Positions 1 to 64,000 of a stretch of DNA of 64,000 nt are shown here, one piece after another; within the stretch, counting starts at the first letter, position 1, and the number at the start of each line of letters is the position of its first letter. Under the pieces are notes generated by a model. It was not told the DNA's origin, ran no database searches, and saw only the letters and a list, made by a program, of their open reading frames with translations. The position numbers and the translations under genes were made by a program. Source of the DNA: Bacillota bacterium (GTDB lineage: Bacteria; Bacillota; Sulfobacillia; Sulfobacillales; Sulfobacillaceae); the NCBI GenBank assembly GCA_021821465.1, contig JAKACM010000011.1:1-64000 (forward strand). The letters run 5' to 3'.

Positions 1-59
1 GCCATAAAGGCCAGAATATCCTGCTAAGAATAGAAATATTTTACTAACCTTACACTTAA

Positions 60-707
60 CACCCTCGGGAAGCCTTTTGGGGTCTGACTTTCCGCTATCG
101 AATTTTTATAACGGCGAAACTCCAGTTTTATACAGATGGCATCACCGCATGTGGTGTCGATAAAGTCATTCGGCGGGCCAAAATCTCAAAACCAACCTTA
201 TATAGTCATTACCGGTCAAAATCCGAGTTGGTGGTTGCAGCCTTGAATTTTCAACACCAAACCCGACGTCAGGCACTGGACGATTACTTGAGTCAACGTC
301 AGGATCAGGGTCCCCAGCAACGGCTCTTGGCAGTATTCGATTGGCTCGAAAACTGGTCTAGCCAACAAGGAATCCGGGGATGTGCGTTTCTTAATGCGGC
401 AGCCGAATTGGTTAGTCCGCGGGACGAACCCGCGCGGCAGGTGATTCGTCAACACAAAGAGTGGTGGCAATCTTTGTTGGCCGAGCTTGCTCAGAAGGCA
501 GGTGCGACAAATCCGGGGCAGCTGGCCGATGAATTATTGCTCCTGATAGATGGCGTCAATGCTCGTGTGCTGGTCACCGGCAATGCGAGAAGTGTGAGCT
601 CCGCAAGGCGGGTGGCGCTGCTGTTATTGCACGATTCTCAAACCCTGTCTTCGGAGTTGAAATCGACTGAATTGCATGCCAACGACGAGGAGGATCCCGC
701 AACATGA
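60..707 (+). CDS. TetR/AcrR family transcriptional regulator, 5' end degraded
   Basis: A DNA-binding regulator of the TetR/AcrR type, probably controlling the exporter gene that it overlaps by ATGA (704-707). The open frame begins after a stop at 57-59. It reads FYTDGITACGVDKVIRRA then SKPTLYSHYRSK, a typical TetR helix-turn-helix, followed by a ligand domain with a CAFLNAAAEL stretch common in this family. No ATG, GTG or TTG lies in frame before the helix-turn-helix; the first in-frame TTG is at 228, inside the conserved region. The first helix also looks eroded compared with family members. Either a rare start is used or the 5' end carries a frameshift. The family call is confident; whether it is functional is not. 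Confidence 0.6.
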   Translation, partial: HPREAFWGLTFRYRIFITAKLQFYTDGITACGVDKVIRRAKISKPTLYSHYRSKSELVVAALNFQHQTRRQALDDYLSQRQDQGPQQRLLAVFDWLENWSSQQGIRGCAFLNAAAELVSPRDEPARQVIRQHKEWWQSLLAELAQKAGATNPGQLADELLLLIDGVNARVLVTGNARSVSSARRVALLLLHDSQTLSSELKSTELHANDEEDPAT

Positions 708-1933
708 AACAGACGGGAAAATTCGACCACAGCCCCATTCCTTCTTGGGTTCCCTTTGCATTAGCTGCGGGGCCGGCCGTCGCATTAGGGTTCGCCCGAT
801 TTGCATATGCGTTGATTTTACCTGCGATGGGCCATGCTCTCGGCTGGTCTTTAACAACAGAGGGGATCATGAATACAGCAAACGCTCTGGGTTATCTCCT
901 GGGTGCATTAACGGCCGCGCCATTGGCTCGTTGGGGTGGACTCGGTCGTATTTTTGTGATAGGCGTGTTCGGAACCTCGCTCTGTGTGTTGGCTGGCGGC
1001 TTGACCGGGAACAGTATTCTTTTGGCCTGGTGGCGATTTGCCAGTGGGGCCGCCGGCGGAGTCGCGTTTGTGACCGGTGGTGGTCTGGTGGCAAATGCCA
1101 GTGCCAAAGAATCCGCACACCGGGCCGCACTGCTCCTAGGACTTTATTTTGGTGGCGCGGGACTGGGCATTGTATTGTCCGCGTGGACCGTTCCTTTCCT
1201 CTTAACATCGTTTCCTCCTGCCCTTGGATGGCATGTGGCCTGGGTAACCCTAGGAATTCTGGGTTTATTGACCATGTTTGGGATCCTTCCCGCCATACGT
1301 CGCATTATCCCCTCTTCACCTTCTTCCGTCCCCGGATCCCACTCTGATCTCACTTGGCGGCGATTATGGGCAGTGCTCATAGCCTATGGATTCTATGGAA
1401 TGGGGTATATCGTTTACATGACTTTTATCGTGGTCTTTCTTCAGAGTCATGGAGCACATCCACAGGAAATCATCTGGTTTTGGACGGTTTTGGGCAGCGC
1501 CGCGATGGCGTCCGCCTTTGTCTGGGGGCGTATTTTGGGGCATGCCCCGGGTGGACGAGGAGTTGCAGTGCTCATGGGATTGGTCCTTGGAGGCGTCTTA
1601 CTACCGCTATGGTCAACAACCCCCTTCGTTGTCCTGGCATCGGCGTTATTATTTGGATCTGCCTTTTTGGCCGTGGTCACAAACGTCACAACCGTGGCAC
1701 GGCGCAACCTCCCTATGCATCAATGGACAGCCGCATTAGGAGCACTCACCGTGGCATTCGGGTTGGGCCAAAGCGTCGGGCCCCTCCTTGGAGGATGGTT
1801 GTCGGATGGTGGAGGTGGAGTGCGATTTGGTCTGATCCTCAGTGCAGCAATCCTGGGTATTGGCATTCTCACAGCTCTCGCCCAAGAAGAGCACGGAGAG
1901 GATGAGATCGACGAATTGACAGGATCCGAATGA
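704..1933 (+). CDS. YbfB/YjiJ family MFS transporter
   Basis: A 409-residue inner-membrane transporter of the major facilitator superfamily, subgroup YbfB/YjiJ (MFS_4). The first helix carries the subgroup signature GFARFAYALILPAM, followed by about 12 hydrophobic segments and a glycine-rich helix near residue 110. The substrate is unknown; family members are thought to export small metabolites or drugs. The start overlaps the stop of the TetR-like regulator by ATGA, so the two are probably co-transcribed and the regulator probably senses the transported compound. The C-terminus is acidic and cytoplasmic. Length is normal for the family. Confidence 0.85.
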   Translation: MKQTGKFDHSPIPSWVPFALAAGPAVALGFARFAYALILPAMGHALGWSLTTEGIMNTANALGYLLGALTAAPLARWGGLGRIFVIGVFGTSLCVLAGGLTGNSILLAWWRFASGAAGGVAFVTGGGLVANASAKESAHRAALLLGLYFGGAGLGIVLSAWTVPFLLTSFPPALGWHVAWVTLGILGLLTMFGILPAIRRIIPSSPSSVPGSHSDLTWRRLWAVLIAYGFYGMGYIVYMTFIVVFLQSHGAHPQEIIWFWTVLGSAAMASAFVWGRILGHAPGGRGVAVLMGLVLGGVLLPLWSTTPFVVLASALLFGSAFLAVVTNVTTVARRNLPMHQWTAALGALTVAFGLGQSVGPLLGGWLSDGGGGVRFGLILSAAILGIGILTALAQEEHGEDEIDELTGSE

Positions 1934-2250
1934 TGTCTTACGGCTTGAGTAACTCGGATATTTTATTTTGAATCCCCGAAATTTCGAAGATGGGCTCGTG
2001 GCGGTGGCTAAAACGGTCAACCTCATCACTTCGACCCAATAGATGCAGCATAGCATCAATATCACCTCAAAGTTCAAACTCTTTGGTGATCCACGAAAAA
2101 ATTCTTCCACCGTCTGGATACACTTGACTGCTAATGATCCAATCCTTATACCGGCGTGCGACATTGAGTTTGTCTGCCCCGTGTATGCTGGTATTATTGA
2201 AGCAGTCTCGTGGTGCAATCGCCATAATAGATTAGGGAGGCGTATGTCCT
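1934..2250. other. intergenic, no gene seen
   Basis: No convincing coding frame or RNA is visible. The right end holds a ribosome site AGGGAGG at about 2234-2240 for the next gene. Confidence 0.5.
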
Positions 2251-2940
2251 ATGTCAGCTATGTTCAAGTACGAGCCGCTTGCAAAAGGGCCGCCTTCATC
2301 GCGGACAATATCTCACGACATCGGGGTATCCCCGCTGCATCGGCACTTTTTGCAATCACCGGCAACGATGACATTGTCAGCTCAATGGTTTCTCACTCAG
2401 GAATTTCTTTATCGACCGCCCACCTCTGTAATGCATCAGCTATTTGGGCGCCCTGAGCCGAATCATCAATCAATTTGGGAACAGGCCATCACCGAGATTG
2501 CTCCGTGGTTTGACCGCATTTTAGAATATCGTTTCTCAAATGGGTCGCGAAGCATGGTTCTACAAAATCCGACAGCCAATGCCCGTGCCCTCTGGACATC
2601 TTTAAACCAAAATAACCAACTCCACCCACTGGTTACGGATGTATTTCGGGAAGAAAATAAACCGTTAAACACCCCTTGTCATCCCCGCTGGGTATCGGTT
2701 CAGGGCAACGGAGACGAAATGGTATCCGATTGGTCGACATTTCGGTCATTTTGGTCGGCGGCAGACCTTGAAGGCGGAATTTTTTTTACCCCATTCGGAT
2801 GGACTTTTAACGAGGAATTACTGAATCAATCACTCTTCCTCCAATCGATTATATCGTCTGGTGACGAGGTGTATTTAGGAATCGGGGATGATAATCACAT
2901 ACGAATCGGTTTGTGGCGTATTCACCCAGGGATTGAATGA
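2251..2940 (+). CDS. hypothetical protein
   Basis: A 229-residue soluble protein that I do not recognise. The start is supported by AGGGAGG ending 10 bases upstream of the ATG. The sequence is rich in Trp, Phe and His and has an acidic C-terminal half ending in a pattern of beta strands, including GDEVYLGIGDDNHIRIGLW. There is no signal peptide or membrane segment. It stands alone, with no close partner on the same strand. The overall look is of an intact gene, since residue composition is natural throughout and no frame breaks are visible. Confidence 0.6.
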   Translation: MSAMFKYEPLAKGPPSSRTISHDIGVSPLHRHFLQSPATMTLSAQWFLTQEFLYRPPTSVMHQLFGRPEPNHQSIWEQAITEIAPWFDRILEYRFSNGSRSMVLQNPTANARALWTSLNQNNQLHPLVTDVFREENKPLNTPCHPRWVSVQGNGDEMVSDWSTFRSFWSAADLEGGIFFTPFGWTFNEELLNQSLFLQSIISSGDEVYLGIGDDNHIRIGLWRIHPGIE

Positions 2941-3388
2941 CTACACTAAAAATCTCAGATTCTGTCCGAGCAAACACCGCTTTGGTAGCTATAGCTATTC
3001 ATCTTTTCGCTCGAAAAAAACGCAATATGTATACACGCGTCGGCAATGGCAAGAAGCCCCTAGCTCGCGCAATCTTGTAGTCATGATTCGGTGTTAACGA
3101 AAAAATAATTATCTGAACGGAACAAAATCAGCCTTTCATGGCACACACTGGGCGAAGTCTCTCGCTCGCCGGGCTCTGTGCATGCTAACCCTTGGCGGAA
3201 TTGTGGCCCCCCTGAGAATAGGATTCAATGGATCTGTGGGAGCCCCAGGTTAGTTGACCATGGTGGGGTCCGATGGGACACTTTCTGAAGGTAAGTTCTC
3301 ACCGCATGAATCTTCTAAGATTTTACATGCTCCATCATTCCGCCGCTTTCCTGACAGGACAACCCCGAAAAAGTCGGATTTCCTCGTG
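2941..3388. other. intergenic, no gene seen
   Basis: No supported gene. The MFS gene on the minus strand ends at the right border. Short open frames on both strands here overlap one another and lack ribosome sites. Confidence 0.4.
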
Positions 3389-4624
3389 CTAGATCCCGGT
3401 TTCAGTGTTGACAGCCTGAGGTTTTCCGACGTCCTTGAGCACATAAACGGCTAAACCGCTAATTACCGCCGCTCCGAATAAGACGACGCTAAGGTTGGTT
3501 TGAAGCTGCCACGGAAGACTGGTAACCAGGATCGGTCCTAAACCTCCACCAACGATCCTCCCGGCAAAAAACGTCAAATTGTTGCCTCGAGCCTTGAGGG
3601 CCGGTGGATAGGACTCGCTCATCCATACACCAAAATGGGCAAAGAATCCTGATGTGAAAAAAATCGCGGGGACAGTAAGTGTCAAGGGTATTCCCACCCA
3701 AAACGCGATGGTCGCAAACAAAGCGAGGCTAATGAGGCTCCAAGCCGCTCGCGGTCGACCCCACCTGTCGGCAATCCAACCGTCCAATACATAGCCTGCA
3801 AACCCCACGGCAAAGCCAACCACTAGCAAAGTTGTCGTACGTCCCACAGACCAGTGGTGTATGGTTTCCAAATATGTGGAAATTAGACTGAGGAAGGGCA
3901 CAAGATATAATAGGCCCCCTATAGCCAGAAGGGTACCACCAATCGTCACGCGGCGATAGGGCGTCCGGAACATCGTATTGGCAGGCAACGAAACAGCATG
4001 AGCATCGGATACTGTTCTGGCTCGCCAGACGTCTGATTCGGGGATCCGCCACCATACCAAAACCCAGCTCAAAACCACCAATATGCCACCCAGCAACAAA
4101 ACGTTTCTCCAAGCCGAAGGAAAGTGGGTGAGAATAAGCCCCGTAATAGCCACCCCTACTAAAGCCCCGGCAAAATATAGGCCCGCCATGGTACTTCCAA
4201 TCACGCCTCTGCGTTCTCGGGCAATCCCTTCGGCTATCAGAGCATAACTCGCACCATTTTCACCATTAACGCCACCGCCCACCAAAAACCACGCCAAGCC
4301 CAACATTGCCCCATCGGGCGCTTGACTTCCCAAAATGCCCGCCACCGCTGCCAAGCCCAAAGCTGTCAATAAGCCAATGCGCCGTCCCCAATGATCGGCT
4401 ACCCATCCAAAGCCGAGACCGCCCAAAGCTCCCCCTACCCACGACAGGGTCACACCGAGTGCTGATTGCGTTAGTGATAAGTGAAGGGCTCGCGACATAG
4501 GCCTCAGAACAAACGTGAGTGAAAAGAGCGCTGTCGCCGCAAGCAAAAACCCTAGAAAAATAATGCTAAGTTGTCTGCGCGACAGTCGAAATGCCTGAGC
4601 ATGAAGGTTCTGGGGAGATCTCAT
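3389..4624 (-). CDS. MFS transporter, sugar-acid/NanT-like
   Basis: A 411-residue membrane transporter of the major facilitator superfamily. The loop after helix 2 carries GFGWVADHWGRRIGLL, the canonical D-R-x-G-R-R motif, and about 12 hydrophobic helices follow. Helix 4 has the WFLVGGGVNGENGASYALIAE pattern seen in metabolite:proton symporters such as the sialate and aromatic-acid groups. The start at 4624 is chosen because it overlaps the stop of the upstream universal stress protein by ATGA; a longer frame to 4720 would overlap that gene by 100 bases. The substrate cannot be read from sequence. Translational coupling to the stress protein suggests joint expression. Confidence 0.8.
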   Translation of the reverse strand: MRSPQNLHAQAFRLSRRQLSIIFLGFLLAATALFSLTFVLRPMSRALHLSLTQSALGVTLSWVGGALGGLGFGWVADHWGRRIGLLTALGLAAVAGILGSQAPDGAMLGLAWFLVGGGVNGENGASYALIAEGIARERRGVIGSTMAGLYFAGALVGVAITGLILTHFPSAWRNVLLLGGILVVLSWVLVWWRIPESDVWRARTVSDAHAVSLPANTMFRTPYRRVTIGGTLLAIGGLLYLVPFLSLISTYLETIHHWSVGRTTTLLVVGFAVGFAGYVLDGWIADRWGRPRAAWSLISLALFATIAFWVGIPLTLTVPAIFFTSGFFAHFGVWMSESYPPALKARGNNLTFFAGRIVGGGLGPILVTSLPWQLQTNLSVVLFGAAVISGLAVYVLKDVGKPQAVNTETGI

Positions 4625-5076
4625 GGAAGATTCTCTCGGGAAGGTGGAATCACCCAAATTGGCTGAGACGAATGGGTCAGTAGTCGCAAGGAAACACTTC
4701 CCAGAATAGTGCTGCTCCATGTACCATGTCCCCGGCGCCCCACTGCAATGACATCCACGGCATACTCATTGGCGACGCCTAATATCGTTTCGACGATATT
4801 GGTGGAAGTTCGGGTTATCCACGTTGGATTTAACTTCGGCATGGCCTTTTGAGTTCGACGGGCGGCATCTTCGGCCTCCTCTAATACAGTATTAATTAAT
4901 TGTGTATGAACACTGGGATCCACGACAAAGGCACCCTGCCCTAATCCGAGAGACGCCATTGCAACCGTTAAGATAATGACTTGTAGTGGAATTGCTTGCG
5001 CTTGCTGCTCGAGCCACTCAGCCGCACGAAGTGCCCCGGGCGACGCGTCCGAGGCCAGCAGAATTTTCAATGCCAT
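4621..5076 (-). CDS. universal stress protein (UspA family)
   Basis: A 151-residue cytoplasmic protein of the universal stress family. It starts MALKILLASDASPGALRA, the usual first strand and helix, and ends with the ATP-binding signature G-x2-G-x9-G-S (GRRGHGTWSSTILGSVS, about residues 115-131) followed by a VWVIPP-type last strand. Proteins with this signature bind ATP. A ribosome site AGGGAGG lies about 11 bases upstream of the start. The stop overlaps the start of the MFS transporter, so this is the first gene of a two-gene unit; Usp domains are often paired with transporters and may modulate them. Confidence 0.88.
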   Translation of the reverse strand: MALKILLASDASPGALRAAEWLEQQAQAIPLQVIILTVAMASLGLGQGAFVVDPSVHTQLINTVLEEAEDAARRTQKAMPKLNPTWITRTSTNIVETILGVANEYAVDVIAVGRRGHGTWSSTILGSVSLRLLTHSSQPIWVIPPSRENLP

Positions 5077-5907
5077 GGCATATTTGCCTCCCTATCCATT
5101 TTCCAGCTCTCCCCGTATTAATCAACAACCCTTGAAAGGAACGGGTAACGCGTTATTCGGTTCTTGATCGTCCCCAATGAAGCCATGGAGAAAAATAGAG
5201 ACTCTCTCGTCCCCGGCTGCAATAGGGTAGGCCAAAGAAAACGTTCCTGATTTCACTATTAGCGACAAGGTCCAATATCCCTGGCAATCACGCAAATCCC
5301 CCATAACAGCCAAGCCAATCAAATGGGCTGCAGTGATCTCCGAATTGATAAAATCATTCGGGAAGTGACCTCACAGACCATGACCGCATCTCAAATACGA
5401 ATATGTTTGGTACATTTTTGCCTACCATTTGAGTCCTGCCTTTCATGTTTTCACACGCAGTCATGGGATATTACGTACACGTTAAGTATGTATCCAACCG
5501 TTTAAACTGTCAAGAAGGCGGAAGTCGCCAATGTCTTTTTTGTCGACAGACCATTGGTCCGAGAGGTAAAAACAAAAGGTGTTCACAGAAGGTTTTAACC
5601 CAAGAGATTTATCTATTATCTCATTACACTGTCGAAGTCGCAGAGCCCGATTTGTGCTTAACGGGTCAATTAACCATAGGTGATTTGAATGGATGGATAG
5701 ATGGATCGATATCTTGTTGGTAAAGAAATCCTGCCCACGGTATTTCACTGACAACGATGATCGCCGCGTCAATATCAATTGATGTGCGACATAGATAATT
5801 TCGACCGAAGTCTCATGAGTCGCCGCTACTCGGAATACAAAAGACCACAGAAGACCAAGCACATCTGAAACACTCACAATACGAAGATTGCGACTTGAAG
5901 GTTCACT
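5077..5907. other. intergenic, no gene seen
   Basis: About 830 bases with no convincing gene. Open frames here are short, mutually overlapping and of unnatural composition. The segment may hold the promoter of the stress protein at its left end. Confidence 0.4.
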
Positions 5908-6226
5908 TCAACCCCCAATCCGAAGCTGATTATAGTCTCCCAACGTATTCGTCCAAGGTTCAAGTGAGAACTCTAGAGCGTATGCTGTTTTGGAGTCAAA
6001 GACAAACGCCGTCTGCCTTTGGGCAAAATGACGCGCCAGATAAAGTGGAACATATCTCGCGGCGGCATTTGGCACTTGGGAATGAAGACGAGGTTGCCAG
6101 ACATAGTTCCAAGCTAGCCGTGCCTGTGCCTGATCCTTTTCGACGGAGAAGGCAATCGAAAACCGAAGGTGATGCCAACTTCCAATGCGGCAAATCCCTA
6201 AGAGGAAACTTGAGGGCTAAACGCAA
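5908..6226 (-). pseudogene. possible decayed gene fragment
   Basis: On the minus strand a 103-codon frame, open from 6216 to a stop at 5908-5910, reads like real protein (for example RFSIAFSVEKDQAQARLAWNY and YVPLYLARHFAQRQTAFVF) but contains no start codon. A neighbouring frame beginning with TTG at 6226 reads RLALKFPLRDLPHWK and would join it by a frameshift near 6190. This suggests the tail of a broken gene. No family is recognised and chance cannot be excluded. Confidence 0.3.
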
Positions 6227-6404
6227 CCTAATTATACAGTTCTCGCCAGTCTCTAAAAATGGTCAGTAAAGGTGGCGGTTTCTTTTGAAACCCTCTCCCT
6301 TGGGGGCTCTAAGGCCCTTATGAAATGTTTGATCATTGACCGTCCTCTACCCAATCAATTGGGTACATGCCGTCAGCAAAAGACGTCCCACACTTTGGAT
6401 CGTG

Positions 6405-7208
6405 TTATGAGAAAGGAGTGGTCACAACAGACATCCTCGGAGACAGAAAACCAATTAAGGCATTGGTGTCTTGATTAAAGACGGCAAAGCCTGGGTTGGA
6501 CGCACCTTGGACTGAGGGAGCCTTCATGGAGATTTCAAATGTTCCTTGAGATGCCGTAACGATTTGCGAACTTCCAAGCCGGGCCCATCCCCACTGCAGC
6601 GCTGTGGTATTCGGATTTCGCTCCAGCGTACCATAGACAATCCGGTAACGTCCCGGCGGCAATGTCCCTGTTATTATCCATTGATCCTTATGTGAGATCA
6701 ACTTCAAAACATCATCCGCTGTGATGGGATAAACACCCAACAAGACTTGCTTTGACTCACTAAATAACGCCACATCGGTTACGTCGGCTGGAAGAGGCAG
6801 TGACATAGAACGCCCCGAGCGAACCGAAAAAGATGGACCGCTTGGAGTATAGCCCCAGATCATACCCGGAGATTCGGAGACCAGAACACCCGGCTCGATT
6901 GTATACCGTCCTCGAGGCAAGGTTCGTGTGCTTACGACAACTGATGTCCCAACAGACTTTCGCGTGGACATCCTCCCGGTATTTCGAGAAGGCGAGGCCG
7001 GTGAATTGGATGATGGTATGCTCGTGGCTACGGATGAAGCGGACGATCTCTGGGTTATGCTCGTGTTGCCCGGTTCCTTGACACCAGAGGTACCGGTATG
7101 TGCACCTTGTGTGGCCGTTGCCGTGCCAAGAGACCCGGCAGTTCCACACCCTGCTAACATGAATGTGCCGCACAGCACTCCCGCAACGCTTAAACCGTAT
7201 TGTCTCAT
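6405..7208 (-). CDS. hypothetical lipoprotein
   Basis: A 267-residue exported lipoprotein. The N-terminus is a lipoprotein signal: MRQYGLSVAGVLCGTFMLAGC, lipobox LAGC with Cys21 as the lipidated residue. Residues 22-90 are a Ser/Thr/Gly-rich linker of low complexity. The rest contains two similar beta-rich units, each with a LPRGRYTI or LPPGRYRI motif (about residues 98 and 184), suggesting an internal duplication. GGGGAG precedes the start by about 8 bases. No enzyme motif is seen; a surface or wall-associated binding role is a guess. No operon partner is evident. Confidence 0.7.
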   Translation of the reverse strand: MRQYGLSVAGVLCGTFMLAGCGTAGSLGTATATQGAHTGTSGVKEPGNTSITQRSSASSVATSIPSSNSPASPSRNTGRMSTRKSVGTSVVVSTRTLPRGRYTIEPGVLVSESPGMIWGYTPSGPSFSVRSGRSMSLPLPADVTDVALFSESKQVLLGVYPITADDVLKLISHKDQWIITGTLPPGRYRIVYGTLERNPNTTALQWGWARLGSSQIVTASQGTFEISMKAPSVQGASNPGFAVFNQDTNALIGFLSPRMSVVTTPFS

Positions 7209-8013
7209 CTGTAATCTCCCCTTAAATCGATAAGGTGCTAGGACCGGTCTTCTTGAATAACGCCATACAGAGGAATTCAGTTACAAGAGCAGAAACGGAA
7301 GACAGTGGTTTTTTTGAAAACAAGCATTGTGATCGGTAATAAAGAGGGCTCCAAGACACCAAACTTCCGACTAAGTTTTGGCCCGGGTGCAGATGTTCGA
7401 CACCAGACGGCACTCCTCAATCTTACTCGTCGAGCGAATCTCATCATCCCGAGGTCGCAGCGAGAACAATAGACGGTTTGGCAGCCAAGGTTTGCATTTC
7501 TTGTCCATCTGAAGGGTGTATTATTCATAGTACTCTCTTCCTACCTATTCGCAGCTATGGCATACTATATGATTGATATGACTCGTTAAACGACCAACCA
7601 AAATGGTCGACCGAACTTGTAGATTACTCGAACAGGATTTCGCTATTCGGTTGCCCGATAATGAATGGGGAAATGTATCGGATCAGGACCACTGTCTTGG
7701 AACCTTTCCATTAGCCTCCAACTCTTAGCAGCATAAATGAGAACGGTCATTACTCGTATCGTCACTGGCAACGGTTTTCATTTGAAACCCTCACTGAATC
7801 TTTCGTCTTATTTTGTGGGAATGATTTCTGGCCGTATACCAGTACGGAACATTTCTCGGTTTTTTGAATTGCAAGCATTTCAATGATTGGTTAATGGGCG
7901 CAAGTCTTTCCAAAGAAACACGACCATATTTCGAATAACCATATTCGGTCATTCGGTCAAGAAATGGTTCCCACAAACAAAAATACATTCGACAAACGAG
8001 GAGTGCAAAGACT
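7209..8013. other. intergenic, no gene supported
   Basis: Roughly 800 bases without a supported gene. A small minus-strand frame (7277-7528) has a CxxC and a plausible look but no ribosome site or recognisable family. The sequence at 7774-7792 (GGTTTTCATTTGAAACC) resembles one at 6277-6294 (GGTTTCTTTTGAAACC), so a short dispersed element may be present. The right end holds CGAGGAG for the methyltransferase. Confidence 0.35.
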
Positions 8014-8793
8014 ATGCCAGATGCCAGTGAGCGATTCAACACGATTGCCAATCATTTCGCTACCAGCGAGGTTCACAAATACAGCCCTACGATGGCTCTA
8101 CTTCACCAAATTCTTATTGCAGCCGAGTCTTCTCTAAAGGAGATCTGTGACATCGCCTGCGGATCGGGACATATGGGTTTGTCGTTTGAAAAATATGTGA
8201 CACGGCTAGTCGGGGTGGATCCGGCTCCGGTAATGCTTGAGGAATTCCAGAAACAAGCCAAAGCAAAGGGTATCAAAGTCGAGTTAATCAGAGCATTCGC
8301 GGAAAACATTCCGCTCGAGAGCAATCAGTTTGATGTGGCTGTGTCTCGTTTAGCCCCACATCATTTCAGCGATGTACAAAAGGCCATTAACGAGATGGCG
8401 CGTATCGTCAAGCCCCATGGATACATAGCGGTTATCGACCTTCAGGGTGAAGAAGACCCAGAGGTCGATGCCTTCAATCACCAACTGGAGGTCCTGCATG
8501 ATCCGACTCATGTTCGAAGTTATCAGACTTGTCAATGGCGAAAATTTTTTCACCATGCGGGATTGAAAGTGATTGCGCAATATTGTAACCGGCGAGAGTC
8601 TCCCGGTGGGGTGACAGTCAAGCGCTGGTGCGAAATAGCTGATTCGGGACCGCAAGCCGAGTTTCGAATTCGTCAGACCCTGAGACACGCCTCCCCAGAA
8701 GTGTTGAATACTCTCATGATCGAACAGCATAGTGGCGAATATTATATGCCAGTCAAAACCGTTCTCACCGTGGGAGCCAAAACCGTATGTTAA
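8014..8793 (+). CDS. class I SAM-dependent methyltransferase
   Basis: A 259-residue cytoplasmic methyltransferase of the UbiE/MenG-like Methyltransf_11 type. Motif I (ICDIACGSGHMG, residues 43-54) and the following acidic end of strand 2 (LVGVDP) bind S-adenosylmethionine. The segment FDVAVSRLAPHHFSDVQKAI is the post-motif II region typical of this group, followed by MARIVKPHGYIAVID. The C-terminal third is specific to this protein and would contact the substrate, which is unknown. A ribosome site CGAGGAG lies about 10 bases before the ATG. It stands alone between divergent intergenic regions. Confidence 0.85.
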   Translation: MPDASERFNTIANHFATSEVHKYSPTMALLHQILIAAESSLKEICDIACGSGHMGLSFEKYVTRLVGVDPAPVMLEEFQKQAKAKGIKVELIRAFAENIPLESNQFDVAVSRLAPHHFSDVQKAINEMARIVKPHGYIAVIDLQGEEDPEVDAFNHQLEVLHDPTHVRSYQTCQWRKFFHHAGLKVIAQYCNRRESPGGVTVKRWCEIADSGPQAEFRIRQTLRHASPEVLNTLMIEQHSGEYYMPVKTVLTVGAKTVC

Positions 8794-8903
8794 GGCCGTG
8801 TCGATCTTTGACGAGCCTAAGAACCCCATTGACTCAATCGTATGATGGTTGAAATCCCCAACTCCTGTTTGACCGATATGAGAAAGTCTGGCTTGCTGTC
8901 AAT

Positions 8904-9521
8904 TTATGACAGGATTTCATTGTCCGTCTCCACTATCCTGTGATTGGCAGTGATCCAAGCCAACCCCCACCGGGCCAAGGCAGGATAGTAAGGACTTTCA
9001 ACCGCTTTTTCCAGATGGCTTAAGAATAAGGGAAACCATTTCTGAATATGATCGGTTATCAAGATCTGAATTGGGAAAACTTCAGGCGATGGATCACTAT
9101 TCAATTCCGCTAAAAACGCCCATTCCACCCCCGCATGATCCGGAGCGACAATATGGCGGAAAGCCTGCCATTCCAGACCCCCTTGCTCATACCAAGTCAA
9201 TACTTGCCGCGTGCTGGGCCCCCATAGCACCGCAGGCCTATCAAGGTAGCAAGACGCATACGGAGGAACATAAAGACCCGGAACCGGAACTTCGAGACAT
9301 TGGTGAAAATCACGAACGGCTTCCTCTTTCGCCCGATCCCCTTCCAAACTTCCCATAAGAGTTTGCCACGTTTCTTTGAGAAGCAGTGCGTTTTGATCGA
9401 ATCTGTCGTACCATTCGGCCTGTTTGGCACAATCTAGATAGACAGGACCATGTAGAAAACCTGCCGCCACCAGATCATAGCCCGCAGCCACCCCTTCTCG
9501 AGTCCATATGCCTTCTTTCAT
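8904..9521 (-). CDS. TorD-family molybdoenzyme chaperone
   Basis: A cytoplasmic chaperone of about 205 residues for a molybdopterin oxidoreductase. It has the all-helical TorD/DmsD layout: a helix with RAKEEAVRDFHQCLEVPVPGLYVPPYASCYLD in the middle, then the region around IVAPDHAGVEWAFLAEL that corresponds to the E-P-x-D-H hallmark motif of this family, here A-P-D-H-A-G-V-E. The start at 9521 (MKEGIWTREG) is chosen over longer frames because GGGAAGGGG lies just upstream and because it clears the preceding gene by 34 bases. It is directly downstream of the Tat-exported oxidoreductase, its evident client: it should help cofactor loading and hold the Tat signal until folding is complete. Confidence 0.75.
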   Translation of the reverse strand: MKEGIWTREGVAAGYDLVAAGFLHGPVYLDCAKQAEWYDRFDQNALLLKETWQTLMGSLEGDRAKEEAVRDFHQCLEVPVPGLYVPPYASCYLDRPAVLWGPSTRQVLTWYEQGGLEWQAFRHIVAPDHAGVEWAFLAELNSDPSPEVFPIQILITDHIQKWFPLFLSHLEKAVESPYYPALARWGLAWITANHRIVETDNEILS

Positions 9522-9555
9522 GGCGTGCCATCCCCTTCCCGTCCCGTTGACAGGC

Positions 9556-12500
9556 TCACACTTTTTCGACCCTGACCCGTGTCTCATAATAGACCGCTCC
9601 GCCTCCGATGCCGTCTTCCAAACCAATTGTCCATCCGTCCGGTGCTGCCAGACTGGGATCGAGCCGCATCACGGCATTGAGACGCACCGGTGCATTGCGC
9701 GTAGAATCGCCGTGAAAGACATGGCCGTCTATAGTCCATGAACCGGAGCCATATTGCCAATGCCCAAATGCCGCCGGAAATGTAATGACACCGGGGCGAA
9801 TCCCCGGTAACAGACGTAGACGTCCCACCATGCCGGATGCATGGGTGTGCGAGATGACCCGCACCTGATCACCGGCTTTGAGTCCCATTTTCGCTGCGTC
9901 CACAGGACTCATGTCGATGAAGGCTTCCGGCATCAACTCCAGTAGCCAAGGATCCGCGATAGTCCGGGACTTAGAGTGAATGGGCTGTTTATGCGTGGAC
10001 AGCACGAAGGGGAACTGAGACACGGGGTCCAGTTCTGTGAGAATCTGACCGTCCATGGTTTGAGGGGGCATATAACCGGGGGTGCCGGAGAATCGTACGC
10101 CGGTAATGGCATTGTGTGTCGTGGCCACCACGGCGTTATAGATCTGACAGGGAAGTCCCAAAGCACCATAGCGGTGAGTGACCCACGGCAATCCCTTGGG
10201 AAACGTGTCCACTTTAGCGACTTGCTTGACAAAGAGTTGCTTGATCGATGAGGGGCGAAGTTGATGGGCTGCCTGAGCCCAATTTTCTACCCCGGTTTCC
10301 ACTATTTGTCCCACTGTCAAGGACTGTAGCCGCTTGAGGGTCTCGGCATTCGGCACATAACCTGTAACATAATCCTCAAAGCGACCTCCTCTAGCCAACA
10401 CATAGGCGGCCTTGGCCCACTCTTGAGAACGTAAGGCACCCGGATGACTGCGTTTAAGAGAAAAGATCTTTGCCTGATCCGCCTCCGATCCATTCGAAAC
10501 CACTCCCGCCGACTGAACACCCTGTTCCTTTACGGCCAGGAAACCGGGATCATAGGCGATATTCGCCACCATTTTGAGATAATAGTCCTCCGGCGTCGTT
10601 AAAGCACCCCCACCGACAAAGGCTCTATCGCCAAATCCCGGCAGCCCGATGCGTGTCGCCACGTCAATCACAAACTGTTCCATACACATGGGAGAACCCG
10701 ACGGCGTCTTCCCCGTCAAAGGCGCCACCACGGGATGACGAACACCTTGGGCTTTGGTCGGATAGGTCGGATATCCCGGCGGAAAACCCCAACCCTCCAA
10801 GTAGGTCAGGTCCGGAACAATATAGTCCGCATAGGCCGAACTTTCCGCCATGACAATATCGGTGACAATATATAAAGGCACTTTGGAGGTATCGCGAATC
10901 AAAGTGATCCAGGACAGATCCGCATCATCCGCCCCGCCAATCGCCGGCGGACTCCAGGCGGGATTAGCCATGTGCTGGAGAACGATCTGGGCACCGTAGG
11001 GATATTGCTGATAGATCCCCGCGAATATTTCGGGCCAGATCCCAAAGCCAAAAGGAAACCAGGGACGTGGCGCCGGAAAAGGACTGTGCCCCTCTTTTTC
11101 CGCTCTGTGATAGGCCAGAGATTTTTCATAGAAAGCCCCTTCTCGGGAAATGGTGACACCGGAAGGCACATGAGCCGGCTGGTTGGGCCAGCTGTCCAAA
11201 GGATAAGGCGCTCCCGGCGTTTTCCCGAGGAAATCCCCGGCTCCTCCTCCCATAATATACCCGCCTACCCAATCCACATTGCCTAACAGAAAATTCAACA
11301 CCATGATGGCTCTGCCGGCTAATACGCCATTCGAGTGCTGCGAGACACCTCGGTAAAAATCGGCCGCGGCCTTCCGCCCGTGGCTGGTAAATTCTTGAGC
11401 CAAAGACGCAATAACTGCACTCGACACACCGGCTAACCGAGCATACTCGGCCACCGTGTTTCCGGAAGCCTCGATATAAAGGCGTTGCATTGCTGTCTGA
11501 CACACAATGCCGTTGACGCTCATCGCTTGAGTTTTGTGTTGCTGAGGCCACAACCTCGCCGAGGTTGACTGAGAGGCACTCATCACCCGACCGCTTGCCT
11601 GGTCGACAACCACAGGTTCCTGGGCGTTTTCCGCAGAACTCGGAACCAGTCCGGCCTCTGCCGCGGTCAAAAATCCCCCGTCGCCAGAATGCTTGGGATC
11701 GGTAATCACGAGCCAGGTTGCATTGGAAAAATTCGGCTCGCCGGCGGATTGAGCGGACCCGGCATTGGGATAGGATAAGTACTGGCCATTGTACCGGTCT
11801 TGATCAATAATCCACCGGATCATCCCCATCGCCAAGGCTCCATCCCCTCCCGGGGCAATGGGCACCCACCGGTCCGCATGCAAGTTTCCGTTTCCCGTGC
11901 GCACATCGATCATGACGTATTTGAGATGATTGTCCGTGGTCGCTTCCACCAGTTTTCGGCCGAGTGTCTGCATCGGAAAATTCGCTTCGGTCACATTTTC
12001 ACCAAACCACAAAATATACTCCGCATTGGGAATGTCGGGTTTGAGCATGGCCACTCCGCCGATGCCATTTAAGGATTGCTGCGTGGCCACATGGTGGTTC
12101 AAATCGCAAATACCCACATGAGGAAAGACGTTAATGGTTCCAAAAGCGTGTCCAAACCGGGTTAGAAAGTCGGCTTGCCCGGCTTCTGCCCTCCCCCAGT
12201 AAATAACCAAGCCATTGGTTTGGGGACCAAAGTCGGGATTGTCAGGCACAATGGAACGAAAACGAGCTTGACCTCCATCCCACAATTCCCGGAATCCTAA
12301 GACGTGCCGCTTTTCCTCCCCTTTCACGTGGCTGAAAAGATAGCCTCCGTCGCTCACTTCCTCAATCAACTGAGACCACGAAATAGCCTGCCACTGACCC
12401 GATCCGCGGGGCCCCGTACGTTTCAAGGGAACCGTGATGCGATACGGATCGTATACGGTTTGCCGGCCGGCTTGACCGCGGGGACATAAGGAATGGGGGA

Positions 12501-12846
12501 CGGGCCACACGGTGGCGACTGCCGGATCCGTGGAATACGGCGCTTGCGGCTCGGTGGCATTGGGATGATAGGGACTCCCGTCCAACTTTTCCAAAACACC
12601 TCCAAAGACATGCGCCTCGATGCCGCAGTCGCTGTGACACTGTTTGCAGACACTATAGACGGTGTCAACGCCGGGCCATGTCGGAGGACGGTCCGGATAG
12701 ACAAAAGTTCCGCGCCGATGAAACACATCCCCGATCCAAGGAGACAAACCCCAGCCTGACACCACCACACCTCCCCCCAACAATGTAGCCCCAGCAAGAA
12801 ATCCGCGGCGGGATACCGGAGTAGGCGAATTTTGTTCGTTTGGCAT
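9556..12846 (-). CDS. Tat-exported molybdopterin oxidoreductase, TtrA/PhsA-like catalytic subunit
   Basis: A large (about 1096 residues) molybdopterin-guanine-dinucleotide enzyme of the DMSO reductase superfamily. Counting from the longer ATG at 12852, residues 15-20 are the twin-arginine signal RRGFLA; Cys69, 72, 76 and 123 (C-x2-C-x3-C, then CPRG) bind a 4Fe-4S cluster; Cys249 in HVGICDLNHH is placed as the likely Mo ligand, as in polysulfide, thiosulfate, tetrathionate and arsenate reductases. The ESSAYADYIVPDLTYLEGWG segment and the C-terminal molydop-binding domain are present. The start at 12846 has better spacing to GAGAGGG than 12852. Size and segments fit tetrathionate reductase TtrA best, but substrate is an inference. 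No iron-sulfur or membrane subunit gene is adjacent. Confidence 0.8.
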   Translation of the reverse strand: MPNEQNSPTPVSRRGFLAGATLLGGGVVVSGWGLSPWIGDVFHRRGTFVYPDRPPTWPGVDTVYSVCKQCHSDCGIEAHVFGGVLEKLDGSPYHPNATEPQAPYSTDPAVATVWPVPHSLCPRGQAGRQTVYDPYRITVPLKRTGPRGSGQWQAISWSQLIEEVSDGGYLFSHVKGEEKRHVLGFRELWDGGQARFRSIVPDNPDFGPQTNGLVIYWGRAEAGQADFLTRFGHAFGTINVFPHVGICDLNHHVATQQSLNGIGGVAMLKPDIPNAEYILWFGENVTEANFPMQTLGRKLVEATTDNHLKYVMIDVRTGNGNLHADRWVPIAPGGDGALAMGMIRWIIDQDRYNGQYLSYPNAGSAQSAGEPNFSNATWLVITDPKHSGDGGFLTAAEAGLVPSSAENAQEPVVVDQASGRVMSASQSTSARLWPQQHKTQAMSVNGIVCQTAMQRLYIEASGNTVAEYARLAGVSSAVIASLAQEFTSHGRKAAADFYRGVSQHSNGVLAGRAIMVLNFLLGNVDWVGGYIMGGGAGDFLGKTPGAPYPLDSWPNQPAHVPSGVTISREGAFYEKSLAYHRAEKEGHSPFPAPRPWFPFGFGIWPEIFAGIYQQYPYGAQIVLQHMANPAWSPPAIGGADDADLSWITLIRDTSKVPLYIVTDIVMAESSAYADYIVPDLTYLEGWGFPPGYPTYPTKAQGVRHPVVAPLTGKTPSGSPMCMEQFVIDVATRIGLPGFGDRAFVGGGALTTPEDYYLKMVANIAYDPGFLAVKEQGVQSAGVVSNGSEADQAKIFSLKRSHPGALRSQEWAKAAYVLARGGRFEDYVTGYVPNAETLKRLQSLTVGQIVETGVENWAQAAHQLRPSSIKQLFVKQVAKVDTFPKGLPWVTHRYGALGLPCQIYNAVVATTHNAITGVRFSGTPGYMPPQTMDGQILTELDPVSQFPFVLSTHKQPIHSKSRTIADPWLLELMPEAFIDMSPVDAAKMGLKAGDQVRVISHTHASGMVGRLRLLPGIRPGVITFPAAFGHWQYGSGSWTIDGHVFHGDSTRNAPVRLNAVMRLDPSLAAPDGWTIGLEDGIGGGAVYYETRVRVEKV

Positions 12847-12852
12847 GATCAT

Positions 12853-13526
12853 TCCCTCTCTTTGGGATTCGGCTTAAATGATCCAGGAGCCGTTGTCTCT
12901 TGTTCTCTTAAGAAACCCTCTAATATAAGGAGACATAAGATGCGTCTGTCACGTCCCCAGCCTTTCGCTTTGTTTATCACACTTCAATTTTTCCTTTCCA
13001 GTCAAGCACAGCGTACATGAAACCCGTTGGCACCATAAGGACCATTCAGTTCCTTATCCAAAGAACCGATGGTCCGTCCTTCCTCGGTCCCGGGCCTTGG
13101 TTCTTGAACTTCAAACTCTTTTGTTCGAACAGATGTCTTCTTTCGTTGCTTCCGATGGAACCTCAAAATTGATCCAAAAGATCCTTGGCTCGTTGTGATC
13201 CTCTTCGTGCATAAAGATTTCGTGGTGCTGTCTATTCTCACGTCCCTGCATAAGGCTGATATCACCATGACATAAAGAATCGATTCACGTGAACGGTAGA
13301 TATTTCTGCAACCGCTCATCTCATGGCCTCAAGATCGGCTTTGGGACAAAAGGGTTCATTATCCCCATCTCATTTACAGGAAAAAGAGAAGACATAGATA
13401 CGAAAATATGGGCCCGGCACGAAACTCTCAGCAAGATATATTAAATACCCTATTGTCTTTCTAGTATATTTAGCATAAGATGCTGGGGAAGGTGCCTTGC
13501 ACATCTTGAAGCGAAGGAGAATGTCT
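12853..13526. other. divergent intergenic region
   Basis: About 670 bases between the minus-strand oxidoreductase and the plus-strand sulfate operon, so it should contain both promoters. A minus-strand frame at 13002-13319 has no ribosome site and an unnatural composition. The AT-rich stretch TATATTAAATA at about 13436-13447 and a later TATATTTAGCATAAG lie where the cysI promoter is expected. I do not see a recognisable riboswitch. Confidence 0.4.
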
Positions 13527-15176
13527 ATGCGCTCCATCGAAATGATAAAGCAAGACAGTCGGCACTTGCGCGGTCGTCTTTATGAAGAGGTATTTCTCGA
13601 CAGAGACTCGGGAGTTTCAGAAGACAGTCGACAGTTGCTAAAATTTTTTGGCATGTACCAACAACAAGACCGTGATATAAAGAAAAAAGTAGGACATGAG
13701 ACGCCTTACACGTTCATGATCCGCGTGGCTACCCCAGGCGGGGTGATGAGTAGTGAACAATACCTCACACTCGCTGATATGAGCGAAGACCTGGCTCAAG
13801 CTCAGTTGCGGCTGACAACGCGACAGTCCGTGCAAATTCATGGGGTGAGCAAGAATCACCTCGCATCTTTGGTAACCCGGCTGATAAAGTCGGATCTCAC
13901 CAGCCTGTCCGGATGCGGAGATGTGGTACGTAATTTGGTGGCATGCCCTTTGCCGGATCATGGAGGGGTCAGAGATACATTGCGTGAGATCGCCCTGGGG
14001 TTGTCCCAGCGACTGAAACCTCTCAGTCATTCTTACTTGGAGTTGTTTGTCGCCCGGGAAAAGGTCTTCGATATCGTCGAGGAAGAACCACTTTACGGTG
14101 ACCGATATCTGCCGCGCAAGTTCAAGATTGGTATGACTGTTGCGGGCGATAACTGTGTGGACATTTATAGTCACGACCTGGGGCTGGTCTATCATCCCTC
14201 CTTGGAATCCTGGACCGTCTTGGTAGGGGGAGGCCTTGCCCAATCCCACGGCGTCGTCCGAACCCATGCCCTATTGGCCCAGCCTTTGGGACAGATTCCC
14301 ACACATTTGTTGATCCAAGCGGTGGAAGCGGTGATTGGCATCCAAAGAGATTTTGGCAACAGGGATGACAGGCGAATCGCCCGGATGAAATATTTGGTGG
14401 AAAGCTGGGGTTTAGAGCGCTTTCGCCAACTGGTCGAAACGCGAATGGAAGCCCCTTTTGATGCTCCTATGGAGTTAGGATGGGAATCGGCGACTGATCA
14501 TTTGGTCAACGACGAAGATTCGTCGGTCTTAGGAGTAAAACTGCCCTGGGGCCGTATACACAACACCTCTGAAGTCCCTTGGGCATTAGCCCTGCGTGAC
14601 GTAGTGAAATCCTTGCGCCCCAAAATTCACATTACCCCTCAGCAAAACATTCTGCTTACCGATCTCGACCCCGGGGCGAAGACAGAAGCTGTGAGAATAT
14701 TGGCGTCATATGGTGTGAATTCTCCACGAGACTTATCCCCTTTTCGACGTTATGCCTTGGCCTGCCCTGCCCTTCCTACCTGTACTCTGGCCCTAACCGA
14801 AGCTGAACGAGTCGTGGATCAGGTTATCGGGCAGATTGAGAGCTGGTGGACGGAGGCCGGATTGGAGCCGTTAGACTTGCGTATCCGTATGACCGGCTGC
14901 CCCAATAATTGCGCGAGACCCTTTCTTGCCGAAATAGGATTGGTCGGGGCCAGTCCCGGACGTTACCATGTTTACGTTGGCGGCAGTGCACAAGGCACCC
15001 GTCTGGCGCGATTGGCGGCCGAACGGGTTTCGATTGAAGACTTGAAAACGGTTTTGCTCCCACTTTTTTGTCAATATCATGAAACTCGGCTGAAGACTGA
15101 ATCATTTGGGGACTGGTGTGCTCGTTGTGAGATAGGAAAACCCCCTCGAGCCCATGAAAATCACGAAGGAGGTTAA
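13527..15176 (+). CDS. cysI: assimilatory sulfite reductase, siroheme hemoprotein subunit
   Basis: A roughly 549-residue cytoplasmic enzyme that reduces sulfite to sulfide with six electrons, using a coupled siroheme and 4Fe-4S cluster. Two ferredoxin-like halves are present: the first carries the TTRQSVQIHGV motif, the second ends with the cluster ligands CPALPTC (C-x5-C) and MTGCPNNCARP (C-x3-C). The start is placed at 13527 because GAAGGAGA abuts the earlier ATG at 13521 and spaces correctly for 13527. The frame can be extended to 13497 but without a ribosome site. It heads a four-gene operon. No CysJ flavoprotein is present, so electrons may come from ferredoxin or a distant reductase. 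Confidence 0.9.
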   Translation: MRSIEMIKQDSRHLRGRLYEEVFLDRDSGVSEDSRQLLKFFGMYQQQDRDIKKKVGHETPYTFMIRVATPGGVMSSEQYLTLADMSEDLAQAQLRLTTRQSVQIHGVSKNHLASLVTRLIKSDLTSLSGCGDVVRNLVACPLPDHGGVRDTLREIALGLSQRLKPLSHSYLELFVAREKVFDIVEEEPLYGDRYLPRKFKIGMTVAGDNCVDIYSHDLGLVYHPSLESWTVLVGGGLAQSHGVVRTHALLAQPLGQIPTHLLIQAVEAVIGIQRDFGNRDDRRIARMKYLVESWGLERFRQLVETRMEAPFDAPMELGWESATDHLVNDEDSSVLGVKLPWGRIHNTSEVPWALALRDVVKSLRPKIHITPQQNILLTDLDPGAKTEAVRILASYGVNSPRDLSPFRRYALACPALPTCTLALTEAERVVDQVIGQIESWWTEAGLEPLDLRIRMTGCPNNCARPFLAEIGLVGASPGRYHVYVGGSAQGTRLARLAAERVSIEDLKTVLLPLFCQYHETRLKTESFGDWCARCEIGKPPRAHENHEGG

Positions 15177-15179
15177 ATC

Positions 15180-15854
15180 ATGCTTGATATCGAGACACTG
15201 GCAATGAAATGGGAAAAGTCCCATCCGCAGGACATATTGCGGGAGATTACCGGCATGGGTCTCAAATGGACTCTGGCAATGAGTTTTTCACGAGAGGATA
15301 CCGTTATTTTGCACGAATTGAATCAGATCTGTTCCCCGGTGGATGCATTCTGGTTGGACACAAATCTTTTGTTCCCCGAAACATATGCCTTCAAAGATGA
15401 GATTACCGCCCGGTATCAAGTAAATTTACGCCATATTCAGCCGACTCTTTCTCTTGAGAATCAGGCCAAACGCTATGGCAAAGATTTGTGGCAAGAAGAT
15501 CCCCATCGGTGCTGTTATCTGCGCAAGGTAGAACCCTTGTTCGCCGCCCTAGAAGGTTATGACGGCTGGATTACAGGTATTCGCCGGGAACAAAGTCCGA
15601 GTAGGGCTCGTGCCCAGATCATTGAATGGGACAAACAGCATGAGTTATATAAGCTTAACCCTTTGGCGTTTTGGCTGAGTGATGAGCTAGAGAATTATGC
15701 CGAAACCCACAACATTCCCGTTAATCCTCTTCATACTCAAGGCTATCCGAGTTTTGGCTGTTATCCCTGCACACGTCCCGTAAAACCGGGGGAGTCTATT
15801 CGCGCAGGACGCTGGGAAGGGTGGGATAAATCCGAATGCGGTATCCATCAGTAG
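15180..15854 (+). CDS. cysH: APS reductase (assimilatory, 4Fe-4S type)
   Basis: A 224-residue thioredoxin-dependent reductase that turns adenylyl sulfate into sulfite and AMP. The PP-loop region LAMSFSREDTVIL binds the nucleotide. Paired cysteines RCCYLRKVEPL and a later CYPC give the CC...CxxC set that binds a 4Fe-4S cluster; this set marks enzymes that accept APS. The C-terminal KSECGIH holds the catalytic Cys. AAGGAGGT, overlapping the cysI stop, is its ribosome site, leaving only 3 bases between the genes. The lack of an APS kinase gene in the operon fits use of APS directly. Confidence 0.93.
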   Translation: MLDIETLAMKWEKSHPQDILREITGMGLKWTLAMSFSREDTVILHELNQICSPVDAFWLDTNLLFPETYAFKDEITARYQVNLRHIQPTLSLENQAKRYGKDLWQEDPHRCCYLRKVEPLFAALEGYDGWITGIRREQSPSRARAQIIEWDKQHELYKLNPLAFWLSDELENYAETHNIPVNPLHTQGYPSFGCYPCTRPVKPGESIRAGRWEGWDKSECGIHQ

Positions 15855-16948
15855 AAGATCGGGAATTTGCGCAAGTGGTATGGCTTGATGATATTCGAAC
15901 ATGGGACGCGGCATGCCTGCATCAGGGTGTTTATGCCCCGTTGACTCACTTCATGACCCAAAAAGATTATGAGGGAGTCATCGAGTCAATGCGTCTCGCG
16001 TCAGGAGATCTGTGGCCGCTACCTATCACTTTGCCTGTGCCTCATGACATTTACCGAACACTAGAACCAGGATCGGTGGTCCGGTTGCAAGGAATTGGGG
16101 GATTTTCCGCACGGTTGACTGTCAAAGAGAAATTTTGCCGCAATCTTGAGCGCGAAGCAGAACAGGTTTACGGGACTCAAGAACGTTCCCATCCGGGAGT
16201 CAACCGTCTATTCACAGAACCGGCAGGAGTCCTGTCGGGAAAGATGGCTGAGGTGAGACTTCCCGATCAAGGATTCCCGGAACCTCACTGGCCTCATCAG
16301 GTCCGGGATATTCTTCGCGAACGGGGATTTCGTTCCGTGGCCTTTTTTCAGACGCGCAACCCTTTACACAGAGCCCATGAAGCGTTGCAAAAAACCGCCT
16401 TGGAAATGGTTGACGGACTGGTCCTCCATCCTTTGATAGGTCCCACCAAAGCCGATGATGTGCCGGCTTTGGTGCGCATGAAAACCTATCGTCAGATTCT
16501 AAACCGGTATTTTCCGCCCGAACGGGTTATCCTCGCCGTTTTCCCACCGGCTATGCGCTATGCCGGACCCAAAGAGGCATTATTTCATGCCATCACGCGA
16601 AAAAATTACGGCGCCACCCATTTTGTCGTGGGTCGGGATGCAGCCGGTGTCGGAAATTTTTATCCTCCGGCTGGGGCCCTTAACCTTGTTCAATCCCACG
16701 CCCACGAAATTGGCATTACTCCCTTAACATTTCGTCCTTTTGGTTACTGTCCAGTGTGCGATGAAATCGCATCCGCCCGCAGTTGTCCGCATCATGACCA
16801 GTGGTGGTCATTATCAGGCACCGAGCTGCGCAGACGTCTAAGTCTCGGTATTGATGTGCCCAGCCAAATTCTCAGACCGGACGTCCGGGAAATTCTCCAA
16901 AGTGCTTATCGCGATCGAAAGGATGATTCTAGCCAAGAGGAGGACTAA
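15836..16948 (+). CDS. sat: sulfate adenylyltransferase (ATP sulfurylase)
   Basis: A 370-residue enzyme that activates sulfate with ATP to give APS and pyrophosphate. The hallmark motifs are both present: FFQTRNPLHRAHE (phosphate-binding, around residue 172) and HFVVGRDAAGVG (around 260). A CPVCDEIASARSCPHH stretch near residue 302 matches the zinc-binding cysteines of bacterial and archaeal Sat. The C-terminal APS-kinase domain found in some eukaryotic forms is absent. The ATG lies 19 bases inside cysH, so translation is coupled. It supplies the substrate of the upstream reductase. Confidence 0.93.
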   Translation: MRYPSVEDREFAQVVWLDDIRTWDAACLHQGVYAPLTHFMTQKDYEGVIESMRLASGDLWPLPITLPVPHDIYRTLEPGSVVRLQGIGGFSARLTVKEKFCRNLEREAEQVYGTQERSHPGVNRLFTEPAGVLSGKMAEVRLPDQGFPEPHWPHQVRDILRERGFRSVAFFQTRNPLHRAHEALQKTALEMVDGLVLHPLIGPTKADDVPALVRMKTYRQILNRYFPPERVILAVFPPAMRYAGPKEALFHAITRKNYGATHFVVGRDAAGVGNFYPPAGALNLVQSHAHEIGITPLTFRPFGYCPVCDEIASARSCPHHDQWWSLSGTELRRRLSLGIDVPSQILRPDVREILQSAYRDRKDDSSQEED

Positions 16949-16950
16949 TC

Positions 16951-17469
16951 ATGAGCTTTTTCCCCGTGCTCGTGAAAACAAACAGACATCGGGTTATTGT
17001 GAGCGGAGGAGGAGAACAGGCAGCTTGGAAAGTCCATTCCTTGCTGCAGGCCGGGGTGAGGGTACACATCGTCAGCAACACTCCCCACCCCTCTTGCAAG
17101 GTGTGGCAAGAACACCCGTTAGTGAAGATAAGTCGTAGAACCATAGAGCCTATCGATCTGAGGGCAGGAAGTTTGATATTTATTGCGGACGAAGTGAGGG
17201 CACAAGCACAAGAAATAAAGGGATGGGCCGAACAAACGGGAGCCTGGGTTAATGTTGTCGATAAACCCGAATGGTGTGATTTCTATTCCATGGCCCAGAT
17301 TCATCGCGGAGATTTAGTGGTAGCCATAGCCACCTCCGGCAAGGCGCCGGGGTTGGCGCACGAGCTAAAACATCTCTTAGAAGAAGTCTTAGGAAACGAA
17401 TGGGCACTCAAAGTTGATCAAGCGGCCGCACAACGATCGACTCACTCATCCCGGTCTCCCAAAGCTTAG
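16951..17469 (+). CDS. precorrin-2 dehydrogenase / sirohydrochlorin ferrochelatase (siroheme synthase N-terminal type)
   Basis: A 172-residue protein matching the N-terminal domain of CysG and the stand-alone SirC/Met8p/YlnF group. It starts with the NAD-binding fold (FPVLVKTNRHRVIVSGGGEQAAWKV), has the motif WVNVVDKPEWCDFYSMAQIHRGDLVVAIATSGKAPG (about residues 92-127) that marks this family, and lacks the C-terminal methyltransferase. It should make siroheme from precorrin-2 for the sulfite reductase at the head of the operon. Two bases separate it from sat. The SAM-dependent methylase that makes precorrin-2 is not in the window. Confidence 0.88.
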   Translation: MSFFPVLVKTNRHRVIVSGGGEQAAWKVHSLLQAGVRVHIVSNTPHPSCKVWQEHPLVKISRRTIEPIDLRAGSLIFIADEVRAQAQEIKGWAEQTGAWVNVVDKPEWCDFYSMAQIHRGDLVVAIATSGKAPGLAHELKHLLEEVLGNEWALKVDQAAAQRSTHSSRSPKA

Positions 17470-17841
17470 TAATATATGCTGGAGATGCCGTCCATTCTTC
17501 GAGAAGGGCAAGACGAAGGGATACCTCTTCCGGATTGCGGAGTCTTTTTTGTTAAGAAGGCGACCACTAAAGAGGCCATGCCCTTTGGTTCTTTCGCATC
17601 ACGCCTCAAGACCAAAAGGCATGCCGCAGGTCGTCTTATCTGTAAGCCCAGAGAACGCCGAATTGGTGGTACCCGCATTTCACACCGGCTTTTTATTACT
17701 TGATCCTTTAGTGATTTTAGGCTCAAAATCGATACTTAATCCATTCACGGCGGCTCTTATGCCCCTCCCTTCTTAGTTGCACATTTTTTCTTCAGAAGGT
17801 CCTTTCGTGGGATTTTTAGCTGTTTTCTATCGCCGGTTGCT
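17470..17841. other. convergent intergenic region
   Basis: About 370 bases between the sulfate operon and the minus-strand MFS gene. No gene is supported; the small frames on both strands overlap each other. No clear terminator for the plus-strand operon was found. Confidence 0.4.
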
Positions 17842-17863
17842 AAAAAAGCCTGGCGTTGCCAGG
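17842..17863 (-). terminator. rho-independent terminator of the MFS gene
   Basis: On the minus strand the stop codon is followed at once by CCTGGCAACGCCAGG, a 6-bp stem with a 3-base loop, then C and six T residues. This is a textbook intrinsic terminator. Confidence 0.85.
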
Positions 17864-19061
17864 TCAGCACTTGCGTCTTAGAAGCATATAATCATTAAGA
17901 ATGCCAATCAAAACCCCCGCCAACATCAAAAGACCCCCGCCTAAAAAACCCGCATATACACTGTCATGGTCCGCTACCAACCCAGCCAGTAAAAGTCCTA
18001 TCGGTGCAGTCCACATACCCATCATATTGAATAGCGCGAATACGGCTCCCCTTTGATGATCAGCACTCTCGCTTTGAATTACACTCACCATGATAATTTC
18101 GGCTAAGGCTTGGGTCGCCCCAAGAATTATATAAATCGCACCAACTGCGAAGAAAGAAGCATAAGGAATCAACCAAAACCCTATGACAATAGGGGCATGG
18201 ACGACAAAGAACATCTTGACCCGATCAATTGAAGCAGAGATTTTGGTGAGTAGTGTGGCTCCCAACAGGTAACCAGCGGTCAATGTCACCCACAAAATCG
18301 TCAATCCGTTACGCGTTCCCACCACATATTCGCTGGCCAGCTTCGGCGTTGACGCATACAACGGTGCTACTGCAAGTGATAGCACCGATGAGAACAGAAG
18401 CATTCCAAAGAGACGCTTCTTTTTCCGTAATTCCCTTAAAATCCGCCCATACCCCCGAACAGCACCCTCCGGTGCGCTCTTAACTCTCGTTTCGACAAGA
18501 CCAATAATCAAAAAGATTGATAGGATTGACATCACAAACGAAAACCCGTCGATAAAAAAGACCATGGCAACCCCTGTAAGAGTTATCGCGGCATTGGCCA
18601 GTAAAGGGCCAATCAGAGTTGCCGCCTGTGCTAAAGATCCGAGCATGGAGTTGGCTTTCTCCAAAGTCGCATCTTTGATCAACGCCGGAACGACACCCAT
18701 GGCCGCAGGATACCGAAAAGATCTACAAGTGCCAAACAAGAACGCTGCCACATAGAGCTCCCATATCCGCAAGATGTTTTCTGAAGCCAAGACTCCGAGA
18801 GATGAGCTGATAAGCATTTGCAATACATCAACCACAATCAACACTTTGAGTCGATCAAACCGATCCGACGCCAAACCGCCAATCAGACTGAAAGCCAACC
18901 CAGGAACCATAGTTAAAGACAGTGACAGAGCAAAACTCAAAGCCGAGCCTGATTGTGATGATTAACGCCACTGCGAAATTGGTAAACTGGGTTCCCAGTC
19001 CCGAAACGAACTGCCCCCCTGCATATTGCCAAAATGGCAGGTTTCTACGGAGTGTATTCAT
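17864..19061 (-). pseudogene. MFS transporter (MFS_3/DHA3 type), frameshifted
   Basis: A roughly 400-residue efflux-type membrane transporter split by one frameshift. The N-terminal part starts with ATG at 19061 (MNTLRRNLPFWQYAGGQF, the usual DHA3 first helix) and runs to about 18950. The rest continues in another frame from about 18955, SGSALSFALSLSLTMVPGL, then GGLASDRFDRLK (loop 2-3 motif) and ten more helices to 17864. Loss of one base, or gain of two, near 18945-18960 explains the break. The downstream frame can start only at an internal TTG (18940), which would lose helix 1. The terminator at the 3' end is intact, so the break is recent or a sequencing error. Confidence 0.75.
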
Positions 19062-19599
19062 CTCTGGTGTTTGTAAAGTTTTCAGAGGGTTTTTCTTCTC
19101 CTCCTGTCCCGAGCGGTTGACATCCTAAGTCTTTTCAAAGTTGCGGCCTTGTCCAGACTGTACTCTTATTGGCATTTGTTCTCAGGTTTAACTCATAGAA
19201 CATACCTTCTTGTCTATTACGTAATAGAATATCTTTAGCCATTCATGCTATCAAGAACAACCGATGGGAACATCTTCTTCATGATATGCAACATCAAAAG
19301 GGAATTAGATACTAATAAGGATAAGATTGGCGAAGATATCAGCCGAGACTTTTTCCGGCAATACGATACGTTGGTGCCGTTGTGATATTTTGAGTAGTGT
19401 TCTCTCTTTAGAAAATGGGAGACATTCCTCAATAAGGGGCGTATCAATCTCTTAATCAAGCAGAATACTTGGCAATTCAACATTATTACCGCGTTTGAAA
19501 GGACCTGTTACAAGACGGCCAACGCCGCTGAGGTGAGTTTGTCGGGTTTCTGAAGGAATTTGGGTTGGTGTGCCGATCGAGATAGGTCGTGCCGACACT
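19062..19599. other. intergenic, no gene seen
   Basis: About 540 AT-rich bases upstream of the broken MFS gene. No coding frame is supported. The long frames that cross 19508-20077 read in the wrong frame relative to the small membrane protein described next. Confidence 0.35.
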
Positions 19600-19893
19600 T
19601 TATGTTGCCGATTTCCGAGCAACTATTACCACCCCCAACACAATTGATCCACCCATGAGGGCAAACATGACCGGCAAAGATACCAGGGCCACAACAGATT
19701 CGAGAACTCCTAAGCCTATTGGAACTGCCAAAGCCACTAATAGCAGTGTCATCGCTGTCCGGTTTAAACCACACAAAAGAATGGGACGAAACCCTGGAGG
19801 CGAGGGTCCCTTCGCGCGGTCCTCGCAGTCGTGTCCAGCTTCTGCGTCCTTCTGATGGTTGTGTGACAGGCTCTTTGAATTCTCCCTTGACAT
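19600..19893 (-). CDS. small membrane protein, hypothetical
   Basis: A 97-residue protein with a charged N-terminal third rich in His, Asp and Lys, then two hydrophobic segments (about residues 47-66, with TAMTLLLVALAVPIGLGVL, and 70-91, with LPVMFALMGGSIVLGVVIVA) and a short basic tail. This reads like a real two-helix membrane protein rather than an antisense shadow. The ribosome site is weak. No family is recognised and the flanking genes give no hint of function. Confidence 0.45.
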   Translation of the reverse strand: MSRENSKSLSHNHQKDAEAGHDCEDRAKGPSPPGFRPILLCGLNRTAMTLLLVALAVPIGLGVLESVVALVSLPVMFALMGGSIVLGVVIVARKSAT

Positions 19894-20066
19894 ATGCGCG
19901 AAATTCCAGGAACGTGAAAGAGACGAGTGAAGCGGGGAAGACCATGCGAAACATGCAGAAGAAGGTTTTTCTCCTCACCTCACAAGCACCGCCGATGAAA
20001 AGACAATACTGTAACGATGAGCTCAAGTTGAACTCATGTGATCGCCGCAATTCATAGGAGTGGATT

Positions 20067-21362
20067 ATGAATCTCACACAAGAGAGTTTAATGCCCTACC
20101 TCCAACAAAAATCGGGTGTATTAGACATTGATCAGATCGCCGATGAGGTTATGGCAGATTGGCCGTCATCACCCCCTCAGCGACGAAAACGTTTGCTCGC
20201 CAAACTGAATCACATACCCGGGTGTTTTCGGGCCGACGATCACCACTACGTCTACTTACCACGATTTCGTACAGGTGCTAAGGTTCTGCAACCATTTCCG
20301 CAAGAAAGCGGGTGGAACAATGAAACCCCTTTGATCCTATGGCTCCCGGAAGTCTTCGCATTATGGCAGCCAAATTATTCTCAAGGTGAGCAAGTGGTCT
20401 TTGAGTTGAGCGATGGAACCCGCCACGTTTTGCATTGGCAATCCTATTTGATGAGGCCTGTAATATCTAAGGCGGTGAAGGATTGGCTGCATCGCGTAGC
20501 AGTGGCCGGAGCCAATGCTGTCGAAATTTGCTGTACCGATGGGGAACGCAATTTCTTCACGATACATCCTACGACTTGGCAGACATGCGAACCAAGAGAA
20601 ACCACTAAAGGTATCCGTGCCGCGGCGTATGAAATTCTAAAGCGCCGTCGGCGAAGTGTCCATCCGACGGAACTCGCGGCTGAACTGTTGGCCCAAGGTT
20701 GGTATCATGGCGATTGTCCCCCTCTGCCCGTCATTTTTGCCTTGTTTCAACCTCCGGTATTGATCCACTACCAATCCCATAACTTGTCACTCTTGCCCAA
20801 AACGACTCCGGTCTTGAGTGAGTTCTTGCAGCGACGTACGGTAGAGATAGATTCTGAGCCTTCACCATTGGGGGGATTTTGGCGAGACGGCGGGGGCCTG
20901 AGTATGCCTGAACTACCCCATGGACCTGCTATACCTACCGAGTCGTTTACCGGTGGTTACCGACTTATTATGACGCTGGATAACTACCCTGTCAGTCGCA
21001 CCGTGGATGTGTGTGCCACGATGACATTTGACAAGTTGCATAGATTGATTCAAAGTCTCTTTGATTGGGAGAATGATCACTCATGGGTGTTTTCCTTGGT
21101 CGGTGGACCCCGAGACGATATCCTCAGTGTAGGTCTGGAGACCCTCGATGGGATCTGGGCCGCGGCTCAAACTTTAAGTTTAGGGCAGATTGGTCTGAAT
21201 ACGGGGCAAACCTTTCACTACGTATTTGATTTCAGGTCCTGGTGGGTCGTCACGATCCGTGTACAAGCGCTCATTCCCGGTGTTATCCTATCAAAGCCGA
21301 TTATCGTCGAACAGAAAGGGCAAGCCCCCCTGCAATACCCTGATTTTGACGACGACAACTAA
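20067..21362 (+). CDS. protein with C-terminal pRiA4b ORF-3-like domain
   Basis: A 431-residue soluble protein. The last 130 residues match the plasmid pRiA4b ORF-3-like (IS1096 TnpR-like) domain: YRLIMTLDNYPVSRTVDV, then TFDKLHRLIQSLFDWENDHSWVF, then YVFDFRSWWVVTIRVQALIPG, followed by a G-x-A-P-x-x-Y-P-D segment. The N-terminal 300 residues are not recognised; residues 180-230 look like a winged-helix unit (RAAAYEILKRRRRSVHPTELAAELLAQG). GAGTGG-type purines precede the ATG. This domain is found in plasmid and transposon contexts and its role is unknown. It stands alone here. Confidence 0.7.
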   Translation: MNLTQESLMPYLQQKSGVLDIDQIADEVMADWPSSPPQRRKRLLAKLNHIPGCFRADDHHYVYLPRFRTGAKVLQPFPQESGWNNETPLILWLPEVFALWQPNYSQGEQVVFELSDGTRHVLHWQSYLMRPVISKAVKDWLHRVAVAGANAVEICCTDGERNFFTIHPTTWQTCEPRETTKGIRAAAYEILKRRRRSVHPTELAAELLAQGWYHGDCPPLPVIFALFQPPVLIHYQSHNLSLLPKTTPVLSEFLQRRTVEIDSEPSPLGGFWRDGGGLSMPELPHGPAIPTESFTGGYRLIMTLDNYPVSRTVDVCATMTFDKLHRLIQSLFDWENDHSWVFSLVGGPRDDILSVGLETLDGIWAAAQTLSLGQIGLNTGQTFHYVFDFRSWWVVTIRVQALIPGVILSKPIIVEQKGQAPLQYPDFDDDN

Positions 21363-21384
21363 CCTGTCGACAGGGTTGTGTTTC

Positions 21385-21579
21385 TTAATCTATTGTGAAA
21401 AATGCTGAATATCCGGTAAGGAGCAAGAAATTCCCCACCGCACGAAATTCGGATAATCCCATCGGGAATTCTTCATCTACAATCGCCGTACACGGGCCCT
21501 TTCCCTGACCCAACCCTTGATTTGACAAGTTTTGCGCAAGGAATTTCTGCGTCCAACAATTGGCACAAGATTCGTTCAT
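21385..21579 (-). CDS. small hypothetical protein
   Basis: A 64-residue minus-strand frame starting MNESCANCWTQKFLAQNL. It has one CxxC pair and a natural composition, and GGAAG lies about 11 bases upstream of the ATG. Nothing else supports it, so it may be chance. Confidence 0.25.
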   Translation of the reverse strand: MNESCANCWTQKFLAQNLSNQGLGQGKGPCTAIVDEEFPMGLSEFRAVGNFLLLTGYSAFFTID

Positions 21580-21803
21580 CTATCATAGCTTCCACGTGGT
21601 ATAATTCTGAACACATCTGGGTGACGATGGAGAAATGTGACGTCCCTTGTCGATTGATGTGACCGGAATGAGTGAAGACGCCGATCGATACTCAATTTGC
21701 GGTCTATCTCATCAGTTGTACCTACCTTCCGTTCCGTTTAAGCCATTACCACCGATCTGGTGGTGCAATCTGCACCACAAAGATGCAAGGAGGAAATCCT
21801 GTC

Positions 21804-23522
21804 ATGACATACAAATTCATTGGGGCTATTGTCGGTGCGACCCTATTGCCCATCGTGAGTGCCGGCTGCGGCAGCACTTCCAGCCCCGCCGCGGCAGTAA
21901 AAACCGCCGTGGTGGCCCTGACACCGCAAACATCACCCAACTGGTTCTTTCCCATTCGCGCCGTGGGTTCCGGCAGTGATGTCAACATGCAAATGGAGTC
22001 TCTGCTGTATAAACCTCTTTTAACCATCACCGGAACAGACGGGATTGATTACAACCGATCCTTAGCCTCACACGTCAACGTTTCACACAATAACACGGTT
22101 TTTACGATTACGTTAAATCCCCGCTACAAATGGTCCGATGGGAAACCGATCACAGCCCAAGACGTTCTCTTCACGTGGAACATTATCAAAACCACCAGTA
22201 CTCACGCAACCAACCTGCCGTGGTCTCACGCGGGGTCCGGAGTCGGCGGAATTCCTTCCCAATGGCGCAGCGTCACGACTCGCGGTAGCCATACGGTTAT
22301 TGTGACATTAACGCAGCCGGTCAATCCCCAATGGTTCATACGCAATGGGTTAGCTCAAATTGCTCCCGTACCAAAGTTTGTGTGGGATAAGTATCCGGGG
22401 AACATGATCAAAACTTTGGCATTCATCAAATCGGTGGCCAATTCCCCCAAGAATCCGGCCTTTAACGTCGTAGACGGTCCCTATCACTTTGATACGATGC
22501 AAGCGAACAATTACTGGTCCTTTGTGCCGAATCCGCAATACGGCGGCCACCCATCGACTCTCACTAAAGTCGTTTTCCAATACGAGTCTTCGGCCAGCAG
22601 CGAATTCACCGGACTCAAAAACGGAACCATCTCCGTCGGCTACCTACCGGCCTCGTTATGGGGGGCACGGGCGCAACTCACCCATGATCGGTTATCTCCG
22701 GCTTATCTTTTCGGCTTCAATTATCTACAGCCGAATCTGAGTAGCAAAGCTCCTCATAGCCTCGGTTCCGTGTTCCAACAACGCTACGTCCGGGAAGCGC
22801 TGCAAATGGGCATTGACCAACAAAGCATTGTCCAGACCATGTTCCATGGACAAGCGATCGCAGAAAATGGGCCCATTCCCGCCCAACCTCGCACCAAATT
22901 TTATGATCCTGCCCTGGCCAAACCCTTATACCCTTTCAATCCCCAAGCCGGGAAAAGGTTATTGGAAAGCCACGGCTGGCATTTGATAAATGGCGTCATG
23001 ACGAACCCTCACGGCGTCAAATTGGCGTTTACCTTGACGTATGTCAGCGGCAGCAATACCGACACGGCGATCGTACAGCTCATTCAGCATGATTGGGCCT
23101 CCGAAGGAGTGCAAATCACCTTACAATCGCAACCCTTTGACAACATCATTGCTTTTGCCAATCAGACGGACCCGACGAAATGGAATATGGTATGGTGGGG
23201 CGGCGGCTGGACCTACGAGCCCGACTTCTACCCCTCCGGTGGCGGTCTCTTTGCCAGCGGGTCGGGAGCCAATTTTGGCGGATACGAAAGTTCCCAGATG
23301 AATCATCTTATACAGGCAACCTACGCGCCCGGAACTCCCTCGGAAATTACGTCGCGGATGAATGCTTACCAAACATGGGCGGCCGCTGACTTGCCCGTAC
23401 TATGGATACCTTGGAATTCGACGTTAAATGTCCATGCCGCGAATTTGCATGGCAGCATGAAGACATTCAATCCCGTGTCAGATCTCTATTCTCCAAACTA
23501 CTGGACTTTCAGCCATTCCTAA
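21804..23522 (+). CDS. peptide ABC transporter substrate-binding lipoprotein (SBP family 5)
   Basis: A 572-residue solute-binding lipoprotein of the OppA/DppA family. The signal ends in a lipobox (IVSAGC), giving a membrane-anchored extracellular receptor. The family-5 signature is visible around TFTITLNPRYKWSDGKPITAQDVLFTWN (near residue 105). The start at 21804 is set by AAGGAGG at 21787-21793; the frame extends upstream but the extra sequence is not signal-like. It is a close paralogue of the lipoprotein at 48133-49863 (both share PQxSPNWFFP at the start and the same order of motifs). No permease or ATPase gene is adjacent, so it must use partners elsewhere or act as a sensor. Confidence 0.88.
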   Translation: MTYKFIGAIVGATLLPIVSAGCGSTSSPAAAVKTAVVALTPQTSPNWFFPIRAVGSGSDVNMQMESLLYKPLLTITGTDGIDYNRSLASHVNVSHNNTVFTITLNPRYKWSDGKPITAQDVLFTWNIIKTTSTHATNLPWSHAGSGVGGIPSQWRSVTTRGSHTVIVTLTQPVNPQWFIRNGLAQIAPVPKFVWDKYPGNMIKTLAFIKSVANSPKNPAFNVVDGPYHFDTMQANNYWSFVPNPQYGGHPSTLTKVVFQYESSASSEFTGLKNGTISVGYLPASLWGARAQLTHDRLSPAYLFGFNYLQPNLSSKAPHSLGSVFQQRYVREALQMGIDQQSIVQTMFHGQAIAENGPIPAQPRTKFYDPALAKPLYPFNPQAGKRLLESHGWHLINGVMTNPHGVKLAFTLTYVSGSNTDTAIVQLIQHDWASEGVQITLQSQPFDNIIAFANQTDPTKWNMVWWGGGWTYEPDFYPSGGGLFASGSGANFGGYESSQMNHLIQATYAPGTPSEITSRMNAYQTWAAADLPVLWIPWNSTLNVHAANLHGSMKTFNPVSDLYSPNYWTFSHS

Positions 23523-23529
23523 TGATACA

Positions 23530-23557
23530 AAAGGGGCGTAATCCGTGTCGCCCCTTT
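23530..23557 (+). terminator. hairpin, likely terminator of the peptide-binding lipoprotein
   Basis: AAAGGGGCG, a 10-base loop, then CGCCCCTTT form a perfect 9-bp stem starting 8 bases after the stop. Only three T residues close the stem, so it is a good barrier but not an ideal intrinsic terminator. Confidence 0.6.
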
Positions 23558-23643
23558 CCCATCTCAACCGACACTCGCAACCAGGAGAAACAGATCACAA
23601 TGTCACGGCAAAGCATGAGGCCTAAGATATATCCCGCCTTGAC

Positions 23644-23793
23644 ATGGACGGATGCTTAGATTTGCAAGAACACGCAAGGCAATGGACCCGGAAACATCCC
23701 TCATTATCCTACCGACCTACCGGTGGCTATATTCCATTGGAACAGATAGCGGATTTCTTGAAAGACGTTCCCTTCGCAGTAGAGTATTGCTGA
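23644..23793 (+). CDS. small ORF or gene fragment
   Basis: A 49-codon frame (MDGCLDLQEHARQWTRKH...) of natural composition. One base later in a shifted frame the sequence continues open (ADEVLGDDRGRFRQDNNRLSM) to about 23960, so this could be a small frameshifted gene just upstream of hicAB. No ribosome site is visible and no family is recognised. Confidence 0.25.
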   Translation: MDGCLDLQEHARQWTRKHPSLSYRPTGGYIPLEQIADFLKDVPFAVEYC

Positions 23794-24011
23794 CGAAGTA
23801 TTGGGAGACGACAGAGGCCGATTTAGACAAGACAATAACCGTCTTTCTATGTCGATCCCCGGTTTAGGCCAGCCGTGTAGTCACTATGTAAAATCGTCTT
23901 GCGTGCTCGATTTGGGAGAGGTGTTAAACTTTGATGCAATCACGACTATCCATCCCTAACGCATTGTTTTATGCCACTTCATATAGTACCATCAAAGTAA
24001 GGAGAGCGTGC

Positions 24012-24255
24012 ATGAGCCAATGGGAAAAGCTACCGACCCGGATCCACAACAATCCGAAATCGGTAACGTTTGACGAGTTGGATAAAATTTTGCAACGAGC
24101 GGGGTATGTGCGCCGACAACCCCGAAGTGGATCGAGTCTATGTATATACTAAGGAAACTAGGATGCTGACTGTCCCTAAGTATAGCCCGTATGTCAAGGA
24201 ATTCTATGTCAAAGAGGCGCTCAGGGTACTTGATGAGGAGGGAACTGACCCATGA
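24012..24255 (+). pseudogene. hicA: HicA-type toxin, frameshifted
   Basis: An mRNA-interferase toxin gene of the HicA family broken by a small deletion. The first half (ATG at 24012, RBS AAGGAGAG) reads KSVTFDELDKILQRAGYVRRQPRSGSS and hits a stop in frame at about 24150. The second half continues in another frame from about 24140: YVYTKETRMLTVPKYSPYVKEFYVKEAL, exactly the HicA C-terminal pattern. Loss of two bases where the catalytic-type S-x-H would be coded (after AGT at about 24143) explains the break, so the conserved His is gone as well. The stop overlaps the hicB start by ATGA. Confidence 0.8.
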
Positions 24256-24680
24256 GTAACAAAGACGTTGACCATTTCATCACTTTGCCCTATCGCATCG
24301 AGCTATACCCGGTTAAAGAGGGCGGGTATGTCGCAGCCATTCCCGATTTGCCTGGCTGTATTACCCAGGGAGAAACCAAGGAGGAGGCCTTGACACTGAT
24401 CGAAGACGCCAAGGCGGCCTGGATCAGTACAGCCTTGGAACAGTCAATTCCCATCCAGACCCCAACATTACGTCCGGCATCCTATTCGGGCAAACTTAAT
24501 GTACGACTGCCAAAATCCCTTCATCGGGCCTTGGCCTTACGGGCCGAAGAGGAAGGAGTTAGCCTCAACTACCTCATCGTCTACAAATTGACCCAAGCAG
24601 TGGATGGAGTCACTCTCAGTGGAAGTACGAGGAAACCCAAGCCTCGGACAGTCTCGGGCCATAAACATCAGACCAAGTGA
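24252..24680 (+). CDS. hicB: HicB-type antitoxin
   Basis: A 142-residue antitoxin. Residues 12-50 form the partially degraded RNase H-like HicB fold (YRIELYPVKEGGYVAAIPDLPGCITQGET), followed by KEEALTLIEDAKAAWI. The C-terminal half is a ribbon-helix-helix DNA-binding unit: SGKLNVRLPKSLHRALALRAEEEGVSLNYLI, which would repress the operon. The ATG overlaps the stop of the broken hicA. With the toxin frameshifted the antitoxin is orphaned but itself looks intact. Confidence 0.88.
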   Translation: MSNKDVDHFITLPYRIELYPVKEGGYVAAIPDLPGCITQGETKEEALTLIEDAKAAWISTALEQSIPIQTPTLRPASYSGKLNVRLPKSLHRALALRAEEEGVSLNYLIVYKLTQAVDGVTLSGSTRKPKPRTVSGHKHQTK

Positions 24681-24689
24681 ATTATTGCA

Positions 24690-24831
24690 TTGTGGTGATA
24701 AAAGTATTGCCGCTAAGACACGGGTTGACGTCTACATTGGCTTTATCCCACATGGTAGCCGATGGGCTGTCGCATTCACACGCACGATGCCTGCGTCGAA
24801 CCACGGCATGAGAAGCGTGGGTGGTTTTGAC
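24690..24831 (-). ncRNA. candidate IscB/HEARO-type omega RNA relic
   Basis: Read on the minus strand the segment starts GTCAAAACCACCCACGCTT (24831 downward) with hairpin CCACGCTTCTCATGCCGTGG, then several GC-rich stems including AGCCcatcGGCT, and ends near GTCAACCCGTGTCTTAGCGGC. The left boundary resembles the GTCAACCACTCCCCGCTT boundary next to the iscB relic at 53038. The overall look fits HNH-endonuclease-associated RNAs. No iscB gene follows it; hicB occupies that side. Assigned by pattern only. Confidence 0.3.
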
Positions 24832-25524
24832 AAGAACGAAGACCAAAAGAAGCAAGCGCATTTCCACACTCACTCCCCATCGTATAGATGGCGAGAACCT
24901 TCTCTAACCATGAGTTGACCAGGTGTCAGCAAGATTAAGGGCATCCCAACACGCCCTCTCTTTAGGCCAGCCAAGGATCTCCACGCGGGCCGTTCCCCAA
25001 CGGGTCCGATAGTCCTTATGAGACTTAATGATACATGTCAAAACATTTGTGACAAAAAATGGCGGTTTCTGAACCAGCCACACTAAGAAATTGTTCTCCT
25101 CAGGATAGGAACAATCTTTCGCAAACAAGAATCACATGACGACTGGCCACCACGACTTCCTGACTCATATTTTTCGGACCGTTAATCATCTTGTTGCCTA
25201 TCTCAGTCCACACTCCAGTGAATGGGCACAAGACGTCTTGTTACCATGCCGATCACATGAAGAAGTAAACCCCCACCACCAAACTCTACCGGGTTGATGT
25301 GGGGGAAGTTCGCTTCGCGGGGTTCCCGGTTTGCAATCTGCAGAGGGCATTTATGAATCGTACGCATTATGCCGGATCCAGGCATCCGACCGCCATTTCG
25401 CCATGTTACCGAAGACTTCGGGGGTCAGTTGCTCCTTCTGCCCGGATAACAGTGTTGTGCTGTGGATCATGAGAAAAGTTCTCGTTCCCCTATGGTTCCT
25501 GCGGGAAAGAGATGGGGTCCCAGA
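24832..25524. other. intergenic, no gene supported
   Basis: About 690 bases. Minus-strand frames at 24904-25128 and 25203-25385 have protein-like stretches but no family or ribosome site. The second could be the tail of an insertion sequence. Hairpins are common, so RNA or IS remnants are likely. Confidence 0.3.
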
Positions 25525-26316
25525 CTATTCCTTGGCCAGAAACCGTAAAACCTCTTGCCATGCATCCTCCGCCGCCTCTTTGTTATACATAGGCCGGGTA
25601 TCATTGAAAAAGGCGTGCTGTGTTCCCCCTTCTACCTTGTAGGTGAACGCTTTTCCGGACTCCTCCATGGCTTTTTGGAACTCGGGGATAAGATCGGTAA
25701 TGCGGCGATCTTTTCCGGCATAAATGCCAAATACCTTGGCATTTATGGCAGGTACTTGGTCTAAAGGCGGGTTTTCTCCATAGAAAATGACGGTTTTCCA
25801 CAAGTCTGGGGTCTTCGTGGCCATATGTATAGCCAGCCCTCCACCCATGCAAAATCCCATGCTGGTGATCCGATCGGCATCAACTTCGGGCCGTGTCGCA
25901 AGATATTGGCTGGCGCCAACCAATTCTTCGGCAAATGTTTGCCGCTGTTGCGAAGACATGATGCGCATCAACGTCTGTAATGCTTTTTGTTCTTCGGGGG
26001 AACGTGTAGCAAGAACTTCAGCCATTCTAGCCGGATCTCGCTGCACTTCGGGCGGTGCGTCCCGCAAGACCATCATACCCGCCATGATCTTGTCGGGTTT
26101 CATAGCATCACGCCATTCACCGCTGTAAAGATCAGGAGCCAAAGCCACATAGCCCTCTTGGGCAAAACGACGAGCGACACCTTTGATATGGTCGTCTACT
26201 CCCCAAATTTCATGGACCACGATCACAGCGGGAGATGGCTGGGGTTTATCGGGGAAAACCAGATACCCTTCAAGTTCTCGTTTCCCGCCAGCAAAAGTGA
26301 TAAGCTCAGCACGCAT
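25525..26316 (-). CDS. dienelactone hydrolase family protein
   Basis: A 263-residue alpha/beta hydrolase. The nucleophile elbow is GFCMGGG (around residue 153) with Cys in place of Ser, the signature of dienelactone hydrolase; Asp in AGKDRRITD (about 203) and His in GGTQHAFFND (about 239) complete the triad. An inserted helical stretch at residues 85-125 is longer than in the classic enzyme. AAAGGAG precedes the ATG by 8 bases. Family members open lactone rings in aromatic breakdown or hydrolyse esters. It stands alone, so the natural substrate is unknown. Confidence 0.88.
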   Translation of the reverse strand: MRAELITFAGGKRELEGYLVFPDKPQPSPAVIVVHEIWGVDDHIKGVARRFAQEGYVALAPDLYSGEWRDAMKPDKIMAGMMVLRDAPPEVQRDPARMAEVLATRSPEEQKALQTLMRIMSSQQRQTFAEELVGASQYLATRPEVDADRITSMGFCMGGGLAIHMATKTPDLWKTVIFYGENPPLDQVPAINAKVFGIYAGKDRRITDLIPEFQKAMEESGKAFTYKVEGGTQHAFFNDTRPMYNKEAAEDAWQEVLRFLAKE

Positions 26317-26905
26317 AGTATAGTCTCCTTTCCATTATCTTTCACCAAGCATGAACACCTTATTGCTTACGATAGTCAATAACGTTAGAACTGACAAGTA
26401 TCTATGATCGTAGAAATCTGTGACGTGTGAACTTATCGTTATCTATTAATAGAGATGGATTTCACTAAGGTTGGCCTCCACAATGTTCCAAATCCTCTGT
26501 CTTGAGTTGTAAAGCCATAAACGGCGCGTCCGGAGCAGGTAGCCCCTTCGCATTCTGACGCCGATAACGCGAAAACAACGTTACCCCAAAAATCAAGTCT
26601 TTGCGACACCCCCCAAAGGTCTCCATCACCGCCGCGAAGGATGCGATAGACAGCGAAGTAATGGGCAACTTGGAACGCCAGAAAGGTTGGTGTGGATGTG
26701 GCAAGCCTTATTCATTGGTGTGATAAATGTCATGGGTATCAGCCACCAGGGCAGGCGGGCTCTGAACCGTCAAGCAACCCGCCTGCCCTGGTGGATATGG
26801 CTCCTGCACGTTCACAGGGACAACCGTGAGCTTCATCGATTGGTCAGTGCAAGCTGTAAGAGATCCTTGGCCGTTCTGACGAACCCTCGTCAATGGACCA
26901 GAAAA
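26317..26905. other. intergenic with inverted repeat
   Basis: About 590 bases. A minus-strand frame at 26465-26704 (79 codons) has fairly natural composition but no clear ribosome site or family. The segment includes the strong inverted repeat described at 26743-26794. Confidence 0.35.
26743..26794. repeat. perfect 17-bp inverted repeat
   Basis: CCACCAGGGCAGGCGGG at 26743-26759 is matched exactly by its reverse complement at 26778-26794, with an 18-base loop. It lies 112 bases downstream of the acyl-CoA ligase stop. There is no T tract, so a terminator role is uncertain; a MITE-like or RNA element is possible. Confidence 0.85.
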
Positions 26906-28471
26906 CTAATTGATGCGTTTAACCCGTTCCGCCCAGTAAGGTTCGCGCAAGACAAACTTTTGCACTTTTCCGCTGGCCGTGCGCGGCAACTCGGTAACAA
27001 AGTCCACGGAAGTCGGCGCCTTAAAATGCGCCATATTATCGCGGCAAAAAGCGATAATTTCAGCTTCCGTCGGGGTTAAACCGGGTTTTGCCACCACTAT
27101 GGCCTTCACCGTCTCACCCCATTTTTGATGAGGCACGCCAATCGCTGCCGCATCCTGCACTGAGGGATGTCGGAACAAAACGGACTCGACTTCTACCGAG
27201 GAAATATTTTCTCCTCCCGAAATGATAACATCCTTTTCCCGATCCCGAATCTCAATGTAATGATCGTCGTGAACGACGGCTAAGTCTCCTGTGTGGAACC
27301 AGCCATTTCGAATCGCTTTTGCGGTCTCCTCAGGCTGTCGGTAATACCCCTTCATGACCACATTGCCCCGGCAAATGATTTCGCCCATGTCTTGGCCATT
27401 TTCCTCCACATCGTGCCCGTCGGGCCGTACCACACGGACCTCCCCCGCAAGAATTTGGGCCACACCTTGATATGCCGACCGTTGCGCCCGGTTCTCCACA
27501 AGATCGCTCTTCTCTTCCGGGATCCATTCCGACACGGTAATAAACGGAGACACTTCGGTCAGTCCATAGACATGCAGAACCTGAAATCCCAAGGATTCCA
27601 TCCGTTCAATAATCGCTGCCGGCGGAGGAGCACCCGCAGTAGCCACGCGAAGGGGTTTGGTAACCTCTTGGGTCTTAGCAGTCTGCAGTATCATATTGAG
27701 GACCGCCGGCGCTCCACACATACGACTCACCCCATGGCGGCGGATGAGTTCCCAAATTATATTGCCTTCGACCTTGGGCAGTGTCACATGCACACCCCCC
27801 ACTCCCGACACCGCCCATACTCCACCCCATCCGTTGGCATGAAACATGGGAAGTGTGTGCAAATAAACGTCCCCGATTCCCACGTTCAAATGATACGCAA
27901 AGTCCATGGCGTTGATCAGCAAGTTGCGGTGGGTCAATTCAACCCCTTTTGGTCGAGCGGTTGTTCCGCTTGTATAATTCAATGTCATAGTGTCGTCTTC
28001 ATTAATCTCCGGCAGAGCGATCGGCTCATCGGAATATTCTTGTAACAAGCGGTCGTAGTCAGGGTATCCTTCGATCCGTGATCCGGTTATCCAAACTTCC
28101 GGCAATCTATCGCCAAGAGACTCGACAGCGGGCCACAAATTGCTGTCTACAACCAAAATGCTCGCTCCTGAGTGTGCCAAAATATATCCATAGTCTTCAC
28201 TTACCAAGCGGGTATTCAGCGGCACTAAGATACCGCCAATCCAAGGCACGGCATAGAACATGTCCAACATGTATCGGGTATTGGGCATCAACGTGGCCAC
28301 TCGGTCCCCTTCCCTAACACCGGCCGCCTTCAAAGCCCTCGCCAGTCGAAAGATTCTTTTAGCCCAACTCCCATAAGTATCTTGATACTCTCCATCGAGA
28401 ATCGCCAGACGGCGATCGTAATATTTAAACGCCCGATCTGCCAAGGCCAAGGGCGTTAATGGGGTTTTCAC
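26906..28471 (-). CDS. acyl-CoA synthetase (AMP-forming fatty-acid CoA ligase)
   Basis: A 521-residue cytoplasmic enzyme of the ANL superfamily that activates a carboxylic acid with ATP and then CoA. The P-loop motif TLNYTSGTTARPKGVELTH (about residues 160-178), the VYGLTE motif, GWFHTGDLAVV and the C-terminal lysine region (PRTASGKVQKFVLRE) are all present. The start is GTG at 28471, preceded by AAGGAGGA; the longer ATG frame to 28525 has no ribosome site. Sequence style is that of medium/long-chain ligases (FadD-like). No beta-oxidation genes are adjacent. Confidence 0.88.
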   Translation of the reverse strand: MKTPLTPLALADRAFKYYDRRLAILDGEYQDTYGSWAKRIFRLARALKAAGVREGDRVATLMPNTRYMLDMFYAVPWIGGILVPLNTRLVSEDYGYILAHSGASILVVDSNLWPAVESLGDRLPEVWITGSRIEGYPDYDRLLQEYSDEPIALPEINEDDTMTLNYTSGTTARPKGVELTHRNLLINAMDFAYHLNVGIGDVYLHTLPMFHANGWGGVWAVSGVGGVHVTLPKVEGNIIWELIRRHGVSRMCGAPAVLNMILQTAKTQEVTKPLRVATAGAPPPAAIIERMESLGFQVLHVYGLTEVSPFITVSEWIPEEKSDLVENRAQRSAYQGVAQILAGEVRVVRPDGHDVEENGQDMGEIICRGNVVMKGYYRQPEETAKAIRNGWFHTGDLAVVHDDHYIEIRDREKDVIISGGENISSVEVESVLFRHPSVQDAAAIGVPHQKWGETVKAIVVAKPGLTPTEAEIIAFCRDNMAHFKAPTSVDFVTELPRTASGKVQKFVLREPYWAERVKRIN

Positions 28472-28980
28472 GAATTGCTCCTCCTTATCTGAATCTGACT
28501 GCCTTCCACCATTGCCATAATCCATGAGACATCCCCTGTTTTGCGAATACGGGAACTTCGATCAGTCCAAACAGAGTCCAGAAATTCCCTAAAAGACATG
28601 AATCGGAGACACCTAACAAAAGTTTTGGCAATGATGAGGATTTTCCTGCCTTCCAGCCTCGGTAAAGAGCACATTTCCCCTCTCGCCCGATAAAAGTCGG
28701 TATAATATGGGCTGGTTGAGAGTCTTGATGATGAAAGGAAGAACGTGTCCCTCAGATGAGTTCTCCAGTTCAATGATGACAAACCTCCATTTACTCGTCA
28801 ATATATTCTTTATATTGGGTCTTTTCTTGTCACCGGCGTATCCCTACTATAAGTTCGTCCGGCGGACACCACCTCGCATGCCGATGCGGAGCCTGAGCTC
28901 TTTTCCTCGGTTGGAACCGCGGAAATCCTGTCAAACACATGGGTTTGTCGAATTATTGCTGAAGATGGCTGTCGGTAACT
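28472..28980. other. intergenic left of the dead IS
   Basis: About 510 bases. No gene is clearly supported. If the IS at 28990-29895 is removed, a minus-strand frame starting at 30069 stays open across the junction to about 28805 (roughly 115 codons), so a small gene may have been interrupted; the evidence is weak. Confidence 0.3.
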
Positions 28981-28989
28981 CGTATCGGG
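28981..28989. repeat. target-site duplication, left copy
   Basis: CGTATCGGG directly abuts the left inverted repeat of the dead IS and is identical to 29896-29904. Confidence 0.85.
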
Positions 28990-29895
28990 CTAGCTTATCC
29001 CCAGTTTTTATTGTCCGGATAGAATGAATTGTCGCGATGAAAAAAATATCGGGATGCCAAGGAAAATCGGGATCCGCTGTCGAAGAGATTGACTGTACGA
29101 CATTTGCATCACGCGGAGGATCCCGATGGTTCGATTAGAGTCTATCACCAGTTTTTTTCACACGCACGGACAGTTACGGCGCTCTCCACGCACGACCTTG
29201 GGCACTATGGTCTCTTTTCCGAAGCGGGCTATTCCGACCCCGGGTTTTTAGTGGTGTCGGCGGGATTGCGGAAAGCGACCGGGCCAACTCGTCTCATTAC
29301 CGCGGCCACCGGCCAGCGGTTTACCACCGAAGGATGCTTCCGGGATCAAAAAAATGATGTGTACGAGGGGTTTCAGCCCAGGCGGAGTCAAATTAGGCAC
29401 TCTCGCACGTGGGGATCGGATGCTGTTGATCTTCGCTGGGACCTATTACGGGCTCAATGTGGGCGGATGGGCGATGGAACGCGCCGGAAAAGATCGGGAT
29501 GGGCGCGCGGACCCATACCTTATGGCGCTTGGGCCATGGGGGACTTCAGATGGGTGATGTCGTATGGCGCACCTTATGGCGCGCTCAAACGGATTTTCGC
29601 CACCGTATTCCGTCGGTTAACCGCATCGCCAGAGAAGATCTGGTCGCCACCTAGCCAATTCCTTTCTTCGTTGCCGACAGACCTCATCAATGACTGGCCG
29701 AATGGATGCGATTTTTTGATTCTCCGGCGCATCTCGGGTATGGCCTGGATGGGGATCAGTTTACCCACCCCGTCCCGGGGCGGGGCACTCTGCAGCGTGG
29801 CCCACAGCCACGATCGTAGCTGCTAGTGAACGCAAAAAACTCTGACCCCACAACCCTTGAATCATCGCAATTGCCAAAAACTGGGGATCAGTTAG
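28990..29895 (+). mobile_element. degenerate insertion sequence, 906 bp, with terminal inverted repeats
   Basis: Left end CTAGCTTATCCCCAGTTTTT and right end (reverse complement) CTAACTGATCCCCAGTTTTT match at 18 of 20 positions. The element is flanked by a direct 9-base duplication. Inside, a short frame near 29127 reads MVRLESITSFFHTHGQ, a transposase-like start shared with a second copy at 62247. The remaining reading frames are broken repeatedly and no full transposase survives. Nine-base duplications are typical of IS4-type and some other DDE elements; family assignment is left open. Confidence 0.8.
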
Positions 29896-29904
29896 CGTAT
29901 CGGG
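29896..29904. repeat. target-site duplication, right copy
   Basis: CGTATCGGG directly abuts the right inverted repeat of the dead IS and is identical to 28981-28989. Confidence 0.85.
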
Positions 29905-30175
29905 ACCCGGCGGATTTGCCGGATCGCGTGCGGGGGCGACAAGCGAGATTTGCATCCGTGACGATGGTGGGCCGTATTGTGAGACGGGATGGAACGGCCA
30001 TTCAAACCACTCAGGAACAGTGACCTCGTGAATCGCATGTCCTGAACGATATGCCGCCGCATGACCCAAGATCCTGAACCATAACCCTTAGGATTGTTCA
30101 TCTCACGTCATCAAAGGAAGAGACATCAGTCTCACACTTCAAGGGCTAAAAAATTGTCTCGAAAAGGAGGTCCAC

Positions 30176-30304
30176 TTGAGTTCATCATCGCGCTCCCGAA
30201 CTAACCACCTGAAATCCGCAAGTTCGCGCGGGATGCCCAATCGATTGCGCACTTACATCATCAGTATTATTGGAAACCATATTTTTGAAACAGCGGCATT
30301 CTGA
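30176..30304 (+). CDS. small ORF with a strong ribosome site
   Basis: A 42-codon frame starting with TTG, preceded by GAAAAGGAGG at 30161-30170, an excellent ribosome site at good spacing. The peptide begins MSSSSRSRTNHLKSASSRG and is basic at first, hydrophobic later. The ribosome site is the only support; the peptide may be the start of a lost gene. Confidence 0.35.
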   Translation: MSSSSRSRTNHLKSASSRGMPNRLRTYIISIIGNHIFETAAF

Positions 30305-30354
30305 TGGCGGCGGAATATGAATTCGGATCGCAGCGTATTGCTCGTACGCGGTTT

Positions 30355-30389
30355 CGTTCTGATAATTGGCTGAGCCAATTATCAGAACG
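30355..30389. repeat. perfect 35-base palindrome
   Basis: CGTTCTGATAATTGGCT, one central G, then its exact reverse complement. As DNA it is a perfect dyad with 17-bp arms; as RNA it would fold only with a few unpaired loop bases. Confidence 0.9.
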
Positions 30390-30479
30390 CGGCTGACTTC
30401 CCGTCCGGAAGAACAAATTGCGCTCTCGCATTAGTGATGGTGCCAGTGACCTTTGAGGCGTGACGCGACCCAATCAGTT

Positions 30480-30500
30480 CTCCCACTCATAGCGTGGGAG
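30480..30500 (+). repeat. IS200/IS605-like subterminal hairpin
   Basis: CTCCCACtcatagcGTGGGAGCTT resembles hairpins at the ends of IS200/IS605 and IscB elements, including the one at 53008-53030 in this window (both share the GGGAGCTT edge). No transposase or tnpB is present nearby, so it would be a solo end. Confidence 0.45.
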
Positions 30501-30630
30501 CTTAATGTGTAAGTTAGTGCAATGAGATTACGGGTACCGCTTTTTCAAGATTTAACCAAACTCCCGCACCCACCCGCCAGTGCTAGTTTTGTATCATACC
30601 GCCTAACAACATGCGATTCTGTACAATATC

Positions 30631-31677
30631 TCATGGATTCTCAACATATGACGGAGGGGTCAGAGCATGGCGGAAGGTTCCCGTGACATAAGGATCTGCT
30701 GTAGGATTCGCGGGAGGGGGAGAGATCATATGACGTTTGGCCATGGCCTGAAGCAGCTTGAAAAGAATCTCGTTGGACCGACGTTGAGCAAAGAGTGAAT
30801 CCTCATGAAAGAACGCGTTGAATTGCGTGGGAACTTTGAGAGCATTATCGGAGATGGTATTGATTTCGACAAACGGAACATGATTCATCATGGAGGCCAA
30901 TGCGGAGGGATAGTCGCCGGATTCGTCGACTTCATGAAAGATCTTGTCGCTTGCAGCTATCCACGCCGGATCTTTCAGCCACATTTGACTGGATCCTTGT
31001 GTCCCGAATTTCATCACCCAAGGCAACCTTCCCGTCTTTTCATCCAAGACGCCAGCCGGAGTCTTCCCTAGTTTTTGCGGAGTGGCCACTTGCGCCGCCA
31101 TCTTGACCAATGTCGGGTTGCTATATAAATATAGAAATTTTCCCGCCCCCACACCGGACTCTGTGTTATGAAATTCCCCGGGAGTCATAGTTCCATGGCG
31201 TGAAGCTATAAAATTGCCAAAATCCACAATTCTAGCTCCGATGACTACATCCCCAAAGCTTAATGCCCGCAAGTGCGACCCTGAGGTTCCCGCATAGAGG
31301 AAAGAGCCAATATGAAAAATCGTTTCCATCCGTTCCGTCGCGAGAGAGCGAATAGTAATGCCGTCCAGAGGAGGTACATTGACGACAACCGGTTCTCCTT
31401 CTAAGGTTCCGACATTATACACAAATGGTCCCGAATGAATAATGGCCTGAATCTGCATCTTCTTTACCACATTTTGATAGATCGGAGGACCGACCGGTAA
31501 TTCGATCCCCACATAGTCTTTAGACATCACCGAATTTAACGAAAGGCCACTGCGAAGATATGTTGCCGAGACAAGGTGACCCACATGAGGTGATGGGGAA
31601 GCGGAAGAAGCCACACCACAACCCGCTAACAAACCCAGCAGGGTAAAAAATCCTATACTCCTCAGAAGATATCTCAT
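30631..31677 (-). CDS. secreted nucleoside phosphorylase-superfamily lipoprotein
   Basis: A 348-residue exported lipoprotein (MRYLLRSIGFFTLLGLLAGC, lipobox LAGC). The mature part has the nucleoside phosphorylase / MTA-SAH nucleosidase layout: VYNVGTLEGEPVVV, then FGDVVIGARIVDFGNF, and near the C-terminus PFVEINTISDNA, which corresponds to the R-x-I-S-D-x-A motif with the catalytic Asp. A WLKDPAWIAASDKI helix fits the same family. A surface-anchored enzyme of this group is unusual; it may release bases from external nucleosides. The start at 31677 follows GGGCGGAG; the longer frame to 31737 has no signal. Confidence 0.65.
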   Translation of the reverse strand: MRYLLRSIGFFTLLGLLAGCGVASSASPSPHVGHLVSATYLRSGLSLNSVMSKDYVGIELPVGPPIYQNVVKKMQIQAIIHSGPFVYNVGTLEGEPVVVNVPPLDGITIRSLATERMETIFHIGSFLYAGTSGSHLRALSFGDVVIGARIVDFGNFIASRHGTMTPGEFHNTESGVGAGKFLYLYSNPTLVKMAAQVATPQKLGKTPAGVLDEKTGRLPWVMKFGTQGSSQMWLKDPAWIAASDKIFHEVDESGDYPSALASMMNHVPFVEINTISDNALKVPTQFNAFFHEDSLFAQRRSNEILFKLLQAMAKRHMISPPPANPTADPYVTGTFRHALTPPSYVENP

Positions 31678-31751
31678 GATCTCCGCCCTTCCCAAAATAG
31701 TGCCCCACCATTGAAATACGATAAAGGATTCATGCAATATTGAAATCTCGG

Positions 31752-32146
31752 CTACGAACTGGAGAGATGAGGTTTATAAACAACCAAATCCATTTCGATA
31801 TCGGCTTTTCCTGCCAATTCCGTTACTGCCACACATGTTTGGGCAGGCAAGTCCTCATCAAAATAAGTTGCATAAACGCGGTTTACGGTTTCAAAATTAT
31901 GCATATCCGTTAAGAACACCCGAGCCGACACCACATCATGGAAATCACAGTCAAGAGTGCCGAGGACAATGCAAGGACAATGCGGAGGTTTTCCAACACT
32001 CTTTGAGCTTGTTTGATAATATCTCCTCGAACATACTCATTGGTCAGGGGATCGATCGGCATTTACCCTGTAACAAATACAAAATCTCCTGCCTTTACGA
32101 TGTGAGAATATAGAGCTAAGGCCTGGGGTGCAGCGGCTTGATGTCT
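31752..32146 (-). pseudogene. RidA/YjgF family protein, broken
   Basis: A 2-iminobutanoate deaminase-type gene with two clear lesions. The N-terminal part reads ALALYSHIVKAGDFVFVTG, then a TAA at 32063-32065 where the family has Gln, then MPIDPLTNEYVRGDIIKQAQRVLENLRIVL. An 11-base tandem duplication (31963-31973 and 31974-31984) then shifts the frame; removing one copy restores LRIVLGTLDCDFHDVV followed by SARVFLTDMHNFETVNRVYATYF and a normal C-terminus. The start codon region is not resolved. RidA removes reactive enamines in the cytoplasm; this copy cannot. Confidence 0.88.
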
Positions 32147-32333
32147 TAGAACCGATTGGCTAACTATAGAAATACCATAGTGTCTTGCAACTATTCGTAC
32201 GAGCAAGCCATGTATCACGTTGTACCGAAATTTTTACCAGATAACGCACCTCTAAATGTCATAAAAATTTAACCGCTCTCAGGCCATAATAGTGGTTACC
32301 GAACATATCATGATAAATCTCTTTGACGATAAC

Positions 32334-33158
32334 TCAGTTTTCTTGAACCTCTGTCCACAACAGTTCGAGATTTTGTTGATGCACTCGCACAAGTCCCGGG
32401 GGGATGGCACGATTTTGATATTTCATAGTCAGCGCTTCTTGGATCATGTCATCTCGCGAGGATTTGTTCATGGCGGCACGATCCACCAATACTCGGAGTT
32501 GCTTTATGTAATCCCGGGCTGAATAAATGCGTCCTGACATATGATCGGCACTCAAGGCAGGGGGCCCATGTTGAGATATCAACATGCTCACCCCATTCTT
32601 CGCAATTATTTCTTCGAACATAGTCAAACTCGTCTCGTAACTCGCGAAGGACTTGTTGATAAAAGGAAATTCAAGAGAAGATAGATAATCCCCCACGATA
32701 AGGATGTTCTCGTATAGAAGGCTCAGACTGTCCAGAGTATGTCCGGGTGTATGAAAGAATCGAATGGGTCCGAGAGTTTCTTGGTGATTGACGAAAACAC
32801 TAGGTTCAGCCAGTTTAACTCTTCTTGGCCAGGGTCTTTCTACGTAAAATTCACTGTCAAACTGTTCGAGACGCCGCGCCGATCGTTTCTCATTGTCGCG
32901 ATCCCATAATTGTGACACGGCTAGCCGGTAATTCGGAAAATAGGGGGCTCCGGCAATGTGGTCATAGTGGGAATGAGTGAGGACCATTAGACGTTCGCAA
33001 GAAGTGGAAGACTGCTCCAAGAATTGTTGAATTTCTTGGATTTCCCCGGGGAAAAATCCCGGATCGATCAATATGGTCCCCTTATCGTTTATAATGACTA
33101 CCGTATTCAATTGTTGCATAACACTGGAAAAAATGAGGACGTTGTCAAATTGCTGCAA
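32334..33158 (-). CDS. MBL-fold metallo-hydrolase
   Basis: A 274-residue metal-dependent hydrolase. The zinc motif is THSHYDH (residues 61-67, H-x-H-x-D-H). A later HTPGHTLDSLSLL supplies the next ligand His, GDYLSS the bridging Asp, and QHGPP the last His. Start is TTG at 33158, preceded by GGGGGAGG about 9 bases away. The family spans lactonases, thioesterases and glyoxalase II types; the C-terminal helices do not fix the substrate. It lies downstream of a dead permease gene, with no clear operon partner. Confidence 0.82.
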   Translation of the reverse strand: MQQFDNVLIFSSVMQQLNTVVIINDKGTILIDPGFFPGEIQEIQQFLEQSSTSCERLMVLTHSHYDHIAGAPYFPNYRLAVSQLWDRDNEKRSARRLEQFDSEFYVERPWPRRVKLAEPSVFVNHQETLGPIRFFHTPGHTLDSLSLLYENILIVGDYLSSLEFPFINKSFASYETSLTMFEEIIAKNGVSMLISQHGPPALSADHMSGRIYSARDYIKQLRVLVDRAAMNKSSRDDMIQEALTMKYQNRAIPPGLVRVHQQNLELLWTEVQEN

Positions 33159-33273
33159 AAGTCATCCTCCCCCTGCTCCTTCGAGCATCAACTAAAACAA
33201 TGGACTGTTAACATTCATATAAGCCAAATAGGTTGAAGACCTTAAATCAAAAGTTCCCAGTTTCTTCACACCT

Positions 33274-34018
33274 TTATTCCGAATCGGGTTGCAGAAATTC
33301 TGTCAATCGAGCTGATAGCATAATCTCGGGAGCCACCAATAAAGCGTATACGGCAATGGTTGAGGACACCATCGAATCCAAAATCACAGAACCAACGGGA
33401 CAATTTAAAGCCCATATCCAGAAAGCTCCTCGAGGAATTGTAGGAATTCATATAATTGTTGGCTATTTTTCCCAAAACCACGACAAAAAAACGGAAAGAC
33501 ATACCGGTTGAGCAGCACGGCCACCTTACCACTCGCGGGATTTCTCTGAAACACACTCGGATTAATGAAGCGGCGGAGCAACACTTCCAACAATAGAAAA
33601 AGAAATGCGGGCAAACCCCCGCCGCATGTTGTATATCAAACAATGGCTTTACGCGAGGAGTTCCTCGCAAAATACCGGATGTAATCTGATCCATAATTTG
33701 TCCACGAGAGTGAGGTCGACATGATGCCGATTGAACCGGCTAAGATAAAGGTTGCCACTGTTCCCTAAGCCGCCAAATGGTTAGCGCCGGCGTAATTCCA
33801 ATCAATCTTGGGCCCTTATGAGGGAAAACATGAGCACTACCAAGACTCAATCCCAAGCATGGAAGCAGTTGACCAATAATTATCCCACTGAGAGTAAGTT
33901 GCGCCGCCACCCACACCCAAAATAATTGACGGGTATGGCCTTGGCGTTCGGTTTCGGGAATAATGTCAATTCCATGCGTCTCGCTCCGAAATGGATTGTC
34001 CGAACCCTTGTCGGACAT
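33274..34018 (-). pseudogene. NCS1 purine/cytosine/allantoin permease, decayed
   Basis: The N-terminus is well preserved from ATG at 34018 (RBS AGAGGAGG): SETHGIDIIPETERQGHTRQ then LFWVWVAAQLTLSGIIIG, the classic start of NCS1 nucleobase permeases. The frame then breaks. A later piece on the same strand (33274 to about 33600) reads, across frames, VVVLGKIANNYMNSYNSSRS, FLDMGFKLSRW and DSMVSSTIAVYALLVAPEIM, matching the A-N-N-x-x-N-x-Y-S-S region and helix near the C-terminus of the family. More than half of the gene is missing. It is a relic with several frameshifts and at least one large deletion. Confidence 0.7.
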
Positions 34019-34383
34019 TTCTTTCCTCCTCTTGACGTCGCCCTTTATAAAAGACTGGCCGAGGTTATGCGACGAATTTGTTATTCTTCGATTAATGAAA
34101 GGAGTGTTAATAGGTTCTTGCGATGAGAGAAATTGTATACGACTCTCACGGTCGTGTCTTTAGCGGGATGCACAAACAAAATATCGAACAGAGGATCTTA
34201 CCACGGGAATGGACAATGCTGCACTAAATACATTGGTAAAGATCGGCATGGGCAAATCTAGGGGCCACGATTTCTTGCCATCTTTTCCTCTCGATCACAG
34301 CAAAGCCGCCTTGCGGCTCCCGCTCGCCATTGACGTCTTCTAATTGCACCATCCATTCTCGAGTCGAGAATATTTGGAATCCC
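34019..34383. other. intergenic
   Basis: Upstream region of the dead permease. No gene is supported. Confidence 0.35.
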
Positions 34384-34517
34384 CTACTTCCAATGCCATG
34401 TTTGAAAGTTCCAAAATGTTGCAAATGCGTAGGGATTAGGATCATAACCGCCTAGATTTTTATTCGCGAGAGTCAGGCTATCATTCCACCATAAGGAAAT
34501 GTCCGGGACTTGATTAA
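34384..34517 (-). pseudogene. C-terminal fragment of a peptide-binding protein (SBP family 5)
   Basis: About 44 codons ending at TAG 34384-34386. The peptide (VPDISLWWNDSLTLANKNL, then GGYDPNPYAFATFWNFQTW) is nearly the same as the C-terminus of the lipoprotein encoded at 42633-44279 (APDIFLWWGNSLTLANKNL, GYDPNAYAFATFWNFQNW). DNA identity is also obvious. Upstream of 34517 the similarity stops. It is the surviving end of a duplicated or older copy of that gene. Confidence 0.85.
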
Positions 34518-34699
34518 TGCGAACAGACAAAAACAAACCAATTCGGTAAAAAATTGACGTTGTCCCAATGAATCAAGATGCAGATCGATGGGATTTCAAC
34601 GGTGTTTTTGCGAACAATACCATTATGGAAATTTACCGGTTTTCACAGCCCAGGTGTCAAGGCGACCCATAAATCCCTTGGAAAGAGATACACTCACGG

Positions 34700-35620
34700 T
34701 TAGATCACCTCGATGGAAAAGGGAACAAAAGTTCTCGTCACCTGAAATCCGTGACGCAGATACATAAAATAGGCTGGAATGCCTTCGTCACAATGCAAAA
34801 AATAGGCTTGAGGCACATCATAGGTTTTCATATAGCGTAATGTATAATCAAGCAGTCGCCCTCCCCAACCTTGACCCCGCAAGGCGTTTACCACACCAAT
34901 CGGTCCTAAGCGGCCCAGGGGTTGATCATATCCGCCCACTACGCTGAGACCCAAAACATGCCGATTGGAAAAAATCCCGAGCACACGACTGGGCGTGAGA
35001 TCCGCCCGCCATGTTTCCCGCAGGGCTCTCACCCATCCGGGCCCAAAATGCTCTTCAGCCGTTTGTATCGCCTCCGCTCGCATATAGGGTGGGATTATAC
35101 CCATCATCAAGTCTTGGGCGGGAGATTTGCCCCCACTGTCATCATCCAGACCCATCACGTCATCTAACGAACGCATCATAGCCATAATGGATGGCAAAGG
35201 CTGCGCTCCCACCACTTGATTCAGCCAGTCCCAAGCTCCCGGATAGGCAATGCGATCAATGCCGGGAATAAAAACCGGGGGTAAGATCCCATCAAAAAGC
35301 ACGTGCTTGACCCCTTGGTCACGTAAAAGCACGTGGACATGGTTCCACAACAAACGGCCCAACCCCTTCTTCTGCCAAGGCCGGTGTATGGCCACGGCGC
35401 CCACGTGGCAAGTCTGGTCGAAGATGCGGGAAAGTACTATAAATCCCCGCACTTCTTTCTCTTGGGTTACCACCCACCACGAGTGAGGTGTGATATAGGG
35501 GTCGGTCAGCACATCACGGACAAAACGTTCCTCTCCCATCCAGTCTCGCGACAACTCGTCTGCCCAAATGTGGGAAATGGCCGTGAAGTCTTTCGGTGTC
35601 GCTTCTCTCACGGTTGTCAT
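34700..35620 (-). CDS. tandem GNAT N-acetyltransferase
   Basis: A 306-residue protein with two GNAT acetyltransferase units. The first (residues 1-110) has VGAVAIHRPWQKKGLGRLLWNHV, the acetyl-CoA motif R/Q-x-x-G-x-G/A. The second (about 165-300) has IGVVNALRGQGWGGRLLDYTL. The substrate is unknown; in this cluster an amino sugar or a peptide amine is plausible. Its ATG overlaps the stop of the ROK regulator (ATGA), making it the last gene of the nine-gene cluster. The long linker between units has a D/G-rich turn. Confidence 0.82.
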   Translation of the reverse strand: MTTVREATPKDFTAISHIWADELSRDWMGEERFVRDVLTDPYITPHSWWVVTQEKEVRGFIVLSRIFDQTCHVGAVAIHRPWQKKGLGRLLWNHVHVLLRDQGVKHVLFDGILPPVFIPGIDRIAYPGAWDWLNQVVGAQPLPSIMAMMRSLDDVMGLDDDSGGKSPAQDLMMGIIPPYMRAEAIQTAEEHFGPGWVRALRETWRADLTPSRVLGIFSNRHVLGLSVVGGYDQPLGRLGPIGVVNALRGQGWGGRLLDYTLRYMKTYDVPQAYFLHCDEGIPAYFMYLRHGFQVTRTFVPFSIEVI

Positions 35621-36825
35621 GGTTGATCCTCAGTCCGAGACGCCATCACACTCGAAGGTATAGAAGTCTCTAATGAGGCCCCGTGGCCATAAACCCATTC
35701 TTCTAAACCAATGGCGCTTGCCCCGAGCAATCCGACTGCGGGGCCGAAGGATGAAGGCACGACTTGCACGAGTGGGGTTTGCCAATACCGAATTCGCTCC
35801 CTCACCAGCTTCATCACCGAAGATTCTAAGATGGGCCACGCTTGATCCAACCAACCCCCCACAACAATCGTGGACGGATTGTAAATATTGACCAGGCTGA
35901 CCAAGGCCGTCGCGAGTATTTCTTCCAATTCCTTGCGAATTTCCGAAGAGATCTGACTCAGTGCCGACGGAATGTTCTCTGGGCGACTCACCCCCAAAAG
36001 CGACAAGATGCGCTGCTGATTGAGATAAACCTCCAAGCATCCGCGATTCCCGCACCAACACTGATCCCCTTGCCAATTAATGCTCACATGGCCGAGTTCT
36101 CCGCCTACTCCACGACTGCCCCGGAAAATGGCACCATTCGCGATGACACCCAATCCGGTGCCCCATCCTGCATAGAGAAAGGCCAACCATGACGTCGTTG
36201 TGTGAGGTCCGAATAAAATCTCGGCTAAGGCCATGCCCCGTGCGTTATTGTCAATAATCACCGGATATCCGGTCAAGCGGTGCAAGGTGTTTCCCCAGTC
36301 AATATTCTCCCATTGATAAGGCCAGGATGCGTAAACCATACCACGTTCCGCATCCACGATGCCCAAAGAACCCACACTGATGCCCAAGACACTTTGGGCT
36401 TGAAGGGGCTCTGCCACCAGTGCCGAGACCATCCGGGCAATATCCTCGGCCAACTGAGACGGTCTGGGAAACTCGGCTTCGTCCCAACTCAGTTCGCTTT
36501 CCGCGGCAATGGTCCCGTTGAGGCGACAAAGTCCCACGGAGACCCCCTGACGGTGCATATGAATGGCCAGAATGCGATAATAATCGGGACGGATGCAAAG
36601 CCCAATGGATTTTCTGCCGGCGCTCCCAATCGAGTCCAAGGTGCCCGTTTCTTCGATCCACCTGTCTTCCATCAATCTATGGGTAATGTTGGAAATGGAT
36701 GCGGGCGTGAGGCGGGTGCGCTCTGCCAATTTAGCTCGGGATATCTCGGGATTTTGCAAAATCAGCCGTAAGATTAAGGCGCGATTTTGCCGGTGAGCAC
36801 TGGAAATATTGATGCCCCAGCTCAT
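35617..36825 (-). CDS. ROK family transcriptional repressor (NagC/XylR type)
   Basis: A 402-residue regulator. Residues 10-70 are a winged helix-turn-helix (RALILRLILQNPEISRAKLAERTRLTPASISNITHRLM). The rest is a ROK sugar-kinase-like domain with the zinc motif CWCGNRGC and the IVVGGWLDQA stretch. ROK repressors sense sugars such as N-acetylglucosamine or its phosphates. The gene sits between murQ and the GNAT gene: its ATG overlaps the TAA of the upstream fusion by one base, and its stop overlaps the next start. It is the likely regulator of the cluster through the AT-rich motifs at 39715-39733 and 46030-46048. Confidence 0.9.
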   Translation of the reverse strand: MSWGINISSAHRQNRALILRLILQNPEISRAKLAERTRLTPASISNITHRLMEDRWIEETGTLDSIGSAGRKSIGLCIRPDYYRILAIHMHRQGVSVGLCRLNGTIAAESELSWDEAEFPRPSQLAEDIARMVSALVAEPLQAQSVLGISVGSLGIVDAERGMVYASWPYQWENIDWGNTLHRLTGYPVIIDNNARGMALAEILFGPHTTTSWLAFLYAGWGTGLGVIANGAIFRGSRGVGGELGHVSINWQGDQCWCGNRGCLEVYLNQQRILSLLGVSRPENIPSALSQISSEIRKELEEILATALVSLVNIYNPSTIVVGGWLDQAWPILESSVMKLVRERIRYWQTPLVQVVPSSFGPAVGLLGASAIGLEEWVYGHGASLETSIPSSVMASRTEDQP

Positions 36826-38747
36826 TACGGCGCCTCCTTTGGCAGGATTTGACGGATCACGGCAGCAACCGAACCGTATTGCCGCAATAAGTCAACCGCT
36901 CGCTCATGCTCGACTTGCAACCGGTTCATGACAATAGCTTCAGGCAATTGTCCCTGCGCCTTATGCAACCAGTCTTGAGCCTCACGGCGGGATTTCCCGG
37001 TAGCTAGCATAAAGACCCGTATGGCCCGTTCCTGCAATTTTTGATTGGTCGCTGCGAAATCCACCATCAAATTATCATAACTTTTGCCTAGCCGGATCAT
37101 CGCCACCGTGGAAATCATATTGAGAATGACTTTTTCGCTGGTTCCTGCCTTGAGACGAGTCGACCCGACCAAAATTTCCGGTCCGCTGTCGACAAAAATC
37201 GTCACGTCGGCCTTCCGGGCGGCCTCAGTGCCCAGGTTATTCACGATCACGGCACTATGGGCTCCTTGTCGCTTGGCTTCTTCAAGAGCCCCCAGAACAT
37301 AGGGGGTATCGCCATGAGCACTCAGGCCAATGACGACGTCTTGGTTACTTACCGAGGAGTCGACAATATCTTTTTGGCCCTGAGGCCAATCGTCCTCCAC
37401 ACCTTCGCGGGCTTTTTTGATGGCCGGGTCGCCACCGGCCATCAAACCTTGCACGAGAGTGGGATCAACCCCAAAAGTGGGGGGCAATTCGACGGCATCC
37501 ACAACACCGGCACGTCCCGCAGAACCTGCCCCCACGTAAAATATGCGGTGATGGCCCCTAATGGCTTCAACCACCCAGTGAATGACCTGTTCGATCTGAG
37601 AAAAGGCCCGGCTTACGGCCAAAAGAGAACGGGTCTCTTCCTGAATCCATGCCTGCAAAATGTCTTGGGTTGAACAAGATTCCAACCACCGGAGATGCTC
37701 ACCCGGATGAGGCCATTCCGTGGCATAGTGTGACGAAGCCGGGGATCTCGAATTGTCCGTATCGAGACGCCATGGGATCCGCCCCGTCCATCGATCTGTT
37801 CCCGCAAGCTTACGGACTAACGCTTCCCAGCTAAGGGGATGGTCATCAAATAGAAGAATTTTAAGGGCATGTCGGGGAGCTTGGGCAATCACCTTAGGAT
37901 CGCGAAATCCGATCACCACCGAACGTTCATCATCAGATGAAGGCAGGGCATCAAGATAAACCCGAAAGTCTCGTCCCCCTCCCCCTGCATCATCATTGCC
38001 TCCTAATGTAACCATGTGCCGATTCCACATCTCTCCGAGAGGATGGGTCGAAAAGAACCCCGCCTTCAACATCAGGGTGTCAACAAATCTCAGAGGCAGA
38101 ATTCCGGGGTCATCGACCAAAACAATGCTCTCATTGCGCAATGAAGCCAACCTTCCACCCAGTCTCGGATCGAATAAGGGGTGATTCGAACGTGGGGGAT
38201 CGGGCTGTCCCGAAGCTTCTTCGAGATCCGAGTGGATCCAAGTCGCCTCCCATCCGTCTCGGGCTCTGTCTTGAGGAACGACCCGCCTGCCATCATCACA
38301 CTGCCAGATCTGCTTAAGAGGATCCGAAACCCAGGCACTGCGGACCCCCACGCGCCGGAATCCCTCTTGAACCCAACACCGCAGCCGAGATCCGATCCAA
38401 GGCAGGCTCCCGTCACTCATTAAACCCAAAGGGTGCCCCCAGACCCCCTCCACCCCCTGTTGTTTCAAACGTTTTCCCACGGCCATCGCCAAATCTTGCG
38501 CCAGACTCAATTGCCCGGCAGCCGCCATCATTCCCGGATTCGGCCAGAATTCATCGTTCGCCATCCACCGAGAGAGAAGAGATTCTGACACCCAGAGTCC
38601 CGGGGGCAAGAACAACTCCGCTCCTTGGGTGCCAGCAAGGTAACTCACCACCGAAACGATCTCCCAATTGTCACTCACAGACAATCCCGGGTGATTCGGG
38701 AAGGGTCCCAATATGACACGTAAGGGACGGAAGCTCACGATCTCCAT
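36825..38747 (-). CDS. murQ: fusion of a reduced GH3-like region and N-acetylmuramic acid 6-phosphate etherase (MurQ)
   Basis: A 640-residue protein, about twice the size of MurQ. Residues 345-640 are a full MurQ: SIS fold with YVGAGSAGRAGVVDAVELPPTFG, catalytic Glu in VVDAVELPP (E420) and the later GVEDD (E451), which cleave the lactyl ether of MurNAc-6-P to give GlcNAc-6-P. Residues 1-330 look like a shrunken GH3/NagZ protein: residues 70-110 resemble a barrel helix and strand, SLRNESIVLVDDPGILPL (about 202-219) matches the start of the GH3 C-terminal domain, and VVIGFRDP...GRIPWRL (277-327) its end. No KHFPG motif is seen, so hydrolase activity is doubtful. The start overlaps the upstream gene by 13 bases. 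Confidence 0.85.
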   Translation of the reverse strand: MEIVSFRPLRVILGPFPNHPGLSVSDNWEIVSVVSYLAGTQGAELFLPPGLWVSESLLSRWMANDEFWPNPGMMAAAGQLSLAQDLAMAVGKRLKQQGVEGVWGHPLGLMSDGSLPWIGSRLRCWVQEGFRRVGVRSAWVSDPLKQIWQCDDGRRVVPQDRARDGWEATWIHSDLEEASGQPDPPRSNHPLFDPRLGGRLASLRNESIVLVDDPGILPLRFVDTLMLKAGFFSTHPLGEMWNRHMVTLGGNDDAGGGGRDFRVYLDALPSSDDERSVVIGFRDPKVIAQAPRHALKILLFDDHPLSWEALVRKLAGTDRWTGRIPWRLDTDNSRSPASSHYATEWPHPGEHLRWLESCSTQDILQAWIQEETRSLLAVSRAFSQIEQVIHWVVEAIRGHHRIFYVGAGSAGRAGVVDAVELPPTFGVDPTLVQGLMAGGDPAIKKAREGVEDDWPQGQKDIVDSSVSNQDVVIGLSAHGDTPYVLGALEEAKRQGAHSAVIVNNLGTEAARKADVTIFVDSGPEILVGSTRLKAGTSEKVILNMISTVAMIRLGKSYDNLMVDFAATNQKLQERAIRVFMLATGKSRREAQDWLHKAQGQLPEAIVMNRLQVEHERAVDLLRQYGSVAAVIRQILPKEAP

Positions 38748-39697
38748 TCCACCTTTCGGCCATAAAGTGCGTGAGCTCCATTATCCTTCGCCGCTTCATA
38801 ATATAAAAACAGTCCCGCGGGAGTCCTCACCGGAGACACGTAACGCAATGATCCATAGGACGATGTAATCCAAGGATTGGGTGACGGAATTTTGTAAAAG
38901 GTACGCAGATCGGCCGAGAGAGCCAATCCCACTCGTTCCTCATAGTTTTCCTCGACATGAGCGGCCCCATCATAAAATGCGAGGTAAAGATTTCCCCAGG
39001 GAATAATCCCCGAAATGCGCGAGACGAGCGCATCCCATCCGTCAGAGGAGGATGCCAATACCTCTCCCACCCATCTGTGTCGTTCGCCCCCTGTCGAGAC
39101 GGCCAACCCGGTGTGCGATCTCACCGCGCCTGTGGTAAAAACATCGGCTCCGGTGTGTAAAGTCGACACTTCTTGGCGCGTCACGAGTTCGAGGGGGGCA
39201 TAGCTCACGAACATGAAGCTTAGGGGTCCCACCGAGAAGACGACCGGATCCTTCACGGCATGAGCCGGGCCCCCTGTGGTATCTAATTCCACTTCCCGGT
39301 TGACTGTCATCAATTCCGAGACCTTAGGAGCGGAAATGCGATCAATTTGCCATTGCCGACTCTCACCATGCACATAACTAAGAAACAAATGCCAGAGACC
39401 TTGGCGAAACACGAGACACCCCCGTTCAATGGACGGAGAATCCAACTCCTCTTGCGTTACGCGCCAAATATCGTGGAAAGTATACCCGTCGGAACTTTCG
39501 GCAATACGAGCTTCATATCCGCGTCCTAAGCCGCGCGGTTTGCGTAACCGATAGTAAAGATAAATGACGTCTCGCACAGAATCGTATGCCGCGGCCGGAG
39601 CCCCCGCCCAGTATCCGGCTTCATTGATCGGGGTATCCCGAACCAAAAATTCTTCACCCTCTCGGATCCAGTCCACTTGAGTGTTTAACAACACCAC
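38735..39697 (-). CDS. beta-propeller glycosidase-like protein (GH43/GH130-like)
   Basis: A roughly 320-residue protein whose repeated strand pattern fits a five-bladed propeller. Typical pieces are YDSVRDVIYLYYRLRKP, IAESSDGYTFHDIWRV and GCLVFRQGLWHLFLSYVHG, then later RISGIIPWGNLYLAFYDGAA and RYVSPVRTPAGLFLYYEAA. Such proteins hydrolyse or phosphorolyse glycosides. There is no signal peptide, so it should act in the cytoplasm on imported sugar. Several GTG codons can serve as start; 39697 has the best spacing to TGAGGGAG. The preceding AT-rich gap holds a candidate operator, so transcription may restart here. Specific substrate unknown. Confidence 0.6.
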   Translation of the reverse strand: MVLLNTQVDWIREGEEFLVRDTPINEAGYWAGAPAAAYDSVRDVIYLYYRLRKPRGLGRGYEARIAESSDGYTFHDIWRVTQEELDSPSIERGCLVFRQGLWHLFLSYVHGESRQWQIDRISAPKVSELMTVNREVELDTTGGPAHAVKDPVVFSVGPLSFMFVSYAPLELVTRQEVSTLHTGADVFTTGAVRSHTGLAVSTGGERHRWVGEVLASSSDGWDALVSRISGIIPWGNLYLAFYDGAAHVEENYEERVGLALSADLRTFYKIPSPNPWITSSYGSLRYVSPVRTPAGLFLYYEAAKDNGAHALYGRKVEWRS

Positions 39698-39714
39698 TAT
39701 CACTCCCTCAGTTT

Positions 39715-39733
39715 TAATTAATCAATTTAATTA
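39715..39733. promoter_or_regulatory. candidate ROK operator (internal site)
   Basis: The minus strand reads TAATTAAATTGATTAATTA, a dyad with 7-bp arms TAATTAA/TTAATTA. It lies just upstream of the glycosidase-like gene and matches the site at 46030-46048 in 16 of 19 positions (consensus TAATWAAWTTGATTARTTA). Confidence 0.55.
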
Positions 39734-39748
39734 TATTACAAGTAATTT

Positions 39749-40759
39749 TTAATATCCACTCGTGTTCGCCAATAGCGCCGAGTAAAATTCTTCTCGCAGG
39801 GGCCTAATCCACGGATTATCCATCCTGGGATGGGTGCGGTTGGTGAGAAGCACAGCTACGAGTCGGCGACTCGGAATCACGACCAATGACGTACCGGTAA
39901 ATCCGGTATGTCCAAATGCATCGGAGGGCCAGGGCACACGAGGCAACTCGGGACAACCCGGCAGCATCCAGCCGAGACCTCTTCCCGGAACCACACGCTG
40001 AACCGCTTCTTGAAATGGCAGGTGATCCCAAAGCGACAGCCACCACAGGCCATAGTGCAAAATGCCGGGAGCCGTGGAAAACAATCCGGCGTGTCCGGCT
40101 GCTCTTCCCCATATTGCAACCACTCGGTTTTGCGGTTCACCCTGTATGATATGCTGACGTTCGGGACAATAACGGGTCGCTGCTACGGACAACGCTTGAG
40201 AGTCTATCCGTTCTTGCACTTCGACACACACACCGGCCAATATCTCTTGAACCACGCGCACAAACGGCTTCTCCCAGACTCGTTCAATTATTTGCCCCAA
40301 TAAGAAGTATCCGATGTCACTGTACAGAGCCTCATGTTCACCCTCTGCCACGCTTAGATCTCGAATGTGCCTCCAAATTCCGTCCGGCGTGCGAACAGAT
40401 GGCGGCACAACATCTTCAAATCCCGGCGGCAACCCTGCAGTATGTGATAACAGCGCACGAATTGTTTGATTTCCGACACTCTGGGATAATTCCGGAAGCC
40501 ATTGTCCGGCCGAATCATCTAAGGTCAACCGATGATTCTGACTCGCCACGAGAATCGCCGGCAAGGTCCCTACCACCTTAGTGAGCGAAGCCAAGTCAAA
40601 CCACGTGTCCGGTGTAACACCCTCGCGACCACTGTAAGTAGTGAAACCCACGGCATCGATTTGAATGTGCCCGGCCTCATATATGGCCCATGCGGCTCCA
40701 TAAATGCGTGACGGAACAAATCGTCTCACAATGGATCCCAAGATCTGTGCCAATTCCAT
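39749..40759 (-). CDS. serine hydrolase, beta-lactamase/AmiE-like
   Basis: A 336-residue member of the beta-lactamase (class C-like) serine hydrolase family. The catalytic motif S-x-x-K is SLTK (Ser58, Lys61); YSD at 146-148 is the second motif; an HTGFTG near the end is the K-T-G equivalent. There is no signal peptide. Bacillus AmiE (YbbE), which removes lactate-linked peptides from MurNAc, belongs to this family and is encoded beside murQ, so a similar amidase role is likely. The ribosome site GGGAAGGTGAG overlaps the end of the upstream permease gene (4-base gap). Confidence 0.8.
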   Translation of the reverse strand: MELAQILGSIVRRFVPSRIYGAAWAIYEAGHIQIDAVGFTTYSGREGVTPDTWFDLASLTKVVGTLPAILVASQNHRLTLDDSAGQWLPELSQSVGNQTIRALLSHTAGLPPGFEDVVPPSVRTPDGIWRHIRDLSVAEGEHEALYSDIGYFLLGQIIERVWEKPFVRVVQEILAGVCVEVQERIDSQALSVAATRYCPERQHIIQGEPQNRVVAIWGRAAGHAGLFSTAPGILHYGLWWLSLWDHLPFQEAVQRVVPGRGLGWMLPGCPELPRVPWPSDAFGHTGFTGTSLVVIPSRRLVAVLLTNRTHPRMDNPWIRPLREEFYSALLANTSGY

Positions 40760-40763
40760 AATC

Positions 40764-41660
40764 TCACCTTCCCGACGCGGGATCCCCCGCTTCCCTCAGA
40801 CCATCACCAATAAAGTTCAATGACAATACCGTTAACGTAATCATTACCCCCGGAGCCACCACCGCCATCGGTTGAACCCCCAATGCTTGCTGCGCCGACA
40901 CCAGCATATTGCCCCAAGTGGGAATGGAGGGGGAGATTCCAAATCCCAGAAAATCCAGTGACGCCTCCAAGAGCATGGCCCGTGCCACGGCAAAGGTTAG
41001 GGATACCGTAATGGGGCCCATGGCACTCGGCACCAGATACCTGGAAATAATACGCCCTGTTCCCGCACCGATGGCGTATGCTCCTTCAACCATGGTGGTT
41101 TCCCGGACACTCAAAAAGACCCCCCGGACTATCCGCGCCGTCCCCATCCAACTAAAAGCTCCGATAAACAAGATCATGGAGAGAACATTTAAGCCCGTAT
41201 AAGACGCCAACACAAGCAAAATAAACAGATCCGGAACCGATAACATGAGATCAACCAAACGCATCAAGACCGTATCGACCCATCTTCCGTAGTAGCCGGC
41301 GACTGCTCCGGCGCCGATGCCTATAGTCGTAGACACGGCCGCTGCGGCAAAGGCTACAAATAACGAGACACGTCCGCCGTACACAATCCGACTCAAAATA
41401 TCTTCGCCCAGAGCATTGGTGCCCAGCAGATGATGAGCCGTTCCTATCGGGGCGTAGGACAACACTAAGTTCATGTGATTCGGAGAAACGGGTGTCAAAA
41501 TGGGTGCTGCCACTGCAGATAAAACAATCAGCACAAGGACCAATACGGATATCACGGCCATGCGATTTTTTCGAAACCGTCGAAACCACAAATAGCGCGC
41601 CATCGCCAGATTATCAGTGGTTTCCCCATTCTCGGGACTTTCTAGGGTAAGCATAGCCAT
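40764..41660 (-). CDS. oligopeptide ABC transporter permease, DppC/OppC type
   Basis: A 298-residue membrane permease. It has an N-terminal OppC_N helix (RMAVISVLVLVLIVLSAVAAPIL), the LGTNALGEDILSRIVYGGRVSL motif and five more helices. The coupling motif (EAA loop) is MVEGAYAIGAGTGRIISRYLVP, where an ATPase would dock. It pairs with the DppB-type permease that ends 9 bases upstream. GAGGTG precedes the ATG. The pair should move small peptides or muropeptides inward. Confidence 0.92.
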   Translation of the reverse strand: MAMLTLESPENGETTDNLAMARYLWFRRFRKNRMAVISVLVLVLIVLSAVAAPILTPVSPNHMNLVLSYAPIGTAHHLLGTNALGEDILSRIVYGGRVSLFVAFAAAAVSTTIGIGAGAVAGYYGRWVDTVLMRLVDLMLSVPDLFILLVLASYTGLNVLSMILFIGAFSWMGTARIVRGVFLSVRETTMVEGAYAIGAGTGRIISRYLVPSAMGPITVSLTFAVARAMLLEASLDFLGFGISPSIPTWGNMLVSAQQALGVQPMAVVAPGVMITLTVLSLNFIGDGLREAGDPASGR

Positions 41661-41669
41661 TATGACACC

Positions 41670-42632
41670 TCAATTTCCGTAACTCACGCGAGGATCCATT
41701 ACCGCATAGAGCAAATCGGCTATTAAATTACTCAGCACGATCAATGATGCCGTGAGCATAATCATGGCAATTTCTACCGGGTAATCTTGTGATTGCAATG
41801 CGTCAAAAAACAATCGTCCCACTCCAGGCCAGGAAAACACAATTTCGGTTAACACAGCCCCGGAAAAAAAGAAGGGAATATCCAGTGCAATGACTGTCAA
41901 AAGCGGAATTGCGGCATTACGCAAGGCATGTTTGAATAGCATGCGCACATTGGTAACACCTTTAGCCCGTGCAGTGCGCATGTAATCTTGATGTAATACC
42001 TCTATTAAGCTGGACCGCAGATAACGGCTCCATCCCGCTGCGGACACCCCACCCAAAGTCAAGGACGGGAGCACGAGATGCAACAAATAACTGCCTAAAG
42101 AAGGATTCGAAAAGGAAGATTGTCCTGCAATCGGAAGCCATCCCAAATCCATTCCAAAAATTAGTTGTAAAATGTATCCTAGCCAAAATACCGGCATCGC
42201 CCACACCGCATAAGCCGTAAAGGCTGAGACATAATCCACGGGACTATTGGGCTTGAGTGCACCCATAATCCCCACACCGACTCCCACCGACCCTGCAACG
42301 ACGATCCCTCCTGCCATCAAACTGCTTGTTGCCGCAAGATGGCTTCCGATCATATTAGCAACAGGCAATCCCGTGCTAATAGAGTAACCCCAATGGCCTT
42401 GAATCCACGCGGAACCCCAATCAACATATTGCTGCCATATTGGCAAGTTTAAACCCAAACGAACCTCCATTAAGTGCAGGGTGTGTGCCGTCACATGCGG
42501 ATTACGCGCATAGACTGCCAAGGGACCTCCCGGCGCCAAATGCATCAGGCCAAAAGATGCCACAGAGGTGAGAAAGAGTAACACGATGCTTTGTCCGATT
42601 CGTTTCACCACATAGGTCGTCATCTTTGGCAC
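41670..42632 (-). CDS. oligopeptide ABC transporter permease, DppB/OppB type
   Basis: A 320-residue membrane permease. It starts TYVVKRIGQSIVLLFLTSVASFGLMHLAPG, the standard DppB first helix, and carries the EAA loop DYMRTARAKGVTNVRMLFKHALRNAAIPL and a C-terminal FSWPGVGRLFFDALQSQDYP. The GTG at 42632 directly follows the stop of the binding-protein gene, with an in-frame ATG nine bases on; no clear ribosome site is visible, so expression is probably by translational coupling. Confidence 0.92.
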   Translation of the reverse strand: MPKMTTYVVKRIGQSIVLLFLTSVASFGLMHLAPGGPLAVYARNPHVTAHTLHLMEVRLGLNLPIWQQYVDWGSAWIQGHWGYSISTGLPVANMIGSHLAATSSLMAGGIVVAGSVGVGVGIMGALKPNSPVDYVSAFTAYAVWAMPVFWLGYILQLIFGMDLGWLPIAGQSSFSNPSLGSYLLHLVLPSLTLGGVSAAGWSRYLRSSLIEVLHQDYMRTARAKGVTNVRMLFKHALRNAAIPLLTVIALDIPFFFSGAVLTEIVFSWPGVGRLFFDALQSQDYPVEIAMIMLTASLIVLSNLIADLLYAVMDPRVSYGN

Positions 42633-44279
42633 TCATTTCATGCGCCAATTCTGAAAATTCCAGAACGTCGCAAACGCGTAGGCGTTGGGGTCATAACCTG
42701 TAAGATTCTTATTGGCCAAAGTCAGGCTGTTCCCCCACCATAGGAAAATGTCCGGGGCTTGCTCCGACAATATCCTGTCAACTTGGTGATACAAAGGTGC
42801 CCGTGCGCTCTGAGAAAAGGTCGTAGCCCCTTGCGTTAACAATTTGTTCACCGTCGGGTTATTGTACCGGGCATAATTGCCACCCGCGGGGTTAACTAAC
42901 ACTGAGTTGGCTCCCAGCCAGTGGTAGGAATCGGATTCCGGGTCCGGACCTTGAACCCAAGAAAGCAAAAAAGCATTCAGTCCTGATTTCTGGTACAAAG
43001 GACCCCCTGCAGCCAGCATCGCATTAGGGTCCACGAGACGAATATTGACACTCACTCCGATTTTTCCCCAATCGCTCTTGATAACCCGGGCAATCAAGGA
43101 GTTCTCCGGATCGGTGGACGAAGAGTACAAAGTCACATTCAAGGGTTGGGCATTTTTGGTCATCACGCCGTGCACAACGTGAAAACCGTGAGAGGTTAAG
43201 ATCTGGCGTGCCTTAGTCAAGTCAAATGGATATTTGTGAATACCGGCTGTAGTCCCTTGCCATGAGTTAACGGGTTGGGAGTAGTACGCCACCGTCCCGT
43301 AACCTCCCAGAACCGTTTGGATTAATTGGTGCTTAGGCGTGGCATAATCCAAAGCTTGACGAACGTAAGTGCCCTTAAACAGCCCTTGTTCCACCAACGT
43401 AATATTTTTCCAACTAAGCGTGGAGTTAGTGTAACCTTGGATATTTCGGTGTTGAATCGCAGCTTTATATTGCGTAGCGGTAAGAGGATTGGATGAATCA
43501 ATCAGGTCGATGGCACCCGACTCCAATTGAGCGATGGCCGTTGTAGGGCTGGGGACAATGTCCATCACAACGGAATGAATGTGGGGAGACCCCAGGAAAT
43601 AATGGGGATTCGCTTGGAATTTCAAATATCCACCTTGCACCCATTTGACTAACTCTAAGGGTCCGGTTCCAATCGGATGGCGCGCAAAAGTCGTATCGGA
43701 ACTCAACTTATTCACAGGAACCTTGCCCAAAATATGTTGCGGCAAAATCCGAATGTAGCTCACTGCTTGAAGGAATAAATTTGCGGGCAGGGTATGCTTT
43801 AGGGTAATGTTCACCGTGTTGGAACCACTCGCCGTAATGGACTGCACTTGACTCGATATGATAGGAGGAACGGCCGTCGCAGCCGTGTTCGGGTTAATAT
43901 CAACGCGAAATGTAAAAACCACATCTTTAGAGCTAAAGGGCTTGCCGTCTTGCCAGAGTACATTATGGCGCAGATGAAAGATCCAGGTTTTATGGTTTGC
44001 CGACACGGACCAAGAACTGGCCAAGGATCCTTGAAATCCACCTTTGGGTGTAAAGGACACAAGTCCGTTAAAAATTCCGGATTCCGCATTGACATCGGCC
44101 AAAGTACTGCCAAAAATCGGATTCAGAGTGTTCGGCTCGGTATTTTCGGCCACAACCAATGACGAAGATGTACTTTTTGACCCTGCCGAAGACGTTCCAC
44201 ACCCTCCCACCATTGCAGCCAGACTGAGACCCATGATCCACGCATTTAAAGGCCGAATCCGTCCTGACCTTTTACGCAT
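42633..44279 (-). CDS. oligopeptide ABC transporter substrate-binding lipoprotein
   Basis: A 548-residue SBP family 5 lipoprotein with lipobox MVGGC about 25 residues from the chosen start. It has the family signature WIFHLRHNVLWQDGKPFSSKDVVFTF and the C-terminal LWWGNSLTLANKNLTGYDPN. The start at 44279 (MRKRSGRIRP) is set by AAGGAGC upstream; a frame to 44324 is possible but adds a non-signal leader. This is the receptor of the cluster's transporter. It is a different subtype from the two orphan lipoproteins at 21804 and 48133. A remnant of its 3' end is found at 34384-34517. Confidence 0.9.
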   Translation of the reverse strand: MRKRSGRIRPLNAWIMGLSLAAMVGGCGTSSAGSKSTSSSLVVAENTEPNTLNPIFGSTLADVNAESGIFNGLVSFTPKGGFQGSLASSWSVSANHKTWIFHLRHNVLWQDGKPFSSKDVVFTFRVDINPNTAATAVPPIISSQVQSITASGSNTVNITLKHTLPANLFLQAVSYIRILPQHILGKVPVNKLSSDTTFARHPIGTGPLELVKWVQGGYLKFQANPHYFLGSPHIHSVVMDIVPSPTTAIAQLESGAIDLIDSSNPLTATQYKAAIQHRNIQGYTNSTLSWKNITLVEQGLFKGTYVRQALDYATPKHQLIQTVLGGYGTVAYYSQPVNSWQGTTAGIHKYPFDLTKARQILTSHGFHVVHGVMTKNAQPLNVTLYSSSTDPENSLIARVIKSDWGKIGVSVNIRLVDPNAMLAAGGPLYQKSGLNAFLLSWVQGPDPESDSYHWLGANSVLVNPAGGNYARYNNPTVNKLLTQGATTFSQSARAPLYHQVDRILSEQAPDIFLWWGNSLTLANKNLTGYDPNAYAFATFWNFQNWRMK

Positions 44280-44347
44280 TTTTTGCTTGCTCCTTCCGTT
44301 ACAGTGCATTTTTCTAAGGTCCATTCGTTACCCCGCGCCTGCCGCAA

Positions 44348-46012
44348 TCAGTCTTGCGGCCATACCAACAGCTCATGGCGAATACATCGATTATGCGGGG
44401 ATGTCTGAGACATTTTTGACCGTTCGAAATGAATGGACACGGGATTTCCCACAACATGTTGTCCTTGAAAATCTATTCCTTCAGTATCGTGAATGCCCTC
44501 AACCTCAACATCCATACGATCGCACGAATTGTCGGTCATTTGAAACAAAAGCTCGATAACGGTATTCTCATTTCTCTCGGTGTTAAACGGAAAATGAAAA
44601 CGCAATGAAGCATTTTGCGGGGTCCATAAATCCCCTCCATATTTTGTGGTTTTGAATCCCTGTTCACGGACTCGATAGTGACAGGAGGAATTGAACGCAA
44701 TCGATCCGGAGATCGCATGCAATGCTTGTTGTGTCGGAAAGGCTAGCGAAAGGATATATCGGGTATTTTGTACTCTTTTAAGGTTTGCCGAGACCACCAG
44801 ACTAGGTATCCGATGAGGGATTTTCTCTTGACGAACGGGCCTAGCATCCCACCTAAGCAACAATGAATCAAAGTCCTTGTCGGACGAATAACGCGCCGGT
44901 GTTGTGAGTCCCTCCCACCAAATGGGGGAACTCCAAGCTCGATGGCCATCTTGTTGATGAATATAGACATAACAAAACCCATCGTGAATTTTGTGCCGAC
45001 TTAAATTCACCGTATAGTGCCCGCGATCGGACCCGGGTTCAGCATGCCAAACGAGGTCATTGTTGACGTAAACACTAATGTCATCGATCAGAGCCGTGCC
45101 GGTCACATCGATTGTTAAGATGCCATCGGGTCTTTTTAGAAAGTCTCCCATCACCCCGTCGCCCATAGCCACGTGGAGCAAAATTCTAGCGCCGGTCGTG
45201 GCATATGTATGCCGAGCCCACAATGCCTTCCATAGTGCGTCACGAGTCAATTCCGTCGCATAAACGGCTGTCAGGCCGCGAAAATTGCACGTCACGTCCG
45301 ACAGTACGTCTACGGGCGCCGGGGCCAAGGGATTATGGCCCAAATTTTGGCCCGGGGCCACATTTGGTTTGTGCCGGCCTCCAAAAGTCGGTTGGCCGGG
45401 TCGACAATCGTGCGAATCTCCTCCGCCCAAAAATCCCAAACGATAACCATTTTCTAAGGGTTCTTGGACGTAGCGGCTGGGAAGCACGTTGGAAATGGAC
45501 GTGGCAAAGCCCTGTCCAAATTGCACAAAATCACCCCATAGTGACGTAACTTCAGTTAAGGGCTGATAATCCTTATGGTAGAAAGTCCAATCAATGGGAA
45601 ATTGGGTGACAGCGACATGATGGGGAACGGTCATCACTCGGCCTTGGTAAGGGGCTAAGGCCGACCAGAGTTCTGAGGGAGTTACCCACCCGGTGCCGTC
45701 GCGACTTTGAATCAAGGGTCCTTCATCATCCTGAAAATATACGTTTTGGTGACCGTAGCGGATGTTGGTCCATTCATAACCGAGAAAGCTCACAAATTTT
45801 CCCGCAACGTTAACAGCCTTGGTCGCCTCCTGAACTTGTTCCCATGATGGATTGTCCAAGGCACGATCATGTTCAGTCAGTGATGCAAAATCCAAATGGG
45901 ACACCCGCCGAGCATAATCATAATAAGCATAAGGATCACAGCGGGGACAATCTTTCCAATAACACGGAGACACACTCGCATGGCCATGAATATCGCCAAA
46001 AAATATTTCCAC
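44348..46012 (-). CDS. PHP-domain / DUF3604-like phosphoesterase
   Basis: A 554-residue protein, first gene of the cluster. The N-terminus holds the PHP metal motifs: FGDIHGHASVS (H-x-H), LTEHD (E-H-D), VPHHVAV and GGDSHDCRPG. The C-terminal 230 residues are beta-rich and unrecognised, with many Trp and His. PHP/DUF3604 proteins are metal-dependent phosphoesterases or related hydrolases; a role in processing a wall-derived compound is an inference from context. The start is GTG at 46012 with AAAGGTCGAG upstream, directly below a candidate operator. No signal peptide is seen. Confidence 0.75.
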   Translation of the reverse strand: MEIFFGDIHGHASVSPCYWKDCPRCDPYAYYDYARRVSHLDFASLTEHDRALDNPSWEQVQEATKAVNVAGKFVSFLGYEWTNIRYGHQNVYFQDDEGPLIQSRDGTGWVTPSELWSALAPYQGRVMTVPHHVAVTQFPIDWTFYHKDYQPLTEVTSLWGDFVQFGQGFATSISNVLPSRYVQEPLENGYRLGFLGGGDSHDCRPGQPTFGGRHKPNVAPGQNLGHNPLAPAPVDVLSDVTCNFRGLTAVYATELTRDALWKALWARHTYATTGARILLHVAMGDGVMGDFLKRPDGILTIDVTGTALIDDISVYVNNDLVWHAEPGSDRGHYTVNLSRHKIHDGFCYVYIHQQDGHRAWSSPIWWEGLTTPARYSSDKDFDSLLLRWDARPVRQEKIPHRIPSLVVSANLKRVQNTRYILSLAFPTQQALHAISGSIAFNSSCHYRVREQGFKTTKYGGDLWTPQNASLRFHFPFNTERNENTVIELLFQMTDNSCDRMDVEVEGIHDTEGIDFQGQHVVGNPVSIHFERSKMSQTSPHNRCIRHELLVWPQD

Positions 46013-46029
46013 GACACTCGACCTTTCAT

Positions 46030-46048
46030 TAACTAATCAAATTTATTA
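46030..46048. promoter_or_regulatory. candidate ROK operator (upstream of the cluster)
   Basis: The minus strand reads TAATAAATTTGATTAGTTA, 16 of 19 identical to the site at 39715-39733. It ends 18 bases before the first codon of the cluster, where repressor binding would block transcription. Confidence 0.55.
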
Positions 46049-46509
46049 AATCAAAATCATGTTACCTAAACAGTGTATGATTTGCAAGAGCTTTAAATTT
46101 ATTTGTTCAATTCACTGAATTTGATCATATAGGCTGTGTTGTGGCAGGTAAAGGTTAGTGCTTGGTTTTTACGACAAGAGCAACACAATCCGGATGCCAA
46201 TTGATCCCGGAGACACAGGTGAGTTGCCGGATCAGACTCCGCCCGTGTCCGTCGGCTGAAGCCAATGATCTGAAATCTCCGGACGGCAAACCGGCAGTCC
46301 GGTCGCCTTGAAAGACAGTCCTTTTTTTGACTGAACCGCCGGGATTCAAGAGCCGCACCACAGGATTCCGGGGCCGTGTTGAGTCTCACTCGGGAGTCTT
46401 TCACCTGTGCTGCATAAAATTGCGATGATGCGAACAATTTATCAGTATCGGGTGTCCCACAACACCTTTCGTGACACTCAACGATTACGCGTTTAAGGAG
46501 TCTTGATCC
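46049..46509. other. divergent intergenic region
   Basis: About 460 bases that should hold the promoters of the minus-strand cluster and of the plus-strand phospholipase D-like gene. A long minus-strand frame that crosses it is a shadow. AAGGAG at about 46495 is the ribosome site of the next gene. Confidence 0.4.
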
Positions 46510-47562
46510 ATGATTTTTTCGCAGATTGGTTCCTTCATCCTTTCCGGCGTCTTCAGCCTGATCCTGAGCGCATTTGGTGTCATAGCACCCAGGACGGTAT
46601 TTGCAGCGTTTGCACCCTCGCCCGCCGCGTTTGCTATTCCTATCGTCCCATCTGCTCAGCTTGTATTGGAGCCGCACGCGGGTATCACACCCTGGCTGCG
46701 TCTGATTAGGCAAGCTCGCACCGGCATTGACGTCAATGCCTATCTGATCGACAACCCTGCGATCGCCCAAGCCCTGCGCCAAGCCGGATCCCGCGGCGTG
46801 CCTATTCAGGTGCTGCTGGCTCCCAATCCCTTTGGTGCCACCGATTGGGTTCCCCGCGAGCGGGCACTTCTTTCCACCATTCCCCATATCCTGGTTCGCC
46901 AGCCACCATCCCGATTTATTGGACCCTATACATTTGACCATGCAAAATATTTGGTCATCAACCCTAGCACCCCCTCTGTTCAAGCCCTTCTCGGCAGCGC
47001 CAATTTTACGGTTAGCGCCGTTAACGGGACGAACTTGGAAGCCGATGTCCTTGTCTCCGGAGCTCCGGCCCAAGCCGCCGCGGCGGTCTTTCATGCCGAT
47101 TGGACGGACCATCCCGCCGGGTCCGGTCCCCGGCGCGCATTGATTCTCTCACCCGGATCCCAAAGGACCATCACCACACTGTTGCGCACTCCTGGTCCGA
47201 TCGCCCTTAGTGCCGAAGAATTAGGGAACGATCGGGCATTGGACCAAGCCGTTGCACATGATGGCTCACGGGTTCATTTACTGTTGGCCGCGCCCTTATC
47301 CGCCGGCAGCCGGCGCCGGGCGCAAATGCTCACCCAGGCCGGAGTGCAAGTACGCACGCTCACTCATCCCGTGATACATGCCAAAGTGCTTATCACCACC
47401 ACCCAGGCCTTCGTGGGGTCAGAAAACCTGTCTTATGTTTCCTTAGCTCACAACCGCGAAATGGGTTGTCTCGTTCAAGGACCGGTCCGAACATCCTTAA
47501 TGCATTGGTTCACGCATTATTGGGCGCAGGCCCAGCCGCTCTCTTCTGCGCCCTCGTGGTAA
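46510..47562 (+). CDS. secreted phospholipase D-like protein
   Basis: A 350-residue exported protein. The first 35 residues are a signal (MIFSQIGSFILSGVFSLILSAF, with A-x-A sites after). Two HKD half-motifs are seen: TFDHAKYLVINPS then LLGSANFT (about residues 140-165), and VIHAKVLITTTQAFVGSENLS (about 292-312), so the active site can form in one chain. Members cleave phosphodiesters in lipids or nucleic acids. GC content and codon use are higher than in the neighbours, consistent with separate origin. AAGGAG precedes the ATG. A stand-alone gene. Confidence 0.88.
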   Translation: MIFSQIGSFILSGVFSLILSAFGVIAPRTVFAAFAPSPAAFAIPIVPSAQLVLEPHAGITPWLRLIRQARTGIDVNAYLIDNPAIAQALRQAGSRGVPIQVLLAPNPFGATDWVPRERALLSTIPHILVRQPPSRFIGPYTFDHAKYLVINPSTPSVQALLGSANFTVSAVNGTNLEADVLVSGAPAQAAAAVFHADWTDHPAGSGPRRALILSPGSQRTITTLLRTPGPIALSAEELGNDRALDQAVAHDGSRVHLLLAAPLSAGSRRRAQMLTQAGVQVRTLTHPVIHAKVLITTTQAFVGSENLSYVSLAHNREMGCLVQGPVRTSLMHWFTHYWAQAQPLSSAPSW

Positions 47563-48132
47563 AGGGGGCTGCCCAATTCGCTTCTTAAATCATCACCAAA
47601 CCCTGAAAAATCGCCATCCGCCCATTCCGGGAACATACGTATTGCCGGGCTCGGGCGATCAATTCATTATGGCCAGTCCTTGATTGAGTGTGAGGTGAGG
47701 GGTGATCGTGGAAATGAGCCGTTTGGCATCACGTGTTTGACCCAAAAACATGGGCGCACAAAGTCTCGATGCTCCACGGTAAGTATCCTCAGGCGATAAA
47801 AATGACAGCGCTCACTTAGCTATTTTGGTGCGTGTGACAAATTCGTTAATTCGTTCGGTATTTCCTTAACTCATTGTGATTCTCGTTATGATATTTGGTA
47901 TTATGGTCTATGACGTTCAGCCGATCGGTCCATTAATTTTGGATCACATGAGATATCATTATTTCCCGAAGGGTATTTGCAAGGCCAAGGGTAATTATCG
48001 TCTAAAATGATAGAATTTTCTATTATTTATGAGACTGACATTTCTTCGGCACATACCGGGCGAGAAGATTTATTGGAAAAAATATCAGGCAGGCCCTCAA
48101 TCTTTTCAGCAAACCAACAAGGAGAGGTAACA
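47563..48132. other. intergenic
   Basis: About 570 bases, AT-rich near 47830-48010, with no supported gene. The coding frame of the next gene extends up to 48007 but the extra part is not signal-like. AAGGAGAGG at 48119-48127 marks the true start. Confidence 0.45.
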
Positions 48133-49863
48133 ATGAATAAGAAAGGTGTTAGCGCAGCAAGTCTACTGTTGACTGCTATGATGGTGGCAACCGTGACCGG
48201 ATGCGGATCAGTCAAGTCTGCCTCAAATTCCCCCAACTCTCACAGTACCGTAGTGATTGCACTCCCGCCTCAAGTGTCCCCCAATTGGTTTTTCCCGGTG
48301 ATCTCCAGCGCCGATTATGGCGACGCTAATTTTGAAATGAATGTGATGATGTATGTTCCTCTTGTTCATATCTCGCGGACGGACGGCATTAATTATCAGC
48401 GTTCCTTGGCCTCTAGTATCACAGCTAACAAGACTGGTACGGTCTATACAGTACACTTGAATCCAAAATATCACTGGTCAAACGGAAAACCGGTGACAGC
48501 ACGTGACGTGGTATTTACTTGGAATATCCTCAAGGCTACCAGCACCGGAGCCTCCAACCTGCCTTGGGGCTACGGAGGAGCAGGCTCGGGAGGAATTCCT
48601 GCCCGTTGGGCTAATGTCGTGGCTCAAGGTTCGCACACCGTGGTGGTGACTTTAAATACCCCGTCCAATCCAGAGTGGTTTATCCATAACGGCCTCGGTC
48701 AAATTGTTCCCGTCCCGGCTTCCGTATGGGATAAACATCCACACAATATGGTGCAGGAATTGCAGTTCATCAAATCCGTGGCCGATAGCCCCTCTGCCTC
48801 ACCCTACAAGATTGTTGACGGCCCTTATCATTTCAGCCAAATGGCAGCGAACAACTTCTGGTCTTTCGTGCCCAATCCAAGGTATGCAGGGCATCGATCG
48901 CAGATTCAAAAAGTTATCTTTCAATATGAAACCTCCCCTGGTGCAGAATTCTTGGGATTGAAAACCGGAACAATAGATGTGGGCTATCTGCCGGCATCCA
49001 TGTGGAAGAATCATGCCCAATTAACCAAAGATGTTATGACAACACCCTATTACTTTGGGTTTACGTATCTGGAACCGGATTATAACACCAAGGCCCCAGG
49101 AGGGCTGGGGCCTACGTTCCGCCATTTGTACGTACGCCAAGCCATGGAAATGGGAATCAACCAGCCGGCCATTATCCAATCGTTATTTCATGGCTACGGT
49201 GTCAATGAGACCAACCCTATTCCCCAAAAACCCCAAACGATTTTTTACGATCCTAAGCTTGCCAACCCTCTATACCCGTACAACCCCGCCGCCGGCAAAC
49301 GCTTATTGGAGCAACACGGTTGGCATTTGACCAACGGCGTAATGACCAAAAACGGTGTCTCCCTGAAATTTACTTTGCTCTATATTTCGGGCAGCAATAC
49401 CGTAGCGAATTTGGTTCAGCTGATTAAAAATGACTGGGCGCAGGAAGGTATACAGGTAACTTTGCAACCGGGGCCGTTTGATCAAGTGTTAAGCACTGCC
49501 CAACAAACTGACCCGACAAAATGGGCCATGGCATTTTGGGGAACCAGCAGTTGGACCTATGAACCCGATTATTATCCCACAGGAGGAAGCTTTTACCTGA
49601 CCGGAGCCGGCGCCAATCAGGGCGGTTATAGCAATCCTCAGATGAACACATTAATAAAAAACTCCTATGCACCGGGTTCACCAAGTCAAACACTCAAAGC
49701 ATTGGATGCCTATCAAGCGTATGCCGCGCAACAATTGCCGGTAATTTGGCTACCATACACCCCGGTTTTTGATGAGCACGCTATTAATGTCCATGGCACG
49801 GTTAAAACCTTTAATCCGATTACCACATTCGTCTATCCAAACCTTTGGACAATATCTCCCTGA
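48133..49863 (+). CDS. peptide ABC transporter substrate-binding lipoprotein (orphan)
   Basis: A 576-residue SBP family 5 lipoprotein. Signal MNKKGVSAASLLLTAMMVA with lipobox TVTGC. Family signature YTVHLNPKYHWSNGKPVTARDVVFTWN. It is a close paralogue of the protein at 21804-23522 along its whole length, with shared PQVSPNWFFP, LPWGYGGAGSGGIPARW and the same C-terminal YPNLWT / SPNYWT pattern. No permease or ATPase gene is adjacent. The start is chosen by the ribosome site AAGGAGAGG. It may deliver to permeases elsewhere, or share those at 40764-42632. Confidence 0.9.
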   Translation: MNKKGVSAASLLLTAMMVATVTGCGSVKSASNSPNSHSTVVIALPPQVSPNWFFPVISSADYGDANFEMNVMMYVPLVHISRTDGINYQRSLASSITANKTGTVYTVHLNPKYHWSNGKPVTARDVVFTWNILKATSTGASNLPWGYGGAGSGGIPARWANVVAQGSHTVVVTLNTPSNPEWFIHNGLGQIVPVPASVWDKHPHNMVQELQFIKSVADSPSASPYKIVDGPYHFSQMAANNFWSFVPNPRYAGHRSQIQKVIFQYETSPGAEFLGLKTGTIDVGYLPASMWKNHAQLTKDVMTTPYYFGFTYLEPDYNTKAPGGLGPTFRHLYVRQAMEMGINQPAIIQSLFHGYGVNETNPIPQKPQTIFYDPKLANPLYPYNPAAGKRLLEQHGWHLTNGVMTKNGVSLKFTLLYISGSNTVANLVQLIKNDWAQEGIQVTLQPGPFDQVLSTAQQTDPTKWAMAFWGTSSWTYEPDYYPTGGSFYLTGAGANQGGYSNPQMNTLIKNSYAPGSPSQTLKALDAYQAYAAQQLPVIWLPYTPVFDEHAINVHGTVKTFNPITTFVYPNLWTISP

Positions 49864-50032
49864 ATTACCGTACATAAGCTATTTGTTCGTATTCGAAGCC
49901 AAAGGCACCTAAGGTCCTTCCAGGGGGATGGGTGGCGGATAAGTTTCATTCAGTGACAGCGATTGCCGGTTAGGACTTTCATCACCGTCCCGTGATCCGT
50001 TGCCAAAAGAGCCAGGTAGTGATTCCCGAGTG

Positions 50033-50899
50033 TTAGGATGGGTGTGGAGGCGATGACTCACTTTGTAACCGGATAAGCTCGTCCTTGGTTAAGTCGGTCC
50101 ACTCCATAATTTGCGCTAGATCGACTCCGGCCCGCAGCATCTTACGAGCTACTTCCAGGCTCTCTTCGAACCTGCCTTCTTTTAAGCCTTGGCGTCTCGC
50201 GCCTTCCATCCGTGAGAGTTCATCACGCAGGGCCTTCTGCCGTGCCTCATAGCGTTCCCGCGTGGCACGATCTTGGCTCAACCATTCCAGATTCGTCAGC
50301 GCTTGTTTCATGATCGGATCGTCCATTGCTAATTCCTCCAATTGCTCTGGGGTGTTTAACGTCAAAAACAATAACCACTGCGTCAGCCGGTGATGACTCA
50401 CCAACTCTTGTCGGCGAAATTTTGGCAGTTCCAGAAAATGTATCGTCAACGCATCGGAAAATCCTCGTCCCGAGTGCCGTTCTTGCAACGTAAATATCGT
50501 ATGACAGGTCGATTCCGGCCGCATCATAAAATCCACGATATTGACGGTTAACGTCGGATGCAGTTCCCAATAAGCCTGGCCTTCCGTGATTTGCCCGGTA
50601 AATAGCTTGGCCCAATAATATAACGTACGTCGATCAAAATCCGGATCGGGTGCTACTTGGACCTCCACATCTATGAGGGTGCCCCCTTCCGTGCGAGCCC
50701 GTACATCAACAATCCCGAGCTTATCGTCTGCCAGATCTTTATCCAAATACGGATTCAATAATTCCACCTGCGCAACTTTCGGCTGCCCGGCATCCATAAA
50801 CACGCTATTCAAAAAATCCTGCAACACGACCCGGTTCTCATCCGTACCAAACAGCCGTTTAAACACAAAATCCATGGTCGGGCTCAGCAAAGATTCCAT
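50033..50899 (-). CDS. Rpn family recombination-promoting nuclease / PD-(D/E)XK transposase-like protein
   Basis: A 288-residue protein of the Rpn/PDDEXK_2 group. It starts MESLLSPTMDFVFKRLFGTDENRVVLQDFLNSVF, the standard N-terminus of this family. The nuclease core is LGIVDVRARTEGGTLIDVEVQ (D...E-x-Q). The C-terminus is a coiled, Arg/Glu-rich region ending in KMLRAGVDLAQIMEWTDLTKDELIRLQ, as in related proteins. The start at 50899 has GGAAGG 5 bases away; an upstream TTG sits on top of the ribosome site. Rpn proteins cut DNA and promote RecA-independent recombination. They spread as mobile-like families. Confidence 0.88.
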   Translation of the reverse strand: MESLLSPTMDFVFKRLFGTDENRVVLQDFLNSVFMDAGQPKVAQVELLNPYLDKDLADDKLGIVDVRARTEGGTLIDVEVQVAPDPDFDRRTLYYWAKLFTGQITEGQAYWELHPTLTVNIVDFMMRPESTCHTIFTLQERHSGRGFSDALTIHFLELPKFRRQELVSHHRLTQWLLFLTLNTPEQLEELAMDDPIMKQALTNLEWLSQDRATRERYEARQKALRDELSRMEGARRQGLKEGRFEESLEVARKMLRAGVDLAQIMEWTDLTKDELIRLQSESSPPHPS

Positions 50900-50934
50900 G
50901 AAGCCTTCCAACCTCCAGTACTAAGCCAAATCTA

Positions 50935-51114
50935 TTATACTTCAGGCCCGGCGACCGATATCGCCAACTTGCGGGCCTGGGCCACTTTCCCGAAGGTATC
51001 GAGAAGGGTGTTGCCGTACTCAGCATAACCGGAGACTAGCCCACGTAACGCGTTTATTTTGATAGGATAAAGATACAACACGGTAAACGGACGGATTATG
51101 GTCAATAGAGTCAT
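50935..51114 (-). CDS. small hypothetical protein upstream of the Rpn gene
   Basis: A 59-codon frame (MTLLTIIRPFTVLYLYPIK...) with natural composition in its second half (INALRGLVSGYAEYGNTLLD, then FGKVAQARKLAISVAG). It ends 35 bases before the Rpn start. It may be a real small gene or the tail of a lost one. No family is recognised. Confidence 0.35.
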   Translation of the reverse strand: MTLLTIIRPFTVLYLYPIKINALRGLVSGYAEYGNTLLDTFGKVAQARKLAISVAGPEV

Positions 51115-51669
51115 AACCCCACTTTCGTGGAGTTCAATGTCAACGGCTCAACTGCAAAATCGCAATAATCTACTCGCAACGACAAATGATTGGGACCACG
51201 ACACATCGCTAGGAGTCTGGGATATGCTAATTGAGCAGACGTAAGCGGGTTGGCGCACTTCCCCATGGAGTGAACCGGACTAATAATGACAGACTCGGTC
51301 ACGAACGAGTGGCCAGGAATTTGATCGAACCCTCTGTGGGTAAAGCTCTCGTTAAGGGAGTCACGAATCCTCCCCTTGAAAAAAGAGGAGCGTCAAAATA
51401 GAATAAACGACTGTCATTCGCGGATTACTAGACACAAAGGTGCGGCTAGGACCACCGCATTATGTCTCGGTTTGGCAGTGTCTGTGGGGCTGAAGAAGTC
51501 CCACCCTTGAGAATATGCGGCCGACACCGGCATTACCCCGCCCGTGATGTGGCAGATGGGAGGGGTTCTTTCAAATTTTCTAATACAGAGCCCAAGATGT
51601 GGGTATCCGGGTACCTCTTGCTGACAAAGGTGGGATTCATCGTCTTGGGCGCAGGAGACTCCGGCCTCT
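51115..51669. other. intergenic
   Basis: About 550 bases between the small frame and the 3' end of the iscB relic. No gene is supported. The frames on the plus strand near 51462-51839 are antisense shadows of the relic or chance. Confidence 0.35.
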
Positions 51670-52632
51670 TTAGGCAGAGAGGAATGCGCCTTCTCTCCTT
51701 TCGTTTTGAGCTTTCTCGATCAGCAATGTGGAAGTTCGCAAAAGCCACCGCAAATTGCGGTAATGAGCACTGGCGTGGATCTTGGTTCCGTCCAATCTGC
51801 GCAGGTCAAAATATCCTCGACGACGCCGACCAAAAATGACGCATTCTTGGCCTTCAAACAGCACCGTGTGCTAGCGTCTCGGAAGGAGTCTTGCCGCCTC
51901 TGAAAGAGATGGGTCAGCCCCTCTGTGAATCTGACCATGGCCAGATTCACAGAGGGTGATCAGATTGCGCGGTGCATCTCCACCCGTTTTACGGGACTCG
52001 ATGTGGTGGACGTTTAGGATCTTGTCACCGGACTTCCCGCGACAATGCTGGCAGGTATGCTTATCCCGAAACAGCACGTACTCCCGTACATTCCAAAACC
52101 CCATCTGGTTACCTTCTTGATATTCAGCACCCGAAATCTCGGGGTTTTTGATCTTCTGCATATCGAATTGGGCCACTTCGACGGTAACACGGGTAACGGG
52201 CAGGATCTTCAATGCTTTCTCAATAACCTTGAGGTGAGTATCCACTTTGTTCTGAACCGATGGAGCCAACCATCCTTGTGGCGTCTTTCGATTCAGAAAC
52301 CGAGGCTTCCGGTAGCGTGTTTTGCGGTTTCTTCTTGATCGGCGGAACTCACATCGGGTAGCAAGAAGTTCCTGAATATCGGTGCGGAGCAATACTTCTG
52401 CTTCGTACAGCACTTTCTTTTCGGTGGTAGCGGATACGCCGATATGCTTTGTGCCGGCATCCACGCCTAAAAAGATCGGTTGTTTATAACCGGCACTGCC
52501 ATAGAGCCATTGGATCGTGAACGGTGTGCGTTGAATGACTTTAGCCTTACCTTCTTTCAACAGCAGGCGAGCCTTTCTCGGAGAGCAAGGCATCAAGGGG
52601 TGACCGTGTCTATTCAGTACATAGACGAGCAT
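51670..52632 (-). pseudogene. iscB: IscB RNA-guided nuclease, RuvC-III deleted and prematurely stopped
   Basis: An IscB, the ancestor type of Cas9. From ATG 52632 (RBS GGAGAG): PLMP motif (LMP at residues 13-15, the RNA contact domain), RuvC-I GVDAGTKHIGVS (Asp58), Arg-rich bridge helix EFRRSRRNRKTRYRKPRF, RuvC-II VTVEVAQFD (Glu152), and an intact HNH domain with CQHC and NVHHIESRKTGG then NLITLCESGHGQIH. After residue 253 comes TAG (51871-51873); in the same frame the sequence goes on as VLFEGQECVIFGRRRRGYFD then IHASAHYRNLRWL, the normal IscB C-terminus. About 100 residues including RuvC-III are missing between them. The RuvC nuclease must be dead. Confidence 0.85.
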
Positions 52633-53038
52633 CACGTCTCTCTCCTTTCGGAGTAAATTGTCCTTCTCCCATGTTGGAATCGCTTGTGATGTCCGCAGCA
52701 CCGCCCCGACTCCACAGGACTTTTAACCATGGACGACAGGGCCTGGAACTATATAAATCTCCGGAAATTTTTCCGTTTTTTCTGGGTCGTAAGGATAGCC
52801 TTGAGGCGATGGCGAATAGATCTGCGAAGGGGGATGAGCCTCATGGTCAAAATCACGAATAATTACGGCTATAGGTTGAAACCAAGGCTACCGAGAGATC
52901 CCAAGAAAAATTAAGTGCGATTTATATAGGACGTGCATCCCATGGTGTCGTGACAATCTCAACGTAGTGCGCTAGGCACTGAGGCTAGTCAATCTGAGTT
53001 TTTCAAGCTCCCGCTTCTCTAAGCGGGGAGTGGTTGAC
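52633..53038 (-). ncRNA. candidate omega RNA and element end of the iscB relic
   Basis: IscB guide RNAs are coded just upstream of iscB. On the minus strand this region begins with GTCAACCACTCCCCGCTT at 53038 and the hairpin CTCCCCGCTTAGAGAAGCGGGAG (53008-53030), then GC-rich stems (for example GCCTCAGTGCCTAGCGCAC), and runs to the ribosome site of iscB. No protein is coded on either strand. Boundaries and fold are inferred from position and style only. Confidence 0.4.
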
Positions 53039-53042
53039 TGCG

Positions 53043-53768
53043 TTAAGTTCGATGGACCGCATTAAGATTTGCCAATATGGTCTCTTCCACACTGTTCAAA
53101 TGCTCCAACATAGCTTTTTGCGCGGCCAAGACATCACCAGTTTTCACGGCCTCGGTCACAATCCGGTGGTCGTCAATGGACCGGCGTGCTCGCCCTGGTA
53201 TCTGTAAACTTTGCTTCCGAACCGCCTCCAAGAGTTCCAATAAATTGAGCATCAGCCTGCCAGCCACTGGGTTATGTGAAGCTAACACAAGTGTCGTATG
53301 AAACACTTGGTCCGCCTCAGCTACCACATCAATGTCAGATTCCGTGCCGTCATGAATTGCCTGGGCCGCAGCATCGGTCACTTCTTCCAACTTCGCCTGT
53401 TCTTCGGGCGTTGCCCGCACGGCGGCCCAACCCGCTGCCGCGGTTTCCAATGTTTTCCGGACTTCAAAGAGAGCTAAGACCGTGTCCGGTCGTACCACAA
53501 ACGGTGCCCACAAGGCATTGCCTAACGCTGTTCCCTCCGTGCCCTGTACAAAAATTCCCTTGCCATGCTGAATGGAAATCACACCCAACCCCGCCATGGT
53601 CCGTAATGCATCGCGAACCGTGGTGCGAGACACATTCAGTTGCACTGCCAAATCACGCTCCGCTGGCAAACGGTCACCGGGCGATAATTGTCCGGACTCA
53701 ATCTTCCGGAGGATTTCTTGTACGATCTGATCACGTAACGGAATACTTTGAGAAATCGGCTCAAACAT
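53043..53768 (-). CDS. GntR/FadR family transcriptional regulator
   Basis: A 241-residue repressor or activator of the FadR subfamily. The winged helix is LRDQIVQEILRKIESGQLSPGDRLPAERDLAVQLNVSRTTVRDAL, followed by the wing IQHGKGIFVQG. The C-terminal all-helical FCD domain (from about residue 90) binds a small carboxylate, often with a metal. The start at 53768 follows GAGGTGGGG. It ends the minus-strand sulfolactate-like cluster. Operators of the expected form TGGTnnnACCA are seen at 57223-57235 and 59102-59112, in front of suyA and the transporter genes, so it very likely controls this cluster. Confidence 0.9.
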   Translation of the reverse strand: MFEPISQSIPLRDQIVQEILRKIESGQLSPGDRLPAERDLAVQLNVSRTTVRDALRTMAGLGVISIQHGKGIFVQGTEGTALGNALWAPFVVRPDTVLALFEVRKTLETAAAGWAAVRATPEEQAKLEEVTDAAAQAIHDGTESDIDVVAEADQVFHTTLVLASHNPVAGRLMLNLLELLEAVRKQSLQIPGRARRSIDDHRIVTEAVKTGDVLAAQKAMLEHLNSVEETILANLNAVHRT

Positions 53769-53785
53769 CCCCCCACCTCTTTTCC

Positions 53786-54862
53786 TTATCGCATGGGTGT
53801 AAGCCGCGGTGCCTCGCACGCCTCCGCTAGGGTATTCAACTCCTGAAACAAATCCCGGTCGACCGGAATTCCATGTTGTTGAGAGTCTTGTCGCTGTCGG
53901 AGGGCTCGATCCCCCGGCAAACGAACCTTCTCCCCAGGCGTTGAAGGAACTTGGTAAATACCTTCTTCCAAGACTTGAATACGCGCATAAAACTCATCTC
54001 GAGACCCCAACCCGGCGGGATTGATCGCACAGAAAAAATGCCCAACATTGGATGCACCACTAAAGTCATTATACGGATTTTTGACCCCGGGACCAACACC
54101 CGAGCCACTTAAAACCCCCGATAATATTTCAACCACAAAGGCCAAAGCATATCCTTTGGCCCCCGCCATCGGCAATACCGCCCCCTTCAAAGCCGCCTCG
54201 GGGTCTGTCGTAGGATAGCCGTTCTCGTCAATGGCCCACTCAGGAGGGATTGGTTGCCTTAATCGGGCCGCTTGGATAATATTTCCGCGAGCAACCACCG
54301 AGGTGGCCAAATCCACAATGATCGGAACTGCGGCCGATCCTCGGGGAATGCCGAAAGCCATGGGATTGGTGCCCAAAAAAGGCGTTCGCCCTCCCCATGG
54401 TGCCATACCCGGCGGACTATTGGTCAAAGCCATGAGAATATGGCCACGACTCGCCGCTTCTTCGCAGTATACACTCATGGCTCCGGCATGATTGGATCTC
54501 TTGACCGTGACGATCCCCACCCCAAGATCCTCACTTAATCGCACAGCTTCTTCCATGGCTCGCCATGCCACCACCGGACCTAACCCGTTGTCTCCGTCCA
54601 CGGACATTAATACCGGAAACTGATCTTGTCGAAACCGCATTACCGGATTCGGCGCAATCACCCCTCTCCGAATCCGGTTCACATACAGAGACAAACGACT
54701 CACGCCATGGGTCCGTCTCCCACATAAATCCGCCTCGACCAACACATGGGCGGTGATAGCCGCGTCATCATGAGGAACCCGGACCTGTTCCAGCAATTTT
54801 TCCACAAATCGTGTCAAATCCATAGGAGACACGATAAAGATTTCCGAATAAGACGACGGCAT
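53786..54862 (-). CDS. Ldh family NAD(P)-dependent oxidoreductase (malate/L-lactate/sulfolactate dehydrogenase, ComC-like)
   Basis: A 358-residue dehydrogenase of the Ldh2/MDH2 fold, unrelated to classical Rossmann dehydrogenases. Signature pieces are EADLCGRRTHGVSRL, VSVDGDNGLGPVVAWRAM-like region, VGIVTVKRSNHAGAMSVY (His-Ala-Gly of the active site) and LTNSPPGMAPWGGRTPFLGTNP. AAGGAG upstream fixes the start at 54862. Members oxidise malate, lactate, ureidoglycolate or (R)-sulfolactate. Beside SuyAB the best guess is ComC-like (R)-sulfolactate dehydrogenase, giving sulfopyruvate; this rests on context. It ends 17 bases before the regulator start. Confidence 0.8.
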   Translation of the reverse strand: MPSSYSEIFIVSPMDLTRFVEKLLEQVRVPHDDAAITAHVLVEADLCGRRTHGVSRLSLYVNRIRRGVIAPNPVMRFRQDQFPVLMSVDGDNGLGPVVAWRAMEEAVRLSEDLGVGIVTVKRSNHAGAMSVYCEEAASRGHILMALTNSPPGMAPWGGRTPFLGTNPMAFGIPRGSAAVPIIVDLATSVVARGNIIQAARLRQPIPPEWAIDENGYPTTDPEAALKGAVLPMAGAKGYALAFVVEILSGVLSGSGVGPGVKNPYNDFSGASNVGHFFCAINPAGLGSRDEFYARIQVLEEGIYQVPSTPGEKVRLPGDRALRQRQDSQQHGIPVDRDLFQELNTLAEACEAPRLTPMR

Positions 54863-54888
54863 CCTCTCAATCTCCTTCCTCAAATCAC

Positions 54889-55669
54889 CTAGATGGCCGC
54901 CCAGGGAGGAATTCCCGTCAAGACGCGCACGACATCTTCCGCCACTAATTATGCCGTTCGGACCTGTGCTTCCTGGGTTAATCCCGAAATATGAGGTGTC
55001 AATAAGATGCGGGGTTCCTGACGCAAAAGATCGTCGGAACAAGCGGGTTCAACCTCGCGGACGTCTGGTGCGTCACCAGCCAAGTATCCCGACTGAAGAC
55101 TCTGCCATAAAGCCATTTCGTCAACGACGCCTCCGCGTGCCGTGTTGATGAGATACCCCGAAGGTTTCATTTGTCGAAGACGGTCTTTATTGGTCAGGTG
55201 ATACGTTTTTTTCGTCAAAGGGACATGAAGGCTCACAAAGTCCGAGAATGCCAACACCTCGTCGAATGCCTTCAGTTCTGTCCCGCAATCCATAACTGTC
55301 CAGTGTGTGCTTAACACCAGGGGGTCGTAGGCCACAATGCGCATGCCCAAAGTCGTGGCACGATGGCTCAGGCGTTGTCCGACATCTCCCAGTCCAATGA
55401 TGCCCAGTGTCTTTCCGGAGATCTTAACCCCCCCTTGCAGACGGTTCCATTGCCCACGACGAGTATTCGCGTCGACGACCGTTAATCCCCGACAATGCCA
55501 GAACAGGCCAAAACATATTCAGCGACGGCCGTGCCATTGGCTCCTTTGGCCACAATAACCGGAATTTGGGATTGTTTTGATTAGGATCATAATCCACATG
55601 AGCTGCACGCCCCAGAATTTCCACGCCCAATGGGTCGATGAACTCGCTCACCAGAATATTCAGGAGCAT
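54889..55669 (-). pseudogene. D-isomer-specific 2-hydroxyacid dehydrogenase (SerA/SlcC type), decayed
   Basis: Starts at 55669 (MLLNILVSEFIDPLGVEIL). After about 30 codons sequence is lost, then ANGTAVAEYVLA appears in another frame. From about 55490 a third frame gives KTLGIIGLGDVGQRLSHRA (the G-x-G-x-x-G NAD motif), NTARGGVVDEMAL (catalytic Arg region) and LLTPHISGLTQEAQV (His). The frame has an in-frame TAA (54949-54951), after which VAEDVVRVLTGIPPWAAI continues to the true TAG at 54889. So there is one internal deletion, at least one frameshift and one nonsense codon. In sulfolactate users a PGDH-like (S)-sulfolactate dehydrogenase, SlcC, sits here. Confidence 0.82.
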
Positions 55670-55747
55670 CCCCTCCGCTCATTGCGGCGGCTTTAGCGCC
55701 AAGCCCCTCCTTAGTCCGGGCGACACTTCCGCGCACACAAGGAGAAT

Positions 55748-56905
55748 TCACGAGCTGCGGTAGAGTTTGGTCAGGACAAACTCCTTGTGCCCCAACACCT
55801 CAGTGGCCGTCAAACGTCCATTTAAGTTTCGAAACATCATGTGCAGAAGAGCCTGGCCCGCTTCTTTCAACGTCATTTCCATGGTTAAGAGTCCGGAAAT
55901 ATCGACATCAATGTGTTCTGCCATCGATTGGGCCGTGTGGGGATTTGCTGTGGTTTTCAACACAGGAACCACCGGATTTCCGACAATATTGCCCTGTCCC
56001 GTGGTGAAGAAATGAAAGACGGAACCCGCGGCTCCCATGAGCGTCACAAATTCTGCGGCCGCAGATGACGAATCCATAAAGCTGAGACCTTTGACACGGG
56101 GAGTGAGGGCCGGCTCCAAAGCATCCACAATCGGGCTCACTCCGGTTTTCTGAATATTTCCCAAGGCTTTCTCTTCAATCGTGCTCAGACCGCCGGCGAT
56201 ATTTCCTTGAGTCGGTTGGGATCCCAGTAAATCCACTCCTTGAGACTTTATGAGCGCTTGGTAGTTTTCATGCATGACCAGATACCGGGAACGCACGGTG
56301 TCGTTCACACACCGCTCGGCAATGATATGCTCGGCACCCGTAATTTCTGTCGTCTCGCCAAAAATGACACGTGCCCCATGATCCACCAACCAGTCAACGA
56401 CCACCCCCACCGCCGGATTGGACGCCAACCCTGAGGTCGTATCGGATTCTCCGCATTTCGTGCTGAAAATGGCGTCGGCAATCGGCACTTCTTCGCGGCG
56501 CAATTCGGAAGCGTAATACAGGTAGTCCCGGGCTTGGCGCACCGCCATGGCAATCGTTTCGGTATCGCCATGGCCTTCAATGGAAAACCCCGCCACGGGT
56601 TTCCCGCTTTGCGCGATGCCCTCCACAATTTGTTGGGTCCACCGGGGTTCAATGCCAATTACGATGGCTGCCGCGATATTGGCATTGGATCCCGTGCCGA
56701 TCAGAGTGCGAAAATGCAATGCCAAATCTTCGCCGAACTGCAAGCGCCCATAGGGATGGGGTAAGGGGAGCGTGCCAGGAGCCAGATGAGCCACGGCTTC
56801 TACCGCGGCATTAGATAAATCATCGACCGGAATAATCGCGACGGCGTTGCGGGATCCCACGGCGCCATCAGGCCTTCTATATCCCCAAAATGTTGACTGT
56901 TCCAT
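55748..56905 (-). CDS. suyB: UxaA-family lyase large subunit, probable (2R)-sulfolactate sulfo-lyase beta subunit
   Basis: A 385-residue protein of the altronate/galactarate dehydratase (UxaA/GarD) C-terminal type. Motifs include FSTKCGESDTTSGLASNPAVG (the conserved K-C-G-x-S-D), FGETTEITGAEH and the C-terminal GQGNIVGNPVVPVLKTTANP. In SuyAB the two halves are separate genes, as here, with the small subunit just upstream (1 base gap). SuyAB cleaves (R)-sulfolactate to pyruvate and sulfite with an iron cofactor. The neighbouring Ldh, PGDH-type and transporter genes favour this over sugar-acid dehydration, but a sugar-acid lyase is the alternative. Confidence 0.78.
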   Translation of the reverse strand: MEQSTFWGYRRPDGAVGSRNAVAIIPVDDLSNAAVEAVAHLAPGTLPLPHPYGRLQFGEDLALHFRTLIGTGSNANIAAAIVIGIEPRWTQQIVEGIAQSGKPVAGFSIEGHGDTETIAMAVRQARDYLYYASELRREEVPIADAIFSTKCGESDTTSGLASNPAVGVVVDWLVDHGARVIFGETTEITGAEHIIAERCVNDTVRSRYLVMHENYQALIKSQGVDLLGSQPTQGNIAGGLSTIEEKALGNIQKTGVSPIVDALEPALTPRVKGLSFMDSSSAAAEFVTLMGAAGSVFHFFTTGQGNIVGNPVVPVLKTTANPHTAQSMAEHIDVDISGLLTMEMTLKEAGQALLHMMFRNLNGRLTATEVLGHKEFVLTKLYRSS

Positions 56906-56906
56906 T

Positions 56907-57191
56907 TTAGCCCCACCTCACACTCTTAATATTGTGAATATGCACATGATCGCCTTTTCGGATAGGCACGACAGCACGGCCGATCACCTCGTTATATTTC
57001 ACAATGGTGTCGCCGGACTGCCTGTCCACCAGGGCGAGCTTATGACCCAAAGGGACCTCTTCTCGCAGTGTTATGGTGACTTCTCTCTCTCCCCTTTGAG
57101 TGACTCCGGTCACAATTTCTCCCGCCTGGAGATCACGGACGGCCACTCCCACATGATCCGAATCCGCGTGAATCAAAAATCCATAAGGCAT
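56907..57191 (-). CDS. suyA: SAF-domain lyase small subunit, probable (2R)-sulfolactate sulfo-lyase alpha subunit
   Basis: A 94-residue protein with the SAF fold of UxaA/SuyA small subunits: FLIHADSDHVGVAVRDLQAGE near the start, then VPLGHKLALVD and NEVIGRAVVPIRKGDHVHIHNIKS at the end. The start at 57191 is set by AAAGGAAG upstream; a longer frame to 57272 has no ribosome site and crosses the promoter. It has its own sigma-A-type promoter and a palindromic operator, described separately. It would form the active lyase with the suyB product. Confidence 0.82.
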   Translation of the reverse strand: MPYGFLIHADSDHVGVAVRDLQAGEIVTGVTQRGEREVTITLREEVPLGHKLALVDRQSGDTIVKYNEVIGRAVVPIRKGDHVHIHNIKSVRWG

Positions 57192-57222
57192 GAATGATCT
57201 TCCTTTCTGTGGTCTGAGGTAT

Positions 57223-57235
57223 GTGGTACTACCAC
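57223..57235. promoter_or_regulatory. candidate GntR/FadR operator at the suyA promoter
   Basis: GTGGTACTACCAC is a perfect dyad containing TGGTnnnACCA, the usual site of FadR-subfamily GntR proteins. It lies 7 bases after the -10 box, over the expected transcription start, so binding should repress. Confidence 0.7.
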
Positions 57236-57242
57236 TGCAACC

Positions 57243-57272
57243 ATCATAAAATCTTGACCAGGAAATTGTCAA
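57243..57272 (-). promoter_or_regulatory. sigma-A-type promoter of suyAB
   Basis: Minus strand: TTGACA (57272-57267), an 18-base spacer, and TATGAT (57248-57243). The -35 matches consensus and the -10 differs by one base. It starts 5 bases after the transporter stop. Confidence 0.75.
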
Positions 57273-57276
57273 CCTC

Positions 57277-58806
57277 TTAATCCGGATTAGGAACCTTTTG
57301 GATCCCCAAAGTCTCCCTTGCCCTCCGATCTATTTTTCTTTGAGGAAAAGCCGCGGCAAAAAATTTCTTTAACTCATCGTGTGGCACAGGTTGCGTCATG
57401 GCACTGACCCCGAAAAACACAATCAGATTCCCTGCCAGGGCGATTAAACCGGCATTAATGCCAAACAAAGGATCATGATTCGTTAACAACAACACGCCAC
57501 TGATGACCCATCCGACAATAATCCCCGCCGTCGCACCTTCTTTGGTCGCCCGGCGCCAAAACAATCCTCCGACAACCACGGCGGGAAATAATTGCGAAAT
57601 AAAGTCGTAGGCCACCAGCAAGACCACTACAATCAAGGCGGGAGCCAAGATAGCAAGCAAAAAAGCCACCAAGGTTAACGGAAAGACGAGTCCTTTGGTT
57701 AATCGATAAATTGTGGACTCTGAGGTTCCTGACACCAAGGCTCCATAAACATTTTTGGCAATGAGGCTTGCCGACGTCATAATGATGGGCCCTGCCGGGA
57801 TCACGGCAGCAAATACGGCGGCAATCGTAAAGAGGGTAAGAAACCATGCAGGAAACGTCTTCAGTGCAAGCAGCATGACCACATCGTTTCCTTTGACTTT
57901 ATCAGCGGCAAAGATTAACACGGCGGCCAACCCAATAGTAATCATCATCACTTTCACCAATTGATACAAGGGCATAAAGACAGCCTGCAGTTTTAGCGTG
58001 CGTGGGCTTCTCGCGGTATAGGCTACGCCAAACCACTGAGGCCACATCCATTGCCCCATACCCGTAATCGCAACCGTTGAAACCAGCCACAATGGCCCCA
58101 GCGTTTTAGACGCGCCGGGTAAGACCAGATACTGGGGAAGTTTGGTTGTCATCTCTGTGTACATATGCTCAAACGAACCAAAGTAGTGAATGGGTACCAC
58201 TATAAAAATGGCGATTACGGCGATGAACATGAGAATGTCTTTAATCATGGATTGCCAGGCATTTCCTCTGATTCCCCCGAGCAAGACAGCCACGGCGAGA
58301 ACCAAAAATCCCAAGAGATCCGACGCTGTCTGATTAAATGCATTCTGACCAATGACACGTACAACCGCTCCTAAACCTTCGATGTTGAGATCAATATAGG
58401 CGATCATAATGAGAGCACTGGTGAAAGCCACAAAGATCCCCAAATTCTTGCTTTGGTAACGTCCTGCCAGAAAATCGGATTGAGTCACGTAACCAAATTT
58501 TTTTCCGATCAACCATACAGCCGGCAGAATAAAAAAACCCAGAGCGTAGGCCACATCATTCAATGCCACATTGTAAAAAGCCGCGCTCCCCTTGGCAAAT
58601 GCATACCCTGCCAGTCCTTGAAACGTAAAAGCCGTATAAATTTCGGTTCCTAAGAGAAACCACACCAGTACCGGTCCCATCAATCGACTGTTGACGAGCC
58701 ATCCTTCAAGATCCCGACTTTGATCTTTACCTACTATGATGCCGCCCACCGTAACGAGCGCCACCGCCGCCAAAGTAATAACTAATACCATCACGCTTTC
58801 TGTCAT
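57277..58806 (-). CDS. sodium/solute symporter (SSS family)
   Basis: A 509-residue membrane protein with about 13 helices. It matches the SSS fold: WLVNSRLMGPVLVWFLLGTEIYTAFTFQGLAGYAF, GGIRGNAWQSMIKDILMF and WMWPQWFGVAYTARSPRTL. Members import organic acids, sugars or sulfonates with Na+. GGAGGAATTTCG precedes the ATG at 58806, which overlaps the stop of the small DUF3311-type gene. The pairing of a DUF3311-like small protein with an SSS carrier is common in carboxylate uptake. Here a sulfonate or hydroxy acid is the likely cargo. Confidence 0.9.
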   Translation of the reverse strand: MTESVMVLVITLAAVALVTVGGIIVGKDQSRDLEGWLVNSRLMGPVLVWFLLGTEIYTAFTFQGLAGYAFAKGSAAFYNVALNDVAYALGFFILPAVWLIGKKFGYVTQSDFLAGRYQSKNLGIFVAFTSALIMIAYIDLNIEGLGAVVRVIGQNAFNQTASDLLGFLVLAVAVLLGGIRGNAWQSMIKDILMFIAVIAIFIVVPIHYFGSFEHMYTEMTTKLPQYLVLPGASKTLGPLWLVSTVAITGMGQWMWPQWFGVAYTARSPRTLKLQAVFMPLYQLVKVMMITIGLAAVLIFAADKVKGNDVVMLLALKTFPAWFLTLFTIAAVFAAVIPAGPIIMTSASLIAKNVYGALVSGTSESTIYRLTKGLVFPLTLVAFLLAILAPALIVVVLLVAYDFISQLFPAVVVGGLFWRRATKEGATAGIIVGWVISGVLLLTNHDPLFGINAGLIALAGNLIVFFGVSAMTQPVPHDELKKFFAAAFPQRKIDRRARETLGIQKVPNPD

Positions 58807-59030
58807 CGAAATTCCTCCTCGTCCCATTGGGGATTAACAGCGCGATCTTTCCAATATAATCCCCCAAGAATAAGAGGAGTCACGATCGGAACGACGGTAA
58901 ACCAAAACAACAGCGGCGGCATGCCTAAGACGGAAGAACCGCTATGATTGAAAAACACCATGGAAACGATTGTATACAAAAGAAAGACCACCGCTACCGC
59001 CAACAACCAATAACGGATGGCTTGCTTCAT
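58803..59030 (-). CDS. DUF3311-like small membrane partner of the symporter
   Basis: A 75-residue protein with two membrane helices (AIRYWLLAVAVVFLLYTIVSMVF and PPLLFWFTVVPIVTPLILGGLYW) and an acidic tail DEEEFR. The position of the conserved PPLLF and Y-W-K residues fits DUF3311. The start at 59030 follows GGGGGAATTAGC. Its stop overlaps the symporter start (ATGA). It heads the transcript of the cluster and probably stabilises the carrier. Confidence 0.75.
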   Translation of the reverse strand: MKQAIRYWLLAVAVVFLLYTIVSMVFFNHSGSSVLGMPPLLFWFTVVPIVTPLILGGLYWKDRAVNPQWDEEEFR

Positions 59031-59101
59031 GCTAATTCCCCCTTGCAACAAGACATGAATTATCCCACAGTGCATGAAAGCCATATTCCAAAAGTGGACT
59101 G

Positions 59102-59112
59102 AGGTACTACCA
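59102..59112. promoter_or_regulatory. second candidate GntR operator
   Basis: AGGTACTACCA, 10 of 11 identical to the core of the suyA site, about 75 bases upstream of the symporter operon start. Confidence 0.55.
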
Positions 59113-60030
59113 CTATACTACATTTCCAATTTTCCTAATGCAACGGTTAATTCAGTTATCCACGAATTGCGCGAATATTGACGATATCATTGACTCAAGA
59201 GCGATGAACACTGTACTTCACCAAAACGGCGGGTCGCCTGACAATCCTTCCTCCAATCTCGCAAGTCAATGTGGGCCAGTTATTGCTCAAAGTGAGAAAA
59301 CGGGTCCCATTCCCGGTAATCAGGGCCGCGTCTTCGGACTTCCAGCACTCAAAACTGGGAGTGTAGGCAACCATGTTCCCCTCGGTCAATTAATATGTCC
59401 GATTGGGTGTCAGCAGAATCTCCCGCGACATATAAAGCCCTTGATGGGAACACATACGACCACCAAAGCCAAACATATCTTAAACAGATGGCTCCTATCC
59501 TAGGGACATCCATTTATGGATGTGAACGGGGAGAGAATGTCTGTCTCCGGATGGGAGCTCAGGGGATGACAGCCGGCTCAGAGACGGGGCTAGGGCTTCA
59601 CCCACTTAAACCCGCTGAAAAAAACGAGGCGGGCGGATCACATCGTTACGATGCGGGGCACTAAGAATGCCTGACAGTCTGCCACGGTACGAAACTGTTG
59701 CTACCACTCCATTAAAGTCATGGACTCTTAGACCTCCTCTTTGGGGATGCATGGCATTTGCTCTCCATGTTACGCCCGTTTTCCGGGTGGTGAAAGGTGG
59801 ACTTGACAACTGGTCATCAAAAGAGGAGCTATTTACCCAGGTATTTTCCGTTAAATACATGAGCAGACGGTTCCCGAAAAAAGATGTCATTCCTCACATA
59901 ATTCTTCAAAAGGAAGTAAAATGGTACTTAATGGAAATGATCCCTTAGGAATGAGATCCACAAGCTCTACCATAACGTTGCTGTTCTATTGTTGCGGTAA
60001 TTATGACGATAATGAATAAGGAGAACAGTT
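59113..60030. other. intergenic, structured but no gene seen
   Basis: About 920 bases. No gene is supported. A perfect hairpin ACATCCATttATGGATGT lies at about 59503-59520, followed by GC-rich stems to about 59635, so an RNA or IS end may be present. The right end holds AAGGAGAA for the next gene. Confidence 0.35.
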
Positions 60031-61043
60031 ATGCGAGCAACTTATATTTCCGGATTTTTAGCAGTGAGTCTGAGTATTATGATGGGAGGATTTGGAGGTA
60101 CGACTGCAACATTTGCTGCCTCAAAGCCAAGCTCTGCAGCCCTTTCGATCAACCCCGTTAAAATTGCCCCAACGCCACCAGCTGGATTCTGTCCTTATAA
60201 GTGCGTCCAATAAGACACTGGAACACTATGGATTTCCTCTACGCCCCACACACCCCGCACAGCTCAAGGCATGGACTGCAGCTGTGTTCCGTGCTTAAAC
60301 ATGAAGTCGCTCCTAATCCTATCTTGGGACGGCAATATATTGGCCGTCCTCGTTCAGAGACTTTTGGTTTGAACGGCGCTCCCTATGGAGGTTGGGCCAG
60401 ATATACTGACATTGGTTCGGAAAACAGGAACATTAAGTATGATGACACCTACGCGAATTGGAATGCATCAAGTATTCCCGGCGACTTTAGCTATGCCAAT
60501 TCAGATTGGCAATATGGTCCAACAGTGGGGTTGTTTTGGACAGGTATTGGAGGAGCCATAGGCAACTCTGATTCCATCATTCAGGCCGCGACCGCGGACA
60601 TTGCCATAATCAGTCCCTAATATCGCGTTTGGACAGAGGACTATCCAGACGACCCGGTTATATGAGGGACCTGTCATTAACCCCAAAGACGAAGTCTTCG
60701 TCGGAGTGAGCTATAATGGAACCTCTACCACGAGCTACTTTTTGAAAAATACGTCGACGGGTAACTACAGTTCTTTTACCAACTCAACACCTTATTGCGA
60801 TGGCACTTCAGCAGATTTTGTGGCCGAGGTGCAAGGTGCGTATTTGCCAGAGATTTCTAGTCAACGGAATTTACGAATTGGTTTATGATGTGGGTTAATG
60901 GCACGGCTAGCGGGAATTTTGATGATCACGCCTACGAAAAAGTCATCATGACGAGTAGTGGAACACCGGGAGGAACCGTCATGGCCGAGCCGGGCAGCGT
61001 GGATACGGCTCATGATGGATTTGCGGTGGACTGGATTAACTAG
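60031..61043 (+). pseudogene. glutamic (G1/eqolisin, peptidase A4-like) peptidase, multiply frameshifted
   Basis: A secreted acid protease gene in pieces. Signal peptide from 60031 (RBS AAGGAG): MRATYISGFLAVSLSIMMGG. Shifted frames then give ASNKTLEHYGFPLRPTHPAQ, YGPTVGLFWTGIGG, DSIIQAATADIAIISP, a TAA at 60618-60620, then YRVWTEDYP (catalytic Glu region), EGPVINPKDEVFVGVSYNG, ADFVAEV, and finally HAYEKVIMTSSGTPGGTVM ... AVDWIN to TAG at 61041. The order W-T-G-I-G-G, Q-A, W-x-E-D-Y-P, GPVI, F-V-A-E is that of G1 peptidases, which work at acid pH. At least three frameshifts and one nonsense codon are present. Confidence 0.75.
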
Positions 61044-61095
61044 GCGTAATAAGGTCGGAAGAAAGGCGATCCCACACACCATATGTTTTTGTTGG

Positions 61096-61584
61096 ATGGG
61101 GTTTGCCCTCTGGGGAGTAACGGGCGGTGGCTTGCAGACTTCGGTTGTATCGGGAAGACATTCCTTGAAAAACGGAGGGTGTATAACAATTAACCAGCAA
61201 GCGTGGCATCCGAATCCTCACTACAGGATTACAACCAGAGCGACATTTATTCACACGCGTCCCTTGTTCGTGCAATCTGTGGGAAATTGGTCCCCGTTTC
61301 ATGAGGTGACGTTGTATTTTACACCCATGGCAAAAGGCTTGGATGGGCCGCAATGGGCCACCGATATTCCGGCGGACTCGTGCTTGCTATCGGACCTGAC
61401 CTACTTGGGCGCGGAATCTGTTCATGATGGGCAATTCTCATGGACCGGAACGTACCCATCCTATGTACGGTCCAAACATCTCTACTCCGTTATTGTTCTG
61501 GCCGATCAAGGGAAATACGGCGTCTGGGATGAACCTTGGGGATGGTTTACGGGTCCTTTACGGGGTATCCCGGATAAGCCATAA
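61096..61584 (+). CDS. uncharacterised ORF after the dead peptidase
   Basis: A 162-codon open frame of fairly natural composition (for example VTLYFTPMAKGLDGPQWATD and YSVIVLADQGKYGVWDEPWG). No signal or clear ribosome site, and it follows directly a pseudogene, so it may be the open part of another broken gene. Not recognised. Confidence 0.3.
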   Translation: MGFALWGVTGGGLQTSVVSGRHSLKNGGCITINQQAWHPNPHYRITTRATFIHTRPLFVQSVGNWSPFHEVTLYFTPMAKGLDGPQWATDIPADSCLLSDLTYLGAESVHDGQFSWTGTYPSYVRSKHLYSVIVLADQGKYGVWDEPWGWFTGPLRGIPDKP

Positions 61585-62112
61585 CACCATCACAGAGGCA
61601 ACAACGCCACCTCTCGGCTCGTCCTACGTGGCTCTCGAACAAAAATAGATGAACTGTATCATTCATCACGGTAGTGGACTAAAGCATGGTATCACCATTA
61701 TGGCAATGCAACGGCGATTACTCGTTTTATCTATCTTACAGACCGCTTTTTAATAAAGCGATCTACCGTCTCTTTGGACCTGCCATTGACTGGGATCTTA
61801 TTGCTCGGGATGTGCCAGATATGCTACGTGTGGCGTGATCCATCAAGGGGTCCTGCCAGCCCCACGCACATTTCGTACGCTGAGGATAAAGTGACGTGAA
61901 AGAGGTCTTTTCTGTCACTTTTGCGCATTCCGTTCCTAGGAAATCAGGGTACTACCCTGAATCGTTCATGAGGTAGCCGCCCTCGCTGGACACAGTAACA
62001 TTCACACGACATGGCTGTACACAAATCTCCGCAGGAAAAAGATCTTGGAGGAGAGATCAATACCCTGTAACGGGTCGGCGAACCCGATGAGGGCTTAAGC
62101 CAGGTTCAGTCC
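61585..62112. other. IS debris
   Basis: About 530 bases with no intact gene. It includes a Tn3-type transposase scrap listed separately; the rest up to the second dead IS copy is unassigned. Confidence 0.45.
61761..61870 (+). mobile_element. Tn3-family transposase C-terminal scrap
   Basis: The frame from 61761 reads IYRLFGPAIDWDLIARDVPD then MLRVA, a TGA (61836-61838), and SIK. This matches the region near the end of Tn3-family transposases (F-G-x-x-I-D-W-x-L-I ... M-x-x-V-x-L-S-I). Only about 35 residues are readable. Confidence 0.5.
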
Positions 62113-62359
62113 TAGCTTATCCCCAGTTTGTATTGTCCGCATACGAGGAATTTCCTACGGACAAAAAATGTCGCCCTGCAAGGGAAATCGGAATCCCCTG
62201 CCGACGATCAGGTGTAAGACGTTCTCATCACGAGGAGGATCCCGATGGTTCAATGCGAGTCTATCACCAGTTTTTTCAAAACTCACGGATCGTGACGGCA
62301 GGGCGGGATATCCCGTCCCCGCCGATGTCCCGCGCCGTTTGGCGCTATACCCAACTGAT
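62113..62359 (+). mobile_element. second copy of the dead IS, left part only
   Basis: CTAGCTTATCCCCAGTTT at 62113 is the same terminal repeat as at 28990. Similarity to 28990-29180 continues for about 190 bases, including ATCCCGATGGTTC and CTATCACCAGTTTTTT. The frame from 62246 reads MVQCESITSFFKTHGS. It is cut at 62360 by the IS21-type element. Confidence 0.75.
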
Positions 62360-62364
62360 TGTAT

Positions 62365-62479
62365 ATTTCGGAAAATCGTTAACAGTGATTTCGGAAAGTC
62401 GTTACCAGGTATTTCGGTAATGCGTGACCAGGTATTTCGGAAAATCGTTACCAGGTATTTCGGAAAATCGTGAACAGTT
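62365..62479 (+). repeat. five tandem 23-bp repeats at the IS21 left end
   Basis: Units begin at 62365, 62388, 62411, 62434 and 62457, each about ATTTCGGAAAATCGTTACC then AGGT. Variation is at a few positions; unit 3 is the most divergent. Repeated transposase-binding sites at the ends are a trait of the IS21 family. Confidence 0.9.
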
Positions 62480-62570
62480 CTCGGGGATCCGGCAGGATTC
62501 CTCCTGGACCTGGAGAACCCCGGTGATGGAGGTGAATGCATTCATGATCTCAAAAAGGAGGCGGTTCACG

Positions 62571-64000
62571 ATGCGCCCAATGCGGGAAATTTTACGGTTG
62601 TATCATGAACAGCATGACCGTTGTCGAACCATTAGCCGGAGTCTCATGATTTCGCATGTGGCGGTCAAAAAAGTCGTGGATCGGGCTCAGGCAGCGGGAT
62701 ATACGTGGCCTTTAGATCCCGAGTGCACAGACAAGGTGTTGGATCAGGCCTGATATCCCCATCCCCAAGGCCGGCCGCTAAAGCGGCCGGAACCGGATTG
62801 GAGTGCCATTCATCGTGAATTGGCACGCAAAGACGTGACCTTGTCGCTATTGTGGCTGGAATATCAGCAACAGTGGCCGGATGGTTATCAATACACGCCG
62901 TGTTGTGCGCACTACGATCATTGGTGTCAAACCTTGGATAGCGTGCTGCGACACCACTATACTCCCGGCGACAAAATGTTCGTCGATTATGCCGGGGTCA
63001 CCATGCCCATTCATGATGCGGTGACGGGTGGCCATTTTGCTGCTCAGATCTTTGTGGCCACCTTAGGCGCCAGCAACTATACGTTTGTGGAAGTGCAACC
63101 GGATCAGAGTCTGGCATCATGGATTCAAGGCCCTGTGCATGCCGTGGAAGCCTTTCAGGGAGTGCCCCTGGTCGTCGTACCGGACAATTTGCGGAGCGGT
63201 GTGGCCCACTCGGATCGGTATGAACCCGTGTTGACGGTGACCTACCAAGAGTGGGCACATCACGACCATACCACGATTTTACCGGCTCGGGTCCACAAAC
63301 CGAAAGACAAAGCCCCCGTGGAAACACCTGTCAAAATTGTGGAACACCAGGTGTTGGGGCCCTTACGCCATCAGACCTTTTTCTCCCTGGCCGAAGCCAA
63401 TCGGGCCGTGCAGATTTTGGTGGATCAGCTCAATCACCAACCCTTTCAAAAGATCCCAGGCAGCCGATGGGAGCACTGGGACCAAGAGGAACGGCCGGCT
63501 TTGCAGGCCTTACCGTCTCAGCGCTATGCATTGGCCGAATGGCGGCATGCTCGCGTGCCTATGGACTACCACGTGGAAGTGCTGGGATCTTATTATCGTG
63601 TTCCTTATCGGTTGGTGCATGCCATCGTTGACGTCCGCATGACCACGACAACCGTGGAAGTCTTTTTTGATCACGAACGCGTCGCGAGTCATCTCCGGGC
63701 CACTCGATCCGCGATGTGGGTGACCGATCCTCATCATCGGCCTCCCCATCATCAAGCCGTGTTAGACTGGACTCCCGAGCGCTTTCACGGATGGGCCACC
63801 CAGTTTGGGCCGGCTACCACCCAGATCATTGATCAGATTTTATCCACGGTAATGTATCCTGAAGACAATTATCGCCGCTGCTTAGGTATTTTGCAAGGTC
63901 TCGGTCATCACTATGGCCCGGCTACCGTTGAAGCCGCGGCCGTGCAGGCGGTGGCCGCTCAGGTTTTTTCGTACCGGGGTCTCAAGCATTGGTGCGAACA
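62571..64000 (+). pseudogene. istA: IS21-family transposase IstA with in-frame stop, truncated by the window
   Basis: The ATG at 62571 follows AAAAAGGAGG. An N-terminal helix-turn-helix (TISRSLMISHVAVKKVVDRAQ) is followed by TGA at codon 61 (62751-62753), where the family usually has a Leu/Phe-Tyr-Pro run. In the same frame the protein then stays open for 415 codons to the window end: WSAIHRELARKDVTLSLLWLEY, the DDE core FVDYAGVTM (first Asp), VVVPDNLRSGV (second Asp), PKDKAPVETPV (Glu), and a C-terminal beta-barrel region. Only the one stop blocks it, so the copy died recently or is rescued by read-through or a second start. Confidence 0.85.

Follow-up and report, generated by a model that had tools for sequence, protein, structure and literature searches.

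A candidate ROK-controlled regulon for muropeptide salvage, split between two contigs, in a member of the Sulfobacillaceae

Introduction

Does a gene block in which a MurQ etherase, an oligopeptide-type ABC importer and a ROK repressor stand side by side serve the recovery of cell wall fragments, and if so, how might these fragments be taken up and broken down? The block lies in a stretch of 64,000 nucleotides, hereafter the window (positions 1 to 64,000 of contig JAKACM010000011.1, assembly GCA_021821465.1; Bacillota, Sulfobacillaceae), and was described in an earlier note, made from the letters alone, as a nine-gene cluster for the salvage of muropeptides and amino sugars. We put at about 0.7 the probability that it belongs to a single regulon under ROK control, with one part in the window and the other on a second contig, C197, which would import muropeptides or muro-oligosaccharides through ABC transporters and degrade them inside the cell.

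Results

The nine open reading frames announced by the earlier note are present, all on the minus strand at 34700-46012 in the ORF list of the window. Along the block they are spaced by 23, 0, 9, 4, 45, -13, -1 and -4 bases, and the small gaps and overlaps of the proposed single run thus hold, while the idea of one operon is weakened by an operator candidate and a promoter-like -35/-10 pair inside the 45 bases that precede the propeller gene. The block is therefore read as probably two transcription units, DUF3604-SBP5-DppB-DppC-serine hydrolase and propeller-MurQ fusion-ROK-GNAT. The promoter-like site, TGGATA-17-TATAAT with 10 of 12 matches (39730..39758, minus strand), overlaps the operator candidate; the promoter scan overall was near chance, with 13 sites found versus 11.2 in shuffles.

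Pfam and NCBIfam searches back the families proposed before for the DUF3604, SBP_bac_5, permease (BPD_transp_1), β-lactamase-fold, MurQ, HTH-bearing ROK and GNAT proteins. The first unit opens with a DUF3604/CehA-McbA-like metallohydrolase of the PHP type (44348..46012, 554 aa; Pfam DUF3604 4.4e-24), which reaches 8.9e-19 and 68 bits against NCBIfam CehA_McbA, under the cut-off of 80; a PDB relative at E ≤ 1 was not found, and a directed literature search on the DUF3604/CehA/PHP domain gave no paper. It is followed by an oligopeptide-type SBP_bac_5 lipoprotein (42633..44324; Pfam 4.7e-73, lipobox by eye) with AppA (1xoc, 5.2e-54) as top PDB match, a DppB-type permease (41670..42632; BPD_transp_1 5.6e-41), a DppC-type permease (40764..41660; BPD_transp_1 and OppC_N) and a serine hydrolase of the class C β-lactamase fold, AmiE-like by fold (39749..40759; Pfam 2.7e-37). 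With SLTK at 58, YSD at 146 and HTG at 284, the latter is, by fold and SxxK/YSD/HTG motifs, a putative AmiE-type MurNAc-L-Ala amidase, and a hydrophobic N-terminal segment was absent in a simple Kyte-Doolittle check. Two plus-strand neighbours were noticed by eye, a protein with two HxK-type motifs and the look of the phospholipase D family at 46510-47562, and an SBP5-like lipoprotein at 48007-49863 with no adjacent plus-strand ORF of at least 150 aa up to 53 kb.

The second unit ends with a ROK repressor (35617..36825; Pfam ROK 1.1e-44, PDB 1z05 2.6e-42), in which Pfam and the 1z05 alignment place both a winged HTH and the ROK domain, and a double GNAT acetyltransferase (34700..35620; two stretches of Pfam Acetyltransf_1). 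A kinase role for the ROK protein was considered and is unlikely, as the HTH is present and Asn stands where the aligned 1z05 has the Asp of the NDTR motif, which we take to be the kinase base of ROK proteins.

The propeller gene (38735..39703), which heads the second unit, encodes a protein that has no Pfam family match at E ≤ 10 and had been called glycosidase-like, a description with which structure prediction agrees. The AlphaFold model is good (pLDDT 88.9) and has the five-bladed propeller that is a hallmark of the GH43-type clan, with a fold of the GH43/GH117 type; in Foldseek, GH43 and GH117 structures and oligomannan phosphorylases were matched with E down to 3.5e-12 and, among the best 50 matches, TMq of 0.56-0.71. 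These best 50, at 9-14% identity, are GH43, GH117 and GH159 enzymes, mannoside phosphorylases, presumably of GH130, and BT_0996, which we assume to be GH137. A distant relative of the propeller protein in G058, itself a distant member of the class, matches GH43 at 1.2e-5 with 25.3 bits, below the cut-off of 32.2, and the invariant residues are Arg-rich and include Asp, Glu and His. The protein probably acts on a substituent or an unusual linkage of wall fragments, either as a glycosidase or as a phosphorylase.

The next gene (36825..38747) encodes a fusion in which, from NCBIfam, profile comparison and motifs, a degenerate GH3 (NagZ-like) domain of about residues 1-345 precedes a MurQ etherase. 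Of the GH3-like/MurQ fusion proposed earlier, the MurQ half stands, being above the cut-offs of the subfamily models NF003915 (329 bits versus 168) and NF009222 (288.8 versus 255) and below that of the equivalog TIGR00274 (279.6 versus 302); aligned with 4s12 and 4lzj, it keeps two Glu, in ELPPTFG and EGVEDD, presumably E83/E114 of E. coli. For the GH3-like half, a Pfam match was not found (residues 1-343), and KHFPGHG is absent from all seven fused domains examined, that of G058 included, two of which have a lone DTH. Compared with GH3 proteins, the N-terminal half gave a weak profile match (hhalign probability 42% over 56 columns), and among 398 genomes of the phylum the only two matches besides the window's own are both NagZ-type GH3 by motif. 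A model of seven GH3 proteins gave, on the seven fused domains, E-values, computed for a database of these 7 sequences, of 4.3e-14 for G058, 0.0016 for the window and 0.043-0.43 for the other five, and the front of the 840-residue GH3-MurQ fusion of G058 matches Pfam GH3 at 0.0017. These comparisons suggest a dead, long-kept NagZ-like domain that may have a binding or regulatory role. The G058 fusion (L064 1568-4090) is less degenerate than the window's, and the same contig carries MupG. The AlphaFold model of the window's fusion, from 6 sequences, was poor (pLDDT 57.7, pTM 0.35) and was left out of the fold searches. MurQ relatives are found in plasmid records, but in none of 129 does a match span 80% of the fusion, and a second, unfused MurQ lies at L069 9083-10000 (contig C130) beside MFS transporter and inositol-phosphatase-type genes.

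Relatives of the propeller protein occur in 20 of the 154 genomes of the class that were searched, the window's included; a scan of genome contigs returned no relative with a one-protein query and 17 loci with an alignment query. Beyond the window there are 21 propeller matches, and wide stretches were examined for all of them but G124:C88. The propeller gene adjoins the MurQ fusion and the ROK gene in eight genomes including the window's (G000, G108, G109, G121-G124 and G095, where the contig end truncates the ROK gene). The neighbourhood search that the earlier note had suggested as a check and possible refutation thus has a mixed outcome: it finds a conserved propeller-MurQ-ROK core, whereas the window's DUF3604 gene and SBP5-DppBC were not seen with this core in the other seven genomes, within stretches of 4 to 20 kb of which those of G123 and G095 are short contigs of 6.8 kb and 4.1 kb. 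In G121-G124 a β-lactamase-fold hydrolase of 32-33% identity follows the ROK gene directly or one gene on; SBP5, Dpp-type permeases and two oligopeptide-type ATPases are encoded on the core's contig in G121, and a similar SBP5/Dpp-type set on a separate contig in G122. The sole place outside the window, in the loci examined, where DUF3604 relatives neighbour the propeller is L034 5032-15586 of G058, with three of them (28-32% identity) around a propeller-GH3 pair, then a ROK regulator.

Within the same genus, G108 and G109 carry the core in one operon, UP358-SBP1-MalF-MalG-MupG-GH3-phosphodiesterase-propeller-MurQ-ROK-GNAT (Pfam on the G108 copies; MupG_N 1.1e-53), in which UP358, for which a Pfam match was not found, is probably exported. 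A search for MupG led to contig C197 of the window's genome, which carries a copy; there the same seven leading genes stand in the order of G108/G109, with identities to G108 of 84% for UP358, 76% for SBP1, 76 and 77% for the permeases, 63% for MupG, 43% for GH3 and 66% for the phosphodiesterase. As the assembly consists of 199 contigs and has an estimated contamination of 5.1%, it is likely rather than certain that C197 comes from the same cell as the window. MupG is present in six of the eight fusion-bearing genomes, the misses being G123 (63% complete) and G095, and absent from all five same-genus genomes that have no propeller gene, one of them just 61% complete; outside the eight, 12 more genomes of the class carry it as well. 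In all 6 of the separate GH3 proteins that were aligned, KHFPGHG and DSH are conserved, and the cluster GH3 has no hydrophobic N-terminus by a simple Kyte-Doolittle check. As a family assignment, MupG supports the muropeptide reading of the regulon, and the earlier proposal of muropeptide and amino-sugar salvage is strengthened by the occurrence of MupG and a NagZ-type GH3 in the same-genus operons and on C197, together with the matching operator candidate there.

An ATPase gene is absent from the operons of both importers, SBP5-DppBC (window 40764-44324) and SBP1-MalFG (L059 14725-17880). A third related cluster, at L070 8136-18527 (contig C163), comprises SBP5-DppBC, two proteins in the ATPase position, a hydrolase of the β-lactamase fold and a full NagZ-type GH3, with an OrfB/IS605-type gene alongside.

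Whether the two halves answer to one repressor was approached with a matrix of 24 positions, seeded on the palindrome of G108 and trained on eight promoters, none from the window's genome; the training set includes two near-identical G122/G124 pairs, with the promoter of G123 and the second of the G109 copies left out. In the 166 kb of the window's genome that were scanned, the top 4 of 165,729 matrix positions all fall in three promoters, those of the propeller unit, the C197 operon and the DUF3604 gene. Rank 1 (matrix position 39710-39733) corresponds to the operator candidate upstream of the propeller gene (39714..39734, plus strand), rank 3 (position 46030-46053) to that upstream of the DUF3604 gene (46029..46049, plus strand) and rank 4 to a third, weaker candidate known from the matrix only (46090..46113, plus strand), and the C197 match among these four lies at L059 18998-19021. 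The operator proposed in the earlier note, at 46029-46049, is thus retained as a candidate, and the stronger copy is the one at 39714-39734.

Since the three promoters are AT-rich, the columns of the matrix were permuted as a control, 200 times symmetrically and 200 times freely. All four top matches fell in these promoters in 1 symmetric and 2 free runs, and at least three did so in 11 and 12 runs, respectively; as permuted matrices at times regain the same promoters, the matrix is by itself a moderate test. In a cleaner test, the whole 4.96 Mb were searched for the exact G108 site with at most 3 mismatches allowed, which gave two matches, namely in the propeller-unit and the C197 operon promoters, versus 1 match in the genome for the reversed-pattern control. 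A 21-base pattern, two positions of which were relaxed after the window sequence was seen, matches twice in the window versus 0.03 expected from shuffles; genome-wide, the relaxed pattern has 4 matches, 3 of them in these promoters, versus 6 for the reversed control. Taken together, the matrix, permutation, exact-site and relaxed-pattern results make a common ROK operator for the propeller unit and the C197 operon likely. At the DUF3604 promoter, where the candidate has 3 mismatches to the relaxed pattern and more than 3 to the exact G108 site, a ROK operator is plausible.

In a broader reading, the block would serve the catabolism of amino sugars or glycans in general, with MurQ as one of its modules, and DUF3604-SBP5-DppBC, though answering to the same repressor, would take up a peptide or modified sugar that has nothing to do with the wall; it would fit the variation of DUF3604 and SBP5 among genomes and the surroundings of the remaining propeller relatives elsewhere, for example beside a GH38 mannosidase (L037) or near sulfatase-type, oxidoreductase and amidohydrolase genes. 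We consider it unlikely, as MupG, a NagZ-type GH3 and MurQ, co-located in two genomes, are a specific muropeptide combination, and in the window's genome the operator candidate ties the MupG/GH3 and MurQ halves together.

The C197 half also encodes a PF01663 phosphodiesterase whose close relatives (at least 52% over the full length) are confined, among the 154 genomes, to seven of the eight that bear the fusion; elsewhere in the class the best long match is 35%, with short segments up to 53%. All copies lie within propeller-core or C197-type stretches, except that of G123 and, in G122, an additional close copy on a separate contig. Four orthologues all keep the same Asp, Thr and His residues, which are, we assume, the expected metal ligands and nucleophile of the phosphodiesterase superfamily. 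The N-terminal hydrophobicity of the protein is 2.28 versus 1.95 for the SBP5 lipoprotein (Kyte-Doolittle), and the hydrophobic stretch holds an invariant Asp; we infer that the enzyme acts inside the cell.

If this phosphodiesterase exposed MurNAc-6P at the 6-phosphodiester by which a teichoic acid-like polymer is attached, with MupG and MurQ acting next, neither a PTS nor a kinase would be needed. The confinement of its close relatives to fusion genomes and its invariant residues speak for such a pre-phosphorylated route, as do the absence of the PTS_EIIC domain (PF02378) from all 11 genomes searched, with 7 of 14 controls positive, and that of a kinase gene from the cluster itself. The same PF02378 result also speaks for the ABC-importing regulon preferred here. 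The route nevertheless appears unlikely, as PF01663 spans many substrates, G122 has its second copy away from the core, and directed literature searches on a MurNAc-6P/teichoic linkage route gave no paper (a looser search did return some). MurNAc-6P could, moreover, be supplied by a kinase encoded outside the cluster: a BadF-type kinase on contig C156 has the MurNAc/GlcNAc kinase 8zo3 as best PDB match (3e-28), its 69% relatives adjoin a GH4 gene in G108 and G109, and AnmK is present in 10 of 11 genomes. The bold idea that the phosphodiesterase cleaves a MurNAc-borne phosphodiester, such as that of polymer attachment, is if anything slightly more doubtful, and most improbable is the full kinase-free and PTS-free pathway in which polymer-attachment phosphodiesters yield MurNAc-6P, the dead NagZ domain serves as a sensor or tether for the substrate and the propeller is a glycosidase of a new family.

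Discussion

The preferred reading is thus one ROK-controlled regulon for the import and intracellular degradation of muropeptides or muro-oligosaccharides. Gene content, conservation, the split operon, the common motif and the folds were observed directly; the enzymatic roles are all those that we infer from protein families. UP358 and other wall hydrolases would release wall fragments, which two lipoprotein-dependent importers, SBP5-DppBC of the window and SBP1-MalFG of C197, would take up; the SBP5 ligand could instead be ordinary peptides. Inside the cell, the β-lactamase-fold hydrolase would cut the peptide off the lactyl group, the NagZ-type GH3 would cleave off terminal GlcNAc, and the MurK-type kinase, encoded elsewhere, would phosphorylate MurNAc at position 6 (on MurK, see PMC10465942). 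MupG would then cleave MurNAc-6P-GlcNAc and MurQ convert its substrate to GlcNAc-6P and D-lactate, while GNAT may re-acetylate de-N-acetylated sugars, and the ROK protein would repress both window units and the C197 promoter until a sugar ligand binds.

The murQ-murR-murP-amiE-nagZ-ybbC cluster of Bacillus subtilis, as described in PMC5061867, has MurQ, a β-lactamase-fold hydrolase and GH3 in common with the system described here, as well as a repressor within the cluster. According to the same paper, AmiE and NagZ are extracellular in B. subtilis and MurP is a PTS importer, whereas here hydrolase and cluster GH3 have no hydrophobic N-terminus, PF02378 was not found in the genomes searched and the regulator is of the ROK type; propeller, phosphodiesterase, GNAT and MupG are added. 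The closest enzymatic match is mupG-murQ-murP-murR of Staphylococcus aureus, where, according to PMC6262408, MupG and then MurQ act on MurNAc-6P-GlcNAc; import there is by PTS under a MurR-type regulator, in contrast to the ABC importers and ROK protein proposed here. The use of an ABC importer instead of a PTS has a precedent, as YejBEF-YepA of Agrobacterium is such an importer of muropeptides (PMC9790009), a likeness by function and in a Gram-negative organism.

As its steps are known from B. subtilis, S. aureus and Agrobacterium, the system would be a variant of known steps with three uncharacterised parts, the glycosidase-clan propeller, the cluster-specific phosphodiesterase and the MurQ with its fused pseudo-NagZ domain. 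The split of the operon under one operator also means that a neighbourhood search alone can overlook half of a pathway. If the reading is right, an ABC-importing, ROK-regulated and largely intracellular form of Gram-positive wall recycling joins the PTS-based versions of Bacillus and Staphylococcus.
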